A stretch of 64,000 nt of DNA, from the NCBI GenBank assembly GCA_017510925.1, contig JAFWLT010000004.1, positions 1 through 64,000 of the forward strand. The letters run 5' to 3'. This DNA comes from Candidatus Saccharimonadota bacterium (GTDB lineage: Bacteria; Patescibacteriota; Saccharimonadia; Saccharimonadales; Saccharimonadaceae). Position 1 is the first letter of the stretch; every line of letters begins with the position of its first letter. The position numbers and the translations under genes were made by a program. Below the pieces are notes generated by a model. That model searched no databases, had not been told where the DNA came from, and saw only the letters and a program-made list of their open reading frames with translations. Below, piece after piece: positions 1-64,000 of this stretch.

Positions 1-667
1 CACCAAGGTGGGTATCACCGTTGGTAGACATTACTTCAAATACGCCATCACCAAGTTCGAGAATAGAAACATCAAACGTACCACCACCAAGGTCAAATAC
101 AGCAATTTTCTCATCTTTCTTAGATTCTAGGCCATAAGCAAGAGCAGCGGCCGTTGGCTCGTTAATAATTCTTTTTACTTCAAGACCGGCAATTTTGCCA
201 GCGTCTTTAGTAGCTTGACGTTGAGAATCGTCAAAGTAAGCAGACACAGTGATGATAGCTTCGGTTACTTTTTCACCAAGAAATGCTTCAGCGTCAGCTT
301 TGATTTTAGAAAGCACCATAGCAGAAATTTCTTCTGGAGTATATTCTTTGCCGTCCATTTCTACGGCTACACCAGAACCCTTCTTTACAATTTTGTATGG
401 GCTGATTTCAAGATCTTTTTGTACTTCTTTATCAGTAAATTTACGACCGATCAATCTTTTGATGCCATAAATAGTATTTTTAGGATTAGTTACACGTTGA
501 CGTTGGGCAACTTTACCAACTAGGCGATCACCTTTTTTGGTTACAGCCACCACCGATGGAGTAGTTCTGTCACCTTCTGCGTTTGTAATCACCTCTGGTT
601 TACCAGCTACCATATAGGCAAATGCTGAGTTAGTTGTACCAAGGTCAATACCAATAATTTTGCTCAT
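1..667 (-). CDS. dnaK: Molecular chaperone DnaK (Hsp70), N-terminal part
   Basis: This is the first 222 codons of DnaK; the rest lies beyond the window edge. DnaK is the cytoplasmic ATP-driven Hsp70 chaperone working with DnaJ and GrpE. The start [17 protein letters not shown] carries the phosphate-1 loop of the actin-like ATPase fold. The phosphate-2 motif [11 protein letters not shown] and the segment [14 protein letters not shown] are also present, and all are canonical. The ATG at 665-667 is preceded by a good Shine-Dalgarno sequence (AAGGAG), so this is not one of the window's leaderless genes. A CIRCE operator and a consensus promoter lie just upstream, indicating HrcA-type heat-shock control. 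Identity is certain; only the C-terminal peptide-binding domain is unseen. Confidence 0.98.
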
Positions 668-691
668 ATTTTTACTCCTTTGTTATTTATT

Positions 692-718
692 CTAGCACTC
701 ATCACACCCGAGTGCTAA
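692..718 (-). promoter_or_regulatory. CIRCE operator (HrcA binding site) of dnaK
   Basis: The inverted repeat CTAGCACTC-N9-GAGTGCTAA matches the CIRCE consensus TTAGCACTC-N9-GAGTGCTAA at 17 of 18 arm positions. It lies between the dnaK promoter and the dnaK start, where HrcA bound there would block transcription. hrcA itself is not in the window. Confidence 0.95.
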
Positions 719-727
719 TCTACCCTC

Positions 728-757
728 ATTATAGCACTCCTAGCACTCACGTGTCAA
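728..757 (-). promoter_or_regulatory. dnaK sigma-70 type promoter
   Basis: On the minus strand there is TTGACA (752-757), an 18-bp spacer and TATAAT (728-733), both perfect hexamers. The -35 side lies against the 3' end of the upstream lamin-tail gene. Two extra CIRCE-like half-sites (TAGCACTC at 732-739 and 741-748) lie in tandem within the spacer. Confidence 0.9.
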
Positions 758-2099
758 GCCTGCCAACTAACTTTTTTAGCCATCTTAAAATCTCGTGTCT
801 AAACTCATAAATAATATAAATTAGCCCTATCCCCACCACACCTAATACTAAATATAATGCCACAAAAGACGAACTCTCACTGTAAGTCTCCGGCACCAAG
901 GCAAAATTCGCCCCATCATTATTATGCAATTTTTTACATCTTCCTGTCTCCTCATTTAAATAATAGCCCTCCTTACATTCTTTTACGCCAGTATCTTCCG
1001 GAATCTTTTTACATCGTCCGGTCAAAATATTCAAAAATTGCCCTTCCCCACAAATCTTCTCAGAAACCGAAGTTACTTTTACACAGTTCCCCGTTGTCTC
1101 ATTTATTACTTTACCCTCCTCACAAGTTCTAAATTCTTGATAATTATTTGCTTCGCCAGGCGTCGGTGCATAAGTTATTTTCCAAATCTCAGACCCAGAC
1201 GCATCATAACCAATAAAAACATAAGATGTCCCTTTTCTTTGGCCATTCGGATAAATTAATTTATCAAGTACCGTACCATCTGCATCAATTAATTCCAAAA
1301 CCCCACTAGACACTGGATTTTTAGTTAATTTAAAATCTGTTGCAAGTCTTACAAAATATCCTTCCGGCCCCACCAACCCATTAAGTGGATATAATTTGTT
1401 TTTGTATTTAATAAAACAACCATCCAGTCTCGTAGTCTCAGAATTATTATTATATAGTTCTACAAATTGTTCTGATTGCAAAGTCTCGTAATAACTTAAA
1501 ATCTCCGAAAACACCACACCCTTACAAACACTCACAGTTTCTACCGGCTCATCATCCATAAATTCCAAAACTCCACCATCAGAAACAGCATAATCGGTCA
1601 CGTGTTCAAAGTCACCCGTCTCCAAATTTCTCACCAGCGTCGTAGGGTTGGCAGAAGTAAATACTTTGTAGCATCCATCTTTACCATTCCAACATACAGA
1701 ATCTAAAACTTCTCCATCCCACATCAAGGTGATTGGACCAGCTCCAAAAGCCAAAGTCTTGGTATAGGAGATCTGCGCCTGCTCTAAGGAGCTGGCCAAT
1801 CGGAGGTAAAAAGTCTCGCCAGCAGTCCAGATGTACTTGGAAAGATCAGCCAAAATAGCCTCGTTCCCACTAGAGTTTGTATAGCTTAAGGTCATACCAG
1901 CGAGCGAAATCGGTGTGTCGGAATTCTTTCGGCCAATCTCAATCATTTCTCCGACATTAGAAACCCCATCTTTTGTGTAGCCAGGGTTTACAGCTTTGAT
2001 GTATATTTCTGGAACTTCTAAAGCTCCTGCATCTCCAACCCAAATTAAGCCAAAGACACTACCCACCACAAACATAAATAATAATAAAAATTTTTTCAT
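747..2099 (-). CDS. Secreted, membrane-anchored lamin-tail domain protein
   Basis: A 450-residue surface protein. The N-terminal signal peptide has a hydrophobic core at about 4-25 ending near DAGALE. Two lamin-tail-like beta-sandwich domains follow (about 28-150 and 190-320); in the second, the stretch VVFSEILSYYETLQSEQFVE is typical. Next come three short cysteine repeats of the form C-x-E/G-G-x-x-x-N-x-x-T-G-x-C (about 328-395). A C-terminal transmembrane helix (about 412-433) and a basic cytoplasmic tail end the protein. The likely role is an extracellular adhesin or wall protein held by its C-terminal helix. The family call comes from pattern recognition and the molecular function is unknown. 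Its 3' end touches the dnaK promoter. Confidence 0.75.
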   Translation of the reverse strand: MKKFLLLFMFVVGSVFGLIWVGDAGALEVPEIYIKAVNPGYTKDGVSNVGEMIEIGRKNSDTPISLAGMTLSYTNSSGNEAILADLSKYIWTAGETFYLRLASSLEQAQISYTKTLAFGAGPITLMWDGEVLDSVCWNGKDGCYKVFTSANPTTLVRNLETGDFEHVTDYAVSDGGVLEFMDDEPVETVSVCKGVVFSEILSYYETLQSEQFVELYNNNSETTRLDGCFIKYKNKLYPLNGLVGPEGYFVRLATDFKLTKNPVSSGVLELIDADGTVLDKLIYPNGQRKGTSYVFIGYDASGSEIWKITYAPTPGEANNYQEFRTCEEGKVINETTGNCVKVTSVSEKICGEGQFLNILTGRCKKIPEDTGVKECKEGYYLNEETGRCKKLHNNDGANFALVPETYSESSSFVALYLVLGVVGIGLIYIIYEFRHEILRWLKKLVGRLDT

Positions 2100-2158
2100 A
2101 GCGCTAACCTAGCACGCCAAATCTAGAAAATCAACCCCCCACGTGATATAATTAAAGC

Positions 2159-2866
2159 ATGAGCATTTTCATCTCTTTGGGAATCATTTTACTGGCTATG
2201 CTTATCCAAGGTTTCTTGCAAGTCACGCCTGGTGTTTTTGCAATTTTTTATCATCACGCTCTTGGCAAAACTACGGCCAAAAAAGCCGACGATCAATCTC
2301 TTTCTTTTATTCTCGGCACCGAAATTGCTACAGCCGTATTTTTCTTAATCACTTATTCCATCATTACATTCTTTACTACTGAAAACAATTTTCTTAATTC
2401 TACTTTTCTTTGGATTATGGCCGGACTCTTTTTTGCGCTTAGCGTCTTCACCTTCTTCTGCTATTTTAAGCTCGGCAAGAAGAACAAAAATACCACCAAG
2501 CTTTTCCTTACTCGCCACACTGCCGAAAGTTTCACTTATCACGCCACTCACAACAAAAACCGTACCGACACTATCGTTCTAGGTTTCTTATCTACTACAG
2601 CCGAACTCGTTTTTACTCTTCCACTTTTTATTATGTCTTCCGTAGAAATTCTTAATCTTTCCCCTCGCTTTAATTTTGTCTTTATTATCGCTTATATTGT
2701 AGTTGCTACTATTCCACTTTTCACCGTCAGAACCCTATATAGAACTGGTCACAATTTAGCAGAAATTCAAAAACTTCGCGTCAAAAGAAAAACACTATTT
2801 AGAATTATTATCTCTGTCAGCTATTTACTACTCGGCGTTTTAACATTTATTTCAGGAGTAATTTAA
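2159..2866 (+). CDS. Polytopic membrane protein of unknown function
   Basis: A 235-residue protein with about six hydrophobic segments (near 5-30, 50-72, 83-105, 140-162, 170-192 and 215-235) and a central charged loop of about 30 residues rich in Lys, Thr and His. I do not recognise a family; the topology vaguely recalls small transporters of the LysE or cadmium-resistance type, without any diagnostic motif. TGATATAAT ends 6 nt before the ATG, so the mRNA is probably leaderless. The stop codon abuts the start of the following 74-residue gene, and the flavoprotein gene overlaps that one, suggesting a three-gene operon. Confidence 0.7.
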   Translation: MSIFISLGIILLAMLIQGFLQVTPGVFAIFYHHALGKTTAKKADDQSLSFILGTEIATAVFFLITYSIITFFTTENNFLNSTFLWIMAGLFFALSVFTFFCYFKLGKKNKNTTKLFLTRHTAESFTYHATHNKNRTDTIVLGFLSTTAELVFTLPLFIMSSVEILNLSPRFNFVFIIAYIVVATIPLFTVRTLYRTGHNLAEIQKLRVKRKTLFRIIISVSYLLLGVLTFISGVI

Positions 2867-3091
2867 ATGAAAGACGAAGAAAAAATCTTAAAAGTTCACT
2901 GCAAAGCATTAGGCATTCCATCCGGTTCTGCTGAAGTATTTATCAAAAAATCTATCTCTGCTGCCGAAAAATCTCTCAAAAATCGCAAAATTGTGATTAG
3001 AGCTGATCGTGTTCGTGCCATTTCAAAAGAACTAAAAAAATATAATAAGGACCTCGCCTATGTCTATGAAAATTTTGACAAAATCATATAA
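2867..3091 (+). CDS. Small conserved-looking protein, unknown function
   Basis: A 74-residue, lysine-rich, soluble, mostly helical protein without a signal peptide. The ATG directly follows the TAA of the upstream membrane protein and is served by a GGAG sequence inside that gene's 3' end, so translational coupling is likely. Its 3' end overlaps the flavoprotein gene by 32 nt in another frame. No domain recognised. The tight packing, ribosome-binding site and lack of another explanation for this interval support it as real. Confidence 0.65.
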   Translation: MKDEEKILKVHCKALGIPSGSAEVFIKKSISAAEKSLKNRKIVIRADRVRAISKELKKYNKDLAYVYENFDKII

Positions 3092-3908
3092 CTTTGACTA
3101 TATTATAATTGGCAGTGGCCCAGCCGGCAGAGCAGAGGCCTTAAGATTAGCCAAGGCTAAAAAGAAGGTGGCTATTGTAGAAAAAAGCCAAATCGGTGGC
3201 GCCGAAATCACCACTTATGAACTGCCTTTCAAACTTGCTCTTGATTTTGCTAGAATTTATCACGATTTTACTACTTCTCCGGTCACCAAAAACATTTCTA
3301 CCCACTTCAATTTTCCTACCCTCACTACTTATCTCAAAAAAGAAATTTCAAAGGAAAGTGCTAAATTAAAATCCGATCTAGAAGCAAGTGGTATCAAAAT
3401 TATAGAAGGCTTTGCTCATTTTCTAGATCAAAATACCATCGCCGTAGGCGACAAAAAAATTACTGCTGATAAATTTATCCTCGCTACTGGCTCTAAGTTA
3501 AAACCAAACAAAATTCCAGGATTAGATGATATTAAATATATTACTCCAGAAAATATCTTTAAAATTCGTAAATTACCACGGTTTGTTTTTGTGATCGGCA
3601 ATACTACTGTTAGTAAATGCATTGCTGAATTTTTTGAAAATCTCGGCGTTGGCGTCATTAGAAGTGCCAAAGTCCTCGAAGTTAAAGAAGATAAAAAATC
3701 CAAAATCGTATATTTTATGGATGACGCAGGCAAAAAAATGGTACGCGTAGATGCTATCGCGCTTGCCACTGGTTCCGAACCATTCCTAGACTACAGTCTA
3801 GAAAATGCTAACGTAGAGTTTAAACGCTCCGGTATTATCGTAGATAAACATTCAAAAACTTCTACCAGAAATATTTACGCAGTCGGCGATTGCGCTAGTG
3901 TCTCTTGA
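3060..3908 (+). CDS. Truncated FAD/NAD(P)-dependent oxidoreductase
   Basis: A 282-residue flavoprotein of the pyridine nucleotide-disulfide oxidoreductase superfamily. The FAD motif IIIGSGPAGRAEALRLA (about 16-32), an ATG-type motif FILATGS (about 138), a second Rossmann segment FVFVIGNTTVSKCIAEFFENL (about 176-195) and the late FAD motif NIYAVGDCAS near the C-terminus are present. Where lipoamide dehydrogenase or glutathione reductase have GGTC-x4-C, this protein reads IGGAEITTYELP, so the redox-active cysteines are absent. It ends just after GDCA and lacks the usual C-terminal dimerisation domain of about 110 residues. The stop codon is merged with the -35 box of the tRNA gene. The substrate is unknown; it could be a monomeric diaphorase-like enzyme. 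Confidence 0.8.
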   Translation: MSMKILTKSYNFDYIIIGSGPAGRAEALRLAKAKKKVAIVEKSQIGGAEITTYELPFKLALDFARIYHDFTTSPVTKNISTHFNFPTLTTYLKKEISKESAKLKSDLEASGIKIIEGFAHFLDQNTIAVGDKKITADKFILATGSKLKPNKIPGLDDIKYITPENIFKIRKLPRFVFVIGNTTVSKCIAEFFENLGVGVIRSAKVLEVKEDKKSKIVYFMDDAGKKMVRVDAIALATGSEPFLDYSLENANVEFKRSGIIVDKHSKTSTRNIYAVGDCASVS

Positions 3909-3933
3909 CAAAATAGCCCTGGTGAGTTATAAT
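3905..3933 (+). promoter_or_regulatory. Perfect consensus promoter of initiator tRNA
   Basis: TTGACA (3905-3910), a 17-bp spacer and TATAAT (3928-3933), followed 10 nt later by the tRNA. The -35 box contains the TGA stop codon of the flavoprotein gene. Confidence 0.9.
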
Positions 3934-3943
3934 ACAAGTACAA

Positions 3944-4020
3944 CGCGGGGTAGAGCAGCCTGGTAGCTCGTTTGGCTCATAACCAAAAGGTCGTTGGTTC
4001 AAATCCAACCCCCGCAACCA
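3944..4020 (+). tRNA. Initiator tRNA-fMet (anticodon CAT)
   Basis: A full cloverleaf with encoded CCA. The acceptor arms CGCGGGG and CCCCGCA leave a C1:A72 mismatch, the hallmark of bacterial initiator tRNA. The anticodon loop CTCATAA is at 3976-3982. The anticodon stem is TTTGG/CCAAA, so only two of the three conserved G:C pairs of initiators remain. Confidence 0.97.
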
Positions 4021-4038
4021 AAAATTCAGGACAATATT

Positions 4039-4068
4039 CAGGCTAGATTACCCCCCTAATCTAGCCTG
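4039..4068 (+). terminator. Hairpin terminator after tRNA-fMet
   Basis: A perfect 12-bp stem CAGGCTAGATTA/TAATCTAGCCTG with a six-C loop, followed by ATTTTGTT. It separates the tRNA from the convergent pilin-like operon. Confidence 0.8.
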
Positions 4069-4087
4069 ATTTTGTTAGTGGTAAATT

Positions 4088-5404
4088 CTAGAAGTAGAAA
4101 TAATTTTCGTAGTTTACTGTCATCATCTTTTGGAAACCATCTGGGCCTAGAACTTCTAGAGCATAATATGGATATCCTGCCCCAAACGTTGTATCTGCAG
4201 TTTCTAGTCTAGTTTCTACTCTACGATAAAGATCGTTTGCTCTACCTGTAGAATCAATCGAAATCTGTGTATTATTAATCTTTGCTCTTCTGTCTTCTGG
4301 GCTGCCAGTCGCTGCAGCTGTACCACAAGTACCACTCGTACAAATTAATTCAATCGAAAAATCTGTATCCGGTTGCTGATATGGCAAAGCGATCGAAATC
4401 ATAAAGGTATCGTTATTTCTAGGGCCACCACCTATTGGCATTGGCATTTCTACTTCTACTGAACAATAAAATTCGGCTGTGGAGTTTTTGTCGCAATAAG
4501 TCAAAAACGATCTATTCATTACCCAACGATCATTAGTTTTTACTACTTGCCCTGCCGAAACACGGTTAGAAGAACCGTTCCAAATTCCAATGTAATTCTC
4601 TGCTGAATTACGGGCCCTATTGCTATTTCCTGTTGGCACAAGATACAAAGTACCACGGTTGGTCTGCCCAGATGCAGTCTGATCAAATTGTCCCAAAGTA
4701 AAGGTTGGACCTGTTTGTACAATCTGAAGTTCTACTGTTGGTGGTACAGAAATCGTAGAAGACCCAAAGGCTGGGAAGCTTACCATATTTTTTGTTTCGT
4801 TATAGTTTGTAAACTTCAAACTAGCGTCATTTCTCACTGAATACCAGCTAAGTTTGAGTTTCTTTACTTCATTATATGCACCAGTCCCCACCGATGCCTT
4901 CATTGTCTGCACTCTTTTAGAAGCTGTGAGGGTAGTTCTATAATCGTTAAGCTCAGTATTAATGATTACACAAGTGTAAGCTTGGTTAGTAGTAGTTTCA
5001 CCACCAGCACCAGTCTTTTCAACGCCACCCACTACTACTTCTGCCTGTTCGCTTTTTGGAATCTTTCCTAAAATGTGCCCCACCATATAGCAGTCTGGGT
5101 GTTCCATCCAATACAAAATATCCTTACAAGTTACTTCACCATTGCCTACTGGCACCTCTGCTCTAATAGATGGGTTATTGTTCGCAGCCTCTACACATCT
5201 ACGATAATTAGAATATGCTACTTTTGCATCCTCTGTACCTGCAAGTGCAGAATCATATGCAGACTGCGAAAGATCGTCATTAGAAGTTCTAGCAATTTCT
5301 GACGTAATAACTAACGCAAAGCTCGTAGCAATCAATACCAAAATCAACGTAGAAAATGCTACGATATAAAACGATGCCGCGCCTTTTTTGTATTTTTTTA
5401 GCAT
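4088..5404 (-). CDS. Type IV pilus-associated protein (PilX-like), last gene of pseudopilin cluster
   Basis: A 438-residue protein starting MLKKYKKGAASFYIVAFSTL with a single N-terminal hydrophobic helix (about 10-33) after a short basic leader. This resembles the N-terminus of PilX/minor-pilin assembly proteins, but there is no clean prepilin cleavage motif (no GFTLIE). The remainder is a long extracellular region rich in Thr, Ser and Asn with scattered cysteines. Its ATG overlaps the TAA of the upstream pseudopilin (TAATG) and a GGAGG lies just before it, so it is translationally coupled in the same operon. Likely a surface-exposed minor component of the pilus; exact family not recognised. 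Confidence 0.7.
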   Translation of the reverse strand: MLKKYKKGAASFYIVAFSTLILVLIATSFALVITSEIARTSNDDLSQSAYDSALAGTEDAKVAYSNYRRCVEAANNNPSIRAEVPVGNGEVTCKDILYWMEHPDCYMVGHILGKIPKSEQAEVVVGGVEKTGAGGETTTNQAYTCVIINTELNDYRTTLTASKRVQTMKASVGTGAYNEVKKLKLSWYSVRNDASLKFTNYNETKNMVSFPAFGSSTISVPPTVELQIVQTGPTFTLGQFDQTASGQTNRGTLYLVPTGNSNRARNSAENYIGIWNGSSNRVSAGQVVKTNDRWVMNRSFLTYCDKNSTAEFYCSVEVEMPMPIGGGPRNNDTFMISIALPYQQPDTDFSIELICTSGTCGTAAATGSPEDRRAKINNTQISIDSTGRANDLYRRVETRLETADTTFGAGYPYYALEVLGPDGFQKMMTVNYENYFYF

Positions 5405-6381
5405 TATTTACCTCCAGCCATCACGGCAAAGTTAAATTTATTTATTGCGCAATATTCTAGTTCCGAATAATCATCTGAAGGTGGTTTACAGGTATTGCCT
5501 GTTTCTTTGATATTAATTCCACCCCGTCTTGTACCAATTATAAATGACGCTGCATAAAACAAATTTTGTCTAGTAGCAGAAAGTGCTGGTCTAGAAACGT
5601 ATAATTCATACAAAACCAAATCTGCAGCTTCGTTCTTTTTCATCAATTCTATAATATCTTCATCATTTTCAGCTGAACTCAACATTTCTTCAGAAATTAC
5701 AAATTCATTTTTGATTCTGTTGTTTTTGTAATCGGTAGATTTAACATAGCTAGTACTATCCCAAGAATTATTTTGATCTCTCATTGCATTTACGCAAATT
5801 GTACGTTCACCGTCATAAACTTTAAGTAGTCTAAAATCTTTATATTTTTCAACAAAAGACGCCGTACTAGACGCTTTAGTCCCTAGTACTGCCGGACTTG
5901 CGCCCAAAACTTCACGCTGATTTACTTCAGGATTATCAGCATAACCATCTCCGTTTTCAAAGTAGCCCGTGTTCCAAATATAAGTATAAGTTCCTGTACA
6001 AAGTGCACCATAAACCGGCATATAGCTATCTTCAGCGTCGTCACCAATATATTTACCCTCTGCTTTTACCTGCGCACGCTTTGTCACCGAAACAAAGCTA
6101 TTGGCACCATCTTCAATACAATTATTTCTATCTGCCGAGCCCAATGGATAATAAATCTCGCACATTCTCGTTACTGGGTCCGAACTAGCATTCTGAATAG
6201 AAATTCTAAAATCGTCCACAAGATCCATACCCACAGTGTTTACTTGATTCAAGACCAAACCTCTTCTATACGAAGCTGAAATATTTTGAATCAAAGCCAC
6301 TACTGTAAGAGACAAAATTGCAATAAAAATAAGAGAAAGAGATAGCTCAATTAGCGTAAACCCTCCACGGCTCTTCTTCAT
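5404..6381 (-). CDS. Type IV pseudopilin with prepilin leader
   Basis: A 325-residue minor-pilin-like protein. The start MKKSRGGFTLIELSLSLIF holds a perfect class III prepilin signal (basic leader, Gly, FTLIE with Glu at +5) processed by PilD, followed by the N-terminal pilin helix. The rest is a large globular head with several cysteines. I chose the ATG at 6381, not an upstream TTG in the same frame, because TGCTATAAT ends 6 nt before it and because it gives the standard leader length. It lies 23 nt after another pseudopilin gene and overlaps the next by one base. Probably part of the pilus tip or priming complex. Confidence 0.88.
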   Translation of the reverse strand: MKKSRGGFTLIELSLSLIFIAILSLTVVALIQNISASYRRGLVLNQVNTVGMDLVDDFRISIQNASSDPVTRMCEIYYPLGSADRNNCIEDGANSFVSVTKRAQVKAEGKYIGDDAEDSYMPVYGALCTGTYTYIWNTGYFENGDGYADNPEVNQREVLGASPAVLGTKASSTASFVEKYKDFRLLKVYDGERTICVNAMRDQNNSWDSTSYVKSTDYKNNRIKNEFVISEEMLSSAENDEDIIELMKKNEAADLVLYELYVSRPALSATRQNLFYAASFIIGTRRGGINIKETGNTCKPPSDDYSELEYCAINKFNFAVMAGGK

Positions 6382-6404
6382 ATTATTATTATAGCATAAT
6401 CTAT

Positions 6405-7250
6405 TTAGAAACATAGATTATCCCCACCATCAGTTTCAATCATTTCCACAGAAGACGCATTTCTAGCGTTTTCTAGAAGCCTAATTTCTTGCCGTGGCGT
6501 AGTGCCAGTTTCTCCTGGCCCATAAGGGCTTACACAAAAGTTTACTTCTGCTACCTTAAACTTAGGATCTGTAGTCCTTGTTAGATATTGTTTCAAGAGA
6601 TTATCAATCGAAGAATAAGTCCCTCCAGCCTCATATGCTTCATTTGCTTGTTTTACTTCATAATTTACCGGAATTATCGTATCTTCTAAAATTAACGTAT
6701 TAATCGTACCAGATCTAGGGTGCCTTACTACCAATATAGAACCTACAAATGGAGCCCCACCAATATCCTGAAGTTCTGTCTGCCAACGCATTTCATATTT
6801 TTCTGGAGATGCTGGTTCTGCGCTCTCGATAGTGCCATTAGTTCTATAATTCTTTTTAATTACATTTGCATTTAAAGCAGCTAGAAGCTCTGATACGGTA
6901 CCGGAACTAATTTCCTGAGAACCAGATGCATCACCTATCACGTCATACATAAAGATTGGATATCCATCTAGTTCTGGGTCAATTATGTCACCAGCCAAAT
7001 TATGTTTTTCGCCAAATACAATTAATTTACCATAAATTGCTGTTTTACTATTTCCTTCACCAGGGCTTTGTGGGTTAGAAACTTTAGAATAAATACTCCG
7101 TGTAAATTCAAAGAAATTCTGCACTGCGTCATTATATCTCTGCCTAAAAATAGAGTTTTGCATCCCCAACGCAATGCCAATAAAAAGCGCAGCCGTCACT
7201 GCCAAAAATAGCGCAACTTCAATAAAAGTAAAACCCTTACGCTTACCCAT
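6405..7250 (-). CDS. Type IV pseudopilin with prepilin leader
   Basis: A 281-residue protein starting MGKRKGFTFIEVALFLAVTA: a basic leader, the prepilin peptidase site G-FTFIE and the hydrophobic N-terminal helix. The large head domain carries only a few cysteines. The ATG at 7250 is preferred over an in-frame TTG 18 nt upstream because TGCTATAAT (7257-7262) ends 6 nt before it, the spacing seen at most promoter-proximal genes here. It is first of a three-gene cluster of pilus components. A divergent tRNA-Ile gene starts 41 nt away, with its own -10 element. Confidence 0.88.
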   Translation of the reverse strand: MGKRKGFTFIEVALFLAVTAALFIGIALGMQNSIFRQRYNDAVQNFFEFTRSIYSKVSNPQSPGEGNSKTAIYGKLIVFGEKHNLAGDIIDPELDGYPIFMYDVIGDASGSQEISSGTVSELLAALNANVIKKNYRTNGTIESAEPASPEKYEMRWQTELQDIGGAPFVGSILVVRHPRSGTINTLILEDTIIPVNYEVKQANEAYEAGGTYSSIDNLLKQYLTRTTDPKFKVAEVNFCVSPYGPGETGTTPRQEIRLLENARNASSVEMIETDGGDNLCF

Positions 7251-7291
7251 ATATATATTATAGCACAAAATATGCTATAATATACATTAGT

Positions 7292-7368
7292 CGGGGTATA
7301 GCTCAGTTGGTTAGAGCATGCGTCTTATACACGCAGTGTCCTTGGTTCGAATCCAAGTACCCCGACCA
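7292..7368 (+). tRNA. tRNA-Ile (anticodon TAT)
   Basis: Acceptor CGGGGTA/TACCCCG, discriminator A, encoded CCA. The anticodon stem-loop is TGCGT-CTTATAC-ACGCA with anticodon TAT at 7326-7328, so it reads AUA codons directly. Most bacteria instead use a CAU anticodon modified to lysidine by TilS. The -10 TGCTATAAT lies at 7276-7281. Confidence 0.93.
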
Positions 7369-7375
7369 ACAAAAA

Positions 7376-7391
7376 ACCACCTTTCGGTGGT
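7376..7391. terminator. Bidirectional terminator
   Basis: The hairpin ACCACC-TTTC-GGTGGT is followed by CTTTT on the plus strand and by a run of six T on the minus strand. It can end the tRNA-Ile transcript and the convergent small gene at 7408-7611. Confidence 0.8.
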
Positions 7392-7407
7392 CTTTTGCAT
7401 TTGAAAT

Positions 7408-7611
7408 TTATTTCTTCTTAAGAGTGAGGAACCCATTGCGTGGATTTTCACAAACTTTGCGATCTGCAGGAAGATCACAAGGAGTACCCTTGCCACCATC
7501 AGCGTTCTTAGTGAAGAAGTAGATAGTTTGTTGCTTGCCACCACGAAGAGTTACTTCTGATTTGCGTAGATAGTATTTTACACCTTTACCGTTGGTATGT
7601 TCGTAAGCCAT
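7408..7611 (-). CDS. Small conserved basic protein, unknown function
   Basis: A 67-residue soluble protein (MAYEHTNGKGVKYYLRKSEV...) rich in Lys, Gly and aromatic residues with two cysteines. Proteins of this look recur in Saccharibacteria, as far as I recall, but I know no function. Expression signals are strong: TTGACA (7668-7673), 17 bp, TAAGAT (7645-7650), a further TATAAT at 7634-7639, then AAGGAGG placed about 8 nt before the ATG. A hairpin terminator follows. Unlike most promoter-proximal genes here it has a true leader with Shine-Dalgarno sequence, suggesting high expression. A nucleic-acid-binding or ribosome-associated role is possible but unsupported. Confidence 0.8.
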   Translation of the reverse strand: MAYEHTNGKGVKYYLRKSEVTLRGGKQQTIYFFTKNADGGKGTPCDLPADRKVCENPRNGFLTLKKK

Positions 7612-7688
7612 TAAGCTTTCCTCCTTAAAGTTATTATATTCTTATCTTATGACCCCGAGAATAAAATGTCAAGAGGTTTTTTAAGCAA

Positions 7689-8408
7689 TTATATAAACAA
7701 CAGAGATAATCTAAGTACTACCCAGATTGCAAATCTAATAAAAATTACAACAGTCACTACTACTGTAATTATGATCAGCCACCCCAAAAAAGATGGTGTC
7801 CAAATTGGCGAAGCATAGTTATGGCGAAAAAGTTCTGTAGAAGGAAGCGCTGCAATAATCGTATCTTGAATATTAGCTGCTGATGGATATTTATTGATCT
7901 CTGTCACCATACAATTAATAAAATTGGCGTTATCCCAAGTCCAACCATTTTGAATAGCAAGTGCCTTACAAGTATTACCAGCTAGCCCGTAAATATTCCC
8001 GTTTGGATTACTGTCACCAGTCATCTTTGCCTCAGCATCTTTCAAAGCCGTTTCGGCAGCTCTAAGATACTGGTGTTCAAGATAAAACGGTCCTGTACCA
8101 AACGAAACCACCTGTTCCCCATTTTCTTCCACTACATTTACTACCGTATTAGAAAATACAAATTCTTTTAATTTTGCTAAGCCAGAGGCTATCGCTGCAT
8201 CATCATTTGCTTCATCAGCAGCTAGCACTGCATCTCTAAGCTCAGACATTTTTACGTGGTTTAACCTAAGAATTGTTGCATCTGCAAAAAACAAAATTAC
8301 TAAAAGAATCAAAAGCATCCAGGTTTTAATTCTACCTTTTTTAAACCTAGAAAAAGTCTGTTTAACTTCCCCGTGCAATTTTTTCAGTTTACCACCCACA
8401 TTATCCAT
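7689..8408 (-). CDS. Membrane protein with two transmembrane helices and an extracytoplasmic domain
   Basis: A 239-residue protein: a basic cytoplasmic N-terminus, a transmembrane helix (about 28-48), an extracytoplasmic domain of about 150 residues with two cysteines (NTCKAL and INCMVT) that could form a disulfide, and a C-terminal transmembrane helix (about 207-235). No family recognised. TGGTATAAT (8415-8420) ends 6 nt before the ATG, so the transcript is probably leaderless. It lies 24 nt downstream of the FtsB-like gene on the same strand and may act with it in envelope or division functions; that link rests only on adjacency. Confidence 0.72.
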   Translation of the reverse strand: MDNVGGKLKKLHGEVKQTFSRFKKGRIKTWMLLILLVILFFADATILRLNHVKMSELRDAVLAADEANDDAAIASGLAKLKEFVFSNTVVNVVEENGEQVVSFGTGPFYLEHQYLRAAETALKDAEAKMTGDSNPNGNIYGLAGNTCKALAIQNGWTWDNANFINCMVTEINKYPSAANIQDTIIAALPSTELFRHNYASPIWTPSFLGWLIIITVVVTVVIFIRFAIWVVLRLSLLFI

Positions 8409-8432
8409 ATCTATATTATACCACCAAAGAGT

Positions 8433-8861
8433 TTATGGCCACAAATACATCATCCATTGTTCAAAATTAGAATATTCTTTTTTCTCTTCCGAAGCACTGG
8501 CCACCTCGTTATTATGCTTGGTTTTAGCTCTTTCCGAATTTTCTGGCATATAAACCATATTCTCGCCCTCTAATTGTTTCCCAGCAAATTTCCTAGCAGC
8601 TAACTCTTGATATTCATCAGAGGCTAAATATGCATTCTCAAGTTCCCCAGTTTCAATTTCTATTTTTCTAAGCTCTAAGGTTTTTTCTGCCGAATTAAGT
8701 CTTTCCGAAAGTTCCCAGTTTCTGCTCATAGCTTCAATCGAACGATATGTCCAGTTTAGACATAAAACAATTGCAAGAACAAGAATTATATTAGGAGCTG
8801 TAAAAAAATCGTGGCGTAACCGATATTTAAACCTCCTCAGTCTCGCAGCTAAATTGCTCAT
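8433..8861 (-). CDS. FtsB/DivIC-like septum formation initiator protein
   Basis: A 142-residue single-pass membrane protein. After a strongly basic N-terminus comes a transmembrane helix (about 24-41), then a predicted coiled coil (about 48-80, SERLNSAEKTLELRKIEIET). A segment EYQELAARKFAGKQLEGENM follows; it resembles the post-coil motif of FtsB/DivIC proteins, where a Tyr/Glu-rich helix leads into a (K)xxxGE turn. Such proteins join FtsL and FtsQ in the divisome. The C-terminal tail is acidic and polar. TGATATAAT ends 6 nt before the ATG, so leaderless expression is likely. The family call is moderate because the sequence is short and divergent. Confidence 0.6.
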   Translation of the reverse strand: MSNLAARLRRFKYRLRHDFFTAPNIILVLAIVLCLNWTYRSIEAMSRNWELSERLNSAEKTLELRKIEIETGELENAYLASDEYQELAARKFAGKQLEGENMVYMPENSERAKTKHNNEVASASEEKKEYSNFEQWMMYLWP

Positions 8862-8868
8862 ACTTTAA

Positions 8869-10455
8869 TTATATCACTTTTATCAGTGATTTATTCCAGG
8901 AAGATGGGTAATCCCTGTATCCTAGAAGTACAGCTATCGTCCCGGCAATATTAGCAAGCCCTGGTTCAATTACATCCGAAACTTCATATTCAGTACGATT
9001 CTTGGTATTATCATAAATTATGCACGGCACTTGATTTGTAGTATGGGCAGTCTTTTTGTTGCCATCTACATCTAAGAGCTCTTCTGCATTACCGTGATCT
9101 GCTACAATTACGAGCACACCACCAACTTTATCTACTTCCTCAGCGATTCTAGCAAGCGAAAGGTCAATTGCTTCCATTGCCATAATCGTAGCATCTACGT
9201 CAGCCGAATGCCCAACCATATCCCCACCTGGGAAATTCGCCCGGATAAACTTGAAGTTATTCAAATTCTCAATTACCGTGTCAGCAATTTCGGCACTCTT
9301 CATCCACGGTCTAGTCTCAAATGGTTGAGTATCCGAATCGATCTCAATAAATTCTTCACCCTTGGCTTTTTCATAGCTAGCCCCATCAAAGTAATAAGTA
9401 ATATGTCCGAACTTCACCGTTTCAGAGACAGCTAATTGCGAAACACCTCTAGCTTCCAAGAATTTATTCAAAGTCCCAAGCACTTTGTTTGGTTGTACCA
9501 AACGGTGCTCTGGCACGTGTGTATCAGAATTATATTCAGTCATACCTACAAAATACACATCGTCTGGAGTATAATCACCCCGATCAAAGTATGGAAAATC
9601 ATAATACGTAAAGGCCTGAGCAATTTCTATCGCCCTATCTGCTCTAAAGTCAAAGTAAATTAAAGCATCGCCCTTCTTGATTTGGCCTACCGGCACATCC
9701 ATATCATCCACAATTACAAACGGTTTAAGATACTGGTCTTGTACTTTCGGGTCAATTCTTCTTAGAATTTGCAAAGCTTCTTCTGGTGTTCTAAAGTAAA
9801 ACTCTGCCTCACCCTTCACCATCATATCAAAACCTTTTTTCACCATTTCCCAGTCATTCTCATATCTATCCGACACACACGCCATTCTACCACCACCAGA
9901 TGCAATCCTAATATCTGCATCTCTAAAATCTCTAGCAAAATTTTCAAATCTTTGTACATAGAGTTTGGCAGAATATGGATCCACATCCCTACCATCAAAT
10001 ACTGCGTGTACGCGCATATTACGAACACCCTCGTCATAAGCACGTGTAATCATCTGTTCTAAATGTGCCATATGGCTATGTACACCACCGTCCGAGAATA
10101 TACCTGAGAAATGGAGAGTCCCACCATTTAGCGCTTTAGTTACAGCATTTCGCCAACCTTCAGAGTTAAACACTTCGCCCGAGTCAAATGCTGCATTAAT
10201 TGCTGCAATACCTTGTTTCATAATTTGGCCAGACCCCATCGTAAGGTGACCTACTTCAGAGTTTCCCATCTGCCCTTCGGACAACCCTACGGCTTCGCCA
10301 GAAGCATCTAGAGCAATGTGCATATAATCTTTTGCTGCTTTGCCTAGAAACGGGGTCTTAGCACGGCTTACGGCGTTACCTGGTCCATCTGGGGCGAGCC
10401 CAACACCATCCAAGATTGCGAGCACCACAGGCCCATCATACTGCAGTCTATCCAT
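8869..10455 (-). CDS. gpmI: 2,3-bisphosphoglycerate-independent phosphoglycerate mutase
   Basis: A 528-residue cytoplasmic enzyme interconverting 3- and 2-phosphoglycerate in glycolysis, using two Mn2+ ions. Motifs of the alkaline phosphatase superfamily are intact: AILDGVGLAPDGPGNAV (about 13-30), the phosphorylated serine in QMGNSEVGHLTMGSG (about 62-75), GGVHSHMAH, FDGRDVDP, FDFRADR, ANFPGGDMVGHSAD and VIVADHGNAEE for metal binding. Length is normal for the family. A TATAAT ends 6 nt before the ATG, with no ribosome-binding site, so the mRNA is probably leaderless. It is monocistronic, lying between the FtsB-like gene and the Ig-like surface protein gene. Confidence 0.97.
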   Translation of the reverse strand: MDRLQYDGPVVLAILDGVGLAPDGPGNAVSRAKTPFLGKAAKDYMHIALDASGEAVGLSEGQMGNSEVGHLTMGSGQIMKQGIAAINAAFDSGEVFNSEGWRNAVTKALNGGTLHFSGIFSDGGVHSHMAHLEQMITRAYDEGVRNMRVHAVFDGRDVDPYSAKLYVQRFENFARDFRDADIRIASGGGRMACVSDRYENDWEMVKKGFDMMVKGEAEFYFRTPEEALQILRRIDPKVQDQYLKPFVIVDDMDVPVGQIKKGDALIYFDFRADRAIEIAQAFTYYDFPYFDRGDYTPDDVYFVGMTEYNSDTHVPEHRLVQPNKVLGTLNKFLEARGVSQLAVSETVKFGHITYYFDGASYEKAKGEEFIEIDSDTQPFETRPWMKSAEIADTVIENLNNFKFIRANFPGGDMVGHSADVDATIMAMEAIDLSLARIAEEVDKVGGVLVIVADHGNAEELLDVDGNKKTAHTTNQVPCIIYDNTKNRTEYEVSDVIEPGLANIAGTIAVLLGYRDYPSSWNKSLIKVI

Positions 10456-10475
10456 AAGCCTATTATACTACAAAT

Positions 10476-12266
10476 TTATTTCTTATCAAAGTCGATTTTA
10501 GCATTTGCAGCTTTTCTGTCGCCAATCTTTACAGCGAGCATACCTAGGATAATACCGGAGATTACTAGGATGCCAGTGATATTGATTGGTTCGCTATTGC
10601 CAGCTGCAGTAGCAGTAAATCGCCCAGTGTCTGGTACTATTACTTCTGGTTTTTCTGGTTCATCAGGAGTTACTGGAGTTACTGGTTCTACGATTTCAAA
10701 GGTTACTACTAATTCGCCAATGTAGTTAGGACCATCATAATAGTATCTTACTTTGTATTCTCCTAGATCAGCTGGTCTAAGGGTTTGTACCCAAGCACCA
10801 TTCTCGTATACATACCAGATAGCTGTGAGATCATCTACTGTAATTCCATCCGTGTTATCGCCTACTGTTAAATCACCTTCAAGTACTACTTCGTCACCTG
10901 TATAGGTTATAGTTTGAGAAGCAGGAATACCAGTGATTTCTAGAATGCTTCTGTTGTCGATAATTTCAAAGCTTGTTGCTGCCTCAGAAGAGATATTCAT
11001 ACCATCTTTTGCAGTTACCGTTACGGTAGCAGTACCAGGATTTACGTTATCGCCATAGACTACAGTATATTCATCTGGATCTACAGTGAAGTTACCGATC
11101 TTTACAGTTACTTCTGGTTCTTTCTCAGTTGCGTTGTAATCAGTTACATAATATTCTAGGAAGATATCATCAGCAACCAAAGTATGTGGAGTGATCGTTA
11201 CATCATCAACTACAAAAGTGTTAGTAGGTAGTACGTAAGTTTCAGCTGCTTCAGAAGATAGAGTTACTGTTACAGTTACGGTTTTGTCGGTGCCTACGTT
11301 TGCATCATCAAATACTGCTGTTGCAGTATAATCCACACCTTGCACCAAACCAGCCTCGCTCAAAGTCACAATTCCAACCTCAGAATCCAAAGTACCATCA
11401 TAAACTTTATCTGGTACAGTTGCATCAGTGATTGAAATTGGTACCATACCTACATATAGGTCATAGCTAGCAGATGCACTCATATAGTCATAAGCTGCTG
11501 CTGCTGTAGCTGTGATGGTAGTAGTACCATCACCTACGATATGCACTAGACCAGTTGCAGGGTCTACAGTTGCTACAGATTCGTCAGAAGAAGCATAAGA
11601 AATTGCACCCTCTACAGTAGTTTCGGTCAAAGGATTCGTAAAGTCATCATCGGTAGAATCTTTAAAGATTGCAGTTTCATCATATGCGATTTCTTGAGAT
11701 TTGTTTTTATTGATTTGAGAAACCATATTTTCCCAATCAGTCGTAAAGCTTAATTCATCAGTGCCATCAAGCATAACGTAGTTATTTTCCATTAACACAC
11801 CACAATTCTTAAGTGTATTGAATGGAATATCAGACGACAAAGTAAAGGTTGCTCTTACAATTTCGTCGTCTTCAACTAAATCTATACCTTCATCGCTCTG
11901 GATTGAAAATTCACCAGTAGTTGTATCAACATTTACGGTAGCACCTGCAGACGTAATTTTACTACCAGCTGCAATCGTAAAATCTGGTGAGAAATATTCT
12001 ATACACGAATCAGTGTCACTTTCGTTGTTGTCAGGTATAAATTGTCCGGCGAAAGATTTATATTTACCATCTCCCCCTTCACGAACCTGATAATAACGCT
12101 CTAGGGTTACAGAACCATCTGCGTTATATGTGGCACCAGCCATTTCTATAAGGTGTTCGCTATCAGCGAACGTTCTGGCGAGAAACGTTGTCAACGTAAA
12201 CGCCGAAACCAAAACCAGGCCAGCAGAAACTGTCCTAGCTACATTGTTTTTTAATAAGCGTGTCAT
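10476..12266 (-). CDS. Secreted surface protein with Ig-like and YDG/MBG-type domains and a C-terminal anchor
   Basis: A 596-residue, acidic, Thr- and Val-rich protein. Signal peptide at about 11-34 (LVLVSAFTLTTFLARTFA). A beta-rich N-terminal domain (about 40-180) follows. Next is a bacterial Ig-like (Big_2) domain with YASSDESVATVDPATGLV (about 222-240). Then come YDG/MBG-type repeats with VPDKVYDGTL (about 282) and ITPHTLVADDI (about 355). The C-terminal region has a Pro/Glu linker, a VPDTGRFT motif, a transmembrane helix (about 563-580) and a basic tail; VPDTG resembles a sortase-like sorting signal, though the spacing to the helix is longer than usual. Likely an adhesin. Its promoter and leader are described separately. 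Confidence 0.78.
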   Translation of the reverse strand: MTRLLKNNVARTVSAGLVLVSAFTLTTFLARTFADSEHLIEMAGATYNADGSVTLERYYQVREGGDGKYKSFAGQFIPDNNESDTDSCIEYFSPDFTIAAGSKITSAGATVNVDTTTGEFSIQSDEGIDLVEDDEIVRATFTLSSDIPFNTLKNCGVLMENNYVMLDGTDELSFTTDWENMVSQINKNKSQEIAYDETAIFKDSTDDDFTNPLTETTVEGAISYASSDESVATVDPATGLVHIVGDGTTTITATAAAAYDYMSASASYDLYVGMVPISITDATVPDKVYDGTLDSEVGIVTLSEAGLVQGVDYTATAVFDDANVGTDKTVTVTVTLSSEAAETYVLPTNTFVVDDVTITPHTLVADDIFLEYYVTDYNATEKEPEVTVKIGNFTVDPDEYTVVYGDNVNPGTATVTVTAKDGMNISSEAATSFEIIDNRSILEITGIPASQTITYTGDEVVLEGDLTVGDNTDGITVDDLTAIWYVYENGAWVQTLRPADLGEYKVRYYYDGPNYIGELVVTFEIVEPVTPVTPDEPEKPEVIVPDTGRFTATAAGNSEPINITGILVISGIILGMLAVKIGDRKAANAKIDFDKK

Positions 12267-12318
12267 ATGAGACTCCTTTTTTTGTTTTTTTGTTTTTGTG
12301 TATGACTAATACAGTCTC

Positions 12319-12348
12319 ATCATAACACGCTTATGTTATTTTTGTCAA
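12319..12348 (-). promoter_or_regulatory. Promoter of the Ig-like surface protein, with inverted repeat in leader region
   Basis: TTGACA (12343-12348), 18-bp spacer, TATGAT (12319-12324) on the minus strand. A 45-nt A-rich leader with AAAGGAGT precedes the ATG. The 8-nt sequence ATGAGACT at 12313-12320, next to the -10 box, recurs in inverted form at 12267-12274 over the ribosome-binding site; the arms could mark an operator or affect translation. Confidence 0.65.
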
Positions 12349-12354
12349 GTCTTT

Positions 12355-13449
12355 TTATGGTTTTGGTACTTGCTGGGTAATACAGTGAATATTACCACCA
12401 CCAAGCAGAATTTCACGCGCATAAATTGGCTCAATCGTTCTGTCTGGGAATAGTTCTTGCAATGTTTTTACTGCATCTACATCGTGTGGATCGTTAAACA
12501 CCGGTAAAATAATTGCACCGTTACAGTTGTAATAATTAATATATGATGCCGGAAGTCTATCGCCTTCATTTCTAGGGAAAGTTCCTTCCACTACATCAAC
12601 GCCCTCAGACTCTTCTCTAGAAATCGTAATTGGATTTGGTACGTGAATTTTTACAATTTCTAACTTTCTACCTTTTGCATCCGTTACAGATTCCAAATAT
12701 TCCAAATCCTTTACTGAGCGTTCGTGTTGTGGATCCTCTTCGTTGTCTTCCCAAGCTAACACCACTTTGCCAGGAGCTACAAATTGACAAATATTGTCTA
12801 CGTGACCGTTAGTATCTTCGTCCTTATATACACCATAAGGAATCCAAAGTACTTTCTCAGCGCCAGTGTATTCAATTAGTTTGGCTTCAATTTCTTCCTT
12901 GCCCATATCCGGATTTCTGCCCTCAGAAAGCAATGTTTCTTCCGTTACAAGCAAAGTACCTTCGCCATCGCTATGAATAGAACCACCTTCAAGGACAAAG
13001 TCGTCCGTGCGATATCTATCCACATCTTCAATATTGGCCATCTTGGCAGCAATCATATCATCAAGATCCCACGGGAAATAAATTCCATCTACGAGACCAC
13101 CATAGCCATTGAAGGCCCAGTCTACGGCGCGCATTTCGCCCTTGCCGTTTACTACCATCGTAGCACCAGTATCTCTAATCCACGAGTCGTTGTTAGAAAT
13201 TTCTACCACCGACACGTTTTTCATATTCATACCAAGCACGTGTGAATATTGTGATTGATTTACACCAAGAATTACTGGCTCATATTTTGCAATAGTTTCT
13301 ACTACTTGTTTAAATGCAGCCTGTGCTGGCTTTGCACCACCACGCCAGTTATCTGGCCTTTCCGGCCATAAAAGATAAGTGCACTCGTGTTCCGAGAGCT
13401 CACTCGGCATATAGAACCCATCTTTCTTTGGAGTTGAATTTAACTTCAT
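12355..13449 (-). CDS. aguA: Agmatine deiminase
   Basis: A 364-residue cytoplasmic enzyme of the guanidino-group-modifying (PAD-like) fold that hydrolyses agmatine to N-carbamoylputrescine and ammonia. Diagnostic motifs are present: TYLLWPERPDNWR (about 24-37), NDSWIRDTGATMVVNGKG (about 87-104), VLEGGSIHSDGEGT (about 150), the catalytic histidine in TNGHVDNICQF (about 213) and the nucleophile cysteine in LLGGGNIHCITQQVPKP at the C-terminus. Arginine deiminase (ArcA) has a different architecture, so this is the agmatine rather than the arginine pathway. AAAGGAT lies at a suitable distance from the ATG. It is the last gene of the agmatine module, separated from the antiporter gene by a strongly structured 95-nt element. 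Confidence 0.95.
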   Translation of the reverse strand: MKLNSTPKKDGFYMPSELSEHECTYLLWPERPDNWRGGAKPAQAAFKQVVETIAKYEPVILGVNQSQYSHVLGMNMKNVSVVEISNNDSWIRDTGATMVVNGKGEMRAVDWAFNGYGGLVDGIYFPWDLDDMIAAKMANIEDVDRYRTDDFVLEGGSIHSDGEGTLLVTEETLLSEGRNPDMGKEEIEAKLIEYTGAEKVLWIPYGVYKDEDTNGHVDNICQFVAPGKVVLAWEDNEEDPQHERSVKDLEYLESVTDAKGRKLEIVKIHVPNPITISREESEGVDVVEGTFPRNEGDRLPASYINYYNCNGAIILPVFNDPHDVDAVKTLQELFPDRTIEPIYAREILLGGGNIHCITQQVPKP

Positions 13450-13465
13450 AAAATCCTTTCAAAAT

Positions 13466-13560
13466 GGGTAAGAGTTTCTAAACGTGGTCTACGGACCTTG
13501 AAGACTCGGCCTGAGCGGCCCGGAGCGTGTCCGAAGGACACGCTTTAGAAACTCTTACCC
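13466..13560 (-). ncRNA. Cloverleaf-like structured RNA element in the agmatine operon
   Basis: A perfect 17-bp closing stem (GGGTAAGAGTTTCTAAA at 13466-13482 pairing with 13544-13560) encloses three internal hairpins. These are GGTC-TACG-GACC (13486-13497), GGCC-N5-GGCC (13508-13520) and GCGTGTCC-GAA-GGACACGC (13525-13543). The last abuts the closing stem and could stack on it. The element lies between the antiporter and agmatine deiminase genes. It lacks a T-run typical of a terminator. Possible roles: mRNA stability or processing element, ligand-sensing RNA, or a mobile palindrome. Confidence 0.6.
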
Positions 13561-13566
13561 TTGTTG

Positions 13567-15048
13567 TTATTTTTTCTTGCTTTTTGCAGTTATTTTCTTT
13601 TTATGATCTTTTCTAACCATATTAAGTACCATAATTTCACCAACTACGATACATACAACAGTAGATATAATTAGTACATTATTTTCTTCCCAAGTTAGAG
13701 CTAGATCGTCTGGATAAAGTACCAAGGTGAAGAAGAGTGATACAAAGAGTAGTAGAAGTGGCACAAGCCCCATCAACCATCTTAGCACCGGACCAACTTT
13801 TACCCAGTAACCATTTTTAACTTGTGGACCTTTTTTGTGGAGTTTAATAAACGCCGCAAACATTGGAATGTACGAAAAGAGTAGACATACTAAGGAGAGC
13901 GAGAAGAATGCCCAGAACATATTTGAGAAGTTCGTGAGTAATTCTTCGTCCACACCCATTTCTGGCAACACATAAGTGATAAAGATACCAGCTACCGACA
14001 AAATTGCCGAGATGATACCAGTCCAGATACTTACTACGTAAGGTGCGCCATCTTTGTTTCTTTTTGCCCAAGACTTTGGAAATGCGCCATCTTCTGCAGC
14101 ATATGCAGTCACAGAATAGACACCAAAGGTCCAGGAAGAAATGTTGGAAATAAGTGTTAATATAAACAACCCACCTACTACAATTGTAATAGCTTGGATT
14201 GCAGCTTCGGAGATTCCGGCATTAGCCATCAATACATTATAAGAATCTAGGAAGCCAGTGTTTGTTTCAATTTCTGAAAATGGGGTACCTACACCCATAC
14301 CAAATGATGGGAAAATGTAGAAGATTGCAATCAAGATACCACCGAGTACGATTGCTTTTGGAATTTGTTTCTTTGGCTTATCCATATCATCATAGAATGT
14401 GCCAACCACTTCAAAGCCGAGCATATTAAAGATAATAAGTGCTACAAATGATAGACCAGCCCAGTCTATACCACCATCAGCAGACGCTAGTGGTACAAAA
14501 TCTTGCCAACCTTCGATTGGGTTTGCTGTACCTTTTGTAAAGAGTACATAAAGGCCGAGAAAACCAATTGCGCCAAGTAGAATCATCTTGATGACTGCAC
14601 CGATATTTGATACCCAGTCAGACTGAGAAATACGGAGCATACCAAGGATCGTTACGAGTGCAATATAGAAAAGTTGGATAGAAAGTACCATCCACATTTC
14701 CATCTCGATCCCAAACATTTGCATAATCATCGTGGTGATGAGATCTGCAAGAGAGGCGATCCATAGTGGGAAGTTTACCCAATAAAACCAAGCGACTCTA
14801 GCGGCCCATTTTTTGCCGAAAGCCTTCTTGATCCAGGTATACATACCACCCTCGGACGGATATTGCGTACCAAGCTCTGCCGAGATAAGAGCATACGGTA
14901 CGAAGAAACCGATGAGCATAATGGCCCACCAGAGATACATTTGATTCCCGATGGCTGCTGTAGGTGCTACGGCATCGCCCACGAGAATAATACAGACTGT
15001 TGCAAATACAGCAGAAAGCAGCCTGAATTTATATTTCTTCTTTGGCAT
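13567..15048 (-). CDS. APC-family amino acid/polyamine antiporter, likely agmatine:putrescine exchanger
   Basis: A 493-residue inner-membrane protein with about 12 hydrophobic helices and the APC superfamily pattern. The N-terminal segment AELGTQYPSEGGMYTWIKKAFG (about 57-78) matches the TM2 region, and FEVVGTFYDDMDKPKKQIPKA (about 213-233) matches the TM6-loop region of amino acid antiporters. A lysine-rich tail closes it. Its ATG overlaps the stop of the carbamoyltransferase gene (TAATG) with GGAGG before it, so the two are translationally coupled. Gene context (agmatine deiminase, putrescine carbamoyltransferase, carbamate kinase) points to agmatine uptake in exchange for putrescine, as for AguD; the substrate is inferred, not shown by the sequence. 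Confidence 0.85.
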   Translation of the reverse strand: MPKKKYKFRLLSAVFATVCIILVGDAVAPTAAIGNQMYLWWAIMLIGFFVPYALISAELGTQYPSEGGMYTWIKKAFGKKWAARVAWFYWVNFPLWIASLADLITTMIMQMFGIEMEMWMVLSIQLFYIALVTILGMLRISQSDWVSNIGAVIKMILLGAIGFLGLYVLFTKGTANPIEGWQDFVPLASADGGIDWAGLSFVALIIFNMLGFEVVGTFYDDMDKPKKQIPKAIVLGGILIAIFYIFPSFGMGVGTPFSEIETNTGFLDSYNVLMANAGISEAAIQAITIVVGGLFILTLISNISSWTFGVYSVTAYAAEDGAFPKSWAKRNKDGAPYVVSIWTGIISAILSVAGIFITYVLPEMGVDEELLTNFSNMFWAFFSLSLVCLLFSYIPMFAAFIKLHKKGPQVKNGYWVKVGPVLRWLMGLVPLLLLFVSLFFTLVLYPDDLALTWEENNVLIISTVVCIVVGEIMVLNMVRKDHKKKITAKSKKK

Positions 15049-16064
15049 TATTTGCCCTCCTTTTGTTGTTTAATGTAGTCTAACGTAGCTTGTGCTACTC
15101 CACCGAAGTACAGCACCAAACCTCTTTGGGCTGTCAGACGGTTTTCTGCTTCATCCCATGCTACCGAATTCGGGCCGTCCAAAACCGAATCCGTGACTTC
15201 TTCATTTCTATTTGCTGGTAAACAATGCATAAATTTGCAGTTTGGATTTCCGGTCGCTCGCATCAAATCATCATTCACTTGATACTTAGGATAAAAATCT
15301 TTCATATACACTTCTTTTGGTGTTTCTTTGTCATAAAGACCATACCAAACATCTGTATAAATAAAATCAGCACCAGAAAGGCAAGCAGGATCTTCACTCC
15401 ATTCACAGGTGCCACCATATTTTTCGTTATTTTTTCTGCCAATTTCTAGCCATTCGTCTGTAATTCTGTGATCTTTTGGGCCATAGTGTACAAAGTTCAT
15501 ACCCATTTTGGTGGTCATATCACAAAGTGTGTTACAAACTTGTGTCGCATCGCCTACAAAGATTACTTTGATATCTTTGGCTTCTTTCCCTTCTGGCCAA
15601 TGATCAAAAATCGTAATCATATCACCAATCCCTTGAGTTGGATGTACTCTCTCACTCATACCATTTAGCACTGGGACTTTTGCATATTTACCAAGAGCTA
15701 CAATAGAATCGTGTCTATCTACTCTAGACATAATCATATCGCACATTCTACCAAGCACTACAGCCGTATCTTCAATTGTTTCGTGTGCGCCAAGTTGGAT
15801 TGCACCCGGGGCAAGATTAAGAGCGTGCCCACCAAGTTGTTCCATTGCAACTTCAAACGAAACTCTAGTCCTCGTGGATTTTTGTTCAAAAAGCATCGCG
15901 AGATTTTTATGAAATAGTGAGTTAAGATACCCACCACTTTTAATAAATTCTCTAACTGTTCTAGCAGTTGTAATAATATCTAATATTTCTGATTGATCAA
16001 AATCTGCCGTGTCAAGAAAATCTTTACGCGACGGCGCTTTATGCGTTAGTGTATACCCATCCAT
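15048..16064 (-). CDS. Putrescine carbamoyltransferase
   Basis: A 338-residue enzyme of the aspartate/ornithine carbamoyltransferase family, converting N-carbamoylputrescine plus phosphate to putrescine plus carbamoyl phosphate. The carbamoyl-phosphate loop QKSTRTRVSFE (about 61-71), HETIEDTA, NGMSERVHPTQG and KFMHCLPA are present. The ornithine-specific SMG loop is missing; instead DVWYGLYDKE and FYPKYQVN match the putrescine enzyme of enterococci as I remember it. The start at 16064 is chosen because TGTTATAAT (16071-16076) ends 6 nt before this ATG; an in-frame TTG 24 nt upstream is unlikely. It thus has its own promoter within the cluster. Annotated elsewhere as ptcA or aguB. Confidence 0.93.
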   Translation of the reverse strand: MDGYTLTHKAPSRKDFLDTADFDQSEILDIITTARTVREFIKSGGYLNSLFHKNLAMLFEQKSTRTRVSFEVAMEQLGGHALNLAPGAIQLGAHETIEDTAVVLGRMCDMIMSRVDRHDSIVALGKYAKVPVLNGMSERVHPTQGIGDMITIFDHWPEGKEAKDIKVIFVGDATQVCNTLCDMTTKMGMNFVHYGPKDHRITDEWLEIGRKNNEKYGGTCEWSEDPACLSGADFIYTDVWYGLYDKETPKEVYMKDFYPKYQVNDDLMRATGNPNCKFMHCLPANRNEEVTDSVLDGPNSVAWDEAENRLTAQRGLVLYFGGVAQATLDYIKQQKEGK

Positions 16065-16102
16065 ATCCCCATTATAACATAAGCGCAATAAAAAATGTAA
16101 AA

Positions 16103-17035
16103 CTATTTTTTAATAATGGTGCCAGCTTTACCTTTTAAAGCTTCTTTCAAATGATCTATGTCTGTGATGATGCCGGTTCCACCTTTTTCTGCAAACGCCA
16201 TCGCTGCCTGTACTTTTGGTAGCATCGATCCGGCTTTAAATTCTGGCAAATATTTTTCCATTTCTTTTGCAGAGATTTCTCCAATTGCTTCCTCATCTGG
16301 CGTACCAAATTTTACACACGCATTAGAAACGGCTGTTACACTCACAAATATATCAGCCTTTACAAGTTCGGCTAATTTTTCTCCTGCAAAATCTTTATCA
16401 ATCACAGCATCCACACCTTTTAGGCGTCTAAGAATTTTAGTTCTATAAACTGGAATTCCACCACCACCTGCTGCAATTACAATAATTCCATCTTCAATTA
16501 ATTCTGAAATCGTTTTCTTTTCTACAATGTCAATTGGCTTTGGACTTGGCACTACTCTTCTCCAACCACGGCCAGCGTCTTCTTTTACAGTCCAACCTTT
16601 TTCTTTAGCTAATTTCTTAGCTTCACTTTCTGTATAAAATTGCCCGATTGGTTTAGTTGGATTATCAAATGCTGGATCGTCCTTTGATACTACTACTTGC
16701 GAAACCACCGTTGCAACTTTGGCATTTTTACCACGTTTCAAAAAGGCGTTGTTGATCGCCTGTGTTAGCCAATAACCAATTTGCCCTTGGCTCATTGCTA
16801 CGGCAGTTTCAAGTGGCATTGCAGGTGCAGACTCAGTGGATGCACTTTCTTCGTGTATTAATATATTACCAACTTGTGGACCATTACCGTGAGCAAGCAC
16901 TATTTCATAATTTGGGGCTAATTCTGCCACCATCTCACCCACTTCGTTTGCTACTTTTTTCTGCGCCTCAGCAGATACCTCACCTTGTTTTTGTAAAGCA
17001 TTCCCACCAAGTGCAAGCACTATGCGTTTTTTCAC
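16103..17035 (-). CDS. arcC: Carbamate kinase
   Basis: A 310-residue amino acid kinase-family enzyme that makes ATP from carbamoyl phosphate and ADP, releasing CO2 and NH3: the energy-yielding step of the agmatine pathway. Motifs: VLALGGNALQKQG (about 5-17), LAHGNGPQVGN (about 47-57), IVIAAGGGGIPV (about 208-219), VDAVIDKDFAGEKLA (about 231-245) and KVQAAMAFAEKGG near the C-terminus. The GTG start overlaps the TGA of the upstream glucose-6-phosphate isomerase gene (GTGA), with GGAGG four bases before it, so translation is coupled. Length is normal for the family. Confidence 0.97.
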   Translation of the reverse strand: MKKRIVLALGGNALQKQGEVSAEAQKKVANEVGEMVAELAPNYEIVLAHGNGPQVGNILIHEESASTESAPAMPLETAVAMSQGQIGYWLTQAINNAFLKRGKNAKVATVVSQVVVSKDDPAFDNPTKPIGQFYTESEAKKLAKEKGWTVKEDAGRGWRRVVPSPKPIDIVEKKTISELIEDGIIVIAAGGGGIPVYRTKILRRLKGVDAVIDKDFAGEKLAELVKADIFVSVTAVSNACVKFGTPDEEAIGEISAKEMEKYLPEFKAGSMLPKVQAAMAFAEKGGTGIITDIDHLKEALKGKAGTIIKK

Positions 17036-18177
17036 TTTTCCTCCATTAGTTTTTTAAGTTCATTTTTGTAGGCTTCTACGCCTGGTTGGTCAAATGGATT
17101 TACGCCAGCAAGTTTTGCAGAAATTGCACAAGCCATTTCCATAAAATAAATAAGTTCACCGAATCCTCTTTCGTCGTATGTAGGAACATCGAGTTTAAGG
17201 ACGGGAATTTTGCCGGCAGTGTGCGCAGTCTTTACTGCTTCCACAATCTTGGCATTTAATTCATCAGTTGGATAATTAATAATAGTTTCAAATAAATTCC
17301 TTCGCCCGTCTTGCATAAACTGCCCTAGAGAATGCAAATCCGTAGAATAAATCACAGAAGCTGGCAAAATTCCCTGCCGATTTTTACCTTCGCTTTCACC
17401 AAATAATTGTTTAATCCATTCATTAAAATACATTGTTGCAGGCTCAAAACTAGCAAACACTTCTGTGTCGTAACCTTTATTAAGAAGCAAACTTCTCATA
17501 AAAGCATACTTTGCAAATGTCGGGACACCCTCACCATCTGCTTCTTCAGAAACTTTTGCCGCACCAGCAAGTAACGCTTCAATATCAACTCCAGCTACTG
17601 CCATAGGAAGAAGCCCTACTGGGCTAAGTACAGAATATCTACCACCAACATTATCCGGAATTACAAATCTAGTGTAACTATCACGCTTAGCTTCATCGTG
17701 AAGTGTACCTTTATGTGCATCCGTAATTGCATAAATTCTTTTAATTGCACCTACCACACCATAACGCTCAGCCAACTTTTTCTTAAATGCTTCGAATGCT
17801 CTAGCTGGCTCCAAAGTAGTACCAGACTTAGAAATTACGATCACAGAAAAATCTTTATCGGCAACTTCTCTAAGTGCATAGTTTAATTCCCTTTCAGAAA
17901 GTGAATTTCCTGCATAGACAATCTTAATACCATTTCTAGGTCTAAGAGCTTCAATGATTGCTCGGTGACCAAGGTAAGATCCACCGATTCCAATGCACAC
18001 CAAAATCTCAGATTCTTTCTGGATTTTTTCGGCAGTCTCATTGATTTTTTTGACTTCCTCAGCACTAACTTTGAGTGGCAAATCTACAAAACCACCCATC
18101 TCATCATTTTTGATTTCCTCCAAGATCCCACTTAGTTTATTTTCGTCTACTTTAGGACTAAAATTCACTTCTATCAT
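17032..18177 (-). CDS. pgi: Glucose-6-phosphate isomerase (short form)
   Basis: A 381-residue sugar isomerase (SIS fold) interconverting glucose-6-phosphate and fructose-6-phosphate in the cytoplasm. Recognised by ICIGIGGSYLGHRA-like VCIGIGGSYLGHRAIIEAL (about 60-78), VISKSGTTLEPARAF (about 115-129), NVGGRYSVLSPVGLLP (about 178-193), the glutamate segment GKNRQGILPASVIYSTDLHSLGQF (about 264-287) and the late lysine motif NPFDQPGVEAYK. It is shorter than E. coli Pgi (about 549) and nearer the compact bacterial/archaeal type. TGGTATAAT ends 7 nt before the ATG (leaderless). It leads an operon with carbamate kinase, tying glycolysis to carbamoyl-phosphate ATP production. Confidence 0.95.
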   Translation of the reverse strand: MIEVNFSPKVDENKLSGILEEIKNDEMGGFVDLPLKVSAEEVKKINETAEKIQKESEILVCIGIGGSYLGHRAIIEALRPRNGIKIVYAGNSLSERELNYALREVADKDFSVIVISKSGTTLEPARAFEAFKKKLAERYGVVGAIKRIYAITDAHKGTLHDEAKRDSYTRFVIPDNVGGRYSVLSPVGLLPMAVAGVDIEALLAGAAKVSEEADGEGVPTFAKYAFMRSLLLNKGYDTEVFASFEPATMYFNEWIKQLFGESEGKNRQGILPASVIYSTDLHSLGQFMQDGRRNLFETIINYPTDELNAKIVEAVKTAHTAGKIPVLKLDVPTYDERGFGELIYFMEMACAISAKLAGVNPFDQPGVEAYKNELKKLMEEK

Positions 18178-18219
18178 ACCTTATATTATACCATATCGCG
18201 TGCTATAATATATAGTAGT

Positions 18220-18306
18220 GCTCGCTTGGCGGAATTGGTAGACGCGCTAGCTTCAGGTGCTAGTGGTAGTAATACTGTGAGAGTTCAAATCTCTCAGCGA
18301 GCACCA
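18220..18306 (+). tRNA. tRNA-Leu (anticodon CAG)
   Basis: A class II tRNA with long variable arm, acceptor GCTCGCT/AGCGAGC, anticodon stem-loop CTAGC-TTCAGGT-GCTAG and encoded ACCA. The -10 TGCTATAAT is at 18204-18209. The 3' end faces the 3' end of the giant FISUMP gene 17 nt away. Confidence 0.97.
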
Positions 18307-18323
18307 TTTTTTATACCAAAATT

Positions 18324-21300
18324 TTATTTAGCAACACAACGGACGTGGATGCCGTGTTCATATGTAAGCGTGGCAGCATAAGTACCATAGCCTTGGTTAT
18401 TTAGAAAACCATCGGAAGGTTTGTATATCAAAGTTTTACGAGCATTACCACCCTCAGCAGTACTACTCCACCAGCCACCATAGCCATTATAGCTACTAGG
18501 AATAGAACCATTATAATATACACCACCAGAACCAGCCACTGCATTAAATGCAGCAACATACGTAGTAGTATCATTACCAATAGTAGACACTATCGTACTC
18601 GATGGCAATGTCCAACCCACAGGGCAAATATTATATACATCGTTATTAGTGTTAGAGCTACCAGTAATAGTGCCTACTGTAACTGCTGGATAGTTGTAAT
18701 ATGCGCCATAAGTAGAACTACAGGTCATATATGGTTCAGTATATGTAGCTCCATTCGAAAGTGAAGCTGTAGGTGTAGACCAATTGGAGCTCACATTAGA
18801 ATCAGCACTAGTCAAAAGTTTGGAAGAAATATTAGAACCATAAGTAGCGCCAGTACCATCACATCCAATAGCAAGATTTCTAGTCATCCAAAGGTTCCCA
18901 TTGAGTTTAGCTGTAGTATATTCCTGACCATCGCGAGCATCAATAAGGGTTTTAGTATCACCATCACTCATTTTGGCTGCAATCTGTGGATTCATCTGCT
19001 GCATATAAGTGATATCATCAACCGTCCGGTTATCATCCTTGACACACCGTACGGTAAACCCATATATGCGCTGACTCTTATTCAATGGATCTACCGAAGA
19101 AGTGCCAACGTATAAATCATACATATAAGGCGCATTGCCATAAAATGTGGATGACGGGAACCAGCCCCAGCTATTTTGGAAATATATTGTATTTGCTTGA
19201 TAATAACCGGAAAGCGTTGTAGATAATGCTGCTTTAAGGTTAGCTTGGTTAGACCCATATGCTGCATAAAGCCCCTGATATTCTCCACTTGCACCACCAG
19301 ATGGGATTCGCCAGCCAGCCGGACAAATATCTTCAGTGGCATCGGTAAGCCCAGAAGCCGACGAAGAATAACAATACGAGGCAGCCGACGTAGCGCAGAA
19401 ATTATAATACACGCCTACTTTGCCATTGCCAGAACCATAATTAGTCACTGAAGTATTCCTATAAGCAGTATTAATCTTTGGAGTATCAAATGAATCTGCC
19501 CAAGAAGTGCTGACATTAGCTTTGAGCGAGGTCAAATGCGCATCTGTTGCATTGGTAGTAGCAGATGTCAAATTTGTTTGAACATTGGTATCTGTAAGAT
19601 CTAAAGCTAAATTATCCAACATATATATATTGCCATCAGCAAGTTTGGAAACCTTATAATTGTTGCCATCACGACTATCTTTGAGCATAGCCGTATCACC
19701 AGTGTTTGGCATTAAGCTGTCTAGTTCACTTTGCGAGATATTTTGCATTACTGGAACGTCTTCGTAGCTCTTGATACAACGTACAGAGAACCCATCACCA
19801 CGGCCATCAGAGTTAGTCGCAACAGTTGTTGTGCTTCCATTATATTGTATGATATAACGACCCTCCACAGTGGACGCGACGGAAGACCAATAAATCCCAT
19901 AGGTATTATAGTAATTTCCACCGGCATAGTAGCCACCCTTGTATGGGCTAAACGAACCTGCGTTGTTGGCAGCACTCGTTGCTTCTGCATCAGTTGGCAA
20001 CCTCCAACCTTTAGGGCAAACGCTTGCCTCAGCTTTAGTCGTATTTGAGGAGCCTGTAATAGTGCCTGCAGAAGCTGCAACGTAATTATATAACGCGCCA
20101 TAGGAAGCACAGGTTATATAGTCATTGTTGTAAGAATTGTCTCTACCTGCAAGCGTGGTGGTGGAAGTCGTATAATCAGTAGATACGTTGGAATCTGCGC
20201 TGGTAAGAGTTTTAGCAGAATAACCAGAGCCATAGGTGCTACCAACACCGTCACAGCCAATTGCTAGATTTCTGATCATCCAAACGTTGCCATCACTGAG
20301 TTTTCTTACAGTATACACCTGCCCGTCGCGCTCATCTTCTAGACTCCTGATTGCGTTTGTAGCCATCGTAGCAGCATCTTGGCTAGAGAATTTTTGCATA
20401 GTCTGGCGCATTACGCAGCGAGTGTTATAACCTGCTGCACGATAGCCACCACTATTTACAGTAAAGGTATCTCTATACCAACCAATTGGGCGATAAATAG
20501 TATCACCTGTGCTAGAAGCCCAATAACCTGCGCTAGATTCTGGCACCTTTAGAACGTGATCATTAATGTGGCCACCCCATACTGGTTCAAATACTGACAC
20601 AGTTGAACCGGCATATGAGATCAAATTGCTATATTGAGTGCTGGTTGGGAGTTTCCACCCTTTAGGACAGATACTTTCTGTGGCTTCAGCATTGCCAGAA
20701 GCACCTGCGATAGTACCAGCTGTAACAGCAGCAAAATTATACCAAGCATTAGGTCTACCACTATTATAGCTATCGCTGGCCTTATAATATATACAAGTGT
20801 TCGTATAACCAGCGCCACTAGTACTACTATTATTACCATCGCATTCACCACTAGCAGACATTAGATCTTTATATGTCATCGTACGAGTGGTAGTAACATC
20901 AGAATCATTTGGATTTAAAGTAGTGCCCTGGAAAACCAGATTTTGGGTCATCCAACATTCGCCATTTATCCACCTTACTGTGTATTCATTGCCATCACGA
21001 GAATCTCTGAGCGTATAATTCCCTGACGCTGCACGCGTTCTACACATTTCTGGAGTAAAGGATTGCATAGTGTCTCCCATCTCCCAGATAGCATATAGTT
21101 CTGCAGTAGCAGTACCAGTAGATGGAATGGAAGTAAAGGTAAAGGTATCACCAGACTGGTAAGTAGTGCCAGTACAAGTAGATGGATTGGTAGTATGGTC
21201 TATAGTACCATAGCACCAGCCTTTAAATATAGCACCAGATCTAGTTGGGTTAGTTGCTGAGATAATGAATTCTGATGCAGTAATGTTAGACTGTGCGTCT

Positions 21301-22019
21301 TGTTCTAGTACAGTAGCAGTACCATCATAGTTGTCTATATAGTCTATTTGGTATGAAATAGGATTACCAACAGCAGTAAGTACAAAGGTATTAGTATAAG
21401 TACCAGTTTGTTTCTCGTAGTCTACTCTAGCACCAAGGGCAAGAGTGAAGTTGTCTGATGTGCCAGTGGTATTTGGTGCGTTGGTAGAATAGATGGTTTT
21501 AGCAGTAGATGTAGTAGGAGCTGCCATAAAGTCTGTAGTAGTAGTGTTATTGACGTTTAGTCTATAACCCCATTTGTTAGCATAGGTGGAAGCACTACCT
21601 GTTCTGAAGTCAGATTCTGTAGTGTTGGATGTAATAGTATCTAGAGTATCTCCTGTGATGTTGTTTACTAGTTGGCCTGATGTGTCTGATCCTAGTAGTG
21701 TTACACTATAGCCTGTGAGGTTGTCTGTGGTAACTGAGAATTCTGCTTGGTCTGCTGCAGCTGAGATAGCAAAGGTACCATCCTTTGAGGTTGGTGTGAT
21801 ATCTACTGAAGCTGTGTCTTTTGATGAGATGATGGAGAGTGAAGTAGTGGCAGGAACGGTTGTAGCTTCGGCGTCCTCTCTATGTTTAGCAATAGGAAAT
21901 ACAGCAAGAAGAGTAAGAATAGCAAGGAGTGAAAAAGCTCCCGTACTTACAATACGAAATCTCCTAGAGCGAGATATTACACGCTCTGTACCACTGTTTG
22001 TTTTCCCGTTAAAAAACAT
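18324..22019 (-). CDS. Giant secreted protein with InlB-type repeat and four FISUMP domains
   Basis: A 1231-residue surface or secreted protein. A long signal/anchor region (hydrophobic core about 28-45) is followed by an N-terminal beta domain to about 221. Then comes an InlB/Listeria-Bacteroides-type repeat with FKGWCYG and LYAIWE (about 225-320). Four FISUMP domains (Fibrobacter succinogenes major paralogous type) follow, each with R-D-G-x-x-Y-x-V, NLWMTRNL-like, ICP-x-GW-x-LP, Y/W-W-S-S and a final VRCV motif. Their last halves differ strongly in Tyr, Ser, Asn and Gly content, as expected of a ligand-binding face. No C-terminal anchor. The first 663 bp are nearly identical to those of the paralogue at 56360-59653. 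A -10 TATAAT and -35 TTGCGC precede it; no strong ribosome-binding site. Confidence 0.85.
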   Translation of the reverse strand: MFFNGKTNSGTERVISRSRRFRIVSTGAFSLLAILTLLAVFPIAKHREDAEATTVPATTSLSIISSKDTASVDITPTSKDGTFAISAAADQAEFSVTTDNLTGYSVTLLGSDTSGQLVNNITGDTLDTITSNTTESDFRTGSASTYANKWGYRLNVNNTTTTDFMAAPTTSTAKTIYSTNAPNTTGTSDNFTLALGARVDYEKQTGTYTNTFVLTAVGNPISYQIDYIDNYDGTATVLEQDAQSNITASEFIISATNPTRSGAIFKGWCYGTIDHTTNPSTCTGTTYQSGDTFTFTSIPSTGTATAELYAIWEMGDTMQSFTPEMCRTRAASGNYTLRDSRDGNEYTVRWINGECWMTQNLVFQGTTLNPNDSDVTTTRTMTYKDLMSASGECDGNNSSTSGAGYTNTCIYYKASDSYNSGRPNAWYNFAAVTAGTIAGASGNAEATESICPKGWKLPTSTQYSNLISYAGSTVSVFEPVWGGHINDHVLKVPESSAGYWASSTGDTIYRPIGWYRDTFTVNSGGYRAAGYNTRCVMRQTMQKFSSQDAATMATNAIRSLEDERDGQVYTVRKLSDGNVWMIRNLAIGCDGVGSTYGSGYSAKTLTSADSNVSTDYTTSTTTLAGRDNSYNNDYITCASYGALYNYVAASAGTITGSSNTTKAEASVCPKGWRLPTDAEATSAANNAGSFSPYKGGYYAGGNYYNTYGIYWSSVASTVEGRYIIQYNGSTTTVATNSDGRGDGFSVRCIKSYEDVPVMQNISQSELDSLMPNTGDTAMLKDSRDGNNYKVSKLADGNIYMLDNLALDLTDTNVQTNLTSATTNATDAHLTSLKANVSTSWADSFDTPKINTAYRNTSVTNYGSGNGKVGVYYNFCATSAASYCYSSSASGLTDATEDICPAGWRIPSGGASGEYQGLYAAYGSNQANLKAALSTTLSGYYQANTIYFQNSWGWFPSSTFYGNAPYMYDLYVGTSSVDPLNKSQRIYGFTVRCVKDDNRTVDDITYMQQMNPQIAAKMSDGDTKTLIDARDGQEYTTAKLNGNLWMTRNLAIGCDGTGATYGSNISSKLLTSADSNVSSNWSTPTASLSNGATYTEPYMTCSSTYGAYYNYPAVTVGTITGSSNTNNDVYNICPVGWTLPSSTIVSTIGNDTTTYVAAFNAVAGSGGVYYNGSIPSSYNGYGGWWSSTAEGGNARKTLIYKPSDGFLNNQGYGTYAATLTYEHGIHVRCVAK
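21357..22019 (-). repeat. 5' module shared with the second FISUMP gene (copy 1)
   Basis: The first 221 codons are the same length as, and almost identical to, those at 58991-59653: two amino-acid differences (Asn/Thr in TITSxTTESDF and Ser/Asn in TTxTAKTI) and a modest number of silent changes. Homology drops sharply just downstream. This suggests recent duplication or gene conversion of the secretion module. Confidence 0.9.
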
Positions 22020-22080
22020 TTTTGTATGACCTGTATACTATATATTATATAGTGGTTTTTGTTTTAGCGCAAGCGTTTTT

Positions 22081-24405
22081 TTAGATTTTGTCAAGTTCGG
22101 CAAATACAGCCTTTTGATCGGCTTTTATTAGCTTCAGCTTTGCCGTAATTTCATTTTCGCCCATTTCTATCGCCCGTGAAAGAGCTGGTTCACCTGCCAT
22201 TGGCTCAAAGAATTTTTTGTACTTTTCAAAATCTTCATCAGTTCTGATCGCGCCAGCCGTGTAACGTGGATAATTATCCAGCGATTTATCACCAGACATT
22301 TTCTTTACATAGTCCCAATGTCCTTCTAACCAACCAAACACCTCTTCCTTTACCACCGGATTTCTAAATAGATAAATAAACAAATAGAACTGATCCTGTG
22401 GCTTTACCACTTCTGGCTGCTCCAAAAGCCCCATTACTTTCTTTAAGCCGTCCTTGTCCTTCATTAGAGTCATCGCCACCAAAAGATCGTCTTTGATTTC
22501 TGGATCTGCCACGGTTTTATAAGCCATAATATATTCATCTACAAATTCTGGTTCCAAAAATAATTTTGCATCCAAAATATCCGAACGAATTTCAGAATCT
22601 AGTGCACTCAAATTTTTGTCATACATATTTGCCAGCACCTGCAAATTTTCTTTGGTTTCTGCATAAAAATCTAGGGCCAAAAGTATCGAACGAATCCTTA
22701 AAGTATTTTCATCGTCACCATCACGCGTAGCAAGTCCAAACTTAGAAAGCCCAGGCGCTACTAATTCTCCCACAAATTTAGCAAACTTTTTTTGCTCCTC
22801 AGACCCATAGGTAAAGAAGCTCTTAAGCCCAGACACGATGGTAAGAATAATACTCCACACTGCCGCCGATTCTTCATTCCTAAATTTCCATACCAACGGA
22901 ATTAAAGAAGCAGAAGATGCTAAATCAGTTTTAGAAAGTAAATCACGATCTATGAGAAGCCTTAGTTTTTCTTCCAAATCAAGTTCATCAAACTTTGCTA
23001 ATTTTTCTTCGAACTCTGCATCCGTGAGATTTAGAATATAATGTCCACTCATATCATCCGTAATTTTAGCGAGTGGCCAATTAGCATCTTCCATTTCACC
23101 ATCTAGAAGAAATCTTTTTTGTACCCCATCAGAAATCACCGGATACCCAGGATGATCAATAAATGCGTGCATCATTTTCTTTACATCAAAATCTGCATAT
23201 TCATTTAAAGCATCCCACAAATTATCGCCAATCGTATTCTGATATTGATATTTTTCAAAGTAGTCTTTAATACCTTTACAAAAATTCTCCCAACCCATTA
23301 ATCTTATTACCATCAGCATCAGTCTAGCGCCCTTTGCATACACAATCGCTGGATCAAACAAAGTTGCAATTTCTTCTGGGTCTTCTACATCCTGATGTAC
23401 GGATTGTACGCCATCGATGCAGTCACGTCTAAGTGCAGCCAGCACATCACCCGTAAAGAAGCTCTCCCAAATTTTATATTCTGGGTGAGCAAAATCCACT
23501 GCATAATATTCCATTACACTCGCAAACGATTCATTAAGCCACAAATCATCCCACCATTCCATTGTTACAAGATCTCCAAACCATTGATGCGAAAGTTCGT
23601 GTGCTACAGTAAGTGCCACACCTTTACGAGTTCCAAGTGTAGCATCTTTGCCTGCAAGCAGCATAGACTCACGATAAGTAACGAGCCCCCAGTTTTCCAT
23701 TGCGCCAGCTTCAAAATCTGGAAGCGCTACCTGGATTAGTTTCTTTAGTGGATATGAAACACCAAAATTATCATCATAAAATTCTAGCGACTTTGCTGCA
23801 ATTTTATTTGCAAAATCTACAGCATCTACATCCTGATTAAGAGCACAGTAAGTTGTAATTTCTACACCGTGTTCATTTTTAATAGTCTTGCCGTGAAATT
23901 TACCAATTACCCACGCCAGAAGGTAAGTACTCATCCGAGGCGACGGCGTGTTAATCAAAATCAAATCATCAGGGTCAGGTGTTGTAATTTTTACATCAAA
24001 TTCAGCTTTGGCTGCTGGCTCATCAATACACGGAAATGCCTCTCTAGCATAATGACTCTCAAACTGTGTCGCCACAATAGTTTCAGTAGTATCTTTGTAT
24101 TTATAATACGAGAGATACGCCCCTTGCATATTTTCATTGAGATAACCCGTATATTTAATTTTTATTTCTGCCCTTCCCGGTTTCAGACCAGAAATGCTAA
24201 GCACCTCGCCATCGTTTTCAAATTTCATTTCTGTATCATCAACAAATACATTCAAAATTTTAAACTTTACAGCGTGAAATTTGATCGTATCAGAAACAAC
24301 TTCACCAGAAACTTTTACAGTACCACCAATGGTTTTAGCGTGCTTGTCTATATCAAGCTCTAGCACATATCTTTCCGGCACAAAATATTTTAAAAATCTC
24401 TCCAC
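22081..24405 (-). CDS. M1-family zinc aminopeptidase (aminopeptidase N-like)
   Basis: A 774-residue metallopeptidase removing N-terminal residues from peptides, probably cytoplasmic since no signal peptide is seen. The exopeptidase motif GAMENWGLV (about 234-242), the zinc site HELSHQWFGD (about 269-278) with the third ligand in LWLNESFAS (about 289-297), and the catalytic-tyrosine region AIVYAKGARL are all intact. A long helical C-terminal region follows. I chose the GTG at 24405: AAGGAGG ends 8 nt before it, whereas the GTG nine bases upstream lies inside that ribosome-binding site. It starts 22 nt after ftsH on the same strand, so the two probably form a proteolysis operon supplying amino acids. 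Confidence 0.93.
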   Translation of the reverse strand: MERFLKYFVPERYVLELDIDKHAKTIGGTVKVSGEVVSDTIKFHAVKFKILNVFVDDTEMKFENDGEVLSISGLKPGRAEIKIKYTGYLNENMQGAYLSYYKYKDTTETIVATQFESHYAREAFPCIDEPAAKAEFDVKITTPDPDDLILINTPSPRMSTYLLAWVIGKFHGKTIKNEHGVEITTYCALNQDVDAVDFANKIAAKSLEFYDDNFGVSYPLKKLIQVALPDFEAGAMENWGLVTYRESMLLAGKDATLGTRKGVALTVAHELSHQWFGDLVTMEWWDDLWLNESFASVMEYYAVDFAHPEYKIWESFFTGDVLAALRRDCIDGVQSVHQDVEDPEEIATLFDPAIVYAKGARLMLMVIRLMGWENFCKGIKDYFEKYQYQNTIGDNLWDALNEYADFDVKKMMHAFIDHPGYPVISDGVQKRFLLDGEMEDANWPLAKITDDMSGHYILNLTDAEFEEKLAKFDELDLEEKLRLLIDRDLLSKTDLASSASLIPLVWKFRNEESAAVWSIILTIVSGLKSFFTYGSEEQKKFAKFVGELVAPGLSKFGLATRDGDDENTLRIRSILLALDFYAETKENLQVLANMYDKNLSALDSEIRSDILDAKLFLEPEFVDEYIMAYKTVADPEIKDDLLVAMTLMKDKDGLKKVMGLLEQPEVVKPQDQFYLFIYLFRNPVVKEEVFGWLEGHWDYVKKMSGDKSLDNYPRYTAGAIRTDEDFEKYKKFFEPMAGEPALSRAIEMGENEITAKLKLIKADQKAVFAELDKI

Positions 24406-24427
24406 TTTTGACACCTCCTTTTATTTT

Positions 24428-26359
24428 TTATTTATAAAGTTTTGCGTTTACTGGTAATTTTGCATCTTTCAAAATTGGCTTAAGCTCTGCTTCTTCCAAA
24501 GTCTCGTGTTTTAATAGTTCTTCTGCAAGAGCATCCAAAACTTTTTTGTTAGCCTTAAGCACAGCCTCAGCACGAGTAGCAGCTTCATCAGAAAGTTTCT
24601 TAATTTCTGCATCAATTAATTCTGCAGTCTTTTCTGAATATGGCTTGCCGGTAGTGATAGTATAATAACCAGCATCTTCGCCTGGAAATACCAAGTTACG
24701 AGTAGAAGAACCCATACCCTCTTCTACGATCATTGACTTAGCAAGTTCTGCCACATTTTTGAGATCAGAGGATGCGCCAGTAGTAATCGCATCAGTACCA
24801 AAGATTAATTTTTCGGCAATTCTACCACCCATCGCACGAGCCAAAATGTCTTTTAGTTCATAGATATTTTTGTAGCTTCTATCTTCTGGTGGAAGGAACC
24901 AAGTTACCCCACCGGTTTGGCCACGTGGAATAATTGTAACTTTGTGTACCGGATCAGAATCTGGAAGTACGTGCCCCACAATTGCGTGCCCAGCCTCGTG
25001 ATAAGCTGTGATTTTGCGTTCCTTTTCGTTCATCACTTTGGACTTTCTTTCTGGCCCAATTGCTACACGTTCAAATGCTTCTACTACATCTGCATTGGAA
25101 ATTGCTTTGTGACCTTCGCGTGCAGCTGTAATTGCAGCTTCGTTTGCGATGTTAGCAAGGTCAGCACCAGAAGATCCAGCAGTCTTTTTGGCGAGAGCCT
25201 CAAGATCTACATCTGCTTCTACTGGTTTACCTTTGAAGTGAACTTTTAGAATTTCCAAACGGTCTTTTCTTTCAGGAAGCGTTACATTTACGTGGCGATC
25301 AAAACGCCCAGGACGAAGGAGAGCTTTATCAAGCATATCTACCCGGTTTGTAGCAGCCATTACGATTACACCAGAATCATTATCAAACCCATCCATTTCT
25401 ACCAAGATTTGGTTTAGGGTTTGTTCGTCTTCACGGCCAGCTCCACCACGTGCATCACGTTTGTGAGCTACGGCATCGATCTCATCAATAAAGATAATGG
25501 ATGGAGCATTTTTCTTAGCTTTGGAGAATAAATCACGAACTCTAGATGCGCCCACGCCTACAAACATTTCTGCAAATTCCGAACCAGAAATTGAGAAGAA
25601 TGGCACATCAGCTTCACCAGCTACTGCTCTAGCCATCAAAGTTTTACCAGTACCAGGATCACCTGCAAGGAGTACCCCACGTGGAATCTTCGCACCTAGT
25701 TTTTCATACTTCTTTGGACTCTTAAGAAAATCTACAATCTCAGTAAGATCTTGTTTGGCAGATTCATTCCCTGCCACATCCTTAAAGGTAACTTTCTTTT
25801 TGTCTGGACCATACATTCTGGCTTTAGACTTACCAAAACTAAGTGATTGAGAATTTGCAGCTGTGGCTTGGCGCATCATCCAGGAGAAGAAAACTACAAT
25901 AGCAACAATTGGAAGAACTGTTAATGCTACATCTAGCACGATTCCCCAAGTATTTACGTCTTCCTTGTATTCAACTTTTGGATAAGTTTCGTTACATTTC
26001 TTTAGTTCATCACCTTCTAATTTTTCACAGTGATTAATAAGGCCTTGCTCATACAAAGTGCCAGAGCCATCTTTTCTAGAAGTCTCGGTTGGCTGATCTT
26101 TACCTTTAAGGGTAATATCGATAGTGTTCCCCGTTACAGTAATTTTAGAAATATCACCATTTGGATCATTTGCCCGAGCAATTACCTCAGACATTGGCAC
26201 CTCTACTTTTACTGGTGTCTTGTTGGTCCAGTTTACGATCAACATCGCAAATAGACATATAATAATTAAGCTAAACAGTCCACTTCTAATCATATTGGAC
26301 TTATTTGGAACATTTTTCGGCGTTCCACTCACAGAATTCTTTGGATTTTGATCTGCCAC
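24428..26359 (-). CDS. ftsH: ATP-dependent zinc metalloprotease FtsH
   Basis: A 643-residue membrane AAA+ protease degrading misfolded membrane and short-lived cytosolic proteins. Order: cytoplasmic tail, TM1 (about 24-43), extracytoplasmic domain with two cysteines (about 45-135), TM2 (about 138-160), Walker A GDPGTGKT (about 233-240), Walker B IIFIDEID (about 288-295), the second region of homology [20 protein letters not shown], and the zinc motif HEAGH (about 454) with the later Asp ligand. The start is GTG at 26359 with AAGGAG 6 nt upstream; the -10 is TAAAAT (26392-26397). The M1 aminopeptidase gene follows closely. Confidence 0.97.
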
Positions 26360-26398
26360 AATATTCTCCTTTTATATATCTATTTTACCACAAAAAAA

Positions 26399-26474
26399 TG
26401 GTCTGGGTGAACGGACTTGAACCGTCGACCTCAGCGTCCCGAACGCTGCGCGCTACCAACTGCGCCACACCCAG
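26399..26474 (-). tRNA. tRNA-Pro (anticodon CGG)
   Basis: Acceptor CTGGGTG/CACCCAG, anticodon stem-loop CAGCG-TTCGGGA-CGCTG, encoded ACCA. It has its own -10 TATAAT at 26483-26488, 8 nt upstream, and follows a terminator. Confidence 0.96.
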
Positions 26475-26492
26475 ATAAACAAATTATAACAT

Positions 26493-26512
26493 AAAAAAAT
26501 GGTCTAAGACCA
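26493..26512 (-). terminator. Intrinsic terminator between the two proline tRNAs
   Basis: On the minus strand TGGTC-TTA-GACCA is followed by seven T. It ends the upstream tRNA-Pro(TGG) transcript before the next tRNA promoter. Confidence 0.85.
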
Positions 26513-26515
26513 AAG

Positions 26516-26591
26516 TGGTCTGGGTGACAGGACTTGAACCTGCGACCTCGACTTCCCAAAAGTCGCGCGCTACCAACTGTGCTACACCCAG
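26516..26591 (-). tRNA. tRNA-Pro (anticodon TGG)
   Basis: Acceptor CTGGGTG/CACCCAG, anticodon stem-loop CGACT-TTTGGGA-AGTCG, encoded ACCA. The -10 TGATATAAT (26601-26606) contains the TAA stop codon of the preceding gene. Confidence 0.96.
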
Positions 26592-26601
26592 ATACTATAT
26601 A

Positions 26602-27063
26602 TTATATCACATCTGCCCGATAATTCAACGAATCTTCCGTTAAATTTTCATAGATCATCTTAACCCCATCAAGATTTAAACCCATATCTTTAAGTTTATT
26701 AAAACCAGCTTCCTCGCCTTCGCCAGTATAATCTTTCATAATCACTACAAAACCTCGTTCCGAATTATCTAGCTCATAACTTAATATATATTTTGTGTAG
26801 CTGCTCCAATCTTCCGAATAATATTCCACTGTGAGTGGTAATTTAGAAAGGGTTGGATTTTCTTCTACTAATTTATTAATTTTTTCTACTGTTTCTTGGT
26901 TCAAAGCTTCGCCCCTAAATACTGAGTCTTCTACTACGATAGCATTTTCTGGCAATTTCTTTTCCGAAAAAATCAAAAACAAAAGAGAGATAGAAAGCAC
27001 CACAATCACAAAAATCCCAAACCCAATCAAAATCCAACTTTTTCTATCAAAATGACTCGCCAT
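26602..27063 (-). CDS. Single-pass membrane protein, unknown function
   Basis: A 153-residue protein with a short cytoplasmic tail, one transmembrane helix (about 10-32) and an extracytoplasmic domain of about 120 residues (acidic, no cysteines). The gene upstream encodes a similar arrangement (27079-27681), and both lie downstream of a peptidoglycan hydrolase, so a cell-wall role is possible. TGATATAAT ends 9 nt before the ATG. Its stop codon is embedded in the -10 of tRNA-Pro(TGG). No domain recognised. Confidence 0.7.
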   Translation of the reverse strand: MASHFDRKSWILIGFGIFVIVVLSISLLFLIFSEKKLPENAIVVEDSVFRGEALNQETVEKINKLVEENPTLSKLPLTVEYYSEDWSSYTKYILSYELDNSERGFVVIMKDYTGEGEEAGFNKLKDMGLNLDGVKMIYENLTEDSLNYRADVI

Positions 27064-27078
27064 ATATTATATATTATA

Positions 27079-27681
27079 TCACTCTTCTGTACTGAGTTCT
27101 ACTGAGGTAACTTTTACTGAATTTTTGCCTATTTTTTCTTTGGCAAATTCAATAAAGGTATCTTGGTCTCTCGGATCGCCATTTAGAAAGACAAAAATCT
27201 TATCATCACCATTTCTCGAAATACCAACATAAGCGTATGTGAAACCTTCTATCAAAGAATCCGTCGATAACACTACTTTATATTCCCGTTCGTCAGAAAT
27301 TTTTATATTAAATTCACTAGTATATGTATCATAAAAAACGAAATTAGAAGCATCTATAGTTGCATCATAATAAATTACGCTATCATCCTCAAGTGGAGTG
27401 TTGTTTTGAGAATATTTCATTTCTTCTTCAGAGAAAACTACATCTCTTATATTATCTAACGCCACCAAAGAGAAATCCTCACTATAAGCCAGCGTCAAAA
27501 TATCTCTATTGTAAAACACTAAAGATCTCTCAAAAATCTCTTCGCCTGGGCCTTCATCAACGTCTGGAAAATGTGGCATTTGACTGTTAATAAACAATAT
27601 AATACCTACTATCAACGAGAACACTAATGCTACTGCAATAGATATAATTAACGCTTTTTTATTCTTAGTAGTATCTCTCAC
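27079..27681 (-). CDS. Single-pass membrane protein, unknown function
   Basis: A 200-residue protein: a short basic N-terminus, a transmembrane helix (about 10-32), then an acidic extracytoplasmic domain without cysteines. The GTG start overlaps the TGA of the upstream peptidoglycan hydrolase gene (GTGA) and GAGG lies 7 nt before it, so the two are translationally coupled. This coupling makes a role as partner or modulator of the hydrolase plausible, but no domain was recognised. Confidence 0.7.
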   Translation of the reverse strand: MRDTTKNKKALIISIAVALVFSLIVGIILFINSQMPHFPDVDEGPGEEIFERSLVFYNRDILTLAYSEDFSLVALDNIRDVVFSEEEMKYSQNNTPLEDDSVIYYDATIDASNFVFYDTYTSEFNIKISDEREYKVVLSTDSLIEGFTYAYVGISRNGDDKIFVFLNGDPRDQDTFIEFAKEKIGKNSVKVTSVELSTEE

Positions 27682-28982
27682 GGCAATGCCTCGTATAATT
27701 TATTAATTAACTTTACGGTCTCAACTGAACCATTGTCGCCATATTTTGGCGTTTCATCAATATGCAAATGCGATTGGGTACTCACAGCACACGGTGGTGG
27801 GCCTACTTCGCCCATTACCTGCCCGGCATTAAATGTGTCACCTGCTTTATATCTGCTATCATACAACATATGTCCTAACCAGAATTTTCGTCCATCATTA
27901 GTTTCATAAATTACTGAAGCGCACTTACTCTTATACCCTAACGTAGCACGACCATATGTTTTGTAGAGAGTAATTCTCCCTGCTGCTATAGCTACCACTT
28001 TCACGCCAGTCGAGTGCCAAAAATACGACGAGAATTTACCAGCTAGATCTGGGTAATCTCTTTCTGTCTTTGTACCGATAGTGAGACCTAGATCCATTGC
28101 GTAATAATCGTGGTGGCATCCACCCATAGAAAGGTTTCCACAAGGAAGTGGTGAAAGGCTGCTTCCGTGCATATAGTTTGCTTTGGTTGCGCCCTTTAAT
28201 GGGAAGACATATCCATCTACGTTAGGATTTTCGCTACCGTAATCTTCATCGTCTTCTTCATCATTACAGTATGGCAAACTTTCAACGCTCGTCTCTCCTC
28301 CAGGGTCCGTAGAACTTGCTATAGAAGGCATGCTGCCAGATATTGGTTTCCCGTGAGCCTTAGCCCACCTTTGCACGCCACAAACATATCCAGAAATTTT
28401 GTTTACATAATCTGGGTCAGTAGCATATTTATACCCAGGCACACCATTAATTAAGAAATCAACATACGCATACGGGTCATTTTTGAATTTCCCTTTTGCC
28501 TCACGAACCGGAATAATACTGTTTACATAGTAGTTAAAAGCTTCATTATAATTATTAAAAGTTCGGTGCTTACCATCGCACGACGGTGAACCTTTAAGAC
28601 CAAGTGGATTATATGGGCAAACCTCATTGCTCATAAAGCCACTTTCGCCGATTAGCTGTGCCACTATGCCCTCCCAAGGTAGACCATTATTCTGAGCAAC
28701 TGAATGAATTGCATCATAATACTGTTCTATCTTAGAGCCATAACTATCTACATTTGTACAATGGCCGTCCCATTTATTACCACCAGTACTTCCTTCTCCA
28801 CCTTCGCCCATCTCAACACAATCTTCTCTAGTTCTTCCTTCTTCACTATTATAAAAACGGATTCGGTAGTTACTGTATTTTCTTGTTAGCCAATCCGAAA
28901 GTGCCCCAGCACTAGAAACCGGCAAAAAAGACGCCAAAATCAAACTCCAAATTATCGCTTTTTTAACACGATTTCGCACCAT
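27678..28982 (-). CDS. Secreted peptidoglycan hydrolase: glucosaminidase-like domain plus M23 peptidase domain
   Basis: A 434-residue secreted protein. Signal peptide at about 7-27 ending SSAGALS. The N-terminal domain (about 85-210) has IVAQLIGESGFMSN and NPLGLKG, the pattern of glycoside hydrolase family 73 endo-beta-N-acetylglucosaminidases with the likely catalytic Glu in GESG. After an acidic linker comes a LytM/M23 endopeptidase domain (about 255-430) with HDYYAMDLG (zinc His and Asp), WLGHM and SHLHI. Such a protein could cut both glycan strands and peptide cross-links in its own or a host wall. TGCTATAAT ends 9 nt before the ATG; there is no ribosome-binding site. Confidence 0.85.
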   Translation of the reverse strand: MVRNRVKKAIIWSLILASFLPVSSAGALSDWLTRKYSNYRIRFYNSEEGRTREDCVEMGEGGEGSTGGNKWDGHCTNVDSYGSKIEQYYDAIHSVAQNNGLPWEGIVAQLIGESGFMSNEVCPYNPLGLKGSPSCDGKHRTFNNYNEAFNYYVNSIIPVREAKGKFKNDPYAYVDFLINGVPGYKYATDPDYVNKISGYVCGVQRWAKAHGKPISGSMPSIASSTDPGGETSVESLPYCNDEEDDEDYGSENPNVDGYVFPLKGATKANYMHGSSLSPLPCGNLSMGGCHHDYYAMDLGLTIGTKTERDYPDLAGKFSSYFWHSTGVKVVAIAAGRITLYKTYGRATLGYKSKCASVIYETNDGRKFWLGHMLYDSRYKAGDTFNAGQVMGEVGPPPCAVSTQSHLHIDETPKYGDNGSVETVKLINKLYEALP

Positions 28983-29005
28983 ATATTATATATTATAGCA
29001 CAAGC

Positions 29006-30778
29006 TTATTCGTCTTCTGGAAGAATTGCAAGATGCGCTTCTTCTAATTGTTCAGGGTCAACGCTAGATGGAGAATTCATCATAAGATCTACGCCATTGC
29101 CATTCTTTGGAAATGCCACTACATCACGGATATTCTCTTCGTCTTCGAGAATCATAAAGATTCTATCAAGCCCTGGTGCACAACCAGCGTGTGGTGGTGC
29201 TCCAAACTTAAAGGCATTAAGCATTCCACCAAATCTTGCTTCTACATATTCATTGTTATAGCCAAGAATATTGAATACTTTAAACATAATTTCTGGGTTG
29301 TAATTTCTCACTGCACCAGATGCGCATTCATAACCATTCATCACCATATCATATTGGTCAGCTACAAGTGCCAATTTATCGGCATCGGTCTTAGCGTTTT
29401 CAAGTGCCTCCATTCCACCTTTTGGCATAGAAAATGGGTTATGACCAAATTCAATCTTTTTGGCTTTTTCGTCCCATTCATAAAACGGAAAATCTACTAC
29501 CCAGGTAAGAGCTACTTCATCAGACTTTTTAAGCCCAAATCTATCTGCAAAAGCGATTCTAAGTTGGCCTAACACTTTGTTTACTAAATCACGAGTGTCA
29601 GCGCCAAAGAATACGGCATCACCTTCCTCGGCCCCCATTCTTTCACGCACACCAGCAATCTCGGCATCACTCATAAACTTAAGGATTGGAGATTTAGCTT
29701 CGCCCTCAGTATATAATATATATGCAAGACCACCAGCACCAAGCTTTCTGGCTTGCTCGGTGAATTCATCAATTTCACGGCGAGTAAGTTCGGCGCCACC
29801 TTTTACGCACAAAGCTTTTACACAAGGTTGCTTAAATACTTTAAATTCAGTTTCAGAAAAGATATCAGTAAGATCTGTAAGCTCCATACCATATCTAAGA
29901 TCTGGTTTGTCTACACCATAATAATCCATCGCTACTTCGTAAGGAAGTCTTGGCACGATTCCACCTTCTTGAATATATTTTTTAGCAATCTCAGAATTTA
30001 ATACTAATTTTTTATTAGCGAATTCTTTTACCAATTTAATATATAGTGGTTCAATTTCGTTTCTTACTACTTCACCGTCTTCTACGAAAGACATCTCAAA
30101 ATCTAGCTGATAAAAATCGCCATAAAGTCTATCAGCCCGTGGATCTTCATCTCTAAAGCACGGTGCAATTTGGAAATATTTTTCTACACCACCCACCATC
30201 AAAAGTTGTTTAAACTGTTGTGGAGCCTGTGGAAGTGCATAGAATTTACCAGGATGAAGTCTAGATGGTACTAGGAAATCACGTGCCCCTTCTGGAGATG
30301 AGTTAGCTAGAATAGGAGTAGTGATCTCGGTAAAACCGTGGTCGTACATATAATTACGTACCACTTGATAATATTCGCTACGACGTTTGAGACGCTTTTG
30401 CATTGATGGACGCCTAAGATCTAGATAACGATATTTGAGTCTCATTTCTTCAGAAGATTTATCGCCGTCATCGTGAGTATTTACTGGCAAAGGCTCGCAT
30501 TTGTTGATTAGTCTAAGTTCGGATACCACTAATTCAATATCGCCGGTAGGAATGTTTGGATTTACTAATTCTGGTTCACGTTTTCTGATTACGCCTTTAG
30601 CCGAAAGCACATATTCATCACGTACAGATTCTGCAAGAGCAAATGCTTCTTTGGTTTCTGGTGTTACTACTAACTGCAAAATTCCTTTAAAATCTCTAAG
30701 ATCAATAAAAATTAGTCCCCCGTGATCACGCCGGCTGTTTACCCAACCAGCTATTTCTATTTCTTTTCCTACTTCCAT
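29006..30778 (-). CDS. aspS: Aspartyl-tRNA synthetase (bacterial type)
   Basis: A 590-residue class II synthetase charging tRNA-Asp. The OB-fold anticodon-binding domain comes first (GWVNSRRDHGGLIFIDLRD, about 12-30), then class II motif 1, motif 2 with FRDEDPRADR (about 208-217), a bacterial GAD insertion (about 280-400) and motif 3 with GLDRIFMIL near 525. The ATG at 30778 is preferred over an upstream TTG in frame because TGGTATAAT ends 7 nt before it. Whether it also charges tRNA-Asn cannot be decided from the sequence alone; no AsnRS or GatCAB gene lies in the window. Confidence 0.96.
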   Translation of the reverse strand: MEVGKEIEIAGWVNSRRDHGGLIFIDLRDFKGILQLVVTPETKEAFALAESVRDEYVLSAKGVIRKREPELVNPNIPTGDIELVVSELRLINKCEPLPVNTHDDGDKSSEEMRLKYRYLDLRRPSMQKRLKRRSEYYQVVRNYMYDHGFTEITTPILANSSPEGARDFLVPSRLHPGKFYALPQAPQQFKQLLMVGGVEKYFQIAPCFRDEDPRADRLYGDFYQLDFEMSFVEDGEVVRNEIEPLYIKLVKEFANKKLVLNSEIAKKYIQEGGIVPRLPYEVAMDYYGVDKPDLRYGMELTDLTDIFSETEFKVFKQPCVKALCVKGGAELTRREIDEFTEQARKLGAGGLAYILYTEGEAKSPILKFMSDAEIAGVRERMGAEEGDAVFFGADTRDLVNKVLGQLRIAFADRFGLKKSDEVALTWVVDFPFYEWDEKAKKIEFGHNPFSMPKGGMEALENAKTDADKLALVADQYDMVMNGYECASGAVRNYNPEIMFKVFNILGYNNEYVEARFGGMLNAFKFGAPPHAGCAPGLDRIFMILEDEENIRDVVAFPKNGNGVDLMMNSPSSVDPEQLEEAHLAILPEDE

Positions 30779-30834
30779 AAGGGAAATTATACCACCTTTT
30801 GCCCTTTTGGCCAAGGTAGTGATAAAATAGGATT

Positions 30835-31251
30835 ATGAACATCTTTTATACTGACGGCAGCGCTAGTCCTAATCCTGGCCCTGGTGGTTGGGCGATCATA
30901 GACGTAAATACCAAAAACCCCATAAAAAGTGGTGGCGAAAAGGACACCACTAACATTAGAATGGAAGGTACAGCTTTAAGAGAAGCTATCAAACTAGCAG
31001 AAAACGAACCTACCGAAATTCGCACCGATTCCGAATTCTGGATCAACGTTCTTACCAAATGGGCCCCAGCCTGGGAGGCTAACGATTGGCACAAAAAAGG
31101 TGGCGAAATCAAAAATCTAGATCTTGTAAAAGAGCTTTATGAACTCTACAAAACTCACGATATTACTTTGAAGTGGGTTAAAGGTCACGCCGGCGAAGAG
31201 CTAAACGAGCTCGCCGATACAGCTGCCAACGAAGCTAGAAAATCTCTTTAA
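30835..31251 (+). CDS. rnhA: Ribonuclease HI
   Basis: A 138-residue cytoplasmic nuclease that cuts RNA in RNA-DNA hybrids. The catalytic acids are visible: Asp in FYTDGSASPNPGPGGWA (residue 7), Glu in RMEGTALREAI (about 44), Asp in EIRTDSEFWIN (about 66) and the late Asp in ELADTAANEA (about 128), with GHAGEELNE before it. TGATAAAAT ends 6 nt before the ATG, so it is probably leaderless. Its stop overlaps the stop of the convergent CBS gene by a few bases. Confidence 0.95.
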   Translation: MNIFYTDGSASPNPGPGGWAIIDVNTKNPIKSGGEKDTTNIRMEGTALREAIKLAENEPTEIRTDSEFWINVLTKWAPAWEANDWHKKGGEIKNLDLVKELYELYKTHDITLKWVKGHAGEELNELADTAANEARKSL

Positions 31252-31802
31252 CTAAGCAAATAATCAAGTAGCATTTTTGCTGTAAAAAATCCGGCTAGCT
31301 CATCAGACGGATCCAGTACCAAGAAGTAATAAGAATTTGTTCTCTCAATTTCTTCTACTGCAAACTCTAAAGGATCAGTAGTGTGAAGATAAGAAACTGT
31401 CTTATCCATATATTTTTCTGCCCGATCAGTCTTTTTAATTTCTAGAGCATTCAAAGCTTCTGTATGAATTACACCTTTTACGTGATTGTGATTATCTACT
31501 ACTGGAAAATTTGTAAAACCAGATTTATATAACTTATCTAGCATCAAAGGGCCAAGAAAATCCTTGGCATTTACAAACACCATTTCGGTTTTTGGAATCA
31601 TTAAATCTGCCACAATTCTGTCATCAAAACTCATCACGGCAGCAATCCTTGCCCGACCCTTCTTATTAATTACAGAAAGTGGTGTTCTTTTAATTACACC
31701 AATAAAATCATTCACTGTTTTTGGAGTATAAGGCTCTGGCTTTTTCTCAACAACAGTCTCTTTTTCCTCGCCCCGTATTTTTGCTAGTAACTCTCCAAAC
31801 AT
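31248..31802 (-). CDS. CBS-domain protein (CorC/hemolysin C-like)
   Basis: A 184-residue cytoplasmic protein with a tandem CBS pair (about 60-184). The first CBS carries DRIVADLMIPKTEMVFVNAK, matching the V-x-x-x-M-x-P-x-x-x-M-V signature of CorC/HlyC-type proteins, and the second ends LAGFFTAKMLLDYLLS. The N-terminal transmembrane DUF21 domain and C-terminal transporter-associated domain of full CNNM/CorC proteins are missing. CBS pairs bind adenine nucleotides. It may regulate an unseen partner. The promoter region is a palindrome shared with the divergent DsbA-like gene. Confidence 0.75.
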   Translation of the reverse strand: MFGELLAKIRGEEKETVVEKKPEPYTPKTVNDFIGVIKRTPLSVINKKGRARIAAVMSFDDRIVADLMIPKTEMVFVNAKDFLGPLMLDKLYKSGFTNFPVVDNHNHVKGVIHTEALNALEIKKTDRAEKYMDKTVSYLHTTDPLEFAVEEIERTNSYYFLVLDPSDELAGFFTAKMLLDYLLS

Positions 31803-31804
31803 AT

Positions 31805-31821
31805 GTTATAATCATTATAAC
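31805..31821. promoter_or_regulatory. Palindromic divergent -10 region
   Basis: GTTATAATCATTATAAC is a perfect palindrome giving TATAAT on both strands: one for the CBS gene (minus) and one for the DsbA-like gene (plus). The two start codons lie within about 35 bp of each other. Confidence 0.7.
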
Positions 31822-31835
31822 ACAAAGGAGTTTAT

Positions 31836-32621
31836 ATGAAAAAAACAGGTTTTTCCGTAGCAGGATTAATTATCGGTATTGCAGTAGTTATTGGTATCGG
31901 CATTGCCACTTGGCTCGTAATCGATGGCAATCTCAAAGCTACCAATTTTGACAACTATGATTTTAGCTCCGTTATCGCTCCAGATGAGCATAATGGCAAC
32001 ATTGGCGATCACGTCAAAAAAGATAAAAACGGTTCTTACACGGGTGAACCAGTATATATAGTTGAATACGCCGACTTCCAATGCGAAGGCTGTGCTTCGA
32101 TGAACCCACGCGTAAACCAAGTTATCGACGAACTAGACGGGAAACTTGTTATTATCTATAGAAACCATCTTCTAAGTTATCACCAAAATGCCACAGCAGC
32201 TGCTTCTGCAGCCGAAGCTGCTGGCCTCCAAGGCTATTGGGAAGAATACGGCAAAGCCCTCTTCACCAACCAATCCGAATGGAAATACAAAGGTGGCTCC
32301 GAAAGAACTACCCTCTTCGAAAAATACTTCCTAGAAGTTACTAATGGCCAAGGTGATATGGAAAAATTCAGAAAAGATATTGGTTCTAGCGAGGTATCCA
32401 AGAAAATCAGCTTCGATATGGGTATTGGCAAGCGTATCGAGATCCCTGGCACCCCAGCCTTCTTTATAGATGGCAAATGGATCGACTGGAGCGATGTCGA
32501 TAGTACTGGCACTGATAGTATAGAGATCAATGGCGAAACCATCACCTGGGAAGGTGGCCAAGGTGGTTCCAAATTCGTAGAACTCATCAAGAAGATCGTC
32601 GAAGCCAAACTAAAGAAATAA
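31836..32621 (+). CDS. DsbA-like thiol:disulfide oxidoreductase, membrane anchored
   Basis: A 261-residue extracytoplasmic protein of the DsbA/thioredoxin-4 type. An N-terminal transmembrane anchor (about 9-29) leads to a thioredoxin fold with VEYADFQCEGCASMNP (active-site C-E-G-C at about 88-91), a helical insertion, and the cis-proline loop IPGTPAFFIDGKWI (about 208-221). It probably forms disulfides in secreted proteins, consistent with cysteine-bearing surface proteins elsewhere in the window. AAAGGAG precedes the ATG at good spacing. A strong terminator follows. Its partner (VKOR or DsbB) is not in the window. Confidence 0.88.
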   Translation: MKKTGFSVAGLIIGIAVVIGIGIATWLVIDGNLKATNFDNYDFSSVIAPDEHNGNIGDHVKKDKNGSYTGEPVYIVEYADFQCEGCASMNPRVNQVIDELDGKLVIIYRNHLLSYHQNATAAASAAEAAGLQGYWEEYGKALFTNQSEWKYKGGSERTTLFEKYFLEVTNGQGDMEKFRKDIGSSEVSKKISFDMGIGKRIEIPGTPAFFIDGKWIDWSDVDSTGTDSIEINGETITWEGGQGGSKFVELIKKIVEAKLKK

Positions 32622-32634
32622 GCTACACCAAATA

Positions 32635-32660
32635 AAAATAAGCCCCTCGGGGCTTATTTT
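32635..32660. terminator. Strong bidirectional terminator
   Basis: A 12-bp stem AAAATAAGCCCC/GGGGCTTATTTT with T-rich sequence on both strands. It can end the DsbA-like gene on the plus strand and the 27-codon reading frame on the minus strand. Confidence 0.85.
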
Positions 32661-32742
32661 ATATTTCGATAAACTCTTGCCATTCAGCAGGAGCTACCTT
32701 AGCTTTAGTCACCTCACGGCGCTTTAGCCTTTTGATACGCAT
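32659..32742 (-). CDS. Candidate 27-residue basic peptide
   Basis: A short reading frame, MRIKRLKRREVTKAKVAPAE followed by WQEFIEI. Its N-terminal half is strongly basic, its C-terminal half acidic. AAGGAG lies 10 nt before the ATG and the stop codon sits at the base of a bidirectional terminator, so ribosome-binding site, frame and terminator fit together in an interval otherwise without a gene (32622-32903). A TTAAAAT-type -10 may lie near 32798. No family recognised; ribosome or nucleic-acid binding would suit the charge. Confidence 0.5.
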   Translation of the reverse strand: MRIKRLKRREVTKAKVAPAEWQEFIEI

Positions 32743-32903
32743 ATGTATCTACTTTCTCCTTAATGTTTATTGCTTTTTACGACCTAAATAAGTTAATTTT
32801 AAAGCAACATTTATTATTCTAGCAAACATCATTTTTTCGCGCAAGCTTTAGCAATTTTCTTTTTATTATCAGAGTGCTATAATACTCCATTAGAAAGAGT
32901 CGT

Positions 32904-34988
32904 ATGGAGAAATTTGTTGTAAAATTTAGAAAGCTTATTTTGGCACTCGCCATCATATTATTAATTCCATCAATTTTTGGATTTTTAAATACTCGCGTCA
33001 ATTACGATATGCTAACATACTTACCAGATAGTATGGAGACCGTAAAAGGCCAACAAGAATTACTTGAAAGTTTTGGCAAAGGCGCATTTTCTCTCATCAT
33101 TGCCGAAGATTTACCAGAATCAGAACAAGCCAAACTAGAACTCAAATTCAAACTTATTCCTCATGTAGACACCGTAATTGGTTACGGCACTATATATAAT
33201 AGTAATTTCCCAGCCCAAATCCTCCCAGGAGAAATTTATAACAAATTCCAAAAAGGTAACGAGAGTCTAATTGCTGTCTTCTTTGATACTTCCACTTCTG
33301 CTGACGAAACTATGGATGCCGTAAATAAAATTCGCGAAGCTGCCGACGGACACGCCTATGTTTCTGGTATGTCTGCCTTTGCTACAGATTTACGCAAACT
33401 CAGCGAGCAAGAAGAAATATTTTACGTAATTATCGCCGTATGTCTAGCCCTACTCGTAATGCTAACTCTTCTAGACAACTGGCTCGCTCCAGTACTATTT
33501 CTAGCCAGCATTGGCGTTATGATCTTCATTAATCTTGGCACCAATATTATATTTGGTGAAATTTCCTATATCACCAAGGCTCTCTCTGCTATTTTGCAAC
33601 TTGCAGTCACTATGGATTATTCCATCTTTGTCTGGCACAGTTACCGTGAATTCCTAGCCAAAGACAAAAAGAAAGACAAAGACGAAGCTATGAAAAAAGC
33701 TATTAAGGCTGCATTATCATCCGTATTTGGTGGCTCTGCCACTACTGTAGCCGGCTTCTTAGCGCTCTGCTTTATGACTTTTGGCCTTGGACTTGATCTC
33801 GGTCTAGTTATGGCCAAAGGTGTAATTCTTGGCGTGATTGGTTCTGTTACCGTACTTCCTGCCCTCATTCTTACTTTCGGCAACGTTATCGAAAAACTCG
33901 ACCACAAATCTCTACTTCCAGATTTTACAAAGGTAAGTAAGGGCATCGTCAAAATTTTCCCAGCTCTTCTTATCATCTTTGTAGCTATCATTCCACCAGC
34001 TGTCATTGGTTATAAAAATACCAACGACAATGTATATTACACTATCGCCGACAGTCTTCCATCCGATATGGAATTCGCCGTTGCCAACAAAAAGCTTTCA
34101 GAAAACTTTGGTATGGCCAATGTCCATATGACTTTAACTAGCTCTAGTTTAAATCAAGAAACTGCCTACAATATGTCTGAAGAACTAAAAAATATTTCTG
34201 GCATCAAAACCGTTTTGAATCTAGAATCTCTACTTTCTACTGATGCTCCACTAGAAATTTTACCAAAATCCATAGTAGATGTAGCAAGAAGCGATAAATG
34301 GGAACTTACTATTCTAATCTCCGAATATCGCACTGCTACCGACGAAATGGCTGAACAGATCAAAAACATCAATTCCGTCATCAAAAAATATGATGAACAC
34401 GCTCTTCTCGTTTCCGAATCATCATCTACTCAGGATATGATCGATCTTACCTCCGTAGATTTCCAAGTCGTCAACGCTATTTCTATCGTTGCCATCTTTA
34501 TTATCATTGCCATTGTTACTGGTAGTGTTTCCCTCCCATTCATTCTCATTTCTGTTATCGAATCTGCCATCTTTATGAACTTGGGCCTCTCATATTTCCT
34601 AGGCGATAGACTTTCATTTATCACGCCAATTTGTATTAGTACCATTCAGCTTGGTGCCACTATCGACTACGCCATTCTTATGACCACTCGTTACAAACGC
34701 GAACGCCTAAATGGCGAAGACAAAAAATCAGCTGCCATTATTGCACTCAAAACTTCCATCCCTTCCATTATTATATCCGGTGCAGTTTTGTTTGCTGCTA
34801 CTATCGGCGTAGCTGTCTATTCTCGCGCCGATATGATTAGCTCTATGTGTATGTTGATGGCTCGTGGTGCCGTAATTTCCATCTTCGTCGTTCCATTATT
34901 CTTAGCACCAATGCTTATTTTGACCGATCCAATCGTAATCAGAACTACACTCGGAATGAAAAAATTAGTTAGAAAGGAGAAAAAATGA
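32904..34988 (+). CDS. MMPL/RND-family membrane exporter
   Basis: A 694-residue membrane protein with the RND topology: TM1 (about 10-28), a large extracytoplasmic loop, a bundle of about five helices (about 168-310), a second loop, and a second bundle (about 530-680). The duplicated halves each show a transport segment: LAVTMDYSIFVWHSYREF (about 234-251) and LGATIDYAILMTTRYKRE (about 582-599), where the Asp-Tyr pair matches MMPL proton-relay helices. Such proteins move lipids or peptides outward using the proton gradient. The ATG is 20 nt after a TGCTATAAT. Its last codons overlap the next gene (ATGA), so the pair forms one unit. Confidence 0.88.
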   Translation: MEKFVVKFRKLILALAIILLIPSIFGFLNTRVNYDMLTYLPDSMETVKGQQELLESFGKGAFSLIIAEDLPESEQAKLELKFKLIPHVDTVIGYGTIYNSNFPAQILPGEIYNKFQKGNESLIAVFFDTSTSADETMDAVNKIREAADGHAYVSGMSAFATDLRKLSEQEEIFYVIIAVCLALLVMLTLLDNWLAPVLFLASIGVMIFINLGTNIIFGEISYITKALSAILQLAVTMDYSIFVWHSYREFLAKDKKKDKDEAMKKAIKAALSSVFGGSATTVAGFLALCFMTFGLGLDLGLVMAKGVILGVIGSVTVLPALILTFGNVIEKLDHKSLLPDFTKVSKGIVKIFPALLIIFVAIIPPAVIGYKNTNDNVYYTIADSLPSDMEFAVANKKLSENFGMANVHMTLTSSSLNQETAYNMSEELKNISGIKTVLNLESLLSTDAPLEILPKSIVDVARSDKWELTILISEYRTATDEMAEQIKNINSVIKKYDEHALLVSESSSTQDMIDLTSVDFQVVNAISIVAIFIIIAIVTGSVSLPFILISVIESAIFMNLGLSYFLGDRLSFITPICISTIQLGATIDYAILMTTRYKRERLNGEDKKSAAIIALKTSIPSIIISGAVLFAATIGVAVYSRADMISSMCMLMARGAVISIFVVPLFLAPMLILTDPIVIRTTLGMKKLVRKEKK

Positions 34989-36358
34989 AGAAACAAATTA
35001 TAGTATCTAGCATTATTGCTACAGCCATTCTTGGCGCCACAGCAATACTAAGTGTAGCCAAAGCCGAAAGCAAATCAGAAACTGGCAAAATTATTGCTGC
35101 AAATTCTACTTTGGATATCAAAAACCCAATTATCAACAATAAAGGTACCGAGACTGTCTACGTAATGGCCGACGAAAACGGCAACGTTAAATCTAAATTT
35201 ATTGGCAGCACTATCTATAACGGTGCCGAAGAGCTTCCATTTACTATGAAAGCTACCTATTATCTAGATGGCGCCGAAATTTCTGCAAAAGATCTCGCTG
35301 GTAAATCTGGCCACGTCAAAATTGTTTTTAATTACGACTCTACTGCTAAATATAATGGCAGGTTCATTCCTTTCCTAGCTCTTACTACTATCAATTTGAA
35401 TCATTCCAAGTTTTCTAATATCAAACTCACAAATGGCAAAATCTTCAACGAAAACAATTCTGCCTATACTATTATTGGCTACGCTCTAACCGGTCTAGGC
35501 AAAAATCTTGGTACCGACTTTTTGCCAGACACCTTCATCCTAGAAGCTGACACCACCGACTTTAAATTAGTCGATACTTACACTATTTTTACCAACGATA
35601 TTTTAGCTGATATTGATTTGTCAGAACTCAGCCGTCTAGAAGAGCTCAAAAACGCTATTTATCAATTAGAAGACGCCACCAATAAATTAATAAATGGTGC
35701 TACTGATCTCTCAAACGGCATTGCCAAAACTATCGATGGCACCAAAACTATTTATAACGGCTCCAAGGACTTACTTGCTGGTTTCAAAAAATTAGAGCCT
35801 TACTCTACCGAACTCACAAACGGCGCTAGAGCAATTATTCAAAATACCCTAGTTGGTACCGATGATTATCCTGGGCTCAACCTCAGAATTGCAAATCCAG
35901 AAAATGCACAACTACTAGCTGCTATTCAAGCACAAGGCATCGGCTTTCCGATCACCACCGATAATTATACCGAAAGCATCGAGGCTATTGAAGAACTCGC
36001 TCCTAGCATGATTTACGACTTAGAAAACGCAAAAAATCTTCTTAAATTTGCTATTGGCACCATTGGTTATACTCAGGGTGTAGCCAAAATCTCAGAAGGC
36101 GCTACTAATCTTTCAAACGGTATCGGAACTCTCCTAGATGGCGAAAACCAACTCTATCAAGGCTCTATCACTTTAAGAGATGGTCTTGTTACCTTCAAAA
36201 CCTCTGGTATTGATAAACTAGTCAACTTTGCAAACAATGATCTCGAAAACTTCATTAGAAATCTTCGCGCATCTGTTACTGCTGCCGGTAGTTATAGGAG
36301 CTTCGGCGACGTAGAAGCAAAATCTGTAAAATTCATTGTAAAAACCCCATCTATCTAA
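34985..36358 (+). CDS. Secreted partner of the MMPL exporter (YhgE/Pip-like helical repeats)
   Basis: A 457-residue exported protein. Signal peptide at about 5-27 ending SVAKAES. A beta-rich N-terminal domain is followed by a helical region with repeats of the type L-x-x-G-x-x-x-L-x-x-G (LINGATDLSNGIAKTIDGTK, about 234-253; ELTNGARAI; ISEGATNLSNGIGTLLDGEN, about 371-390), characteristic of YhgE/Pip-type proteins found beside MMPL genes in Gram-positive bacteria. The start overlaps the exporter stop by four bases with AAAGGAG before it. It probably forms a periplasmic-like extension of the exporter. No C-terminal anchor is visible. Confidence 0.7.
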   Translation: MKKQIIVSSIIATAILGATAILSVAKAESKSETGKIIAANSTLDIKNPIINNKGTETVYVMADENGNVKSKFIGSTIYNGAEELPFTMKATYYLDGAEISAKDLAGKSGHVKIVFNYDSTAKYNGRFIPFLALTTINLNHSKFSNIKLTNGKIFNENNSAYTIIGYALTGLGKNLGTDFLPDTFILEADTTDFKLVDTYTIFTNDILADIDLSELSRLEELKNAIYQLEDATNKLINGATDLSNGIAKTIDGTKTIYNGSKDLLAGFKKLEPYSTELTNGARAIIQNTLVGTDDYPGLNLRIANPENAQLLAAIQAQGIGFPITTDNYTESIEAIEELAPSMIYDLENAKNLLKFAIGTIGYTQGVAKISEGATNLSNGIGTLLDGENQLYQGSITLRDGLVTFKTSGIDKLVNFANNDLENFIRNLRASVTAAGSYRSFGDVEAKSVKFIVKTPSI

Positions 36359-36379
36359 TCTGTGGTATAATATAAGTGT

Positions 36380-37129
36380 ATGGCAGATAAAATAGTTTCA
36401 GACTATAACGGATACGATTATAAGAAAATCTTCTGGGAAGATGCCGATCGTGAATACGAAGATCAGGCAGATCGTATGGCCATTCGCAAACTTCTCCCAA
36501 AAAGAATGGAAAAATTTGCCGATATTGGTGGTGGTTATGGTCGTCTTGCAAATGAATATCTCAAGCGCGCTCGCAAAATTTATCTTTTTGACTATTCCAA
36601 ATCAGAACTTCAGCAAGCTAAAGAAATCTACGGCGACAAACTAGATACCAAGGCTGGTGATATTTACAAACTTCCATTTAGAGATGGCGAGCTAGACGGT
36701 CTTATGATGGTACGTGTCACCCATCATTTGGAGCATCTAGATAGAGCCTTGGAAGAACTTTACCGTGTTCTAAAGCCAGGTGGCGTAGCTGTAATCGAAG
36801 TTGCCAACAAGCGCACTTTGCCAAAAATGGCTCGCTTCGTCACTGGTAGAAGCAAAGAAAATCCTTGGAGCAAAGATCCTTCAAATTATACAGAAATTTG
36901 CGAAACCGGTTTTTATAACTATCATCCAAAATACGTAGAAGAATTATTTAAACGCATTGGCTTCAAACAAGAAAAAGTTCTTTCTGTTTCAAACTTCAGA
37001 AGCGAGGCCCTAAAGAAAGTCTTCAAAACTGATCGTCTAGTTAAGATGGAAAACACTGCTCAAAAGGCTCTAGCACCAATTAGATTCGCACCATCTATCT
37101 ATTATAAGTTGAGAAAACCCGAAGAATAG
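36380..37129 (+). CDS. Class I SAM-dependent methyltransferase
   Basis: A 249-residue cytoplasmic enzyme of the Methyltransf_11 type. Motif I FADIGGGYGRLANEYL (about 47-62) binds SAM, an acidic residue follows in IYLFDYSKSEL, then AGDIYKLPFRDGELDGLMMV and HHLEHLDRALEELYRVLKPG-type motifs (about 115-135) complete the fold. The substrate is unknown. TGGTATAAT ends 8 nt before the ATG, so it is probably leaderless. The TAG stop lies beside the TATAAT of the following tRNA-Arg gene. Confidence 0.88.
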   Translation: MADKIVSDYNGYDYKKIFWEDADREYEDQADRMAIRKLLPKRMEKFADIGGGYGRLANEYLKRARKIYLFDYSKSELQQAKEIYGDKLDTKAGDIYKLPFRDGELDGLMMVRVTHHLEHLDRALEELYRVLKPGGVAVIEVANKRTLPKMARFVTGRSKENPWSKDPSNYTEICETGFYNYHPKYVEELFKRIGFKQEKVLSVSNFRSEALKKVFKTDRLVKMENTAQKALAPIRFAPSIYYKLRKPEE

Positions 37130-37146
37130 TGTATAATATAACATAT

Positions 37147-37221
37147 GGGGTCATCGTTCAACGGATAGGACTCATCCCCTCTAAGGATGCAATGTAGGTT
37201 CGATTCCTACTGGCCCTACCA
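37147..37221 (+). tRNA. tRNA-Arg (anticodon TCT)
   Basis: Acceptor GGGGTCA/TGGCCCT with a G1:U72 wobble, D stem GTTC/GGAC, anticodon stem CATCC/GGATG, T stem GTAGG/CCTAC and encoded ACCA. The anticodon loop is CCTCTAA, which puts C instead of the nearly universal U at position 33. A -10 TATAAT lies at 37132-37137. Confidence 0.92.
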
Positions 37222-37374
37222 CAAGCTGGTTCGAATGGAGCGAGCGATAGCTCGCGACATCCATTTCCAACCTGCCCTACCAGACGAATGAGCGAGCGAA
37301 TAAAATAAGCTTGCTTATTTTTATTCCGAGCCATGAGGATGGACGACTTTTGCCTTAGCAAAAGTCGACCAAAT
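37222..37374. repeat. Structured intergenic DNA with partial repeat of the tRNA tail
   Basis: Three hairpins follow the tRNA. (1) Nested arms GGTT/AACC, AATGGA/TCCATT and GCGAGC-GATA-GCTCGC span 37228-37272. (2) A GAATAAAA-TAAGC stem spans 37298-37326. (3) A perfect 10-bp stem CGACTTTTGC-CTTA-GCAAAAGTCG spans 37344-37367. The tRNA end CTACCA recurs in GCCCTACCA (37274-37282), followed by a second copy of CGAATG-AGCGAGCGA. No protein gene is supported here. Confidence 0.6.
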
Positions 37375-39129
37375 TTATATTACACGCGAGATTTCGCTAA
37401 GTGTAGTTTCCCCTCTGAGTGCTGCTAGCACTCCTTTTTGTTCTAGGGTCAACATTCCGTGTTTTCTAGCTACCTTTTCAATTGCATCAGTATTGATATC
37501 AGAGACATCACCACGAATAAACGCTTGAATATCGTCAGACACTACGAGTTGCTCCATAATTACCGTTCTACCTTCATAGCCAAATGGAGCTTCTTTACTT
37601 GGCACTGGATCATAAAGCACGATATCATCAAGATCATATTCTACATCATCCCATTCATCAAAGGCTTCTACAGCTTTGTCTAGCTTAGTAGCCCTCATTG
37701 AATCATCAGTATAGATTGGCGTTTTCTTCTTCGTCCTTGGCTCATCATCGTCAATATCAATTCCCTTAATACCTTTAAGCCATTTTGGATTTACACCAGT
37801 AAGTACTTTTCTAATATAGCGAGCTTCAGCTTCCGTAGCCTTACGTGCTTTTTTGTTGGCAGATAATTTTCTTACCAATCTCTGTGCTACTACTAAACGA
37901 ATCGAAGATGAGAAGATTGGGTTTGCGCCAATAAGGTCAATCATTCTAGAAAATGCTGCCGAAGTAGAATTAGCGTGGAATGATGAAAGCACCAAGTGCC
38001 CAGTAATAGATGCCTGAATAGCAGTTTTAGCTGTATCGGCATCACGAATCTCACCTACCATTACTACATCAGGGTCCAAACGAAGCACAGACCTTAGCCC
38101 ATCAGCAAATGAGCCACCATCATTGGTATGAATTGGAATCTGCGAAATACCGGTGATCCCATATTCAATTGGATCCTCCAAAGTAATAATCTTTCTATCC
38201 GTAGTGTTAAGCGCGTTAAGCATAGAATAAAGCGTGGTAGACTTACCAGAACCCGTAGGACCTACCATAAGCACCAAACCACGTGGGTGTGAAATTACCT
38301 CATTGATCTCTGCACGTTCTTCTTTAGAAAGACCGAGAAGATCAAGATTAAGCAATGTTTCGTCAAAGTTAAAGAGACGTAGTACTGCATCTTGGCCATA
38401 CATAGTTGGAATAGTCTCTACACGAATGTTGAGAAGGTGAGTTGCGCCATCCCTTGTGATATCTTTTTGCATATGGCCGGACTGTGGCTCGTTAGACGCC
38501 GTAGAAACATTAGCACGTGATGAAAGCTCACCCATAAAAATACGGTATCTATCACGGTCAATCGTAGCTACTGGGTGGAGAAGGCCATCCACACGCATTC
38601 TAATTCTAATTTCATTTCTAAGGTTTTCGATATGGATATCGGATGCACCAAGTTTATCTGCTTGGTCAATCAAGAAATCAAAAACTTTTTCCGTGGAAAC
38701 ACCAGCAAGCGTCTGAGAAACAGAAGCAATAGTTTTAGAATCACCCTCACCGGCAATTTTAATATCATCATAATGCACCTCTTTTGGTGGATCATAACGA
38801 AGCATTAAAATTTTGTATGCCGAACCAGAAATTAAGAAGAAATCAGCTCTTTCGCCTTGGTCTAGATAATCTTGGCGCATTTTTTCAATTACTGATTTTG
38901 GCGTTTGGCTAGTCACCAAAAATTGAAAATGCTCTTCACCATTACCTTTTGCAAGTGGCAAAATAAAATCTTTGTGCATTTGCTGAATACTTAGCAAATC
39001 TTTTACCAAAGGTATGGTTTCTTCAAATTCACGTGCATCAAGATACGGCAAGCCTAAAATTTTTGAGCGTTCACGAGTCGCTTGCTCCTCGTTATCACGC
39101 CTCTTTTGTTGTATTTCCCTCTCATCCAT
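37375..39129 (-). CDS. pilB: Type IV pilus assembly ATPase PilB (GspE family)
   Basis: A 584-residue cytoplasmic secretion ATPase powering pilus extension. After an N-terminal domain come the ATPase hallmarks: DIHIENLRNEIRIRMRVDG (about 166-184), Walker A GPTGSGKST (about 293-301), Asp box IITLEDPIEY, Walker B-region RSVLRLDPDVVMVGEIRDADTA (about 348-370) and the His box TGHLVLSSFHAN. The four-cysteine zinc motif common in PilB/GspE is absent; the corresponding region is Lys- and Asp-rich. TGATATAAT ends 6 nt before the ATG, so it is probably leaderless. It could serve the pseudopilins at 4-7 kb and 50.6 kb. Confidence 0.93.
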   Translation of the reverse strand: MDEREIQQKRRDNEEQATRERSKILGLPYLDAREFEETIPLVKDLLSIQQMHKDFILPLAKGNGEEHFQFLVTSQTPKSVIEKMRQDYLDQGERADFFLISGSAYKILMLRYDPPKEVHYDDIKIAGEGDSKTIASVSQTLAGVSTEKVFDFLIDQADKLGASDIHIENLRNEIRIRMRVDGLLHPVATIDRDRYRIFMGELSSRANVSTASNEPQSGHMQKDITRDGATHLLNIRVETIPTMYGQDAVLRLFNFDETLLNLDLLGLSKEERAEINEVISHPRGLVLMVGPTGSGKSTTLYSMLNALNTTDRKIITLEDPIEYGITGISQIPIHTNDGGSFADGLRSVLRLDPDVVMVGEIRDADTAKTAIQASITGHLVLSSFHANSTSAAFSRMIDLIGANPIFSSSIRLVVAQRLVRKLSANKKARKATEAEARYIRKVLTGVNPKWLKGIKGIDIDDDEPRTKKKTPIYTDDSMRATKLDKAVEAFDEWDDVEYDLDDIVLYDPVPSKEAPFGYEGRTVIMEQLVVSDDIQAFIRGDVSDINTDAIEKVARKHGMLTLEQKGVLAALRGETTLSEISRVI

Positions 39130-39141
39130 AGGTTAATTATA

Positions 39142-40785
39142 TCATAATTCTTTTATGCTTTTAATAAAATGATAGAAGAGAGGATGGACAGCAAGAGGCC
39201 TAGACTTAAACTCTGGGTGAGCTTGTGTGGCCACAAAGAATTTTTTATCCGGAGCTTCTACAAATTCTACCAATTCACCGTCTGGAGAGGTCCCCGAAAC
39301 AATGAGTCCACCTTTTTTGATTTCCGGCAAAAACTTTTGATTTACTTCATAACGATGCCGGTGTCTTTCTATTACATTTACATCACCATTTTTTAGAACT
39401 TTCGTACCGTATACATACGCACCACAATCCTCTGCTTCCTCGCGATAAATTTCTGCAGTCCTAGTTCCTTTCTTTAATTTTGCTGGATAATCGCCAAGTC
39501 TCATCGTACCACCAGTAGATTCCTTACCTTTCTGGCCTTCCATAATATAAATTACATTATTTTTATCTTTTTCGGTAGCACCAAATTCTTCTGAATTAGC
39601 GTTTTTTACTCCACCAATTCTAGCTGCTGCAATACAAGCTGCCTGCATACCAAGACAAAGTCCAAGGTACGGTTTATCATTTTTGAGAGCATAAGAAGCT
39701 GCAGCAATTTTACCTTCCGTCCCTCTCGCACCAAAACCACCCGGCACTACAATTCCGTCTACTCCCTCAAAATCTTTATCTGTAGCATCCTCTGCATTAA
39801 TCCATTTAAGGTCCAAATTTACTTTGTTATGCGCAGCAGCAGCTTTGAGAGCTTCCGTAACACAAATATAGGTATCTTCATTTCCTACATACTTTGCCAC
39901 TAGCCCTACTGTAATAGTTTTATCAAAATCCGTCGCTCGCCAAGCCGAAAAATCTGCCCACCTACTCATATCTGGCTCTGAATCATCCCCTACAAAATCA
40001 TTCAAAATATCGAGCACGCCAGATTTTAACACATTAAATGGCACGTCATAAACTGAATTAATATCCGGTAAATTCACTACAGCATCACCAGAGATTCCCG
40101 AAAATGCAGCAATTTTCTCACAAATCCCTCTTGGGCATGGTTTTTCTGTTCTTACGCACACAATATCGGGAATAATCCCAAAACCACGAAGGTCCTTAAG
40201 CGCATTTTGCGCCGGCTTAGTTTTGAGCTCTTTAGAAGTATTGATCCACGGCACATACACCACAGAAAGATAAAGACAATTTCTCCTACCGACTTTATTT
40301 GCAAAAAGCCTAATTGCCTCAATAAATGGCAAACCTTCATAATCGCCAACTGTACCACCAATTTCTACAATATGAATATCACTATCTTTTGATGCCATTG
40401 CAATTTTTTCTTGCACAAGATCTGTAAAATGTGGCACTAGCTGCACAGTTTTGCCATGAAACCCACCAGCACGCTCACGTTCAATCAATTCTTTATAAAT
40501 TGAACCGGACAAAGTAATAGAATATTTAGAGGTTTCAAAATCCAAAAATCTTTCATAGTGACCAAGGTCAAGATCTGTTTCCACACCATCGTGTGTCACA
40601 AAACATTCGCCGTGCTCCACTGGGTTTAATAACCCTGCATCCACATTGAGATATGGATCACATTTTTGCATAGTTACGTTATAACCTTTAGCTTTTAAAA
40701 TAGCGCCCATTGAAGCCGCCGTGATACCTTTACCCACACCAGAAAGTACACCACCTGTCACAAAAATATATTTACACCTCTTCAT
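39142..40785 (-). CDS. pyrG: CTP synthase
   Basis: A 547-residue two-domain enzyme making CTP from UTP, ATP and glutamine. The N-terminal synthetase domain has FVTGGVLSGVGKGITAASMG (about 9-28), MQKCDPYLNVDAG and DLDLGHYERF. The C-terminal class I glutaminase domain has GGFGARGTEGK (about 351-361), the nucleophile Cys in YLGLCLGMQAAC (about 375-386) and a late His-Glu pair in AHPEFKSRP. Length is typical. TGATATAAT ends 9 nt before the ATG. It is 12 nt upstream of pilB on the same strand, although pilB has its own -10 in that gap. Confidence 0.97.
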   Translation of the reverse strand: MKRCKYIFVTGGVLSGVGKGITAASMGAILKAKGYNVTMQKCDPYLNVDAGLLNPVEHGECFVTHDGVETDLDLGHYERFLDFETSKYSITLSGSIYKELIERERAGGFHGKTVQLVPHFTDLVQEKIAMASKDSDIHIVEIGGTVGDYEGLPFIEAIRLFANKVGRRNCLYLSVVYVPWINTSKELKTKPAQNALKDLRGFGIIPDIVCVRTEKPCPRGICEKIAAFSGISGDAVVNLPDINSVYDVPFNVLKSGVLDILNDFVGDDSEPDMSRWADFSAWRATDFDKTITVGLVAKYVGNEDTYICVTEALKAAAAHNKVNLDLKWINAEDATDKDFEGVDGIVVPGGFGARGTEGKIAAASYALKNDKPYLGLCLGMQAACIAAARIGGVKNANSEEFGATEKDKNNVIYIMEGQKGKESTGGTMRLGDYPAKLKKGTRTAEIYREEAEDCGAYVYGTKVLKNGDVNVIERHRHRYEVNQKFLPEIKKGGLIVSGTSPDGELVEFVEAPDKKFFVATQAHPEFKSRPLAVHPLFYHFIKSIKEL

Positions 40786-40795
40786 ACTGTATATA

Positions 40796-41977
40796 TTATA
40801 TCAAACGCCAACCAAAAACTCCAAGAAATCTTTCCCAAAGACTCGGTTCTTTTTTAAACTCTTCTGATTTTACCTTTGCATTATATTCAGTCTCTTTCGT
40901 AACAATTTTTAAATTCCCATCAAAATCTTCCATTTCCAAATAAATCTCCGGGTCCGACACTATCACTCCATCGATTTTATCAAGAGCCGTGATCGGAATT
41001 TTACCAAGCCACCAACTTTCAAAATAACCAACTTCCTGATTTTCTGTCACAAGTTCACGAGTTTTGATTTTTTCTTGCGCCTGTTTTATAATCACAAGCG
41101 AATCATCAAAAGATTTTTGCCTAGTTGGTGCACCAAGAAGCGCCACCGTCACATTTTCAGATCCCTCTTTATATCCAGACACCAAACAATACCCAGACGG
41201 ATCGCCAATATATCCAGTCTTAATCCCAACAATCCTATCCGTGCCAAGTAATTTATTGGTATTCTTGATTAACCCTGCTACTGGCACATTCATTTCTGCA
41301 CGCCCCACAATTTCAGCAAGCACCGGCTGTTTCAAAATTGCATCACCAATTTTCGCCAAATCTTCTGCCGTAGAAACTGTAGACTCATCATAACCACTCG
41401 CGTCTACACCCAATTTAGTGTTAAGAGCTCCAATTCTACTAAGCATTTCTGTCGCATAATTTTTATATTCATCAAGCGAGCCAAACGCCCAAATCGCCAA
41501 GGAATCTGCCATATTATTAGAAGATGCCAGAAGCGCCGAGGCAAGCGCATCATATTCAGAAATCTCCTCACCAACTCTAACCCTAGTATTGGACCCATTA
41601 TTCAAAATGTACCAAGTGTATTTTTGGTACATTTCTTGATTGATCGTAATTGTTTCGCCAACGCTACCAAGTTCAAACGGTTTCTTCTCCATTACAGCCA
41701 AAGCCAAAATCATTTTCGCTGTGCTTGCAGTAGGCCTAATTTCTAAAGTCTCTGCACTTTTAGAAACTACAGAGCCATTTAAGGCTACAGTCCACTCACC
41801 GTATCCAGTCGCAAAATCAATCGCAGGTTTTTCAACTTCAGAAATTTCATATGTCGTCACCAAATCAATTTTAATATCCAAATTTGCCATCCTCACCCCC
41901 ACAAAAATCACAAAAACAAAAATAGCTGTAACCACAGCTAAAATTATTATTTTTGTCTTTTTCATAGCTTTTCGCAT
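40796..41977 (-). CDS. D-alanyl-D-alanine carboxypeptidase (DacA/PBP5-like)
   Basis: A 393-residue serine peptidase trimming the terminal D-Ala of peptidoglycan stem peptides outside the membrane. Signal/anchor helix at about 8-28. Active-site motifs: S-x-x-K in RPTASTAKMILAL (about 82-94), S-x-N in LLASSNNMADSLA (about 141-153) and K-T-G in RIVGIKTGYIGD (about 226-237). The frame stays open upstream through tRNA-Ser, but that extension encodes tRNA, so I start at MRKAMKKTK (41977); the ATG at 41965 is also possible. No ribosome-binding site is seen, and the start lies 10 nt after the tRNA CCA, so the mRNA may be made by read-through from the tRNA promoter and tRNA 3' processing. Confidence 0.9.
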   Translation of the reverse strand: MRKAMKKTKIIILAVVTAIFVFVIFVGVRMANLDIKIDLVTTYEISEVEKPAIDFATGYGEWTVALNGSVVSKSAETLEIRPTASTAKMILALAVMEKKPFELGSVGETITINQEMYQKYTWYILNNGSNTRVRVGEEISEYDALASALLASSNNMADSLAIWAFGSLDEYKNYATEMLSRIGALNTKLGVDASGYDESTVSTAEDLAKIGDAILKQPVLAEIVGRAEMNVPVAGLIKNTNKLLGTDRIVGIKTGYIGDPSGYCLVSGYKEGSENVTVALLGAPTRQKSFDDSLVIIKQAQEKIKTRELVTENQEVGYFESWWLGKIPITALDKIDGVIVSDPEIYLEMEDFDGNLKIVTKETEYNAKVKSEEFKKEPSLWERFLGVFGWRLI

Positions 41978-41987
41978 CACATAGCAA

Positions 41988-42073
<86 letters not shown>

Positions 42074-42207
42074 ACCTATAATTATATCACATAAGATAAA
42101 AAATGCAAAAACCAAAAAAAGCACTTGCATTTTGAGGCGATCTGTGGTATAATAGTAAGTATAGTACATTAACAGTTGTCTCAACTTTTTTATAGGAGGG
42201 TATAAAA

Positions 42208-42825
42208 ATGAAAGAGAGAGTTTTTAGTTTGTTGGCAACAGCAATAGCAACGGTAATATTGTGTAACACTCCTCTTGCAGTATATGCAGAAGAGAATGAA
42301 GGCCCAGTCGCTGGGGATTCTGGTGGCAATACAGTAATCGCAGAACAGCCTGCCCCTGTAGCAGAACAGCCTGCACCTGTAGCAACAGAACAACCTGCGC
42401 CTGTCGTAGATAATGTACCGGCACTCATCGTAGTAGGCAGAGATATCAACATCTGCGCCGTCTACAACGCTGCTGGTGAGATTATCAAAATGTTTCCTGT
42501 TTCTACAGGTAGAGAAGGTCACAGGACCCCTCTTGGAACATACTCAATCTACGAACATACCGATAATGGTGGTTACCACCTTATGGTAGATGGCACTTAC
42601 GCACGTTACTGTATGCGCTTCAAAAAAGGTGGCTATATGTTCCACACAGTTTGCTACGCGTACAAAGGCGCTCCTGAACCTATCCAGGAAGAAGTTGACG
42701 CCCTTGGCACGTCAGTATCACGTGGATGTGTACGCTTAAGCGTTGCAGACGCCGAATGGTTATACAATAACACAGCTAACGGCTGCACCGTTGTCATCGC
42801 TGACGCTAATCCACAGCAACAATAA
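42208..42825 (+). CDS. Secreted L,D-transpeptidase (YkuD family)
   Basis: A 205-residue exported enzyme likely to form 3-3 peptidoglycan cross-links or to attach proteins to the wall. Signal peptide at about 6-27 (ending AVYAEE). A Pro-rich linker with three repeats of (A/T)EQPAPV (about 44-66) leads to the YkuD domain: VSTGREGHRTPLGTYSIY (about 98-115), the His in YMFHTVCYAYKG (about 140-151) and the catalytic Cys in SVSRGCVRLSVADAEWLY (about 170-187). The promoter is TGGTATAAT at 42146-42151, and a leader of about 50 nt carries AGGAGGG before the ATG. A hairpin terminator follows. Confidence 0.92.
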   Translation: MKERVFSLLATAIATVILCNTPLAVYAEENEGPVAGDSGGNTVIAEQPAPVAEQPAPVATEQPAPVVDNVPALIVVGRDINICAVYNAAGEIIKMFPVSTGREGHRTPLGTYSIYEHTDNGGYHLMVDGTYARYCMRFKKGGYMFHTVCYAYKGAPEPIQEEVDALGTSVSRGCVRLSVADAEWLYNNTANGCTVVIADANPQQQ

Positions 42826-42852
42826 CTACAAGAGACACGCACATTAATTAAG

Positions 42853-42878
42853 TACCCCACTTCTAAGTGGGGTATTTT
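42853..42878 (+). terminator. Terminator of the L,D-transpeptidase gene
   Basis: A 9-bp stem TACCCCACT-TCTA-AGTGGGGTA followed by TTTT. Confidence 0.85.
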
Positions 42879-42907
42879 CATCCCATTGAATTTTTTATCT
42901 TAATATG

Positions 42908-43003
42908 GTATAATAACACTAGTGGGCGATGAGGATACGCCCGTATTTTTTGCAGGTGCAAAGAAAGTAACTCGTACTTTAACAAAATAAAGGAGGGACA
43001 GAA
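42908..43003 (+). promoter_or_regulatory. Promoter and structured leader of the pyrophosphatase gene
   Basis: A TGGTATAAT -10 lies at about 42906-42914, leaving a leader of roughly 80 nt. Three small hairpins can form: GGGCG-N9-CGCCC, TTTGC-AGGT-GCAAA and AAAGT-AACTCGT-ACTTT. AGGAGGG then precedes the ATG. This is a candidate cis-regulatory RNA. The first stem recalls the 5' stem of fluoride riboswitches, but the required downstream CTGATG partner is missing. Confidence 0.5.
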
Positions 43004-45178
43004 ATGTATATACCTGTTTATATGGCAACCTTGGTTGTTATATTCATAGCTCTGCTGGTAGTAGCAAAGAACTTCCTGAACATCAAGAAGTCCAAAAAAC
43101 ACGCTACAAAAGAAGAAGACGCAATGTACGCACTCGCTAAAAATATCAGAGAGGGCGCCAAAATCTTCATGAAAACTGAATATGGAGGGGTTATTCCTTT
43201 CAAAGGTAAACCCGTTGGAATCACCTTCGTGGTAATCATCATCGCCATAGGTTTTTCACTGTTTGTTGAGTCCAGCTCTGGCTTAACCTACATACTTGGC
43301 GCTTTGATGAGTAGTGCTGCCGTATTTATCGGCATGTATGGAGCAACTTACGCCAACTATCGTGTAGCTAGGCGTGCTTTCAAAAGCAGGTCCGTCGGAC
43401 GTACAGTCTGGACAGCCTTAAAAGGCGGCAGTATTGCCGGCCTTTCTGTACAGGCATTTGGTATGCTCGGTCTCACTGCTATTTACATTCTGCAGTATAC
43501 GTTGTTAAAGGATTTTCCGACTGGACACGGAATTCTTACGGATTTGGAGTGTAATGCCAATATCATGCGTTGTACTACTTACGCGCTTGGCTGTTCTACT
43601 GTAGCTATGTTCAATAGGGTTGCTGGTGGTAACTTCACCAAGGCAGCCGATATCTCATCAGATATTTTGAACAAATTACGGCATGATCTCCCCGAAGACG
43701 ATCCTAGGATCCCTAACGTACTTGCAGACTTTATCGGCGACAATGTCAATGATATTGCTGGTAACTGCAGTGACCTCGAGGAAAGCTTTGTAGCAACCTT
43801 AGTTGCTTCACAGCTCATCGCCAATATGGTCTTCGCTCAGCATGGACAGGGATTCGCAGACGCCTACACAATGACCTGCTTATTCCCTATCATAGTCGCT
43901 ACGATCGGACTACTTGGCTGCACAATCGGAATCATTGTTGCAATGCTTAGAAAAGAGAGTATGAGCGACAATCCGGCAGGTGAGTTAAACAAAGTCACCT
44001 ACATTTCTGCAGGCATCACTATGCTCGGAAGTCTTGTTGCTTCGTACTTTATATTTGGTGGCGTTGCGCTTTATCCTGATTTCAAAGTTGGATGGGGCTC
44101 ACCATTCATTGCAGCCTTTTTTGGCATCGCATCAGGCGTAATCATCGGCAAAGTTACAGAGGTTTATACCAGCACAGACTATCGTTATGTCAAAGATCTG
44201 GCTGAAGTTGCTCACGAAGGTCCGGCATTCCTTGTCACCCTAGGCGACGCTTTAGGTTTTAGGTCATGTCTGGCTCCCGGAGTAACCATTGGCGTCTCTA
44301 TCATACTGTCTTACATTGCTTGTGGACTTTATGGTATTGCTATTGCATCACTCGGTATGCTTTCATTTGTGGGAGCTACAGTATCTATCGATGCCTTTGG
44401 ACCCATCGCCGACAATGCTGGTGGTATCGCTGAAGCCTGTCACTTAGACGAAGAAATTCGTCAAAACGTCACCGATCCACTTGATGCTTGTGGTAACACT
44501 ACTGCTGCTATTGGCAAAGGCTTTGCTATCGGTTCAGCATCCTATGCAACCACATCATTAAACTTGTCGTTCGTCGGTGTGTTTGTTGCTGGGGCAGCCG
44601 TACTAAATATCGCAGATCCTAAGACTATAGCCGGTGGCATCATCGGCGCGTGTCTGGTTGCATATTTCATCGCCCTCCTGTCAAAGAACACCATCGACAA
44701 TGCAGTTGCTATGGCAGATGCTGGCGACAAGCAGCTCAGTGAACATCCTGAGATCTTGGATGAAAACAGTGGCGTCAAACCCGACTACAAGTCTATCGTC
44801 GAAATGGCTACCAAGCTGTCGCTCAAGAAAATGCTCTTACCGTCGATTTTGGCAATCATAGTACCTATTCCGTGTCTTTTGATCGGCTATGAATTCACCG
44901 GTGGACTCTTAATCGGAGCTACACTCGTGGCAATTCCAATGGCTATCTTTATGGGCAATAGCGGAGGGGCATTCGATAATGCCAAAAAGTATGTTGAAGA
45001 AGGCCGGCTCGAAGGTCATGGCAAGCACAGCTACGCTCACAAAACCACCGTTATCGGTGACACCATAGGCGACACCAGAAAAGATGTAGTTGGAGTCGCT
45101 TTGGACATCTTCATCAAAATGATGTCCACCGTTGCAAACACACTTGCGCCGATTTTCACATCGATGCACCTGTTCTAA
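43004..45178 (+). CDS. hppA: Membrane-bound ion-translocating pyrophosphatase
   Basis: A 724-residue membrane protein with about 16 helices that couples PPi hydrolysis to H+ or Na+ export. Catalytic motifs are recognisable but divergent: FTKAADISSDILNKLRHDLP (about 210-229) in place of the usual DVGADLVGKVE, then PEDDPRIPNVLADFIGDNVNDIAG, keeping the Asp and Lys ligands. GNTTAAIGKGFAIGSA (about 500-515) has Ala where potassium-independent enzymes carry Lys, so the potassium-dependent class is likely; that class includes many Na+ pumps. The C-terminal motif GGAFDNAKKYVEEG and GDTIGDTRKD are intact. It has a strong AGGAGGG site. Its CATG content differs strongly from the rest of the window, pointing to transfer. 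Confidence 0.94.
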   Translation: MYIPVYMATLVVIFIALLVVAKNFLNIKKSKKHATKEEDAMYALAKNIREGAKIFMKTEYGGVIPFKGKPVGITFVVIIIAIGFSLFVESSSGLTYILGALMSSAAVFIGMYGATYANYRVARRAFKSRSVGRTVWTALKGGSIAGLSVQAFGMLGLTAIYILQYTLLKDFPTGHGILTDLECNANIMRCTTYALGCSTVAMFNRVAGGNFTKAADISSDILNKLRHDLPEDDPRIPNVLADFIGDNVNDIAGNCSDLEESFVATLVASQLIANMVFAQHGQGFADAYTMTCLFPIIVATIGLLGCTIGIIVAMLRKESMSDNPAGELNKVTYISAGITMLGSLVASYFIFGGVALYPDFKVGWGSPFIAAFFGIASGVIIGKVTEVYTSTDYRYVKDLAEVAHEGPAFLVTLGDALGFRSCLAPGVTIGVSIILSYIACGLYGIAIASLGMLSFVGATVSIDAFGPIADNAGGIAEACHLDEEIRQNVTDPLDACGNTTAAIGKGFAIGSASYATTSLNLSFVGVFVAGAAVLNIADPKTIAGGIIGACLVAYFIALLSKNTIDNAVAMADAGDKQLSEHPEILDENSGVKPDYKSIVEMATKLSLKKMLLPSILAIIVPIPCLLIGYEFTGGLLIGATLVAIPMAIFMGNSGGAFDNAKKYVEEGRLEGHGKHSYAHKTTVIGDTIGDTRKDVVGVALDIFIKMMSTVANTLAPIFTSMHLF

Positions 45179-45191
45179 ATATCCTCAAAAA

Positions 45192-45220
45192 GCCCCCGGC
45201 TCGTCCGGGGGCACTTTTTT
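45192..45220 (+). terminator. Intrinsic terminator of hppA
   Basis: Stem GCCCCCGG-CTCGT-CCGGGGGC followed by AC and six T. It lies in the gap to the convergent YebC gene. Confidence 0.93.
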
Positions 45221-45229
45221 GTTTTAAAA

Positions 45230-45931
45230 CTATTCTGCATTCGTATAGACGTTTGTCACGTCATCAAGATCATCAATAGCAGAAAGTAATTTCTCTAGCT
45301 TCTCTGCATTTTCGCCCTCTACTGGCACATAAGAATTTGGTACATATTGGAGTTCTGCAGAAGTCACAGTGAGTCCAGCGTCCACCAAAGCTTGGCGCAC
45401 CTTCATCAAATCCGAAGAATCAGTATAAATCACAGTGTATTCATCTTCTTCAACTACATCAGAAGCTCCGGCATCAAGCGCTACCATCATCGCATCATCA
45501 CCCTTTTCAGAGACTTCAATTACGCCTTTTCTAGTAAATTGAAACATCACGCTTCCTGGATCTGCCATCCGACCACCATTTTTATCAAGAGTATGACGAA
45601 CCTCTGGCATAGTACGATTTTTATTGTCGGTTGCAACTTCAATTACAATTCCAACCCCACCAGGCCCATAAGCCTCATAAACTTCTTCAATAAGAGCTGC
45701 TGCAGACTTATCTGCGACTCTAGCAATTGCACGCTCAATATTTGCCTTTGGCATATTGGCAAGACGTGCTTTTTCTAGCACCATTGCAAGCGATGGGTTC
45801 ATATTTGGATCTGTACCGGCCCGTGCTGCAATCGCAATTTGATTTCCAATTTTAGTAAAAAGCGCGCCACGCTTAGCATCTACGACGGCTTTTTGTCTTT
45901 TAGTTGTTGCCCATTTACTGTGTCCTGACAT
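45230..45931 (-). CDS. YebC/PmpR-family DNA-binding or translation regulator
   Basis: A 233-residue cytoplasmic protein of the YebC/TACO1 family. The start MSGHSKWATTKRQKAVVDAK is diagnostic, followed by PSLAMVLEKARLANMPKANIERAI and the domain-2 segments EVYEAYGPGGVGIVIEVATD (about 100-119) and MFQFTRKGVIEV. Members regulate transcription and, as shown more recently for some, help ribosomes pass polyproline stretches. Length is normal. TGGTAAAAT ends 6 nt before the ATG, so it is probably leaderless. Its first 52 bases overlap the end of the comEC gene in another frame. Confidence 0.93.
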   Translation of the reverse strand: MSGHSKWATTKRQKAVVDAKRGALFTKIGNQIAIAARAGTDPNMNPSLAMVLEKARLANMPKANIERAIARVADKSAAALIEEVYEAYGPGGVGIVIEVATDNKNRTMPEVRHTLDKNGGRMADPGSVMFQFTRKGVIEVSEKGDDAMMVALDAGASDVVEEDEYTVIYTDSSDLMKVRQALVDAGLTVTSAELQYVPNSYVPVEGENAEKLEKLLSAIDDLDDVTNVYTNAE

Positions 45932-47106
45932 ATCTTTATTTTACCACTTTTTCTCTCTATTGTCCACCTGAAAAACTTATACAAAAATGGTGCCAAAATT
46001 ATTATATATAACAAAAATACCCACGGATTATATGAATCAATTTTTATCAAAAATTGTTCCATCGAGCCAAAAAATTCTACAACAAAAATATGAAAACTAA
46101 GGATTTTTTCTGCTAAAAATGAAAACACCATTTCTATTCCCGGCACACCTGCAAAAACTCCAGCCAGAAATACTAACCCCATCGCATAAGGAAGTGTCGG
46201 CAAAATTATCAAATTTGCAATCAAAGAGATAATGGACACTTGTCCAAAATAATACAAAGTAATAGGGAGCGTCATCAAAGTTGCTGCGATTGTAGTAAGA
46301 ACCACCGACGCAATAAACCCAGGTTTTTTAGATCCATAAAAAAATTTAGAAATCGCAGGGCCAAGCATCATAATTCCAGCATAGCTTGCAAATGATAAAA
46401 GCCAACCAATATTGGTAAGAAAATTTGGATCTAGCATCAATGTAAACGCCATCACCATTAAAATCAAACGCCACGGTGCAATTTTTCTCCCCACGTACCA
46501 CGAAGCCAAAGTTAAAATTGCCATAATTCCAGCTCTAAGTATCGACGGTGTCCACCCCACCATACACATAAAAAACAAAATAAATAAAATAGAAAATAGA
46601 AGTCCCGAAAATCTAGAAATTTTACCAAAAATTTTTCTCGCAATTTCTACTAAGATCGAAAGGTGCGCTCCACTCGCCACCACAATATGCGTAAGCCCCA
46701 CCGTTCTTAAGTCTTCCGATAGTTTGTCATCAAGCCCCGATTTCATACCAAGTAGATACGACATTCCAAGCTTTGCTTCCCTTTCTGGCAACTGGTTTTC
46801 TATTCGCTCTGCAAACCAATCTCGCGCGTCAATTACCAAACTTTCCGTCCCATCTTCTGTTTTTTCCATAGTATTTGTATTGTAAGTCAAAGCTCCAGCC
46901 ACTCTAAAAAATATCAATATCATCCCAGCAATAAAGCACATCCCCACTGTCAAATACCTCGGCTTCAAATACATAAAAATAAAAAGTATTATTACCAGTA
47001 AAATCCACACCGGCGATCCAAAATAATTAATTCTAAAAATCAGCCCCAAAATTGAGCCCACAATTATTCCGGCAGAAAATGTCACTACACCCCACGATTG
47101 ATGCAT
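45880..47106 (-). CDS. ComEC/Rec2-type DNA uptake channel protein, competence domain only
   Basis: A 408-residue polytopic membrane protein with about ten helices. The competence-domain signature is present: LRTVGLTHIVVASGAHLSIL (about 133-152), then GWTPSILRAGIMAIL (about 184-198) and LSFASYAGIMMLGPAISKFF. Both the N-terminal OB-fold (DUF4131) region and the C-terminal metallo-beta-lactamase nuclease domain of full ComEC are short or absent. It probably carries single-stranded DNA through the membrane, and with PilB and the pseudopilins it would support natural DNA uptake. A TATAAT ends 5 nt before the ATG. Confidence 0.87.
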   Translation of the reverse strand: MHQSWGVVTFSAGIIVGSILGLIFRINYFGSPVWILLVIILFIFMYLKPRYLTVGMCFIAGMILIFFRVAGALTYNTNTMEKTEDGTESLVIDARDWFAERIENQLPEREAKLGMSYLLGMKSGLDDKLSEDLRTVGLTHIVVASGAHLSILVEIARKIFGKISRFSGLLFSILFILFFMCMVGWTPSILRAGIMAILTLASWYVGRKIAPWRLILMVMAFTLMLDPNFLTNIGWLLSFASYAGIMMLGPAISKFFYGSKKPGFIASVVLTTIAATLMTLPITLYYFGQVSIISLIANLIILPTLPYAMGLVFLAGVFAGVPGIEMVFSFLAEKILSFHIFVVEFFGSMEQFLIKIDSYNPWVFLLYIIILAPFLYKFFRWTIERKSGKIKICQDTVNGQQLKDKKPS

Positions 47107-47175
47107 AGGGGATTATAGCCATATTTAGAGACATAAGTCAACCACCCACCTCTTATTTATGATATAATGTACCCA

Positions 47176-48255
47176 ATGGTTTACTTAGACTATGCGGCCA
47201 CTGCGCCTATTTTGCCTGAGGTGTTAGAAAAAATGCATCATGCAGAAAATACTTTTTTTGCCAATGCATCAGCTTTGCATACCCCAGGGCATTTAGCCCT
47301 GAATGAAATCGAAAACACTCGCACATTACTTGCTGAGCTAATCAACGCCGACCCATCCGAAATTATTTTTACTTCCGGAGCCAGCGAATCTAACAATACG
47401 GTTATTAGAACTTTTGAAGGTCATGAAATCGAAACTTCCCCACTCGAACATCATTCCATCATAGAATCAGCCAAAATATATCGTGGCAAAAAACTTCCAA
47501 AATTATATTCTTATATGCTTGCTAACAACGAAATTGGCGAAATTCTAGATCTCTCAAAAATTGCCAAAAAAGCTCATCGAGAAGGCGCCTTTATTCATTC
47601 CGATCTCACCCAAGTGCTTGGCAAACTTCCAATTGATGTCAAAAAATTAGATTTAGATTATGCTACATTTAGCGCCCACAAAATAGGTGGGCCAATTGGC
47701 GTCGGCGCACTTTACGTCAAAAAAGATGCACCATTCAAACCCCTCATTATTGGTGGCAATCAAGAAAACAAACGTCGTGGCAGTACTTATAATACTGTCG
47801 GGATTATCGGTTTTGGTGAAGCTTTAAAATATATCAAAAAACACCAAACTTGGAAAAAATACGATCAAGACGTCAGAAAACTTCGCGACGAATTAGCCAA
47901 CCGGATTTTAAAAGAAATCAAAGGTAGCAGTCTAAATACCGATATAAAACCTGGCAAATCTCTACCAAACATTTTAAATGTTTCATTCGAGGCAGCCGAA
48001 GGCGAATCTATTGAGTTATATTTAGATGCTGAAGGAATTATTGTTTCTACTGGCTCGGCCTGTGCAAGTGGCGACATTAGACCAAGCCATGTTATAATGG
48101 CTAAAACTAATGACGCCGAAGTTGCTCACTCTTCTATTCGCTTTTCTTTTAGCCTTGATACCACCAAGCAAGATATTGATAAAGTAATGGAAGTTTTGCC
48201 GGGTATTATTGACCGTTTACAAAAAATTAGTACTATCAAAATGAGGAGCAAATAA
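47176..48255 (+). CDS. Cysteine desulfurase (NifS/IscS-like)
   Basis: A 359-residue PLP enzyme taking sulfur from cysteine for Fe-S clusters. MVYLDYAATAPILPEVLEKM starts the fold type I domain. FTSGASESNN (about 66-75) binds PLP, HSDLTQVLGKLPIDV contains the PLP-contacting Asp, and the PLP-lysine lies in TFSAHKIGGPIGVGALYV (about 162-179). The persulfide Cys lies in STGSACASGDIRPSHV (about 293-308). I start at 47176: TGATATAAT (47163-47168) ends 7 nt before this ATG, whereas the ATG nine bases earlier overlaps the -10 box itself. The next gene, an IscU-like scaffold, overlaps by one base. Confidence 0.94.
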   Translation: MVYLDYAATAPILPEVLEKMHHAENTFFANASALHTPGHLALNEIENTRTLLAELINADPSEIIFTSGASESNNTVIRTFEGHEIETSPLEHHSIIESAKIYRGKKLPKLYSYMLANNEIGEILDLSKIAKKAHREGAFIHSDLTQVLGKLPIDVKKLDLDYATFSAHKIGGPIGVGALYVKKDAPFKPLIIGGNQENKRRGSTYNTVGIIGFGEALKYIKKHQTWKKYDQDVRKLRDELANRILKEIKGSSLNTDIKPGKSLPNILNVSFEAAEGESIELYLDAEGIIVSTGSACASGDIRPSHVIMAKTNDAEVAHSSIRFSFSLDTTKQDIDKVMEVLPGIIDRLQKISTIKMRSK

Positions 48256-48647
48256 TGGAAAATCGAGATTGGGTTTATAGTGAAAAAGTCAAAGATCATT
48301 TTTTGAATCCTCGCAACTTTTTATTTGGCGATGAAAGCAAATTTAAATATGATGCTGTTGGCACAGTTGGCAATCCAATCTGTGGTGACCAAATGAAAAT
48401 GTTTATCAAAGTAAAAAATGACAAAATTGTAGATTTAAAATGGAAAACCTACGGTTGTGCCTCTGCCATTGCTTCTACTTCTGCTTTGTCTGAACTTGCC
48501 AAAGGCAAAACCCTCGATGAAGCCCTCAAAATTGATGCCAAAATGATCGACGATTATCTCGGTAATCTTCCAAAGCACAAATTTCATTGCTCCGTCTTAG
48601 GCCACGATGCTTTAAGAGAAGCTATTAAAAATTACAGGGAAAAATGA
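48255..48647 (+). CDS. Fe-S cluster scaffold protein (IscU/SufU/NifU N-terminal type)
   Basis: A 130-residue scaffold on which Fe-S clusters are built. The three conserved cysteines are present: NPICGDQM (about 42-49), YGCASAIAS (about 67-75) and KFHCSVLGHDALREAI (about 109-124). The Asp after the first Cys is of the IscU/SufU type. Its ATG overlaps the desulfurase TAA (TAATG), so the pair is translationally coupled. The two downstream SUF genes are separated only by two tRNA genes. Confidence 0.92.
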   Translation: MENRDWVYSEKVKDHFLNPRNFLFGDESKFKYDAVGTVGNPICGDQMKMFIKVKNDKIVDLKWKTYGCASAIASTSALSELAKGKTLDEALKIDAKMIDDYLGNLPKHKFHCSVLGHDALREAIKNYREK

Positions 48648-48666
48648 TATAATATATATAATATTA

Positions 48667-48742
48667 GCGCCCGTAGCTCAGTGGATAGAGCACCAGCTTC
48701 CGGAGCTGGGTGTCACAGGTTCGACTCCTGCCGGGCGTACCA
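48667..48742 (+). tRNA. tRNA-Arg (anticodon CCG)
   Basis: Acceptor GCGCCCG/CGGGCGT (G1:U72 wobble), anticodon stem-loop CCAGC-TTCCGGA-GCTGG, encoded ACCA. A TGATATAAT lies at 48646-48654, just after the scaffold gene. Confidence 0.96.
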
Positions 48743-48747
48743 AACAA

Positions 48748-48824
48748 GCCTCCGTAGCTCAGTGGATTAGAGCACTTGTCTTCGGAACAAGGGGTCGTAG
48801 GTTCGAATCCTATCGGAGGTACCA
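48748..48824 (+). tRNA. tRNA-Arg (anticodon TCG)
   Basis: Acceptor GCCTCCG/CGGAGGT (G1:U72 wobble), anticodon stem-loop CTTGT-CTTCGGA-ACAAG, encoded ACCA. It starts 5 nt after the previous tRNA and has no promoter of its own. Confidence 0.96.
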
Positions 48825-48839
48825 AACTAAATATTATAT

Positions 48840-49475
48840 ATGTTAGAGTTAAAAAATATTTCATTCAAAGTTAAAGACGGCGACGAAGATCGCCAAATTT
48901 TGGATGATGTCTCTATCGATTTTAATCCTGGCGAACTCATAGTTTTGACCGGTCCAAACGGCAGTGGCAAATCCACTCTTGCCGAAATTATCATGGGTTT
49001 AAAAACTCCAGACCATGGCCAAATCATTTTAGAAAAAGAAGACATCACCAAAAAATCTATTACCGAGCGTGCCAAACTCGGCATTTCTTATTCTTTCCAA
49101 CAACCAGTTTGTTTTAAAGGTGTCACCGTCAAAGATTTGTTAGAAATTGCCAACCCAGAAGATCAAGAATTTAAAACTCTAAAAACCGTTGGCCTAGAAA
49201 AATCCGAATATTTAGATCGCGAAGTCAACAAAACTCTTTCCGGCGGCGAATTAAAGCGTATTGAAATTGCTACCGTGCTCGCTAAAAATTCCAAAGTTAT
49301 GATTTTTGACGAGCCCGAAGCCGGCATTGATATTTGGAGTCTCGATAATCTCATTCAGGTTTTTCAAAAACTCCATGACGAAAACAAAGACAAAATTATT
49401 ATTATTATTTCTCATCAAAAACCAATTATGGATATCGCCGATCGCATTGTAATTTTGAAGAAAGGCAAACTATGA
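48840..49475 (+). CDS. sufC: Fe-S assembly ATPase SufC
   Basis: A 211-residue ABC-type ATPase that works with SufB/SufD in cytoplasmic Fe-S cluster assembly. Walker A GPNGSGKST (about 38-46), Q-loop SFQQPVCFKGVTV (about 84-96), signature LSGGELKRIEIA (about 133-144), Walker B VMIFDEPEAGID (about 152-163) and the switch His in IISHQKP (about 187-193) are all present. It is shorter than E. coli SufC (about 248). The ATG follows tRNA-Arg(TCG) by 15 nt; TATTAT lies 2 nt before it, so co-transcription with the tRNAs is likely. The next gene overlaps by 4 nt. Confidence 0.94.
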   Translation: MLELKNISFKVKDGDEDRQILDDVSIDFNPGELIVLTGPNGSGKSTLAEIIMGLKTPDHGQIILEKEDITKKSITERAKLGISYSFQQPVCFKGVTVKDLLEIANPEDQEFKTLKTVGLEKSEYLDREVNKTLSGGELKRIEIATVLAKNSKVMIFDEPEAGIDIWSLDNLIQVFQKLHDENKDKIIIIISHQKPIMDIADRIVILKKGKL

Positions 49476-50395
49476 TGGACCTCGACGAAATTGAAAAGGA
49501 TTTACTAAAACAAGTAGCTAGCATCGACGGGGTCCCGGAAGGCGCCTATAATTTTCGCGTCAACGGCAAATCCATCGGCAAAAACAGCACCGAAAATATT
49601 GATGTAAAATCCAAAACCGACAAAAGTGGCCTAGACATTACAATTAAAGAAAATACCAAAAAAGATGTAGTTCATATTCCAGTTATTATTAGCAAAAGTG
49701 GTCATAAAGAAACCGTCTACAATGATTTTTACATTGGCGATGGTTCCGAAATCACCATCGTAGCCGGTTGTGGTATTTATAACTGTGGCGCCAAAAGTAC
49801 CATTCACGACGGTGTACACGTTTTTCACGTTGGTAAAAACTGCAAGGTAAAGTATATCGAAAAACATTATGGCACCGGACCATCAGCTGGTAAAATTTTA
49901 AATCCAACCACCGAGCTTTATATAGACGAAAATTCCTATGTAGAATTAGAACTCGAGCAAATCGCTGGAGTAGATTCCACCAATCGCCTCACCAAAGCAA
50001 AGCTAAATAAAAATGCCAGAATCAATATCATAGAAAAACTTCTAACTCACGGCCGTCAAGTCGCCAAAAGTAATATAGAAGTAGATTTAAACGGCGAAAA
50101 TTCCACTGCAAATATTGTTTCCCGTTCCGTCGCTCGTGATATTTCTACGCAAGATTTCAAACTTCACATCACAGGAAAAACTACTTGCCGTGGTCACTCC
50201 GAATGCGATGCTATTATTACGGATGATGCCAAAGTTATGGCCACTCCATCGCTAAATGCCGAAAGTTTAAATGCCGAACTGATCCACGAAGCTGCCATCG
50301 GCAAAATCGCCGGCACCGAAATAAACAAACTCATGGCCCTCGGCCTCACAGAAAAAGAAGCCGAAGCAAAAATCATCAACGGCTTCCTAAGATAA
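49472..50395 (+). CDS. SufB/SufD-family Fe-S assembly protein, short form
   Basis: A 307-residue beta-helix protein of the SufBD family, forming the scaffold complex with SufC. Recognised by VVAGC-like TIVAGCGIYNCG (about 91-102), HVFHVGKNCKVKYIEKHYG (about 110-128), RSVARDIS, GHSECDAII (about 236-244) and the C-terminal helical core ESLNAELIHEAAIGKI-AGTE (about 264-283). It is much shorter than SufB (about 495) or SufD (about 423) and there is only one such gene, matching the two-gene minimal SUF (SMS-like) arrangement. Its start overlaps sufC. A terminator follows. Confidence 0.88.
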   Translation: MMDLDEIEKDLLKQVASIDGVPEGAYNFRVNGKSIGKNSTENIDVKSKTDKSGLDITIKENTKKDVVHIPVIISKSGHKETVYNDFYIGDGSEITIVAGCGIYNCGAKSTIHDGVHVFHVGKNCKVKYIEKHYGTGPSAGKILNPTTELYIDENSYVELELEQIAGVDSTNRLTKAKLNKNARINIIEKLLTHGRQVAKSNIEVDLNGENSTANIVSRSVARDISTQDFKLHITGKTTCRGHSECDAIITDDAKVMATPSLNAESLNAELIHEAAIGKIAGTEINKLMALGLTEKEAEAKIINGFLR

Positions 50396-50401
50396 CAATC
50401 A

Positions 50402-50436
50402 AAAAATGAGTTGGAATTCACTTTCAACTCATTTTT
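50402..50436. terminator. Terminator of the SUF genes
   Basis: A 12-bp stem AAAAATGAGTTG/CAACTCATTTTT with an 11-nt loop; T-rich on both strands. A second, AT-rich 12-bp hairpin (AAACTTTTCTTT/AAAGAAAAGTTT, 50456-50481) lies between it and the convergent tRNA-Met, and could end that transcript. Confidence 0.8.
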
Positions 50437-50488
50437 CATACTACTTTCTTTTGCTAAACTTTTCTTTTTAAAGAAAAGTTTAAGCTAG

Positions 50489-50565
50489 TGGTGGTACTGG
50501 GTGGGTTTGAACCACCGACCTCGGGCTTATGAGTCCCACGCTCTAACCAACTGAGCTACAGTACC
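50489..50565 (-). tRNA. Elongator tRNA-Met (anticodon CAT)
   Basis: Acceptor GGTACTG/CAGTACC (fully paired, unlike the initiator), loop CTCATAA, encoded ACCA. The anticodon stem TGGGA/GCCCG has an A31:G39 mismatch and a U27:G43 wobble. I call it Met rather than Ile2 because a tRNA-Ile(TAT) gene exists in this window. The -10 TGATATAAT is at 50575-50580. Confidence 0.9.
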
Positions 50566-50606
50566 ATTTGATATATTATATCACAAAATGTGTTATAATA
50601 AAAGAT

Positions 50607-50999
50607 ATGAGAAAACAGGGCTTCACTATGTTAGAACTAGTAGTCGTAGCTACTTTTGCTGGGCTTTTGGTTCTTCTTTTCTTTATCCAGAAATCCAATT
50701 TAGACGCACTCGCCCGTGACGAAGACAGAAAAACTGCCATCAACGCTATGTATTATGCCCTAGAAGAAAGCTTCTATAGAGAACACAACTATTATCCAGA
50801 AACCATTTCAGAAGATAACATCACCGTGATAGATCCAGCTCTTTGGACAGATCCAGACGGCCACAATCTTGGCGATCCAAAAAGCAATTATTCTTATCAA
50901 CCAGCCAACTGTGACAACGGCAAATGCAAAGAATACATTCTAAGAGCCGAACTAGAAAAAGAAAATCCTTATATCAAAACCAATCGCAAAAGCAATTAA
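50607..50999 (+). CDS. Type IV pseudopilin
   Basis: A 130-residue prepilin. MRKQGFTMLELVVVATFAGL carries the prepilin peptidase site G-FTMLE with Glu at +5, followed by the hydrophobic helix and a small head domain with two cysteines near the C-terminus (ANCDNGKCKEY) that probably form the pilin D-loop disulfide. TGTTATAAT ends 7 nt before this ATG, which fixes the start; the frame extends upstream but that part overlaps the tRNA-Met promoter. It could be the major pilin or an additional minor one. The convergent PH-domain gene abuts its end. Confidence 0.87.
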   Translation: MRKQGFTMLELVVVATFAGLLVLLFFIQKSNLDALARDEDRKTAINAMYYALEESFYREHNYYPETISEDNITVIDPALWTDPDGHNLGDPKSNYSYQPANCDNGKCKEYILRAELEKENPYIKTNRKSN

Positions 51000-51590
51000 T
51001 TAGCTTACAATAATTACGTTGTCTTTATCGTCAGCAGTTTTTGCAATCGTCACAAGTTTAGAAACTGCTTTAAGCTCTTCCTGGGTAATATCGGAATTTT
51101 TGAATGTATAGGTAGTCTCTTCACCAACCGTAGCAAGCCTAAAAGTACCATAACCGAAAAGTTTTTGCATGATACCATTTTGCGAAAAACTTGTATCCTC
51201 AATAGAAGACAAATCAATCATATTTACTGAATTCGCCATTGGCGAAATCATCGTCAATTGAATCACGTGTTTATTAGTCACAAAAAGTCTATTACCACGG
51301 TAGACAATTACCGTAAACAAACCAGCAAGGAGCACTGCAAAGAGAAGCGCGCCAAGAATAATATAAAGAAAACTAACTCCGGTAGCATCAATAGAGCTTT
51401 GCCCCATCAAGACCAAAAGAAAAGCAAGAAGAATCAAAATTAGGCCAGCCGATAGACTGCCCAATATCAAATTCAACCAAACTCTTGCTCTTTTAAACGC
51501 GAATTCTACGTATTCATTGTCCTCTAATTTTAGAAATGGGAAATCTTTTACGCTTCTTTCGTGCCGGATTCTTACCAAACCTTCATCCAT
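51000..51590 (-). CDS. Membrane protein with bacterial PH domain
   Basis: A 196-residue protein: a cytoplasmic N-terminus, two transmembrane helices (about 40-62 and 74-96), then a C-terminal bPH2-like domain with VIVYRGNRLFVTNKHVIQLT (about 93-112), IDLSSIEDTSFSQNGIMQKL (about 125-144) and FGYGTFRLATVG, the pattern of YdbS/YdbT-like proteins. The role is unknown; members have been linked to membrane stress. TGATATAAT and AAGGAG precede the ATG, so this transcript has a leader. Confidence 0.82.
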   Translation of the reverse strand: MDEGLVRIRHERSVKDFPFLKLEDNEYVEFAFKRARVWLNLILGSLSAGLILILLAFLLVLMGQSSIDATGVSFLYIILGALLFAVLLAGLFTVIVYRGNRLFVTNKHVIQLTMISPMANSVNMIDLSSIEDTSFSQNGIMQKLFGYGTFRLATVGEETTYTFKNSDITQEELKAVSKLVTIAKTADDKDNVIIVS

Positions 51591-51624
51591 ATGGTAGCTC
51601 CTTTTTTATTATTATATCACTATA

Positions 51625-52632
51625 TTATGTTTTTTGCAAGTGTTTTCGCCCTTTTTCGGTGATCACTCTTCCCTTTGGGGTCCTTGCAATTAACCCCATT
51701 TGGAGAAGATACGGTTCATAAAAATCTTCAATCGTGCTAGCTTCATCACCGGTAAGCGCAGCAATCGTAGTAAGCCCCACCGGCTTCTCACCATAGTTTT
51801 CCCACATTAATCTAAGCATATTTCTATCTGCCGGATCTAGACCCATATAATCAATTTCCATCAGATCTAGAGCCTTTTCTGCCACCACAGTATCCACAAT
51901 CCCATCGCCATTTACATCAGCATAGTCTCTTACCCGTCTAAAAATTCTATTTGCAATCCTAGGAGTCAATCTAGAACGAGAGGCGAGAAGTTCCAAAGCC
52001 TCTGGTTTAATTTCTGTACCCAAAATCTTAGAAGTTCTAGAAATAATCTGCTCAATTTCTGGTTCTTTGTAATATTCAAGTCTATGCACAATTCCAAATC
52101 TATCTCTAAGTGGCCCAGCGAGAGCTCCAGTTCTGGTAGTAGCGCCAATCACGGTAATTTTAGGAAGATCAAGTCTCATAGATCTTGCTGCTGGCCCTTT
52201 GCCGATCACGATATCAAGTTTATAATCTTCCATCGCAGAATAAAGAATTTCTTCTACAGATCTACGCAAACGGTGAATCTCATCAATAAATAACACATCG
52301 CCTTCTTTTAAATTTGTAAGAATTGATGCAAGATCACCAGCTCTTTCAATTGCTGGCCCAGATGTTACTCTAAGTGAAGAACCTAATTCGTGCGCAATCA
52401 CACCAGCCATCGTAGTTTTGCCAAGCCCTGGTGGTCCATACAAAAGCACGTGGTCTAAAACTGCACCCTTGCCACGTTTTTTTACGGCATCAATAGCAAG
52501 CTTCAAATTATTTTTGAGATGCTCTTGCCCAATATATTCATCAAAAGTCGTAGGCCGAAGCGAATTTTCTACACGTTCTTCCTCTTTATTTTCCGGCGCT
52601 AAACTAGGCTCCACTAATCTCTCAATTGCCAT
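51625..52632 (-). CDS. ruvB: Holliday junction branch-migration helicase RuvB
   Basis: A 335-residue AAA+ ATPase that drives branch migration with RuvA. LRPTTFDEYIGQEHLKNNL (about 26-44), Walker A GPPGLGKTT (about 67-75), Walker B LFIDEIHRL (about 115-123), sensor ATTRTGALAGPLRDRFG (about 166-182) and the C-terminal winged-helix segment GRVITEKGRKHL are typical. Length is standard. TGCTATAAT ends 6 nt before the ATG, so it is probably leaderless. ruvA and ruvC are not in the window. Confidence 0.97.
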   Translation of the reverse strand: MAIERLVEPSLAPENKEEERVENSLRPTTFDEYIGQEHLKNNLKLAIDAVKKRGKGAVLDHVLLYGPPGLGKTTMAGVIAHELGSSLRVTSGPAIERAGDLASILTNLKEGDVLFIDEIHRLRRSVEEILYSAMEDYKLDIVIGKGPAARSMRLDLPKITVIGATTRTGALAGPLRDRFGIVHRLEYYKEPEIEQIISRTSKILGTEIKPEALELLASRSRLTPRIANRIFRRVRDYADVNGDGIVDTVVAEKALDLMEIDYMGLDPADRNMLRLMWENYGEKPVGLTTIAALTGDEASTIEDFYEPYLLQMGLIARTPKGRVITEKGRKHLQKT

Positions 52633-52649
52633 ATCTTAATTATAGCACA

Positions 52650-52946
52650 CTAGCTCAGGTTATAGCTTAGCCGTACCAAATCAATCAATTCGTCATCGCT
52701 AAGTTGTCCAGCAAGTACAATCTCTACGCCACCACGCCCGAAATATCTCGATTCCATTACCGACTCATACTTTTCTATCAATAACTTTTTTAGTTCCCCA
52801 TCCGTCCTAATTTCAATTGTGTTTTTATTTACTACCAAAAAAGCCTTCTCATCTTTAAAATAAAGTGTCCGTTCTTTTTCGTCTGTCTTCTCGGTTTTTG
52901 AAGTATAATCACCGATTCCAGTTACTTTAGAAATGTCAAATACCAT
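52650..52946 (-). CDS. Small MmcQ/YjbR-like protein
   Basis: A 98-residue soluble protein. The segments YFKDEKAFLVVN, EKYESVMESRYFGRGGVEIV and the C-terminal LSDDELIDLVRLSYNLS resemble the MmcQ/YjbR (CyaY-like fold) family, whose members end in a Leu-Val-x-x-Ser-Tyr helix. Function unknown; DNA binding has been suggested for the family. Its 5' end overlaps the oligoribonuclease gene by 25 nt, so the two are co-transcribed. Confidence 0.6.
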   Translation of the reverse strand: MVFDISKVTGIGDYTSKTEKTDEKERTLYFKDEKAFLVVNKNTIEIRTDGELKKLLIEKYESVMESRYFGRGGVEIVLAGQLSDDELIDLVRLSYNLS

Positions 52947-53446
52947 TTTAGCTCCTCTATTGATCCTTCAATATCATCAAGCGCGCGATGATTCTCTGGC
53001 TTAGTAAATTTACGCCCCAAGGCATTTTCAAAATAAATCTTCCACGCCGATACATCCAACATTCTATAATGAAGTTTCTTGTTTAGTTCTGGCATTTCAC
53101 GTTCAATAAACTTACGATCCTGATGAATAGAATTCCCAGCAAGATAAATTTCTTTTCCAAAATTTTTATTCAAGAATTTTAGAAGTTCTTCTTCTACTTC
53201 TTTTACTGGTTTTCCATCCTTATTTTGTTCCATCAATGCATCGCGAGAAGTAGCATTCTTGTCCCAAAATTCGCCCACCATTCTTTCTTTCATTAATTTA
53301 TCAGAAACTTTCACCACAGCTTCAAAGCGCCCCACTTCTTTGAGACTCATATTAGTGGCGATTGCAGCTACTTCCAAAATTTTGTCTTTTTCTGGATCTA
53401 GCCCAGTCATCTCGAGATCAATCCAAAGTAATTTCCCTTTTGCCAT
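52922..53446 (-). CDS. orn: Oligoribonuclease (DEDDh 3'-5' exonuclease)
   Basis: A 174-residue cytoplasmic nuclease degrading very short RNA. DEDDh motifs: Exo I LWIDLEMTGLDPEKDKILEV (about 7-26), Exo II AGNSIHQDRKFIEREMPEL (about 103-121) and Exo III HRALDDIEGSIEEL (about 153-166). Length is close to E. coli Orn (about 181). Its ATG shares one base with the argS stop codon, so it sits in an operon argS-orn-MmcQ-like gene. Confidence 0.93.
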   Translation of the reverse strand: MAKGKLLWIDLEMTGLDPEKDKILEVAAIATNMSLKEVGRFEAVVKVSDKLMKERMVGEFWDKNATSRDALMEQNKDGKPVKEVEEELLKFLNKNFGKEIYLAGNSIHQDRKFIEREMPELNKKLHYRMLDVSAWKIYFENALGRKFTKPENHRALDDIEGSIEELKWYLTFLK

Positions 53447-55077
53447 TACATTTCCTCCGGAATAGCAATTCCCAAAATATTAAGACCGTGCTTCATAGTT
53501 TCAAAATAGACTTTTACTAATTTAATACGTTCAGCTTCTTCAGCGCTTCCAACCACTGGGCAGTTTTCGTAAAATCTAGAAAATTCCTGCGCAGTTTCGT
53601 ATAGATAATTTGCAAGCTTATGTGGCGCCATTTCGCTCACAGCCTCATCAAGTAGCTCCTTATATTCTAGCAACTTCTTCGCCAAATTTTTCTCATATAT
53701 ATTATATGCATAATTTTCTATATTATTAATACTGTTTACATTATTTAGAATCTTAGAAGCACGAACAGCAGAATACAGTAGATATGGCCCAGAGTTTCCT
53801 GTCATCTTTACTGATTCCTTTGGATCAAAGACAATATCACCACCCATTTTGTATTTAAGGAATGCATATTTATAAGCAGCCATAGAAACTTTTGCGTCTT
53901 CAGAATTATATTCATTCTTAAGCTCATCAGACACCATATCGAGCACATCCACAGCCTTAAGGAAATTCCCTTTTCTAGAAGACATTTTTACATTACCAGG
54001 AAGTTTTACCAAACCGTGAGTTAAATGCGAAGTCTTTTCTACTAATTCTGGCGCATATTGCTCTACAGACTTTAATACCACCTTCATATATTCAAGCTGC
54101 TCGTTACCAGTAATTACTACCGATTTATCAAAATGATAATCATCATATTTTTTAAATATCAAACCTACGTCTTTAGCCTCGTATGTTGGCACGCCTTCTT
54201 TATTGATAAATACACGCGTATGAAGCCCGTATTTTTCGCCATCAAAGATTACTGCGCCTTCAGACTTTTCATAAACTCCGGCTTCTAGTTCTTCTAGGAC
54301 TTTAGAAAGCCCAAGCGCCGCCACAGTAGATTCTGGATAAAAGACATCAAACTTTACACCAATCTTGGCATAAAAATTCTTAAAGTATTCGTAGCTTAGT
54401 TCCCGGCCTCTCCAGTAAAGATCAGAAATTTCTGTACCGTGAATGTCTTCGGCATTAATTTTATAAATCTCTTTGTTAAGCTCAGTAATTTCTTTTTTGG
54501 CTTCTTCGTCGTCTTCATAGGCAGCCGTACCTTCTACATAACATTTAGCAATGTCTTCTATAGTAAGGTCATCAATATCTTTTTGCTTTAGAATATACAT
54601 AGTTTTAGCTACGTGAAGACCCACATCGCCACCAAAATTTGCACGAACTACCTTAGCGCCTGCATATTCAAAAAGTCTAGAAATAGAATCGCCCACAATG
54701 GAAGTATAAAGATGTCCCACGTGGAGAACCTTAAATGGATTCGGATCAGAAAATTCACAAATTACAGTTTTGCCAGCAAACTCATCAGACGAAATTTCAA
54801 AATTACTAGCTAACCCAGAAATCTTCTCATTCAAATACCCATCACCTAATTTAAAATTTACAAAACCAGGCTTAGACACAAAACTATCATTAATCTTTTC
54901 AGAAATTTTTTCTGCAATATTAAATGGATTATCGTGTAGTTCTTTTGCGAGTTTCAAGGGTGCATTAGAAGAATAATCTGCATCAATATTTTCTGGCGCT
55001 GGCACAATCTCTGGTTCAAAATCAATCCCAAAGACTTCTAAAATCACTTTTTTAAGATTATCTCTTAAGATTTCCAT
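53446..55077 (-). CDS. argS: Arginyl-tRNA synthetase
   Basis: A 543-residue class I synthetase. An N-terminal ArgRS-specific domain precedes FSDPNPFKVLHVGHLYTSIV with the HIGH-type motif HVGH (about 112). LTHGLVKLPGNVKMSSRKGN (about 365-384) contains the KMSKS-type loop, and a DALR anticodon-binding domain ends the protein. I start at MEILRDNLKK (55077): TGCTATAAT (55085-55090) ends 7 nt before this ATG, and the open upstream frame runs antisense through tRNA-Gly. Five tRNA-Arg genes appear nearby in the window (TCT, CCG, TCG, CCT). Confidence 0.96.
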   Translation of the reverse strand: MEILRDNLKKVILEVFGIDFEPEIVPAPENIDADYSSNAPLKLAKELHDNPFNIAEKISEKINDSFVSKPGFVNFKLGDGYLNEKISGLASNFEISSDEFAGKTVICEFSDPNPFKVLHVGHLYTSIVGDSISRLFEYAGAKVVRANFGGDVGLHVAKTMYILKQKDIDDLTIEDIAKCYVEGTAAYEDDEEAKKEITELNKEIYKINAEDIHGTEISDLYWRGRELSYEYFKNFYAKIGVKFDVFYPESTVAALGLSKVLEELEAGVYEKSEGAVIFDGEKYGLHTRVFINKEGVPTYEAKDVGLIFKKYDDYHFDKSVVITGNEQLEYMKVVLKSVEQYAPELVEKTSHLTHGLVKLPGNVKMSSRKGNFLKAVDVLDMVSDELKNEYNSEDAKVSMAAYKYAFLKYKMGGDIVFDPKESVKMTGNSGPYLLYSAVRASKILNNVNSINNIENYAYNIYEKNLAKKLLEYKELLDEAVSEMAPHKLANYLYETAQEFSRFYENCPVVGSAEEAERIKLVKVYFETMKHGLNILGIAIPEEM

Positions 55078-55129
55078 ATAACATATTATAGCATATTCCC
55101 CTATAATATGGTATAATAAAGATACCCTC

Positions 55130-55204
55130 GCGGGTATCGTATAACGGCTATTATGTATCCTTCCCAAGGATAAGATCGGCGTCCGACTCGCCGTACCCGC
55201 ACCA
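55130..55204 (+). tRNA. tRNA-Gly (anticodon CCC)
   Basis: Acceptor GCGGGTA/TACCCGC, anticodon stem-loop TATCC-TTCCCAA-GGATA, encoded ACCA. Two TATAAT boxes lie upstream (55102-55107 and 55112-55117). It is divergent from argS. Confidence 0.95.
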
Positions 55205-55207
55205 AAG

Positions 55208-55232
55208 AAGGCCACTAGAAGTGGTCCTTTTT
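55208..55232 (+). terminator. Terminator of tRNA-Gly
   Basis: Hairpin GGCCACT-AGA-AGTGGTC (one G:U) followed by C and five T; it overlaps the end of the convergent foldase gene. Confidence 0.75.
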
Positions 55233-56241
55233 AATCCCCTTCGTTTTCGCCCGGTTCTATAAATTCAGAAATCTTCTCATCGTTTTTGAGATTTTCAAAC
55301 TGTGTTTCAAATTCTGTAAACGGTACTTTAATAGACACAAAGTTTACTTCTGTATCGGTCTTAGCAATTAGTTTTACAAAATAATACCCATCACCATTAA
55401 TAGACACAAACTTGCCAGACTGCTTACCCGGCTCTAGTTTGATCGCCTCAGATGCCCGGCCACCATCAATGTTTTGTGCAGACACATATCCACCGGTTTC
55501 CTCATATACAATTTTGTCGCCCATTGCTTCTGCCACAGCTGTATAATTATTGCCATTTTCAGCTAACATTTTTTCTACTTTGTTTGCAATCTCTTCTGCT
55601 TCTTTATCAACCTTTTCCTCAACCTTAGCTTTCAGCAAAGTAAGGTATAGCATACGCTTGTATTCGCTTTTAGAAAGGCCAAAATTATCTTCTACAATCT
55701 TTATAAAGCTTTCTTCGCTACGTTCAATCCCACCAATATGAAGATGTCTTTCAAATTCTGTTTCTACGTCTTCGTCAGAAACGGTGATATCATTTTCGTG
55801 CGCAAGTTTTACGGCATAAGTATATTTTTCTGCTTCGGTAAGAGCTGCTCTTCTGTACTGAGCTCTAAGTACGTCAATTGATGCGTCATTATCTACCTGG
55901 CCAGATTGGCGCTCGATAGAAGTAATGCTGCTTCTATAAAGCATCAGATAATCAGAAAACCTCACAGGCTCACTATCTACTGTAGCTACCGATACTGGCA
56001 AAATCTTTGTTACTCTAAAAAGCAAATCGTCCGTCATATTAAAACGATAAAGCGCGAGCCAGCCACCTACGATCAAAACGGCAATTACTACAAAAGCAAT
56101 GAGAACTGTGCTAATTACAATACGATGTTTAGTCCACTGCAAAGGATACTTAAACTTACGGCCTTGAGCTAGCACTTCTTCGCGTCGCTCGTCTACCTTC
56201 TCTTGCTCAGTCTTCTTGTCTTTTTTAGATAACAGTTTCAT
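55231..56241 (-). CDS. Membrane-anchored SurA/PrsA-like foldase
   Basis: A 336-residue protein: a charged cytoplasmic N-terminus of about 40 residues, a transmembrane helix (about 45-66), then an extracytoplasmic SurA N-terminal-like helical domain (about 80-215) with YRRAALTEAEKYTYAVKLA and DITVSDEDVETEFERHL, and a PPIC-like segment (about 230-320) with GGYVSAQNIDGG and GDGYYFVKLIAKTD. It probably assists folding of exported proteins, alongside the DsbA-like protein. Prolyl isomerase activity cannot be judged from sequence. A TACAAT lies about 15 nt before the ATG; no clear ribosome-binding site. Confidence 0.78.
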   Translation of the reverse strand: MKLLSKKDKKTEQEKVDERREEVLAQGRKFKYPLQWTKHRIVISTVLIAFVVIAVLIVGGWLALYRFNMTDDLLFRVTKILPVSVATVDSEPVRFSDYLMLYRSSITSIERQSGQVDNDASIDVLRAQYRRAALTEAEKYTYAVKLAHENDITVSDEDVETEFERHLHIGGIERSEESFIKIVEDNFGLSKSEYKRMLYLTLLKAKVEEKVDKEAEEIANKVEKMLAENGNNYTAVAEAMGDKIVYEETGGYVSAQNIDGGRASEAIKLEPGKQSGKFVSINGDGYYFVKLIAKTDTEVNFVSIKVPFTEFETQFENLKNDEKISEFIEPGENEGD

Positions 56242-56269
56242 GATATAATAACATCATTGTACCATATGT

Positions 56270-56345
56270 GGCCCGGTAGCTCAATGGATAGAGCAATTCC
56301 GTCCTAAGGAAGAGGTTGTGCGTTCGACTCGCACCCGGGTCACCA
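56270..56345 (+). tRNA. tRNA-Arg (anticodon CCT)
   Basis: Acceptor GGCCCGG/CCGGGTC with one G:U pair, anticodon stem-loop ATTCC-GTCCTAA-GGAAG, encoded ACCA. A TGATATAAT lies at 56242-56249 within the start region of the divergent foldase gene. The 3' end faces the end of the second giant FISUMP gene, 14 nt away. Confidence 0.94.
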
Positions 56346-56359
56346 TTTTTTATGCTAAT

Positions 56360-59300
56360 TTAGCGCGCAATACAACGGACCGGGAAACCTAACCTATGAC
56401 TACCATTGCCAGCTGAATAGACGACCGATGGACTAAAACCTAGGTCGGAGGCACTCGTAGACGAAGTTACAGTAGACACCCAATAAGTACCATAGCTACC
56501 TCCACTAGTAAAGGCGCTATTATTATATGTACCAGTAAGCAAGAAATTAGGGGTAGTACCTGGACCAGCATTAGTATAAAAAGTTGCTGCACTTTCAGAA
56601 TAACTGCTCTCTAAGTTAGCTCCATAAGCTGTAGCGAGTTTATAAAGATCACCTGTCTTCCAGTTAGGACTAGTCCGAGGATTAGCATTACTGGTAGTAG
56701 CCGTCGGAAGCCTCCACTCCTTAGGACAGATAGAATAAGCTGCATTGTACCCATTGCTGGTTACAACCGTCCCAGCAGAGTTCTTGCCTCCAACTGTAGC
56801 AGCGAGCCAAGAATAGTATGAGTTGCACGGATGATTAGCGTAACAATCAGCTTGGTCCGTAGTTTCGTTGCCGGAGTTATAGACATAAGCTACGGTGTCC
56901 GATGAGAAGCCAGTGCTACTAGATGCCGGAAGAGTATAGTACCCATCAGTAGGTACATCAGAAGTAGCAGCGTTAAGCACGGTGCCACCAGCTAGGTTGA
57001 GATCTGAAGTCATCCATAATTGCCCATCAAGAAGTTTAGCTACAGTATAATCTTTGTTGTCACGAGCATCTTTGAGAGTGTAAGTAACTTCAGGCGTCGT
57101 ATTAGCTACAATTTGTGGATTTATCTGCTGCATATAAGTGATATCATCAACAGTCCGGTTATCGTCTTTAACACAACGAACGGACCACCCGTAGCGCCGA
57201 TAGCTATGGATCGCCGAAAACACGCTCGAACTAGTGAAGTACAAACCGTAGGCGTAAGTAGAAGAGTAGGAAGACGAAGACCAATAGTAGCCGTCCGTCC
57301 CACCATATTTGAACGTACTGGAGAGATAGCGGCCAGCGAGCAAGAAATTAGGGAGCGTACCTGGGCCTGCGTTGTTGTAAAAGACTGCAGAGTTTTGGTA
57401 AGATTGGCTTTCTAGATTTGCACCATAAGTGGTAGCGAGCTTATAAAAATCACCTTTCTTGTAACCGGTGGTTGAAGTAGCGCTAAAGTCATCCTGGTTA
57501 CCAGACTTTGGTAGTTTCCAACCTTTTGGACAGATGGAATAAGGTGCATCCTCGCCATTGCCAGTGACGGCATTGCCTGAGGCATCTTTTCCACCAGCCG
57601 TAGCAGCAAGCCAAGAGTAGTAAGAGTTGCAAGGTTGAGAGCTAGTACAATTAGTAGTTTCATTGCCAGTATTATAAACAAAGGCTTTAGTATCGTCATC
57701 AAAACCAGTAGTAGACGAAGCTGGAAGTGTATAGTAATTATCCGTCGGTACATTAGAATCACTAGCATTAAGTGTAGTTCCACCAGCAAGGTTAAGGTTA
57801 CTTGTCATCCATACATTCCCATCAGCTAGTTTAGCCACTGTATATTTTTTGCCGTCACGCTCATCTTCTAGGATCTTGCTTTCTCCTACTGCCATCGCAT
57901 CAGCATCTTGGCTAGAGAAGTTCTGCATGGTCTCTCTCATCACACAACGGACGGAAAAGCCGTAGTACCGACCGCTACTGAGCGCCGAATACACGGACAA
58001 ACTACTGAAGTACAAACGGTAGGCGTTAGTAGAAGAGTAGGAAGACGAAGACCAATAGTAGCCGTTCGACCCACCATAGTCGAACGTACTGGAGATATAG
58101 TAGCCAGCGAGCAAGAAATTAGGGAGCGTACCTGGACCGGCGGTAGTATTAAATGTTGGAGTAGAATCTGGGTTTGCGTAATAACCATTTGGAAGGCTAG
58201 TTACGCCTTTTACGGCTAAAATCATTTTGTAAAAGTCACCACCAGTATAGCCACCACTATCTCTAGGTATACCTTCTGCAGTAACGGTAGGTAATCTCCA
58301 GCCTTTAGGGCAGATAGAATATGCTGCATTATAACCATTGCCAGTGACGGCTGCACCGCGAGCGCTCTTCCCACCAGCTGTAGCAGCTAACCAGGAGTAG
58401 TAGGAGTTGCATGGTTGGGTACTGGTACAATCTGCTTGGTTGGTGGTTTCATTGCCAGTATTGTAGACAAAGGCCTTGGTATCATCATCAAAACCAGTAG
58501 CAGAAGAAGCTGGGAGAGTGTAATAGTTATTTGTAGGTACATCAGAAGTATCAGCATTGAGCACAGTGCCACCAGCAAGGTTGAGATCACTGGTCATCCA
58601 ACATTGGCCATCTGCAAGCTTAGCCACAGTGTACACTTTACCATCACGTTTATCTACTACTTTTCTTGGTGTAGCAGTACAAAGACTTGGATCTAAGTTT
58701 TGGATTTCCGGGAATTCTTCCCACATTGCATAAAGGTTAGCCTCGGCTGTACCAGTGGATGGAATGCTGGTAAAGGTAAAATCATCGCCATTATTATAAA
58801 CTTCTGCTGGAGTACCAGAACAAGCAGTTGGGTTAGCAGAATAATCTGCAGTACCATAGCACCAACCTTTAAATACGGCACCAGCTTTAGTAGGATCTGC
58901 TTGTGAAATAGTAAACTTAGATGCAGTGATATTGGCTTGGCCATCTTCACCAAGTTTATCAGTATCATCCCAGTAGGTGATTTTGTAAGTAATAGGATTA
59001 CCAACAGCAGTAAGTACAAAGGTATTAGTATAAGTACCAGTTTGTTTTTCGTAGTCTACTCTAGCACCTAGAGCAAGGGTGAAGTTGTCTGATGTGCCAG
59101 TGGTGTTTGGTGCGTTGGTAGAATAGATGGTTTTAGCAGTATTGGTTGTAGGAGCTGCCATAAAGTCTGTGGTAGTAGTGTTATTGACGTTTAGTCTGTA
59201 TCCCCATTTGTTAGCATAGGTAGAAGCAGAGCCTGTTCTGAAGTCAGATTCTGTAGTAGTAGATGTAATAGTATCTAGAGTATCTCCTGTGATATTGTTT

Positions 59301-59653
59301 ACTAGTTGGCCTGATGTATCACTACCGAGCAAAGTTACACTATAGCCTGTGAGGTTGTCTGTGGTGACTGAGAATTCTGCTTGGTCTGCTGCAGCTGAGA
59401 TAGCAAAGGTACCATCCTTTGAGGTTGGTGTGATATCTACTGAAGCTGTATCTTTTGATGAGATGATAGAAAGTGAGGTAGTAGCAGGAACGGTTGTAGC
59501 TTCGGCGTCCTCTCTATGTTTAGCAATAGGAAATACAGCAAGGAGAGTGAGAATAGCGAGGAGTGAAAAAGCTCCCGTACTTACAATACGAAATCTCCTA
59601 GAGCGAGATATTACACGCTCTGTACCACTGTTTGTTTTCCCGTTAAAAAACAT
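56360..59653 (-). CDS. Giant secreted protein with InlB-type repeat and three FISUMP domains, two with hypervariable segments
   Basis: A 1097-residue paralogue of the protein at 18324-22019. The signal/anchor and N-terminal domain (1-221) are nearly identical to that protein. An InlB-type repeat (FKGWCYG, LYAMWE) follows, then three FISUMP domains (about 330-570, 571-827, 828-1097) with KDGK/RDGKxYTVAKLADG, WMTSDLNLAGG, SICPKGWRLP and a final (S/P)VRC(V/I). Domains 1 and 2 share a region at 507-554 and 764-811 in which nearly all differences are amino-acid-changing. No C-terminal anchor. The promoter is TTGACA (59701-59706) and TAAAAT with about 18-bp spacing; the -35 lies in the end of the polymerase gene. 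Likely a surface adhesin with a changing ligand site. Confidence 0.87.
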   Translation of the reverse strand: MFFNGKTNSGTERVISRSRRFRIVSTGAFSLLAILTLLAVFPIAKHREDAEATTVPATTSLSIISSKDTASVDITPTSKDGTFAISAAADQAEFSVTTDNLTGYSVTLLGSDTSGQLVNNITGDTLDTITSTTTESDFRTGSASTYANKWGYRLNVNNTTTTDFMAAPTTNTAKTIYSTNAPNTTGTSDNFTLALGARVDYEKQTGTYTNTFVLTAVGNPITYKITYWDDTDKLGEDGQANITASKFTISQADPTKAGAVFKGWCYGTADYSANPTACSGTPAEVYNNGDDFTFTSIPSTGTAEANLYAMWEEFPEIQNLDPSLCTATPRKVVDKRDGKVYTVAKLADGQCWMTSDLNLAGGTVLNADTSDVPTNNYYTLPASSATGFDDDTKAFVYNTGNETTNQADCTSTQPCNSYYSWLAATAGGKSARGAAVTGNGYNAAYSICPKGWRLPTVTAEGIPRDSGGYTGGDFYKMILAVKGVTSLPNGYYANPDSTPTFNTTAGPGTLPNFLLAGYYISSTFDYGGSNGYYWSSSSYSSTNAYRLYFSSLSVYSALSSGRYYGFSVRCVMRETMQNFSSQDADAMAVGESKILEDERDGKKYTVAKLADGNVWMTSNLNLAGGTTLNASDSNVPTDNYYTLPASSTTGFDDDTKAFVYNTGNETTNCTSSQPCNSYYSWLAATAGGKDASGNAVTGNGEDAPYSICPKGWKLPKSGNQDDFSATSTTGYKKGDFYKLATTYGANLESQSYQNSAVFYNNAGPGTLPNFLLAGRYLSSTFKYGGTDGYYWSSSSYSSTYAYGLYFTSSSVFSAIHSYRRYGWSVRCVKDDNRTVDDITYMQQINPQIVANTTPEVTYTLKDARDNKDYTVAKLLDGQLWMTSDLNLAGGTVLNAATSDVPTDGYYTLPASSSTGFSSDTVAYVYNSGNETTDQADCYANHPCNSYYSWLAATVGGKNSAGTVVTSNGYNAAYSICPKEWRLPTATTSNANPRTSPNWKTGDLYKLATAYGANLESSYSESAATFYTNAGPGTTPNFLLTGTYNNSAFTSGGSYGTYWVSTVTSSTSASDLGFSPSVVYSAGNGSHRLGFPVRCIAR
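57191..57364 (-). other. Candidate DGR-like variable region, FISUMP domain 2
   Basis: The 144-bp core (57191-57334, 48 codons) aligns without gaps to 57962-58105 with 21 base differences: 12 at codon position 1, 8 at position 2 and 1 at position 3. The adjoining 30 nt to 57364 are identical to the other copy. Codon pairs such as CGC/TAC, AGC/TCC, CAT/AGT and TAT/GGT fit mutation of AAY template codons. Confidence 0.7.
57962..58135 (-). other. Candidate DGR-like variable region, FISUMP domain 1
   Basis: Partner of 57191-57364. Codons change in 15 of 48 places, 14 of them altering the amino acid, while long stretches between are identical, including 36 nt without a single silent change. Outside this block silent differences return at once on both sides. 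Confidence 0.7.
58991..59653 (-). repeat. 5' module shared with the first FISUMP gene (copy 2)
   Basis: Encodes residues 1-221, equal in length to 21357-22019 and differing by two amino acids plus silent changes. The upstream promoter regions differ, so the shared unit starts close to the start codon; about 14 nt of leader (ACAGGTCATACAAA) are also shared. Confidence 0.9.
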
Positions 59654-59694
59654 TTTTGTATGACCTGTATGGTTTTATTTTAACACGGTTTTGG

Positions 59695-61074
59695 TTATAA
59701 TGTCAACAAAATTAAGAGCCCAGGAATCAGTATAATATTCAGGGCATTAGGCAAACCAGAGAAGAATAGAAACGTCACAGCATACGCCACCATCAAACTC
59801 AAAATTAACCCGGCATATTTACGATTTTTAAGTGCCACTTTCACAGCCAAAACTATAATTATTATAAATAGCAAAACACCCACCAGCCCAGTCTCTAGGA
59901 ATAGAGAAGCATACTCATTCTGCACAATTTCCTTTGGCGCAGGGGAGAAACCATTATTATATAGTGCCTGCCCAGCCCCACCAATTCCTACGCCCACAGC
60001 CATCGTTTTAAAATCTTTTTTCCAAATCTCAAATGCAGATTTGAAAAGTCTTACTCTAGTATCTGTGGACTCAGCCACGTAGCCATCAAATATAGCTTCC
60101 TGAGCTTCAGAGTTTTCCACAGGCTTGGTAGAGTTTTCCACAGGCTCAAACTGTTCACTTCCCCTCACATCCACTACACCAAGCGACAAGTGATTAAGTA
60201 CTTTTGCAACACCATCGGCATAGGTGTCAGAAGTAGGGGAAGAAGCTGCAAAAATGCCTTGCAAATTTAGGGTGAATAAAAACGAAATCACAAACACGCC
60301 CAAAGTTTTGAGCGTAGTAAAGAAAACTTTTTTGGCTTCAGACTTTTTGGCTCGTGCAATTGCAAAAGAGAAGAGAAATACCAACCCTACTACCGTCGCA
60401 TAAATCGCCCCACGCGAAAACGTCAGAAACAACGTCGCTGCAAAAATAGCAAAAAGTATTAAATACTTTTTATTATGATTTTTGATGTAAAAATATACAG
60501 AAACTAGAATTGGCGCAATCAAAAGATTCCCCATAAATTGTGGCTCTATTGCAAATCCATTTGGATGTGGAAACCCAAACATTTGAGACACACATCCATC
60601 ACAGAGAAGAGAAGCACTTTGATTTGCTCCATTTACATCCAAAATACATTGCACTACACACCAAGCGCAAACAAATAATGCCGAAGAGAAAAACCACCGG
60701 AAAAATACTTTCCAAAAGTTCTCATCCAAATTTTCACGAAGCTCATAAAAAGCAATCACTGCAAAAAAGAGCAACCACATTACACCCACAGTCAAAAAAC
60801 TTCTTAGTGGATTCAAAGACCAACAAATGCTTAATGTCGCAAAAAGTGGGAAGAGCCACCACAAGATATTTCCAAACACCTTGGTAAATAATTGTTTCTT
60901 GTATTTCTTGACCACCATCACAAGGGAAAGAATAAAAAACAAGGCCAGCCAAATAAGAGGCAGGGAAAGTTCAAAATTCATTGTTTCATTGCCACCAAGC
61001 GAAATCACCGGAAAATACGAGAAAAAGAGAACTAAAGGTAGTACATAAAGAAAATATCTATACAACTTTTTCAT
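59695..61074 (-). CDS. O-antigen ligase/polymerase-like membrane protein (Wzy/WaaL family)
   Basis: A 459-residue membrane protein with about 11-12 helices and a large extracytoplasmic loop (about 270-370). The Wzy_C-type region LFLTFSRGAIYATVVGLVFL (about 214-233) with the conserved Arg, and the loop-end segment MAVGVGIGGAGQALYNNG followed by NEYASLFLETGLVGVLLF, are typical of O-antigen ligases and polymerases. It would polymerise or ligate surface polysaccharide units. It overlaps the upstream glycosyltransferase gene by 17 nt, and its last codons form the -35 box of the FISUMP gene downstream. Confidence 0.85.
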   Translation of the reverse strand: MKKLYRYFLYVLPLVLFFSYFPVISLGGNETMNFELSLPLIWLALFFILSLVMVVKKYKKQLFTKVFGNILWWLFPLFATLSICWSLNPLRSFLTVGVMWLLFFAVIAFYELRENLDENFWKVFFRWFFSSALFVCAWCVVQCILDVNGANQSASLLCDGCVSQMFGFPHPNGFAIEPQFMGNLLIAPILVSVYFYIKNHNKKYLILFAIFAATLFLTFSRGAIYATVVGLVFLFSFAIARAKKSEAKKVFFTTLKTLGVFVISFLFTLNLQGIFAASSPTSDTYADGVAKVLNHLSLGVVDVRGSEQFEPVENSTKPVENSEAQEAIFDGYVAESTDTRVRLFKSAFEIWKKDFKTMAVGVGIGGAGQALYNNGFSPAPKEIVQNEYASLFLETGLVGVLLFIIIIVLAVKVALKNRKYAGLILSLMVAYAVTFLFFSGLPNALNIILIPGLLILLTL

Positions 61075-62155
61075 TTACAAACTCCTTTATTTCACGGTCA
61101 AATCTTTCTACGCCAAATTCCCTCGCCGTTTCAGAAACTTTGCTAGGATCAAATTGTTTTTTCTCAAATGTAAGAATCGCGTCTTTAAGAGCACCTGTGG
61201 TTTGTTTATCAAACAAAATTCCGTTTTTGCCATCTTTAATATAGTCCAACGTGCCACCTTTAGAAAGTGCAATTACTGGACAGCCACAAGAAAGAGCCTC
61301 TACTGGTGCAATTCCAAATGGCTCAAGCGAAGGGAAGATGTAACCTTTGGCACCTGCCAGTAATTTTGACAATTCTTCCTTCCCTTTGAGTGGCAAGAAT
61401 TTGACAAATTCAGAATTTCCTGCTATTTTAATAAGTTTCCGGTGTTCCGGCCCTTCCCCCACTACTAATAATTCCCTTTTAAGTTCCCTGCACGCTCTCA
61501 CAGCAAGATCTAGCCTCTTCCAGTTCACCTGCCTGGATGTCACTATATAATAATTCCCTTTTTCGGCACCTTTATTTACGAAATCTTTTATTTCTACCGG
61601 TGGGTGAATTACCGTTGCCTCGCGCTTATAATATTTAGCAATCAATTCCTTTGCATATCCAGAGATCGTCACAAACTCATCTACCCTCTGCGCTGCTTCA
61701 AAATCTTTTTCACGAAGTGGTTTTACCAAAAGTTTAAAGAAAAATCTCACAATCGGATTAAAAATTCCAAAGCCTGGATTTTTTACATACATATCATAAA
61801 GCTGCCAATAATATTGCGTTGGTACGTGACAATAAGAAATATGCTTAGCGCCTGGCTTTAATTTTGAAACAGCCTTAGCCTCAGCTCCAGTTACTGAAAT
61901 TACCAAATCATATTCCGTAAGATCTAGTTTAGAAAACCAACGTTGCCTTAGTGGCCCCAAAATTCTACGAAAACAAACTGGAAAAATCTGCAGCCATCCA
62001 GTCCTCACGTCGGCATCAGAAAACCAATTAATTCCACGAGGAGAATATTTAGAAGTATAAATTGGTGCTTTAGGATACAAATGATGGATTTCGAGAAGTA
62101 CCTTTTCTGCCCCTCCTACATTTGTTAGCCAATCGCAAACAATCGCGACCTTCAT
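61058..62155 (-). CDS. Glycosyltransferase family 4 enzyme
   Basis: A 365-residue GT-B fold transferase. The N-terminal domain starts MKVAIVCDWLTNVGGAEKVL (about 1-20), with the glycine-rich acceptor loop. The C-terminal GT4 nucleotide-sugar site shows VTSRQVNWKRLDLAVRACRE (about 203-222), GAKGYIFPSLEPFGIAPVEALSCGCPVIALS (about 268-298; E-x7-E motif) and a conserved Gly-Gly-Thr. It probably adds a sugar, such as mannose, to an undecaprenyl-linked unit on the cytoplasmic side. Its ATG directly follows the stop of the priming transferase gene, so the three polysaccharide genes form one operon. Confidence 0.9.
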   Translation of the reverse strand: MKVAIVCDWLTNVGGAEKVLLEIHHLYPKAPIYTSKYSPRGINWFSDADVRTGWLQIFPVCFRRILGPLRQRWFSKLDLTEYDLVISVTGAEAKAVSKLKPGAKHISYCHVPTQYYWQLYDMYVKNPGFGIFNPIVRFFFKLLVKPLREKDFEAAQRVDEFVTISGYAKELIAKYYKREATVIHPPVEIKDFVNKGAEKGNYYIVTSRQVNWKRLDLAVRACRELKRELLVVGEGPEHRKLIKIAGNSEFVKFLPLKGKEELSKLLAGAKGYIFPSLEPFGIAPVEALSCGCPVIALSKGGTLDYIKDGKNGILFDKQTTGALKDAILTFEKKQFDPSKVSETAREFGVERFDREIKEFVNEKVV

Positions 62156-63580
62156 TTATTTTGCTCCTTCGCCTCTAAATACTGCAGCTATCGTTCTAAA
62201 GAAAATCTGCATATCAAGAAGTAGTGACCAGTTCATCACATAATATATGTCTAATGCTCTACGTTCTTCAAACGAAATATTCCTTCTACCAGAAACTTGT
62301 GCAAAGCCAGTAAGCCCAGACTTTACAGTAAGAATCAACGATCTATCACCATAGTCTTCTAGCTCACCCGGGATCAAAGCGCGAGGCCCAATCAAAGAAA
62401 TATCGCCCTTTAATATATTAAATAGTTGTGGGAGCTCATCTAATGAAGTTCTTCTAATAAACTTACCAAACTTTGTCACCCGAGGATCGTCCTTTAGAAA
62501 ATCCCCATTCTTGCGATATTTTTTAATCAGCTCTTTCTTCCCCATTTTAATAAATGCTTCTTCTGGCGTCATCCCACTCCATTCCGGTTTCATCGAACGG
62601 AATTTATAACATTTAAATTTTCGGTTATAGCGAGTCAATCTTTCGGACTTAAAGATTGCTGGTGCTTTAGGATTTCTAATTTTAAGAATCAAGAATACAA
62701 TTAGCATTGGAATTGCAGCCAGCACTAAACCAACCACGGCAAACAAAATATCAAATGCTCTTTTTACTACTGCCCAACCACCAGAAAGTGGTGTTAGTTT
62801 TACCAGCACAGCTGGCGTATTCCCAACAAGCTCTAGTTCACCGAAATGTGAAGAAAGTGCAGTCTCAGAAGGCACAAAATAGTACAAAAGATGCCGGTGC
62901 ACTGCTTGTTTATAAACATATTCGGTAGATTTTTCGTCAGTCTGAAAAATCACGTCCACTTTTACTTTTTTAAGCGCCTCTTTTAAAGATGAATACTGAC
63001 GAGTTTTTACATCCATCGGAATATATTTTTTGTTTGCCACTACTGCAGCCAAACGATATCCAGATTCTGGTGTAGACGTAATAAAATCTACCAAATACTC
63101 AGTATTTTTATTGTTACCAATAATTAAAACTTTTTTCACACCATAATTGTTTTTGAAAATCTGTCTCGCTACAAAAATTATCAAAATTCTTTCAATCATT
63201 AAGAAAATGAATGAGATCCCCACAGCCAAAACTGCAATTACTCTCACTGGGAAAAGACTTCTGTCTACAAAATAATCGTAAACAATCAGTGCAGCCACCG
63301 AAAGTACAGCTGCCAAAAATACCTTTCCTACTTCTGGAAGTCTAGATTTATTCAAAAATACCGATTTTTTATAAAGCCCAAGTGCTGCCAAAATTATCCA
63401 CATAATTGGCACTAACCATACGATTTCTAGAGTAAATTCCGAAAGTTGCGACTCAAACATATACGGCCGTGGATCTACGTGCACTCGTATGAAATATGAA
63501 AATGCAAATGATAAAATCAGCATCAACCCATCGCCAATTAACAGGGCTAAACGCAAAATATGATCGGATTTTTTCCGCAT
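62156..63580 (-). CDS. Undecaprenyl-phosphate sugar phosphotransferase (priming glycosyltransferase)
   Basis: A 474-residue membrane enzyme of the WbaP/CpsE type that transfers a sugar-1-phosphate to undecaprenyl phosphate, starting polysaccharide synthesis. Four N-terminal helices (about 10-130) are followed by a cytoplasmic CoA-binding-like domain, a fifth hydrophobic segment (about 275-300) and the catalytic bacterial sugar transferase domain: FKSERLTRYNRKFKCYKFRSM (about 313-333), TKFGKFIRRTSLDELPQLFN (about 370-389), GDISLIGPRALIPGE (about 392-406) and LTGFAQVSGRRNISFEER. TGATATAAT ends 6 nt before the ATG (leaderless). First gene of the polysaccharide operon. Confidence 0.93.
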   Translation of the reverse strand: MRKKSDHILRLALLIGDGLMLILSFAFSYFIRVHVDPRPYMFESQLSEFTLEIVWLVPIMWIILAALGLYKKSVFLNKSRLPEVGKVFLAAVLSVAALIVYDYFVDRSLFPVRVIAVLAVGISFIFLMIERILIIFVARQIFKNNYGVKKVLIIGNNKNTEYLVDFITSTPESGYRLAAVVANKKYIPMDVKTRQYSSLKEALKKVKVDVIFQTDEKSTEYVYKQAVHRHLLYYFVPSETALSSHFGELELVGNTPAVLVKLTPLSGGWAVVKRAFDILFAVVGLVLAAIPMLIVFLILKIRNPKAPAIFKSERLTRYNRKFKCYKFRSMKPEWSGMTPEEAFIKMGKKELIKKYRKNGDFLKDDPRVTKFGKFIRRTSLDELPQLFNILKGDISLIGPRALIPGELEDYGDRSLILTVKSGLTGFAQVSGRRNISFEERRALDIYYVMNWSLLLDMQIFFRTIAAVFRGEGAK

Positions 63581-63597
63581 ATATTTATTATATCACA

Positions 63598-63630
63598 AAA
63601 TACCCCCATAATAATATGGAGGTATTTATT
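63598..63630 (-). terminator. Terminator of the gene at the window edge
   Basis: On the minus strand AATACC-T-CCATA/TATGG-G-GGTATT forms a long hairpin followed by TTTTG. Confidence 0.7.
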
Positions 63631-63644
63631 GGTAAGAATTTTGA

Positions 63645-64000
63645 CTATTGTTTGGTAAATTTCATTTTTTCGCCATTGTAATTGAGAATTACGGCACCAT
63701 CTTTTACTTCGTAATCTACTTCCGAAGCGGTGCTAAAGCTAGATGAAGACATTTTGATTTTCTTGTCATCATAAGTAAAATCAATGTTAGTTTCGCTAGG
63801 AATGCTGGAGCTAATGTCGCCAGTATTCACAGTTTCGTCATCGCTAGTAAAGGCATTTGCAAGCGATTGCACTAAAGAACCCATCGTATCAGAGTTCATA
63901 GTAATCTTGAACACACCAGTGTTATCAGCTTTAAATTCAATTGCATAGTCCATGCCAAATGCTTTTAGCATGCTAAGTGAATCTTGAGTTTCGTTGCCAT
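63645..64000 (-). CDS. Partial secreted or lipoprotein-like protein, C-terminal part
   Basis: At least 118 residues ending ILNYNGEKMKFTKQ; the frame is open to the window edge, so the N-terminus is missing. The visible part is a beta-rich repeat pattern (YAIEFKADNTGVFKITMNSD, IDFTYDDKKIKM, YEVKDGAVILNYNGEKMKF) that resembles small lipocalin-like or DUF5640-like domains of Gram-positive lipoproteins, in which a cell-surface domain has the form W-x-Y-x-x-D-G-K. No cysteine is visible in this part. Function unknown. A hairpin terminator follows, and the polysaccharide operon promoter lies just beyond it. Confidence 0.65.
   Translation of the reverse strand, partial: GNETQDSLSMLKAFGMDYAIEFKADNTGVFKITMNSDTMGSLVQSLANAFTSDDETVNTGDISSSIPSETNIDFTYDDKKIKMSSSSFSTASEVDYEVKDGAVILNYNGEKMKFTKQ

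Follow-up and report, generated by a model that had tools for sequence, protein, structure and literature searches.

Probable orphan variable repeats of a diversity-generating retroelement in tandem FISUMP domains of a Saccharimonadota surface protein

Two adjacent FISUMP domains encoded by a single gene of a gut Candidatus Saccharimonadota bacterium end in blocks, A and B, that differ from each other in a manner characteristic of a diversity-generating retroelement (DGR); a third such copy, C, lies elsewhere in the genome. On the basis of sequence comparison, it is almost certain that all three were written by a DGR copying one template with substitutions at template adenines. As a whole, the explanation we regard as likely is that the blocks are DGR-written variable repeats (VRs) that are now orphan and static, and "orphan DGR variable repeats" is the most fitting name for the locus. 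The window, meaning the whole stretch of DNA analysed, comprises 64,000 nucleotides (positions 1 to 64,000 of contig JAFWLT010000004.1); its features are collected in Table 1 together with related copies.

Table 1 Features of the locus and of related copies (window positions unless a contig or locus is named)
Feature	Position	Strand	Remarks
1097-aa protein gene	56360..59653	-	ORF; N-terminal signal/membrane segment; three FISUMP domains in tandem
FISUMP domain 1 (copy A)	57941..58711	-	
FISUMP domain 2 (copy B)	57170..57931	-	
FISUMP domain 3	56369..57160	-	old, decayed VR-like end with many silent differences
Templated tract A	57962..58135	-	58 codons almost without silent differences from copy B; variable block 57962-58105
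Templated tract B	57191..57364	-	variable block 57191-57334
Tract common to copies A and C	57945..58307	-	about 120 codons, ends in VR; limits approximate
3′ flank, copy A	57884..57943	-	ordinary coding sequence of next domain; no shared tail
3′ flank, copy B	57113..57172	-	likewise without tail
tRNA-Arg (CCT)	56270..56345	+	immediately downstream of FISUMP gene
Copy C	G000:C7:21849-22046		end of another FISUMP gene; as fresh as A and B
Copy D	C7:540-737		older
Tail-less VR, G099:C5	L171:1289-1491		203 nt; 23/24 mismatches at A
Tail-less VR, G155:C52	L162:486-675		85% of mismatches at A

The three FISUMP stretches of the protein were recognised by PF09603 (E = 4e-30) and TIGR02145 (E = 9e-40). 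By Pfam and NCBIfam the VR-bearing domain family is Fib_succ_major, a known DGR target (PMC4159848), and a FISUMP target is also found in the congener G007. A PDB sequence search with the FISUMP domain returned no relative, and the AlphaFold model of domain 2, built from 8 sequences, had a pLDDT of 42, too low to speak for or against a C-type-lectin-like fold with surface-exposed variable residues. Judging from the family, the likely role of FISUMP ends is to recognise diverse ligands on surfaces of the host or the environment, and the variable ends would probably give this surface protein several different predicted binding faces in tandem. The window also holds a second multi-FISUMP gene, of 1231 aa (18324-22019).

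Aligned without gaps, blocks A and B differ at 21 sites over 47-48 codons: 12 at first, 8 at second and 1 at third codon positions. The residue is changed in 14 codons, while a fifteenth is the two-step Ser/Ser pair TCC/AGC, and none of 17 fourfold-degenerate sites differs. An earlier note on this DNA, made from the letters alone, had given these coordinates and counts, and on recount they proved exact. Its description of a block free of silent change also holds, with silent changes in 1 of 42 comparable codons inside the tract versus 58 of 114 upstream (Fisher p = 1.5e-9). The tract is, however, slightly longer than it had stated, beginning at a CCA codon (58135 in A, 57364 in B) and running to 57962 and 57191, respectively.

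The window genome (G000; 661,755 bases in 9 contigs, 98.64% complete) was searched by blastn with the block. The earlier note had seen two copies; both were confirmed, but the genome also has the third, equally fresh copy C, as well as the older copy D and decayed copies on contigs C4 and C3. Over 47 codons, A and C differ at 15, 14 and 1 first, second and third positions, and B and C at 15, 12 and 2, which puts the three pairs at 20-29 first- and second-position differences and only 1-2 at third positions. Silent differences then rise as an age series across D, domain 3 and the C4 and C3 copies, domain 3 having 32 third-position differences from copy A within the block. The tracts held in common are of unequal length: A and C share some 120 codons, in which there are a single silent difference (besides TCC/AGC) and, outside the VR, three replacements; before these codons they are diverged, and B shares only the VR with either. 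Compared along its length, gene D has 66% identity to the canonical target of G007, with C-terminal residues in common. The whole genome contains 55 FISUMP stretches; 27 of these are strong (E<=1e-9), the maximum among 36 compared genomes of the genus.

To represent the template, we kept the third positions on which copies A, B and C agree, placed adenine at the first and second positions that vary (e.g. ...GGCAACTATAACTCCAGTACGTTCAACTATGG...) and searched the congeners with the result. Most strong matches adjoin RVT_1 genes. An RVT_1 match is present in 23 of 35 congeners, and about 20 congeners carry cassettes of reverse transcriptase (RT), template repeat (TR) and FISUMP target, more than 25 in all, in which mostly 82-100% of mismatches fall at TR adenines. 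The template repeat of G007:C8, 227 nt long and adjacent to the RT, and the C-terminal FISUMP VR differ at 23 sites, 22 of which are A in the template; in G099:C3, one TR serves two targets, with 19/21 and 14/16 mismatches at A. The congener RTs have an IGNLTSQ-type motif and YVDD, and the solved structure nearest to the G007 RT is 8ub7, which we take to be the Bordetella phage DGR RT. Relatives found in GTDB contig scans belong to Candidatus Saccharibacteria, several of them from ruminant gut.

Several features of these cassettes were recorded in passing. In 13 of 15 compared cassettes (L068:8104-9583 and 12 others, e.g. L070, L072 and L076), the TR sits immediately 3′ of the RT gene and runs along the other strand, L080 and L084 being the exceptions. 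The two targets served by the single TR of G099 lie on different contigs (L108:2477-2714, L108:116-353 and L109:7279-7516), and both VRs show the identical two-base difference from the TR near the tail end (IMH against IMH*). Between target and RT, L068 has a 283-aa ORF (7389-8240) with 56% and 33% identity to counterparts in G099 and G068; it matches no Pfam or NCBIfam family and is a possible DGR accessory protein. L080:2068-4458 (G012:C31) is a DGR of a different class, with an RT 27% identical to the others and a VR in another protein type (27/28 mismatches at A).

The test of template adenines uses the TRs of relatives, G007 and G099, the window genome's own TR not having been seen. The G007 TR carries A at 30 of the 34 first- and second-position sites that vary among A, B and C, versus 13 of 60 invariant sites (OR 27, p = 2e-10), and the G099 TR gives much the same result (OR 25, p = 6e-10). 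At the remaining 4 of the 34 sites the template of either relative has a base other than A, which counts against the explanation we favour; in pooled canonical pairs of the genus, about 1% of non-A template sites are changed (45/4502). At TR-A columns the window copies have T>G>C (32/22/11), and at TR-A sites of the canonical pairs T and G are about equal, followed by C (237/235/80). With the reservation that the TRs compared are those of relatives, we consider DGR authorship secure because the variable sites fall on the TR adenines of congeners and complete cassettes are so numerous in those congeners. The shared template with mutation at adenines proposed in the earlier note is thereby borne out by independent TRs in a genus rich in FISUMP DGR cassettes. 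Ordinary positive selection on duplicated domains, combined with gene conversion and involving no retroelement, could yield first- and second-position changes with few silent ones if it acted strongly on very young duplicates. It is nonetheless a very improbable account, given the heavy silent divergence upstream in the same domains, the coincidence of variable sites with the TR adenines of other species and the retention of the third base in variable codons.

The machinery itself was not found. Neither RVT_1 (E<=10) nor a profile built from 12 DGR-RT sequences detected an RT in the 9 contigs of G000, which is not closed, while as a positive control the profile detected the RT in G007, G099, G068 and G155. 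When G000 was queried at the DNA level with block B or the inferred template, VR copies only and no TR came back, and the sequence following the 1097-aa gene holds the tRNA gene in place of RT or TR. The contig ends of G000 showed no RT fragment or broken cassette, only the ends of FISUMP, tuf, dnaK, rpsM and other genes. Three of them, C3R (107166), C5R (16823) and C9L (1), fall inside FISUMP genes, and C3R and C5R terminate in the identical 60 bases, from which we conclude that the assembly broke at FISUMP repeats. Scans of viral contigs for the block sequences by pattern gave no match, and a protein scan gave one distant match (31% identity). The RT and TR predicted by the earlier note are thus absent from the assembly in high-sensitivity searches with positive controls. 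That note had named a complete genome with neither as evidence against its reading; both are lacking here, and since G000 is in 9 contigs with three ends in FISUMP genes, it is not strictly such a genome.

A homing tail is likewise missing. In canonical VR/TR pairs of the genus, the tail past the VRC codons extends for 34-79 nt in most cases (138 in one, 28 in another; some alignments truncate it). Close to the end of the tail TR and VR differ at a few sites, the picture expected of IMH/IMH*. No IMH-type tail is common to A, B, C and D: the 3′ flank of A has 19/60 bases identical with B, 12/60 with C and 23/60 with D. Blocks A and B are internal, the next domain following each. Because RT, TR and IMH were all sought and not found, we do not class the locus itself as a DGR.

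The internal position of the blocks, the missing 3′ homing tail and the absence of RT and TR from the assembly lead us to an orphan and static reading. In its almost certain first step, a DGR RT copied one AAC-rich TR belonging to the same lineage as those of G007:C8, G099:C3 and G068:C1. Template adenines were substituted at random, and FISUMP domain ends at three sites or more (A, B and C) were replaced by the products. Homologous recombination or gene conversion may then have moved these products into FISUMP domains that have no tail, or loss of the tail may have stranded them there; the cassette of the lineage would then have been lost, or lie outside the present assembly. For A and B in particular, we lean towards orphan, static VRs that arose by recombination or tail loss, their cassette lost or unassembled. 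The unequal tracts, about 120 codons for A and C and the VR alone for B, fit recombination better than a fixed homing boundary, and point to homologous recombination or gene conversion from a VR-bearing sequence in a lineage whose DGR was very recently active. Since A, B and C show no silent changes among them, the last templated copying must be recent. This is hard to square with a cassette lost long ago and counts against the reading.

That same freshness, free of silent decay, would be expected if a live DGR with RT, TR and probably a canonical C-terminal target lay in an assembly gap and still rewrote A, B and C, homing without the usual 3′ tail. The nine contigs, the three ends within FISUMP genes and the frequency of RVT_1 matches among congeners leave room for such an element, and in G155 a tail-less tract starts near the 5′ boundary of the TR, as expected from cDNA homing. 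We nevertheless judge it somewhat unlikely: the assembly is 98.6% complete and yielded no RT, TR or tail-bearing VR, the RT is absent too from many congeners of 96-99% completeness, and A, B, C and D have no tail in common. Published surveys, moreover, explain the C-terminal placement of VRs in DGRs by a need for cis elements (PMC8144416). Alternatively, the variant blocks may have been imported by recombination with DNA of DGR-carrying relatives into a lineage that never had a matching DGR. Closely related DGR lineages do exist in the genus, and the A-C tract exceeds the length of a TR copy. At the silent sites that the three copies have in common, however, no sampled relative's TR is a close match (best 82%), so that import needs one unsampled donor used three times, and the resemblance of gene D to the G007 canonical target, including its C-terminal residues, suggests that the lineage once had the system. 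We therefore regard import as improbable.

The orphan reading is also favoured by tail-less VRs in two DGR-positive congeners (G099:C5 and G155:C52; Table 1), which derive from each genome's own TR and whose identity to it ends exactly at the stop codon. Upstream of the start of the G155 tract there is ordinary paralogue divergence. Three origins are compatible with these observations: a former target that lost its tail, a recombination event into a gene lacking one, and homing that needs no tail. A more speculative extension, which we rate as rather doubtful, is that the genus archives useful DGR variants by recombination into tail-less FISUMP domains, including tandem internal ones, where they would escape mutagenesis and form a static, growing repertoire. 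If so, the tail-less VRs of G099 and G155 and the RT-less, FISUMP-rich window genome would be stages of archiving. As a separate observation, RT-less congeners were richer in FISUMP domains (medians 8 vs 2, Mann-Whitney p = 0.05, kinship ignored), with p at 0.1-0.2 without the window genome or with near-complete genomes only; we make no claim from it.

DGRs have been studied as machines that continually mutate one C-terminal target. If their products also reside in internal tandem domains and tail-less genes, how good variants are kept becomes testable, and these loci can show whether DGR cDNA homes without an IMH. Some DGR output escapes surveys in which every VR must have an RT beside it; one published study states that its own approach would miss remote targets (PMC8144416).

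Among known systems, the congener cassettes G007:C8, G099:C3 and G068:C1 are closest. Like the window they have a FISUMP target, the VR pattern NFLLAG.Y.SS.F..GG..GYYWSSSS and adenines at the window-variable sites; what sets them apart from the window blocks is the presence of an RT with a neighbouring TR, the C-terminal position of the VR and a 3′ tail common to TR and VR. The prototype, the Bordetella phage BPP-1 DGR, shows the same adenine-directed templated replacement of a VR, but uses RT/Avd, a TR and an IMH 3′ of the VR (PMC12875486), none of which was found for the window blocks. In 2014, Fib_succ_major / DUF1566 domains were described in DGR variable proteins of human microbiomes (PMC4159848), under the Pfam name, a literature search for the word FISUMP with DGR giving no match; those are FISUMP-type targets found as TR-VR pairs, whereas the window has no template. 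Other DGRs are known in which a single ORF carries several VRs (PMC6642488); they resemble the window in having more than one VR per target but have a detectable TR. The precedent for VR genes with neither RT nor TR is Treponema denticola, in which VR-bearing target genes of strains lacking both were read as leftovers of lost DGRs (PMC4891356). Both the targeting of FISUMP by DGRs and the persistence of VR genes once the DGR is gone have thus already been published, and what is new is the internal, tail-less, tandem VRs: in contrast to the Treponema denticola remnants, the window has two internal tandem VRs in one protein, no 3′ tail, and a further copy with a longer, conversion-like tract.
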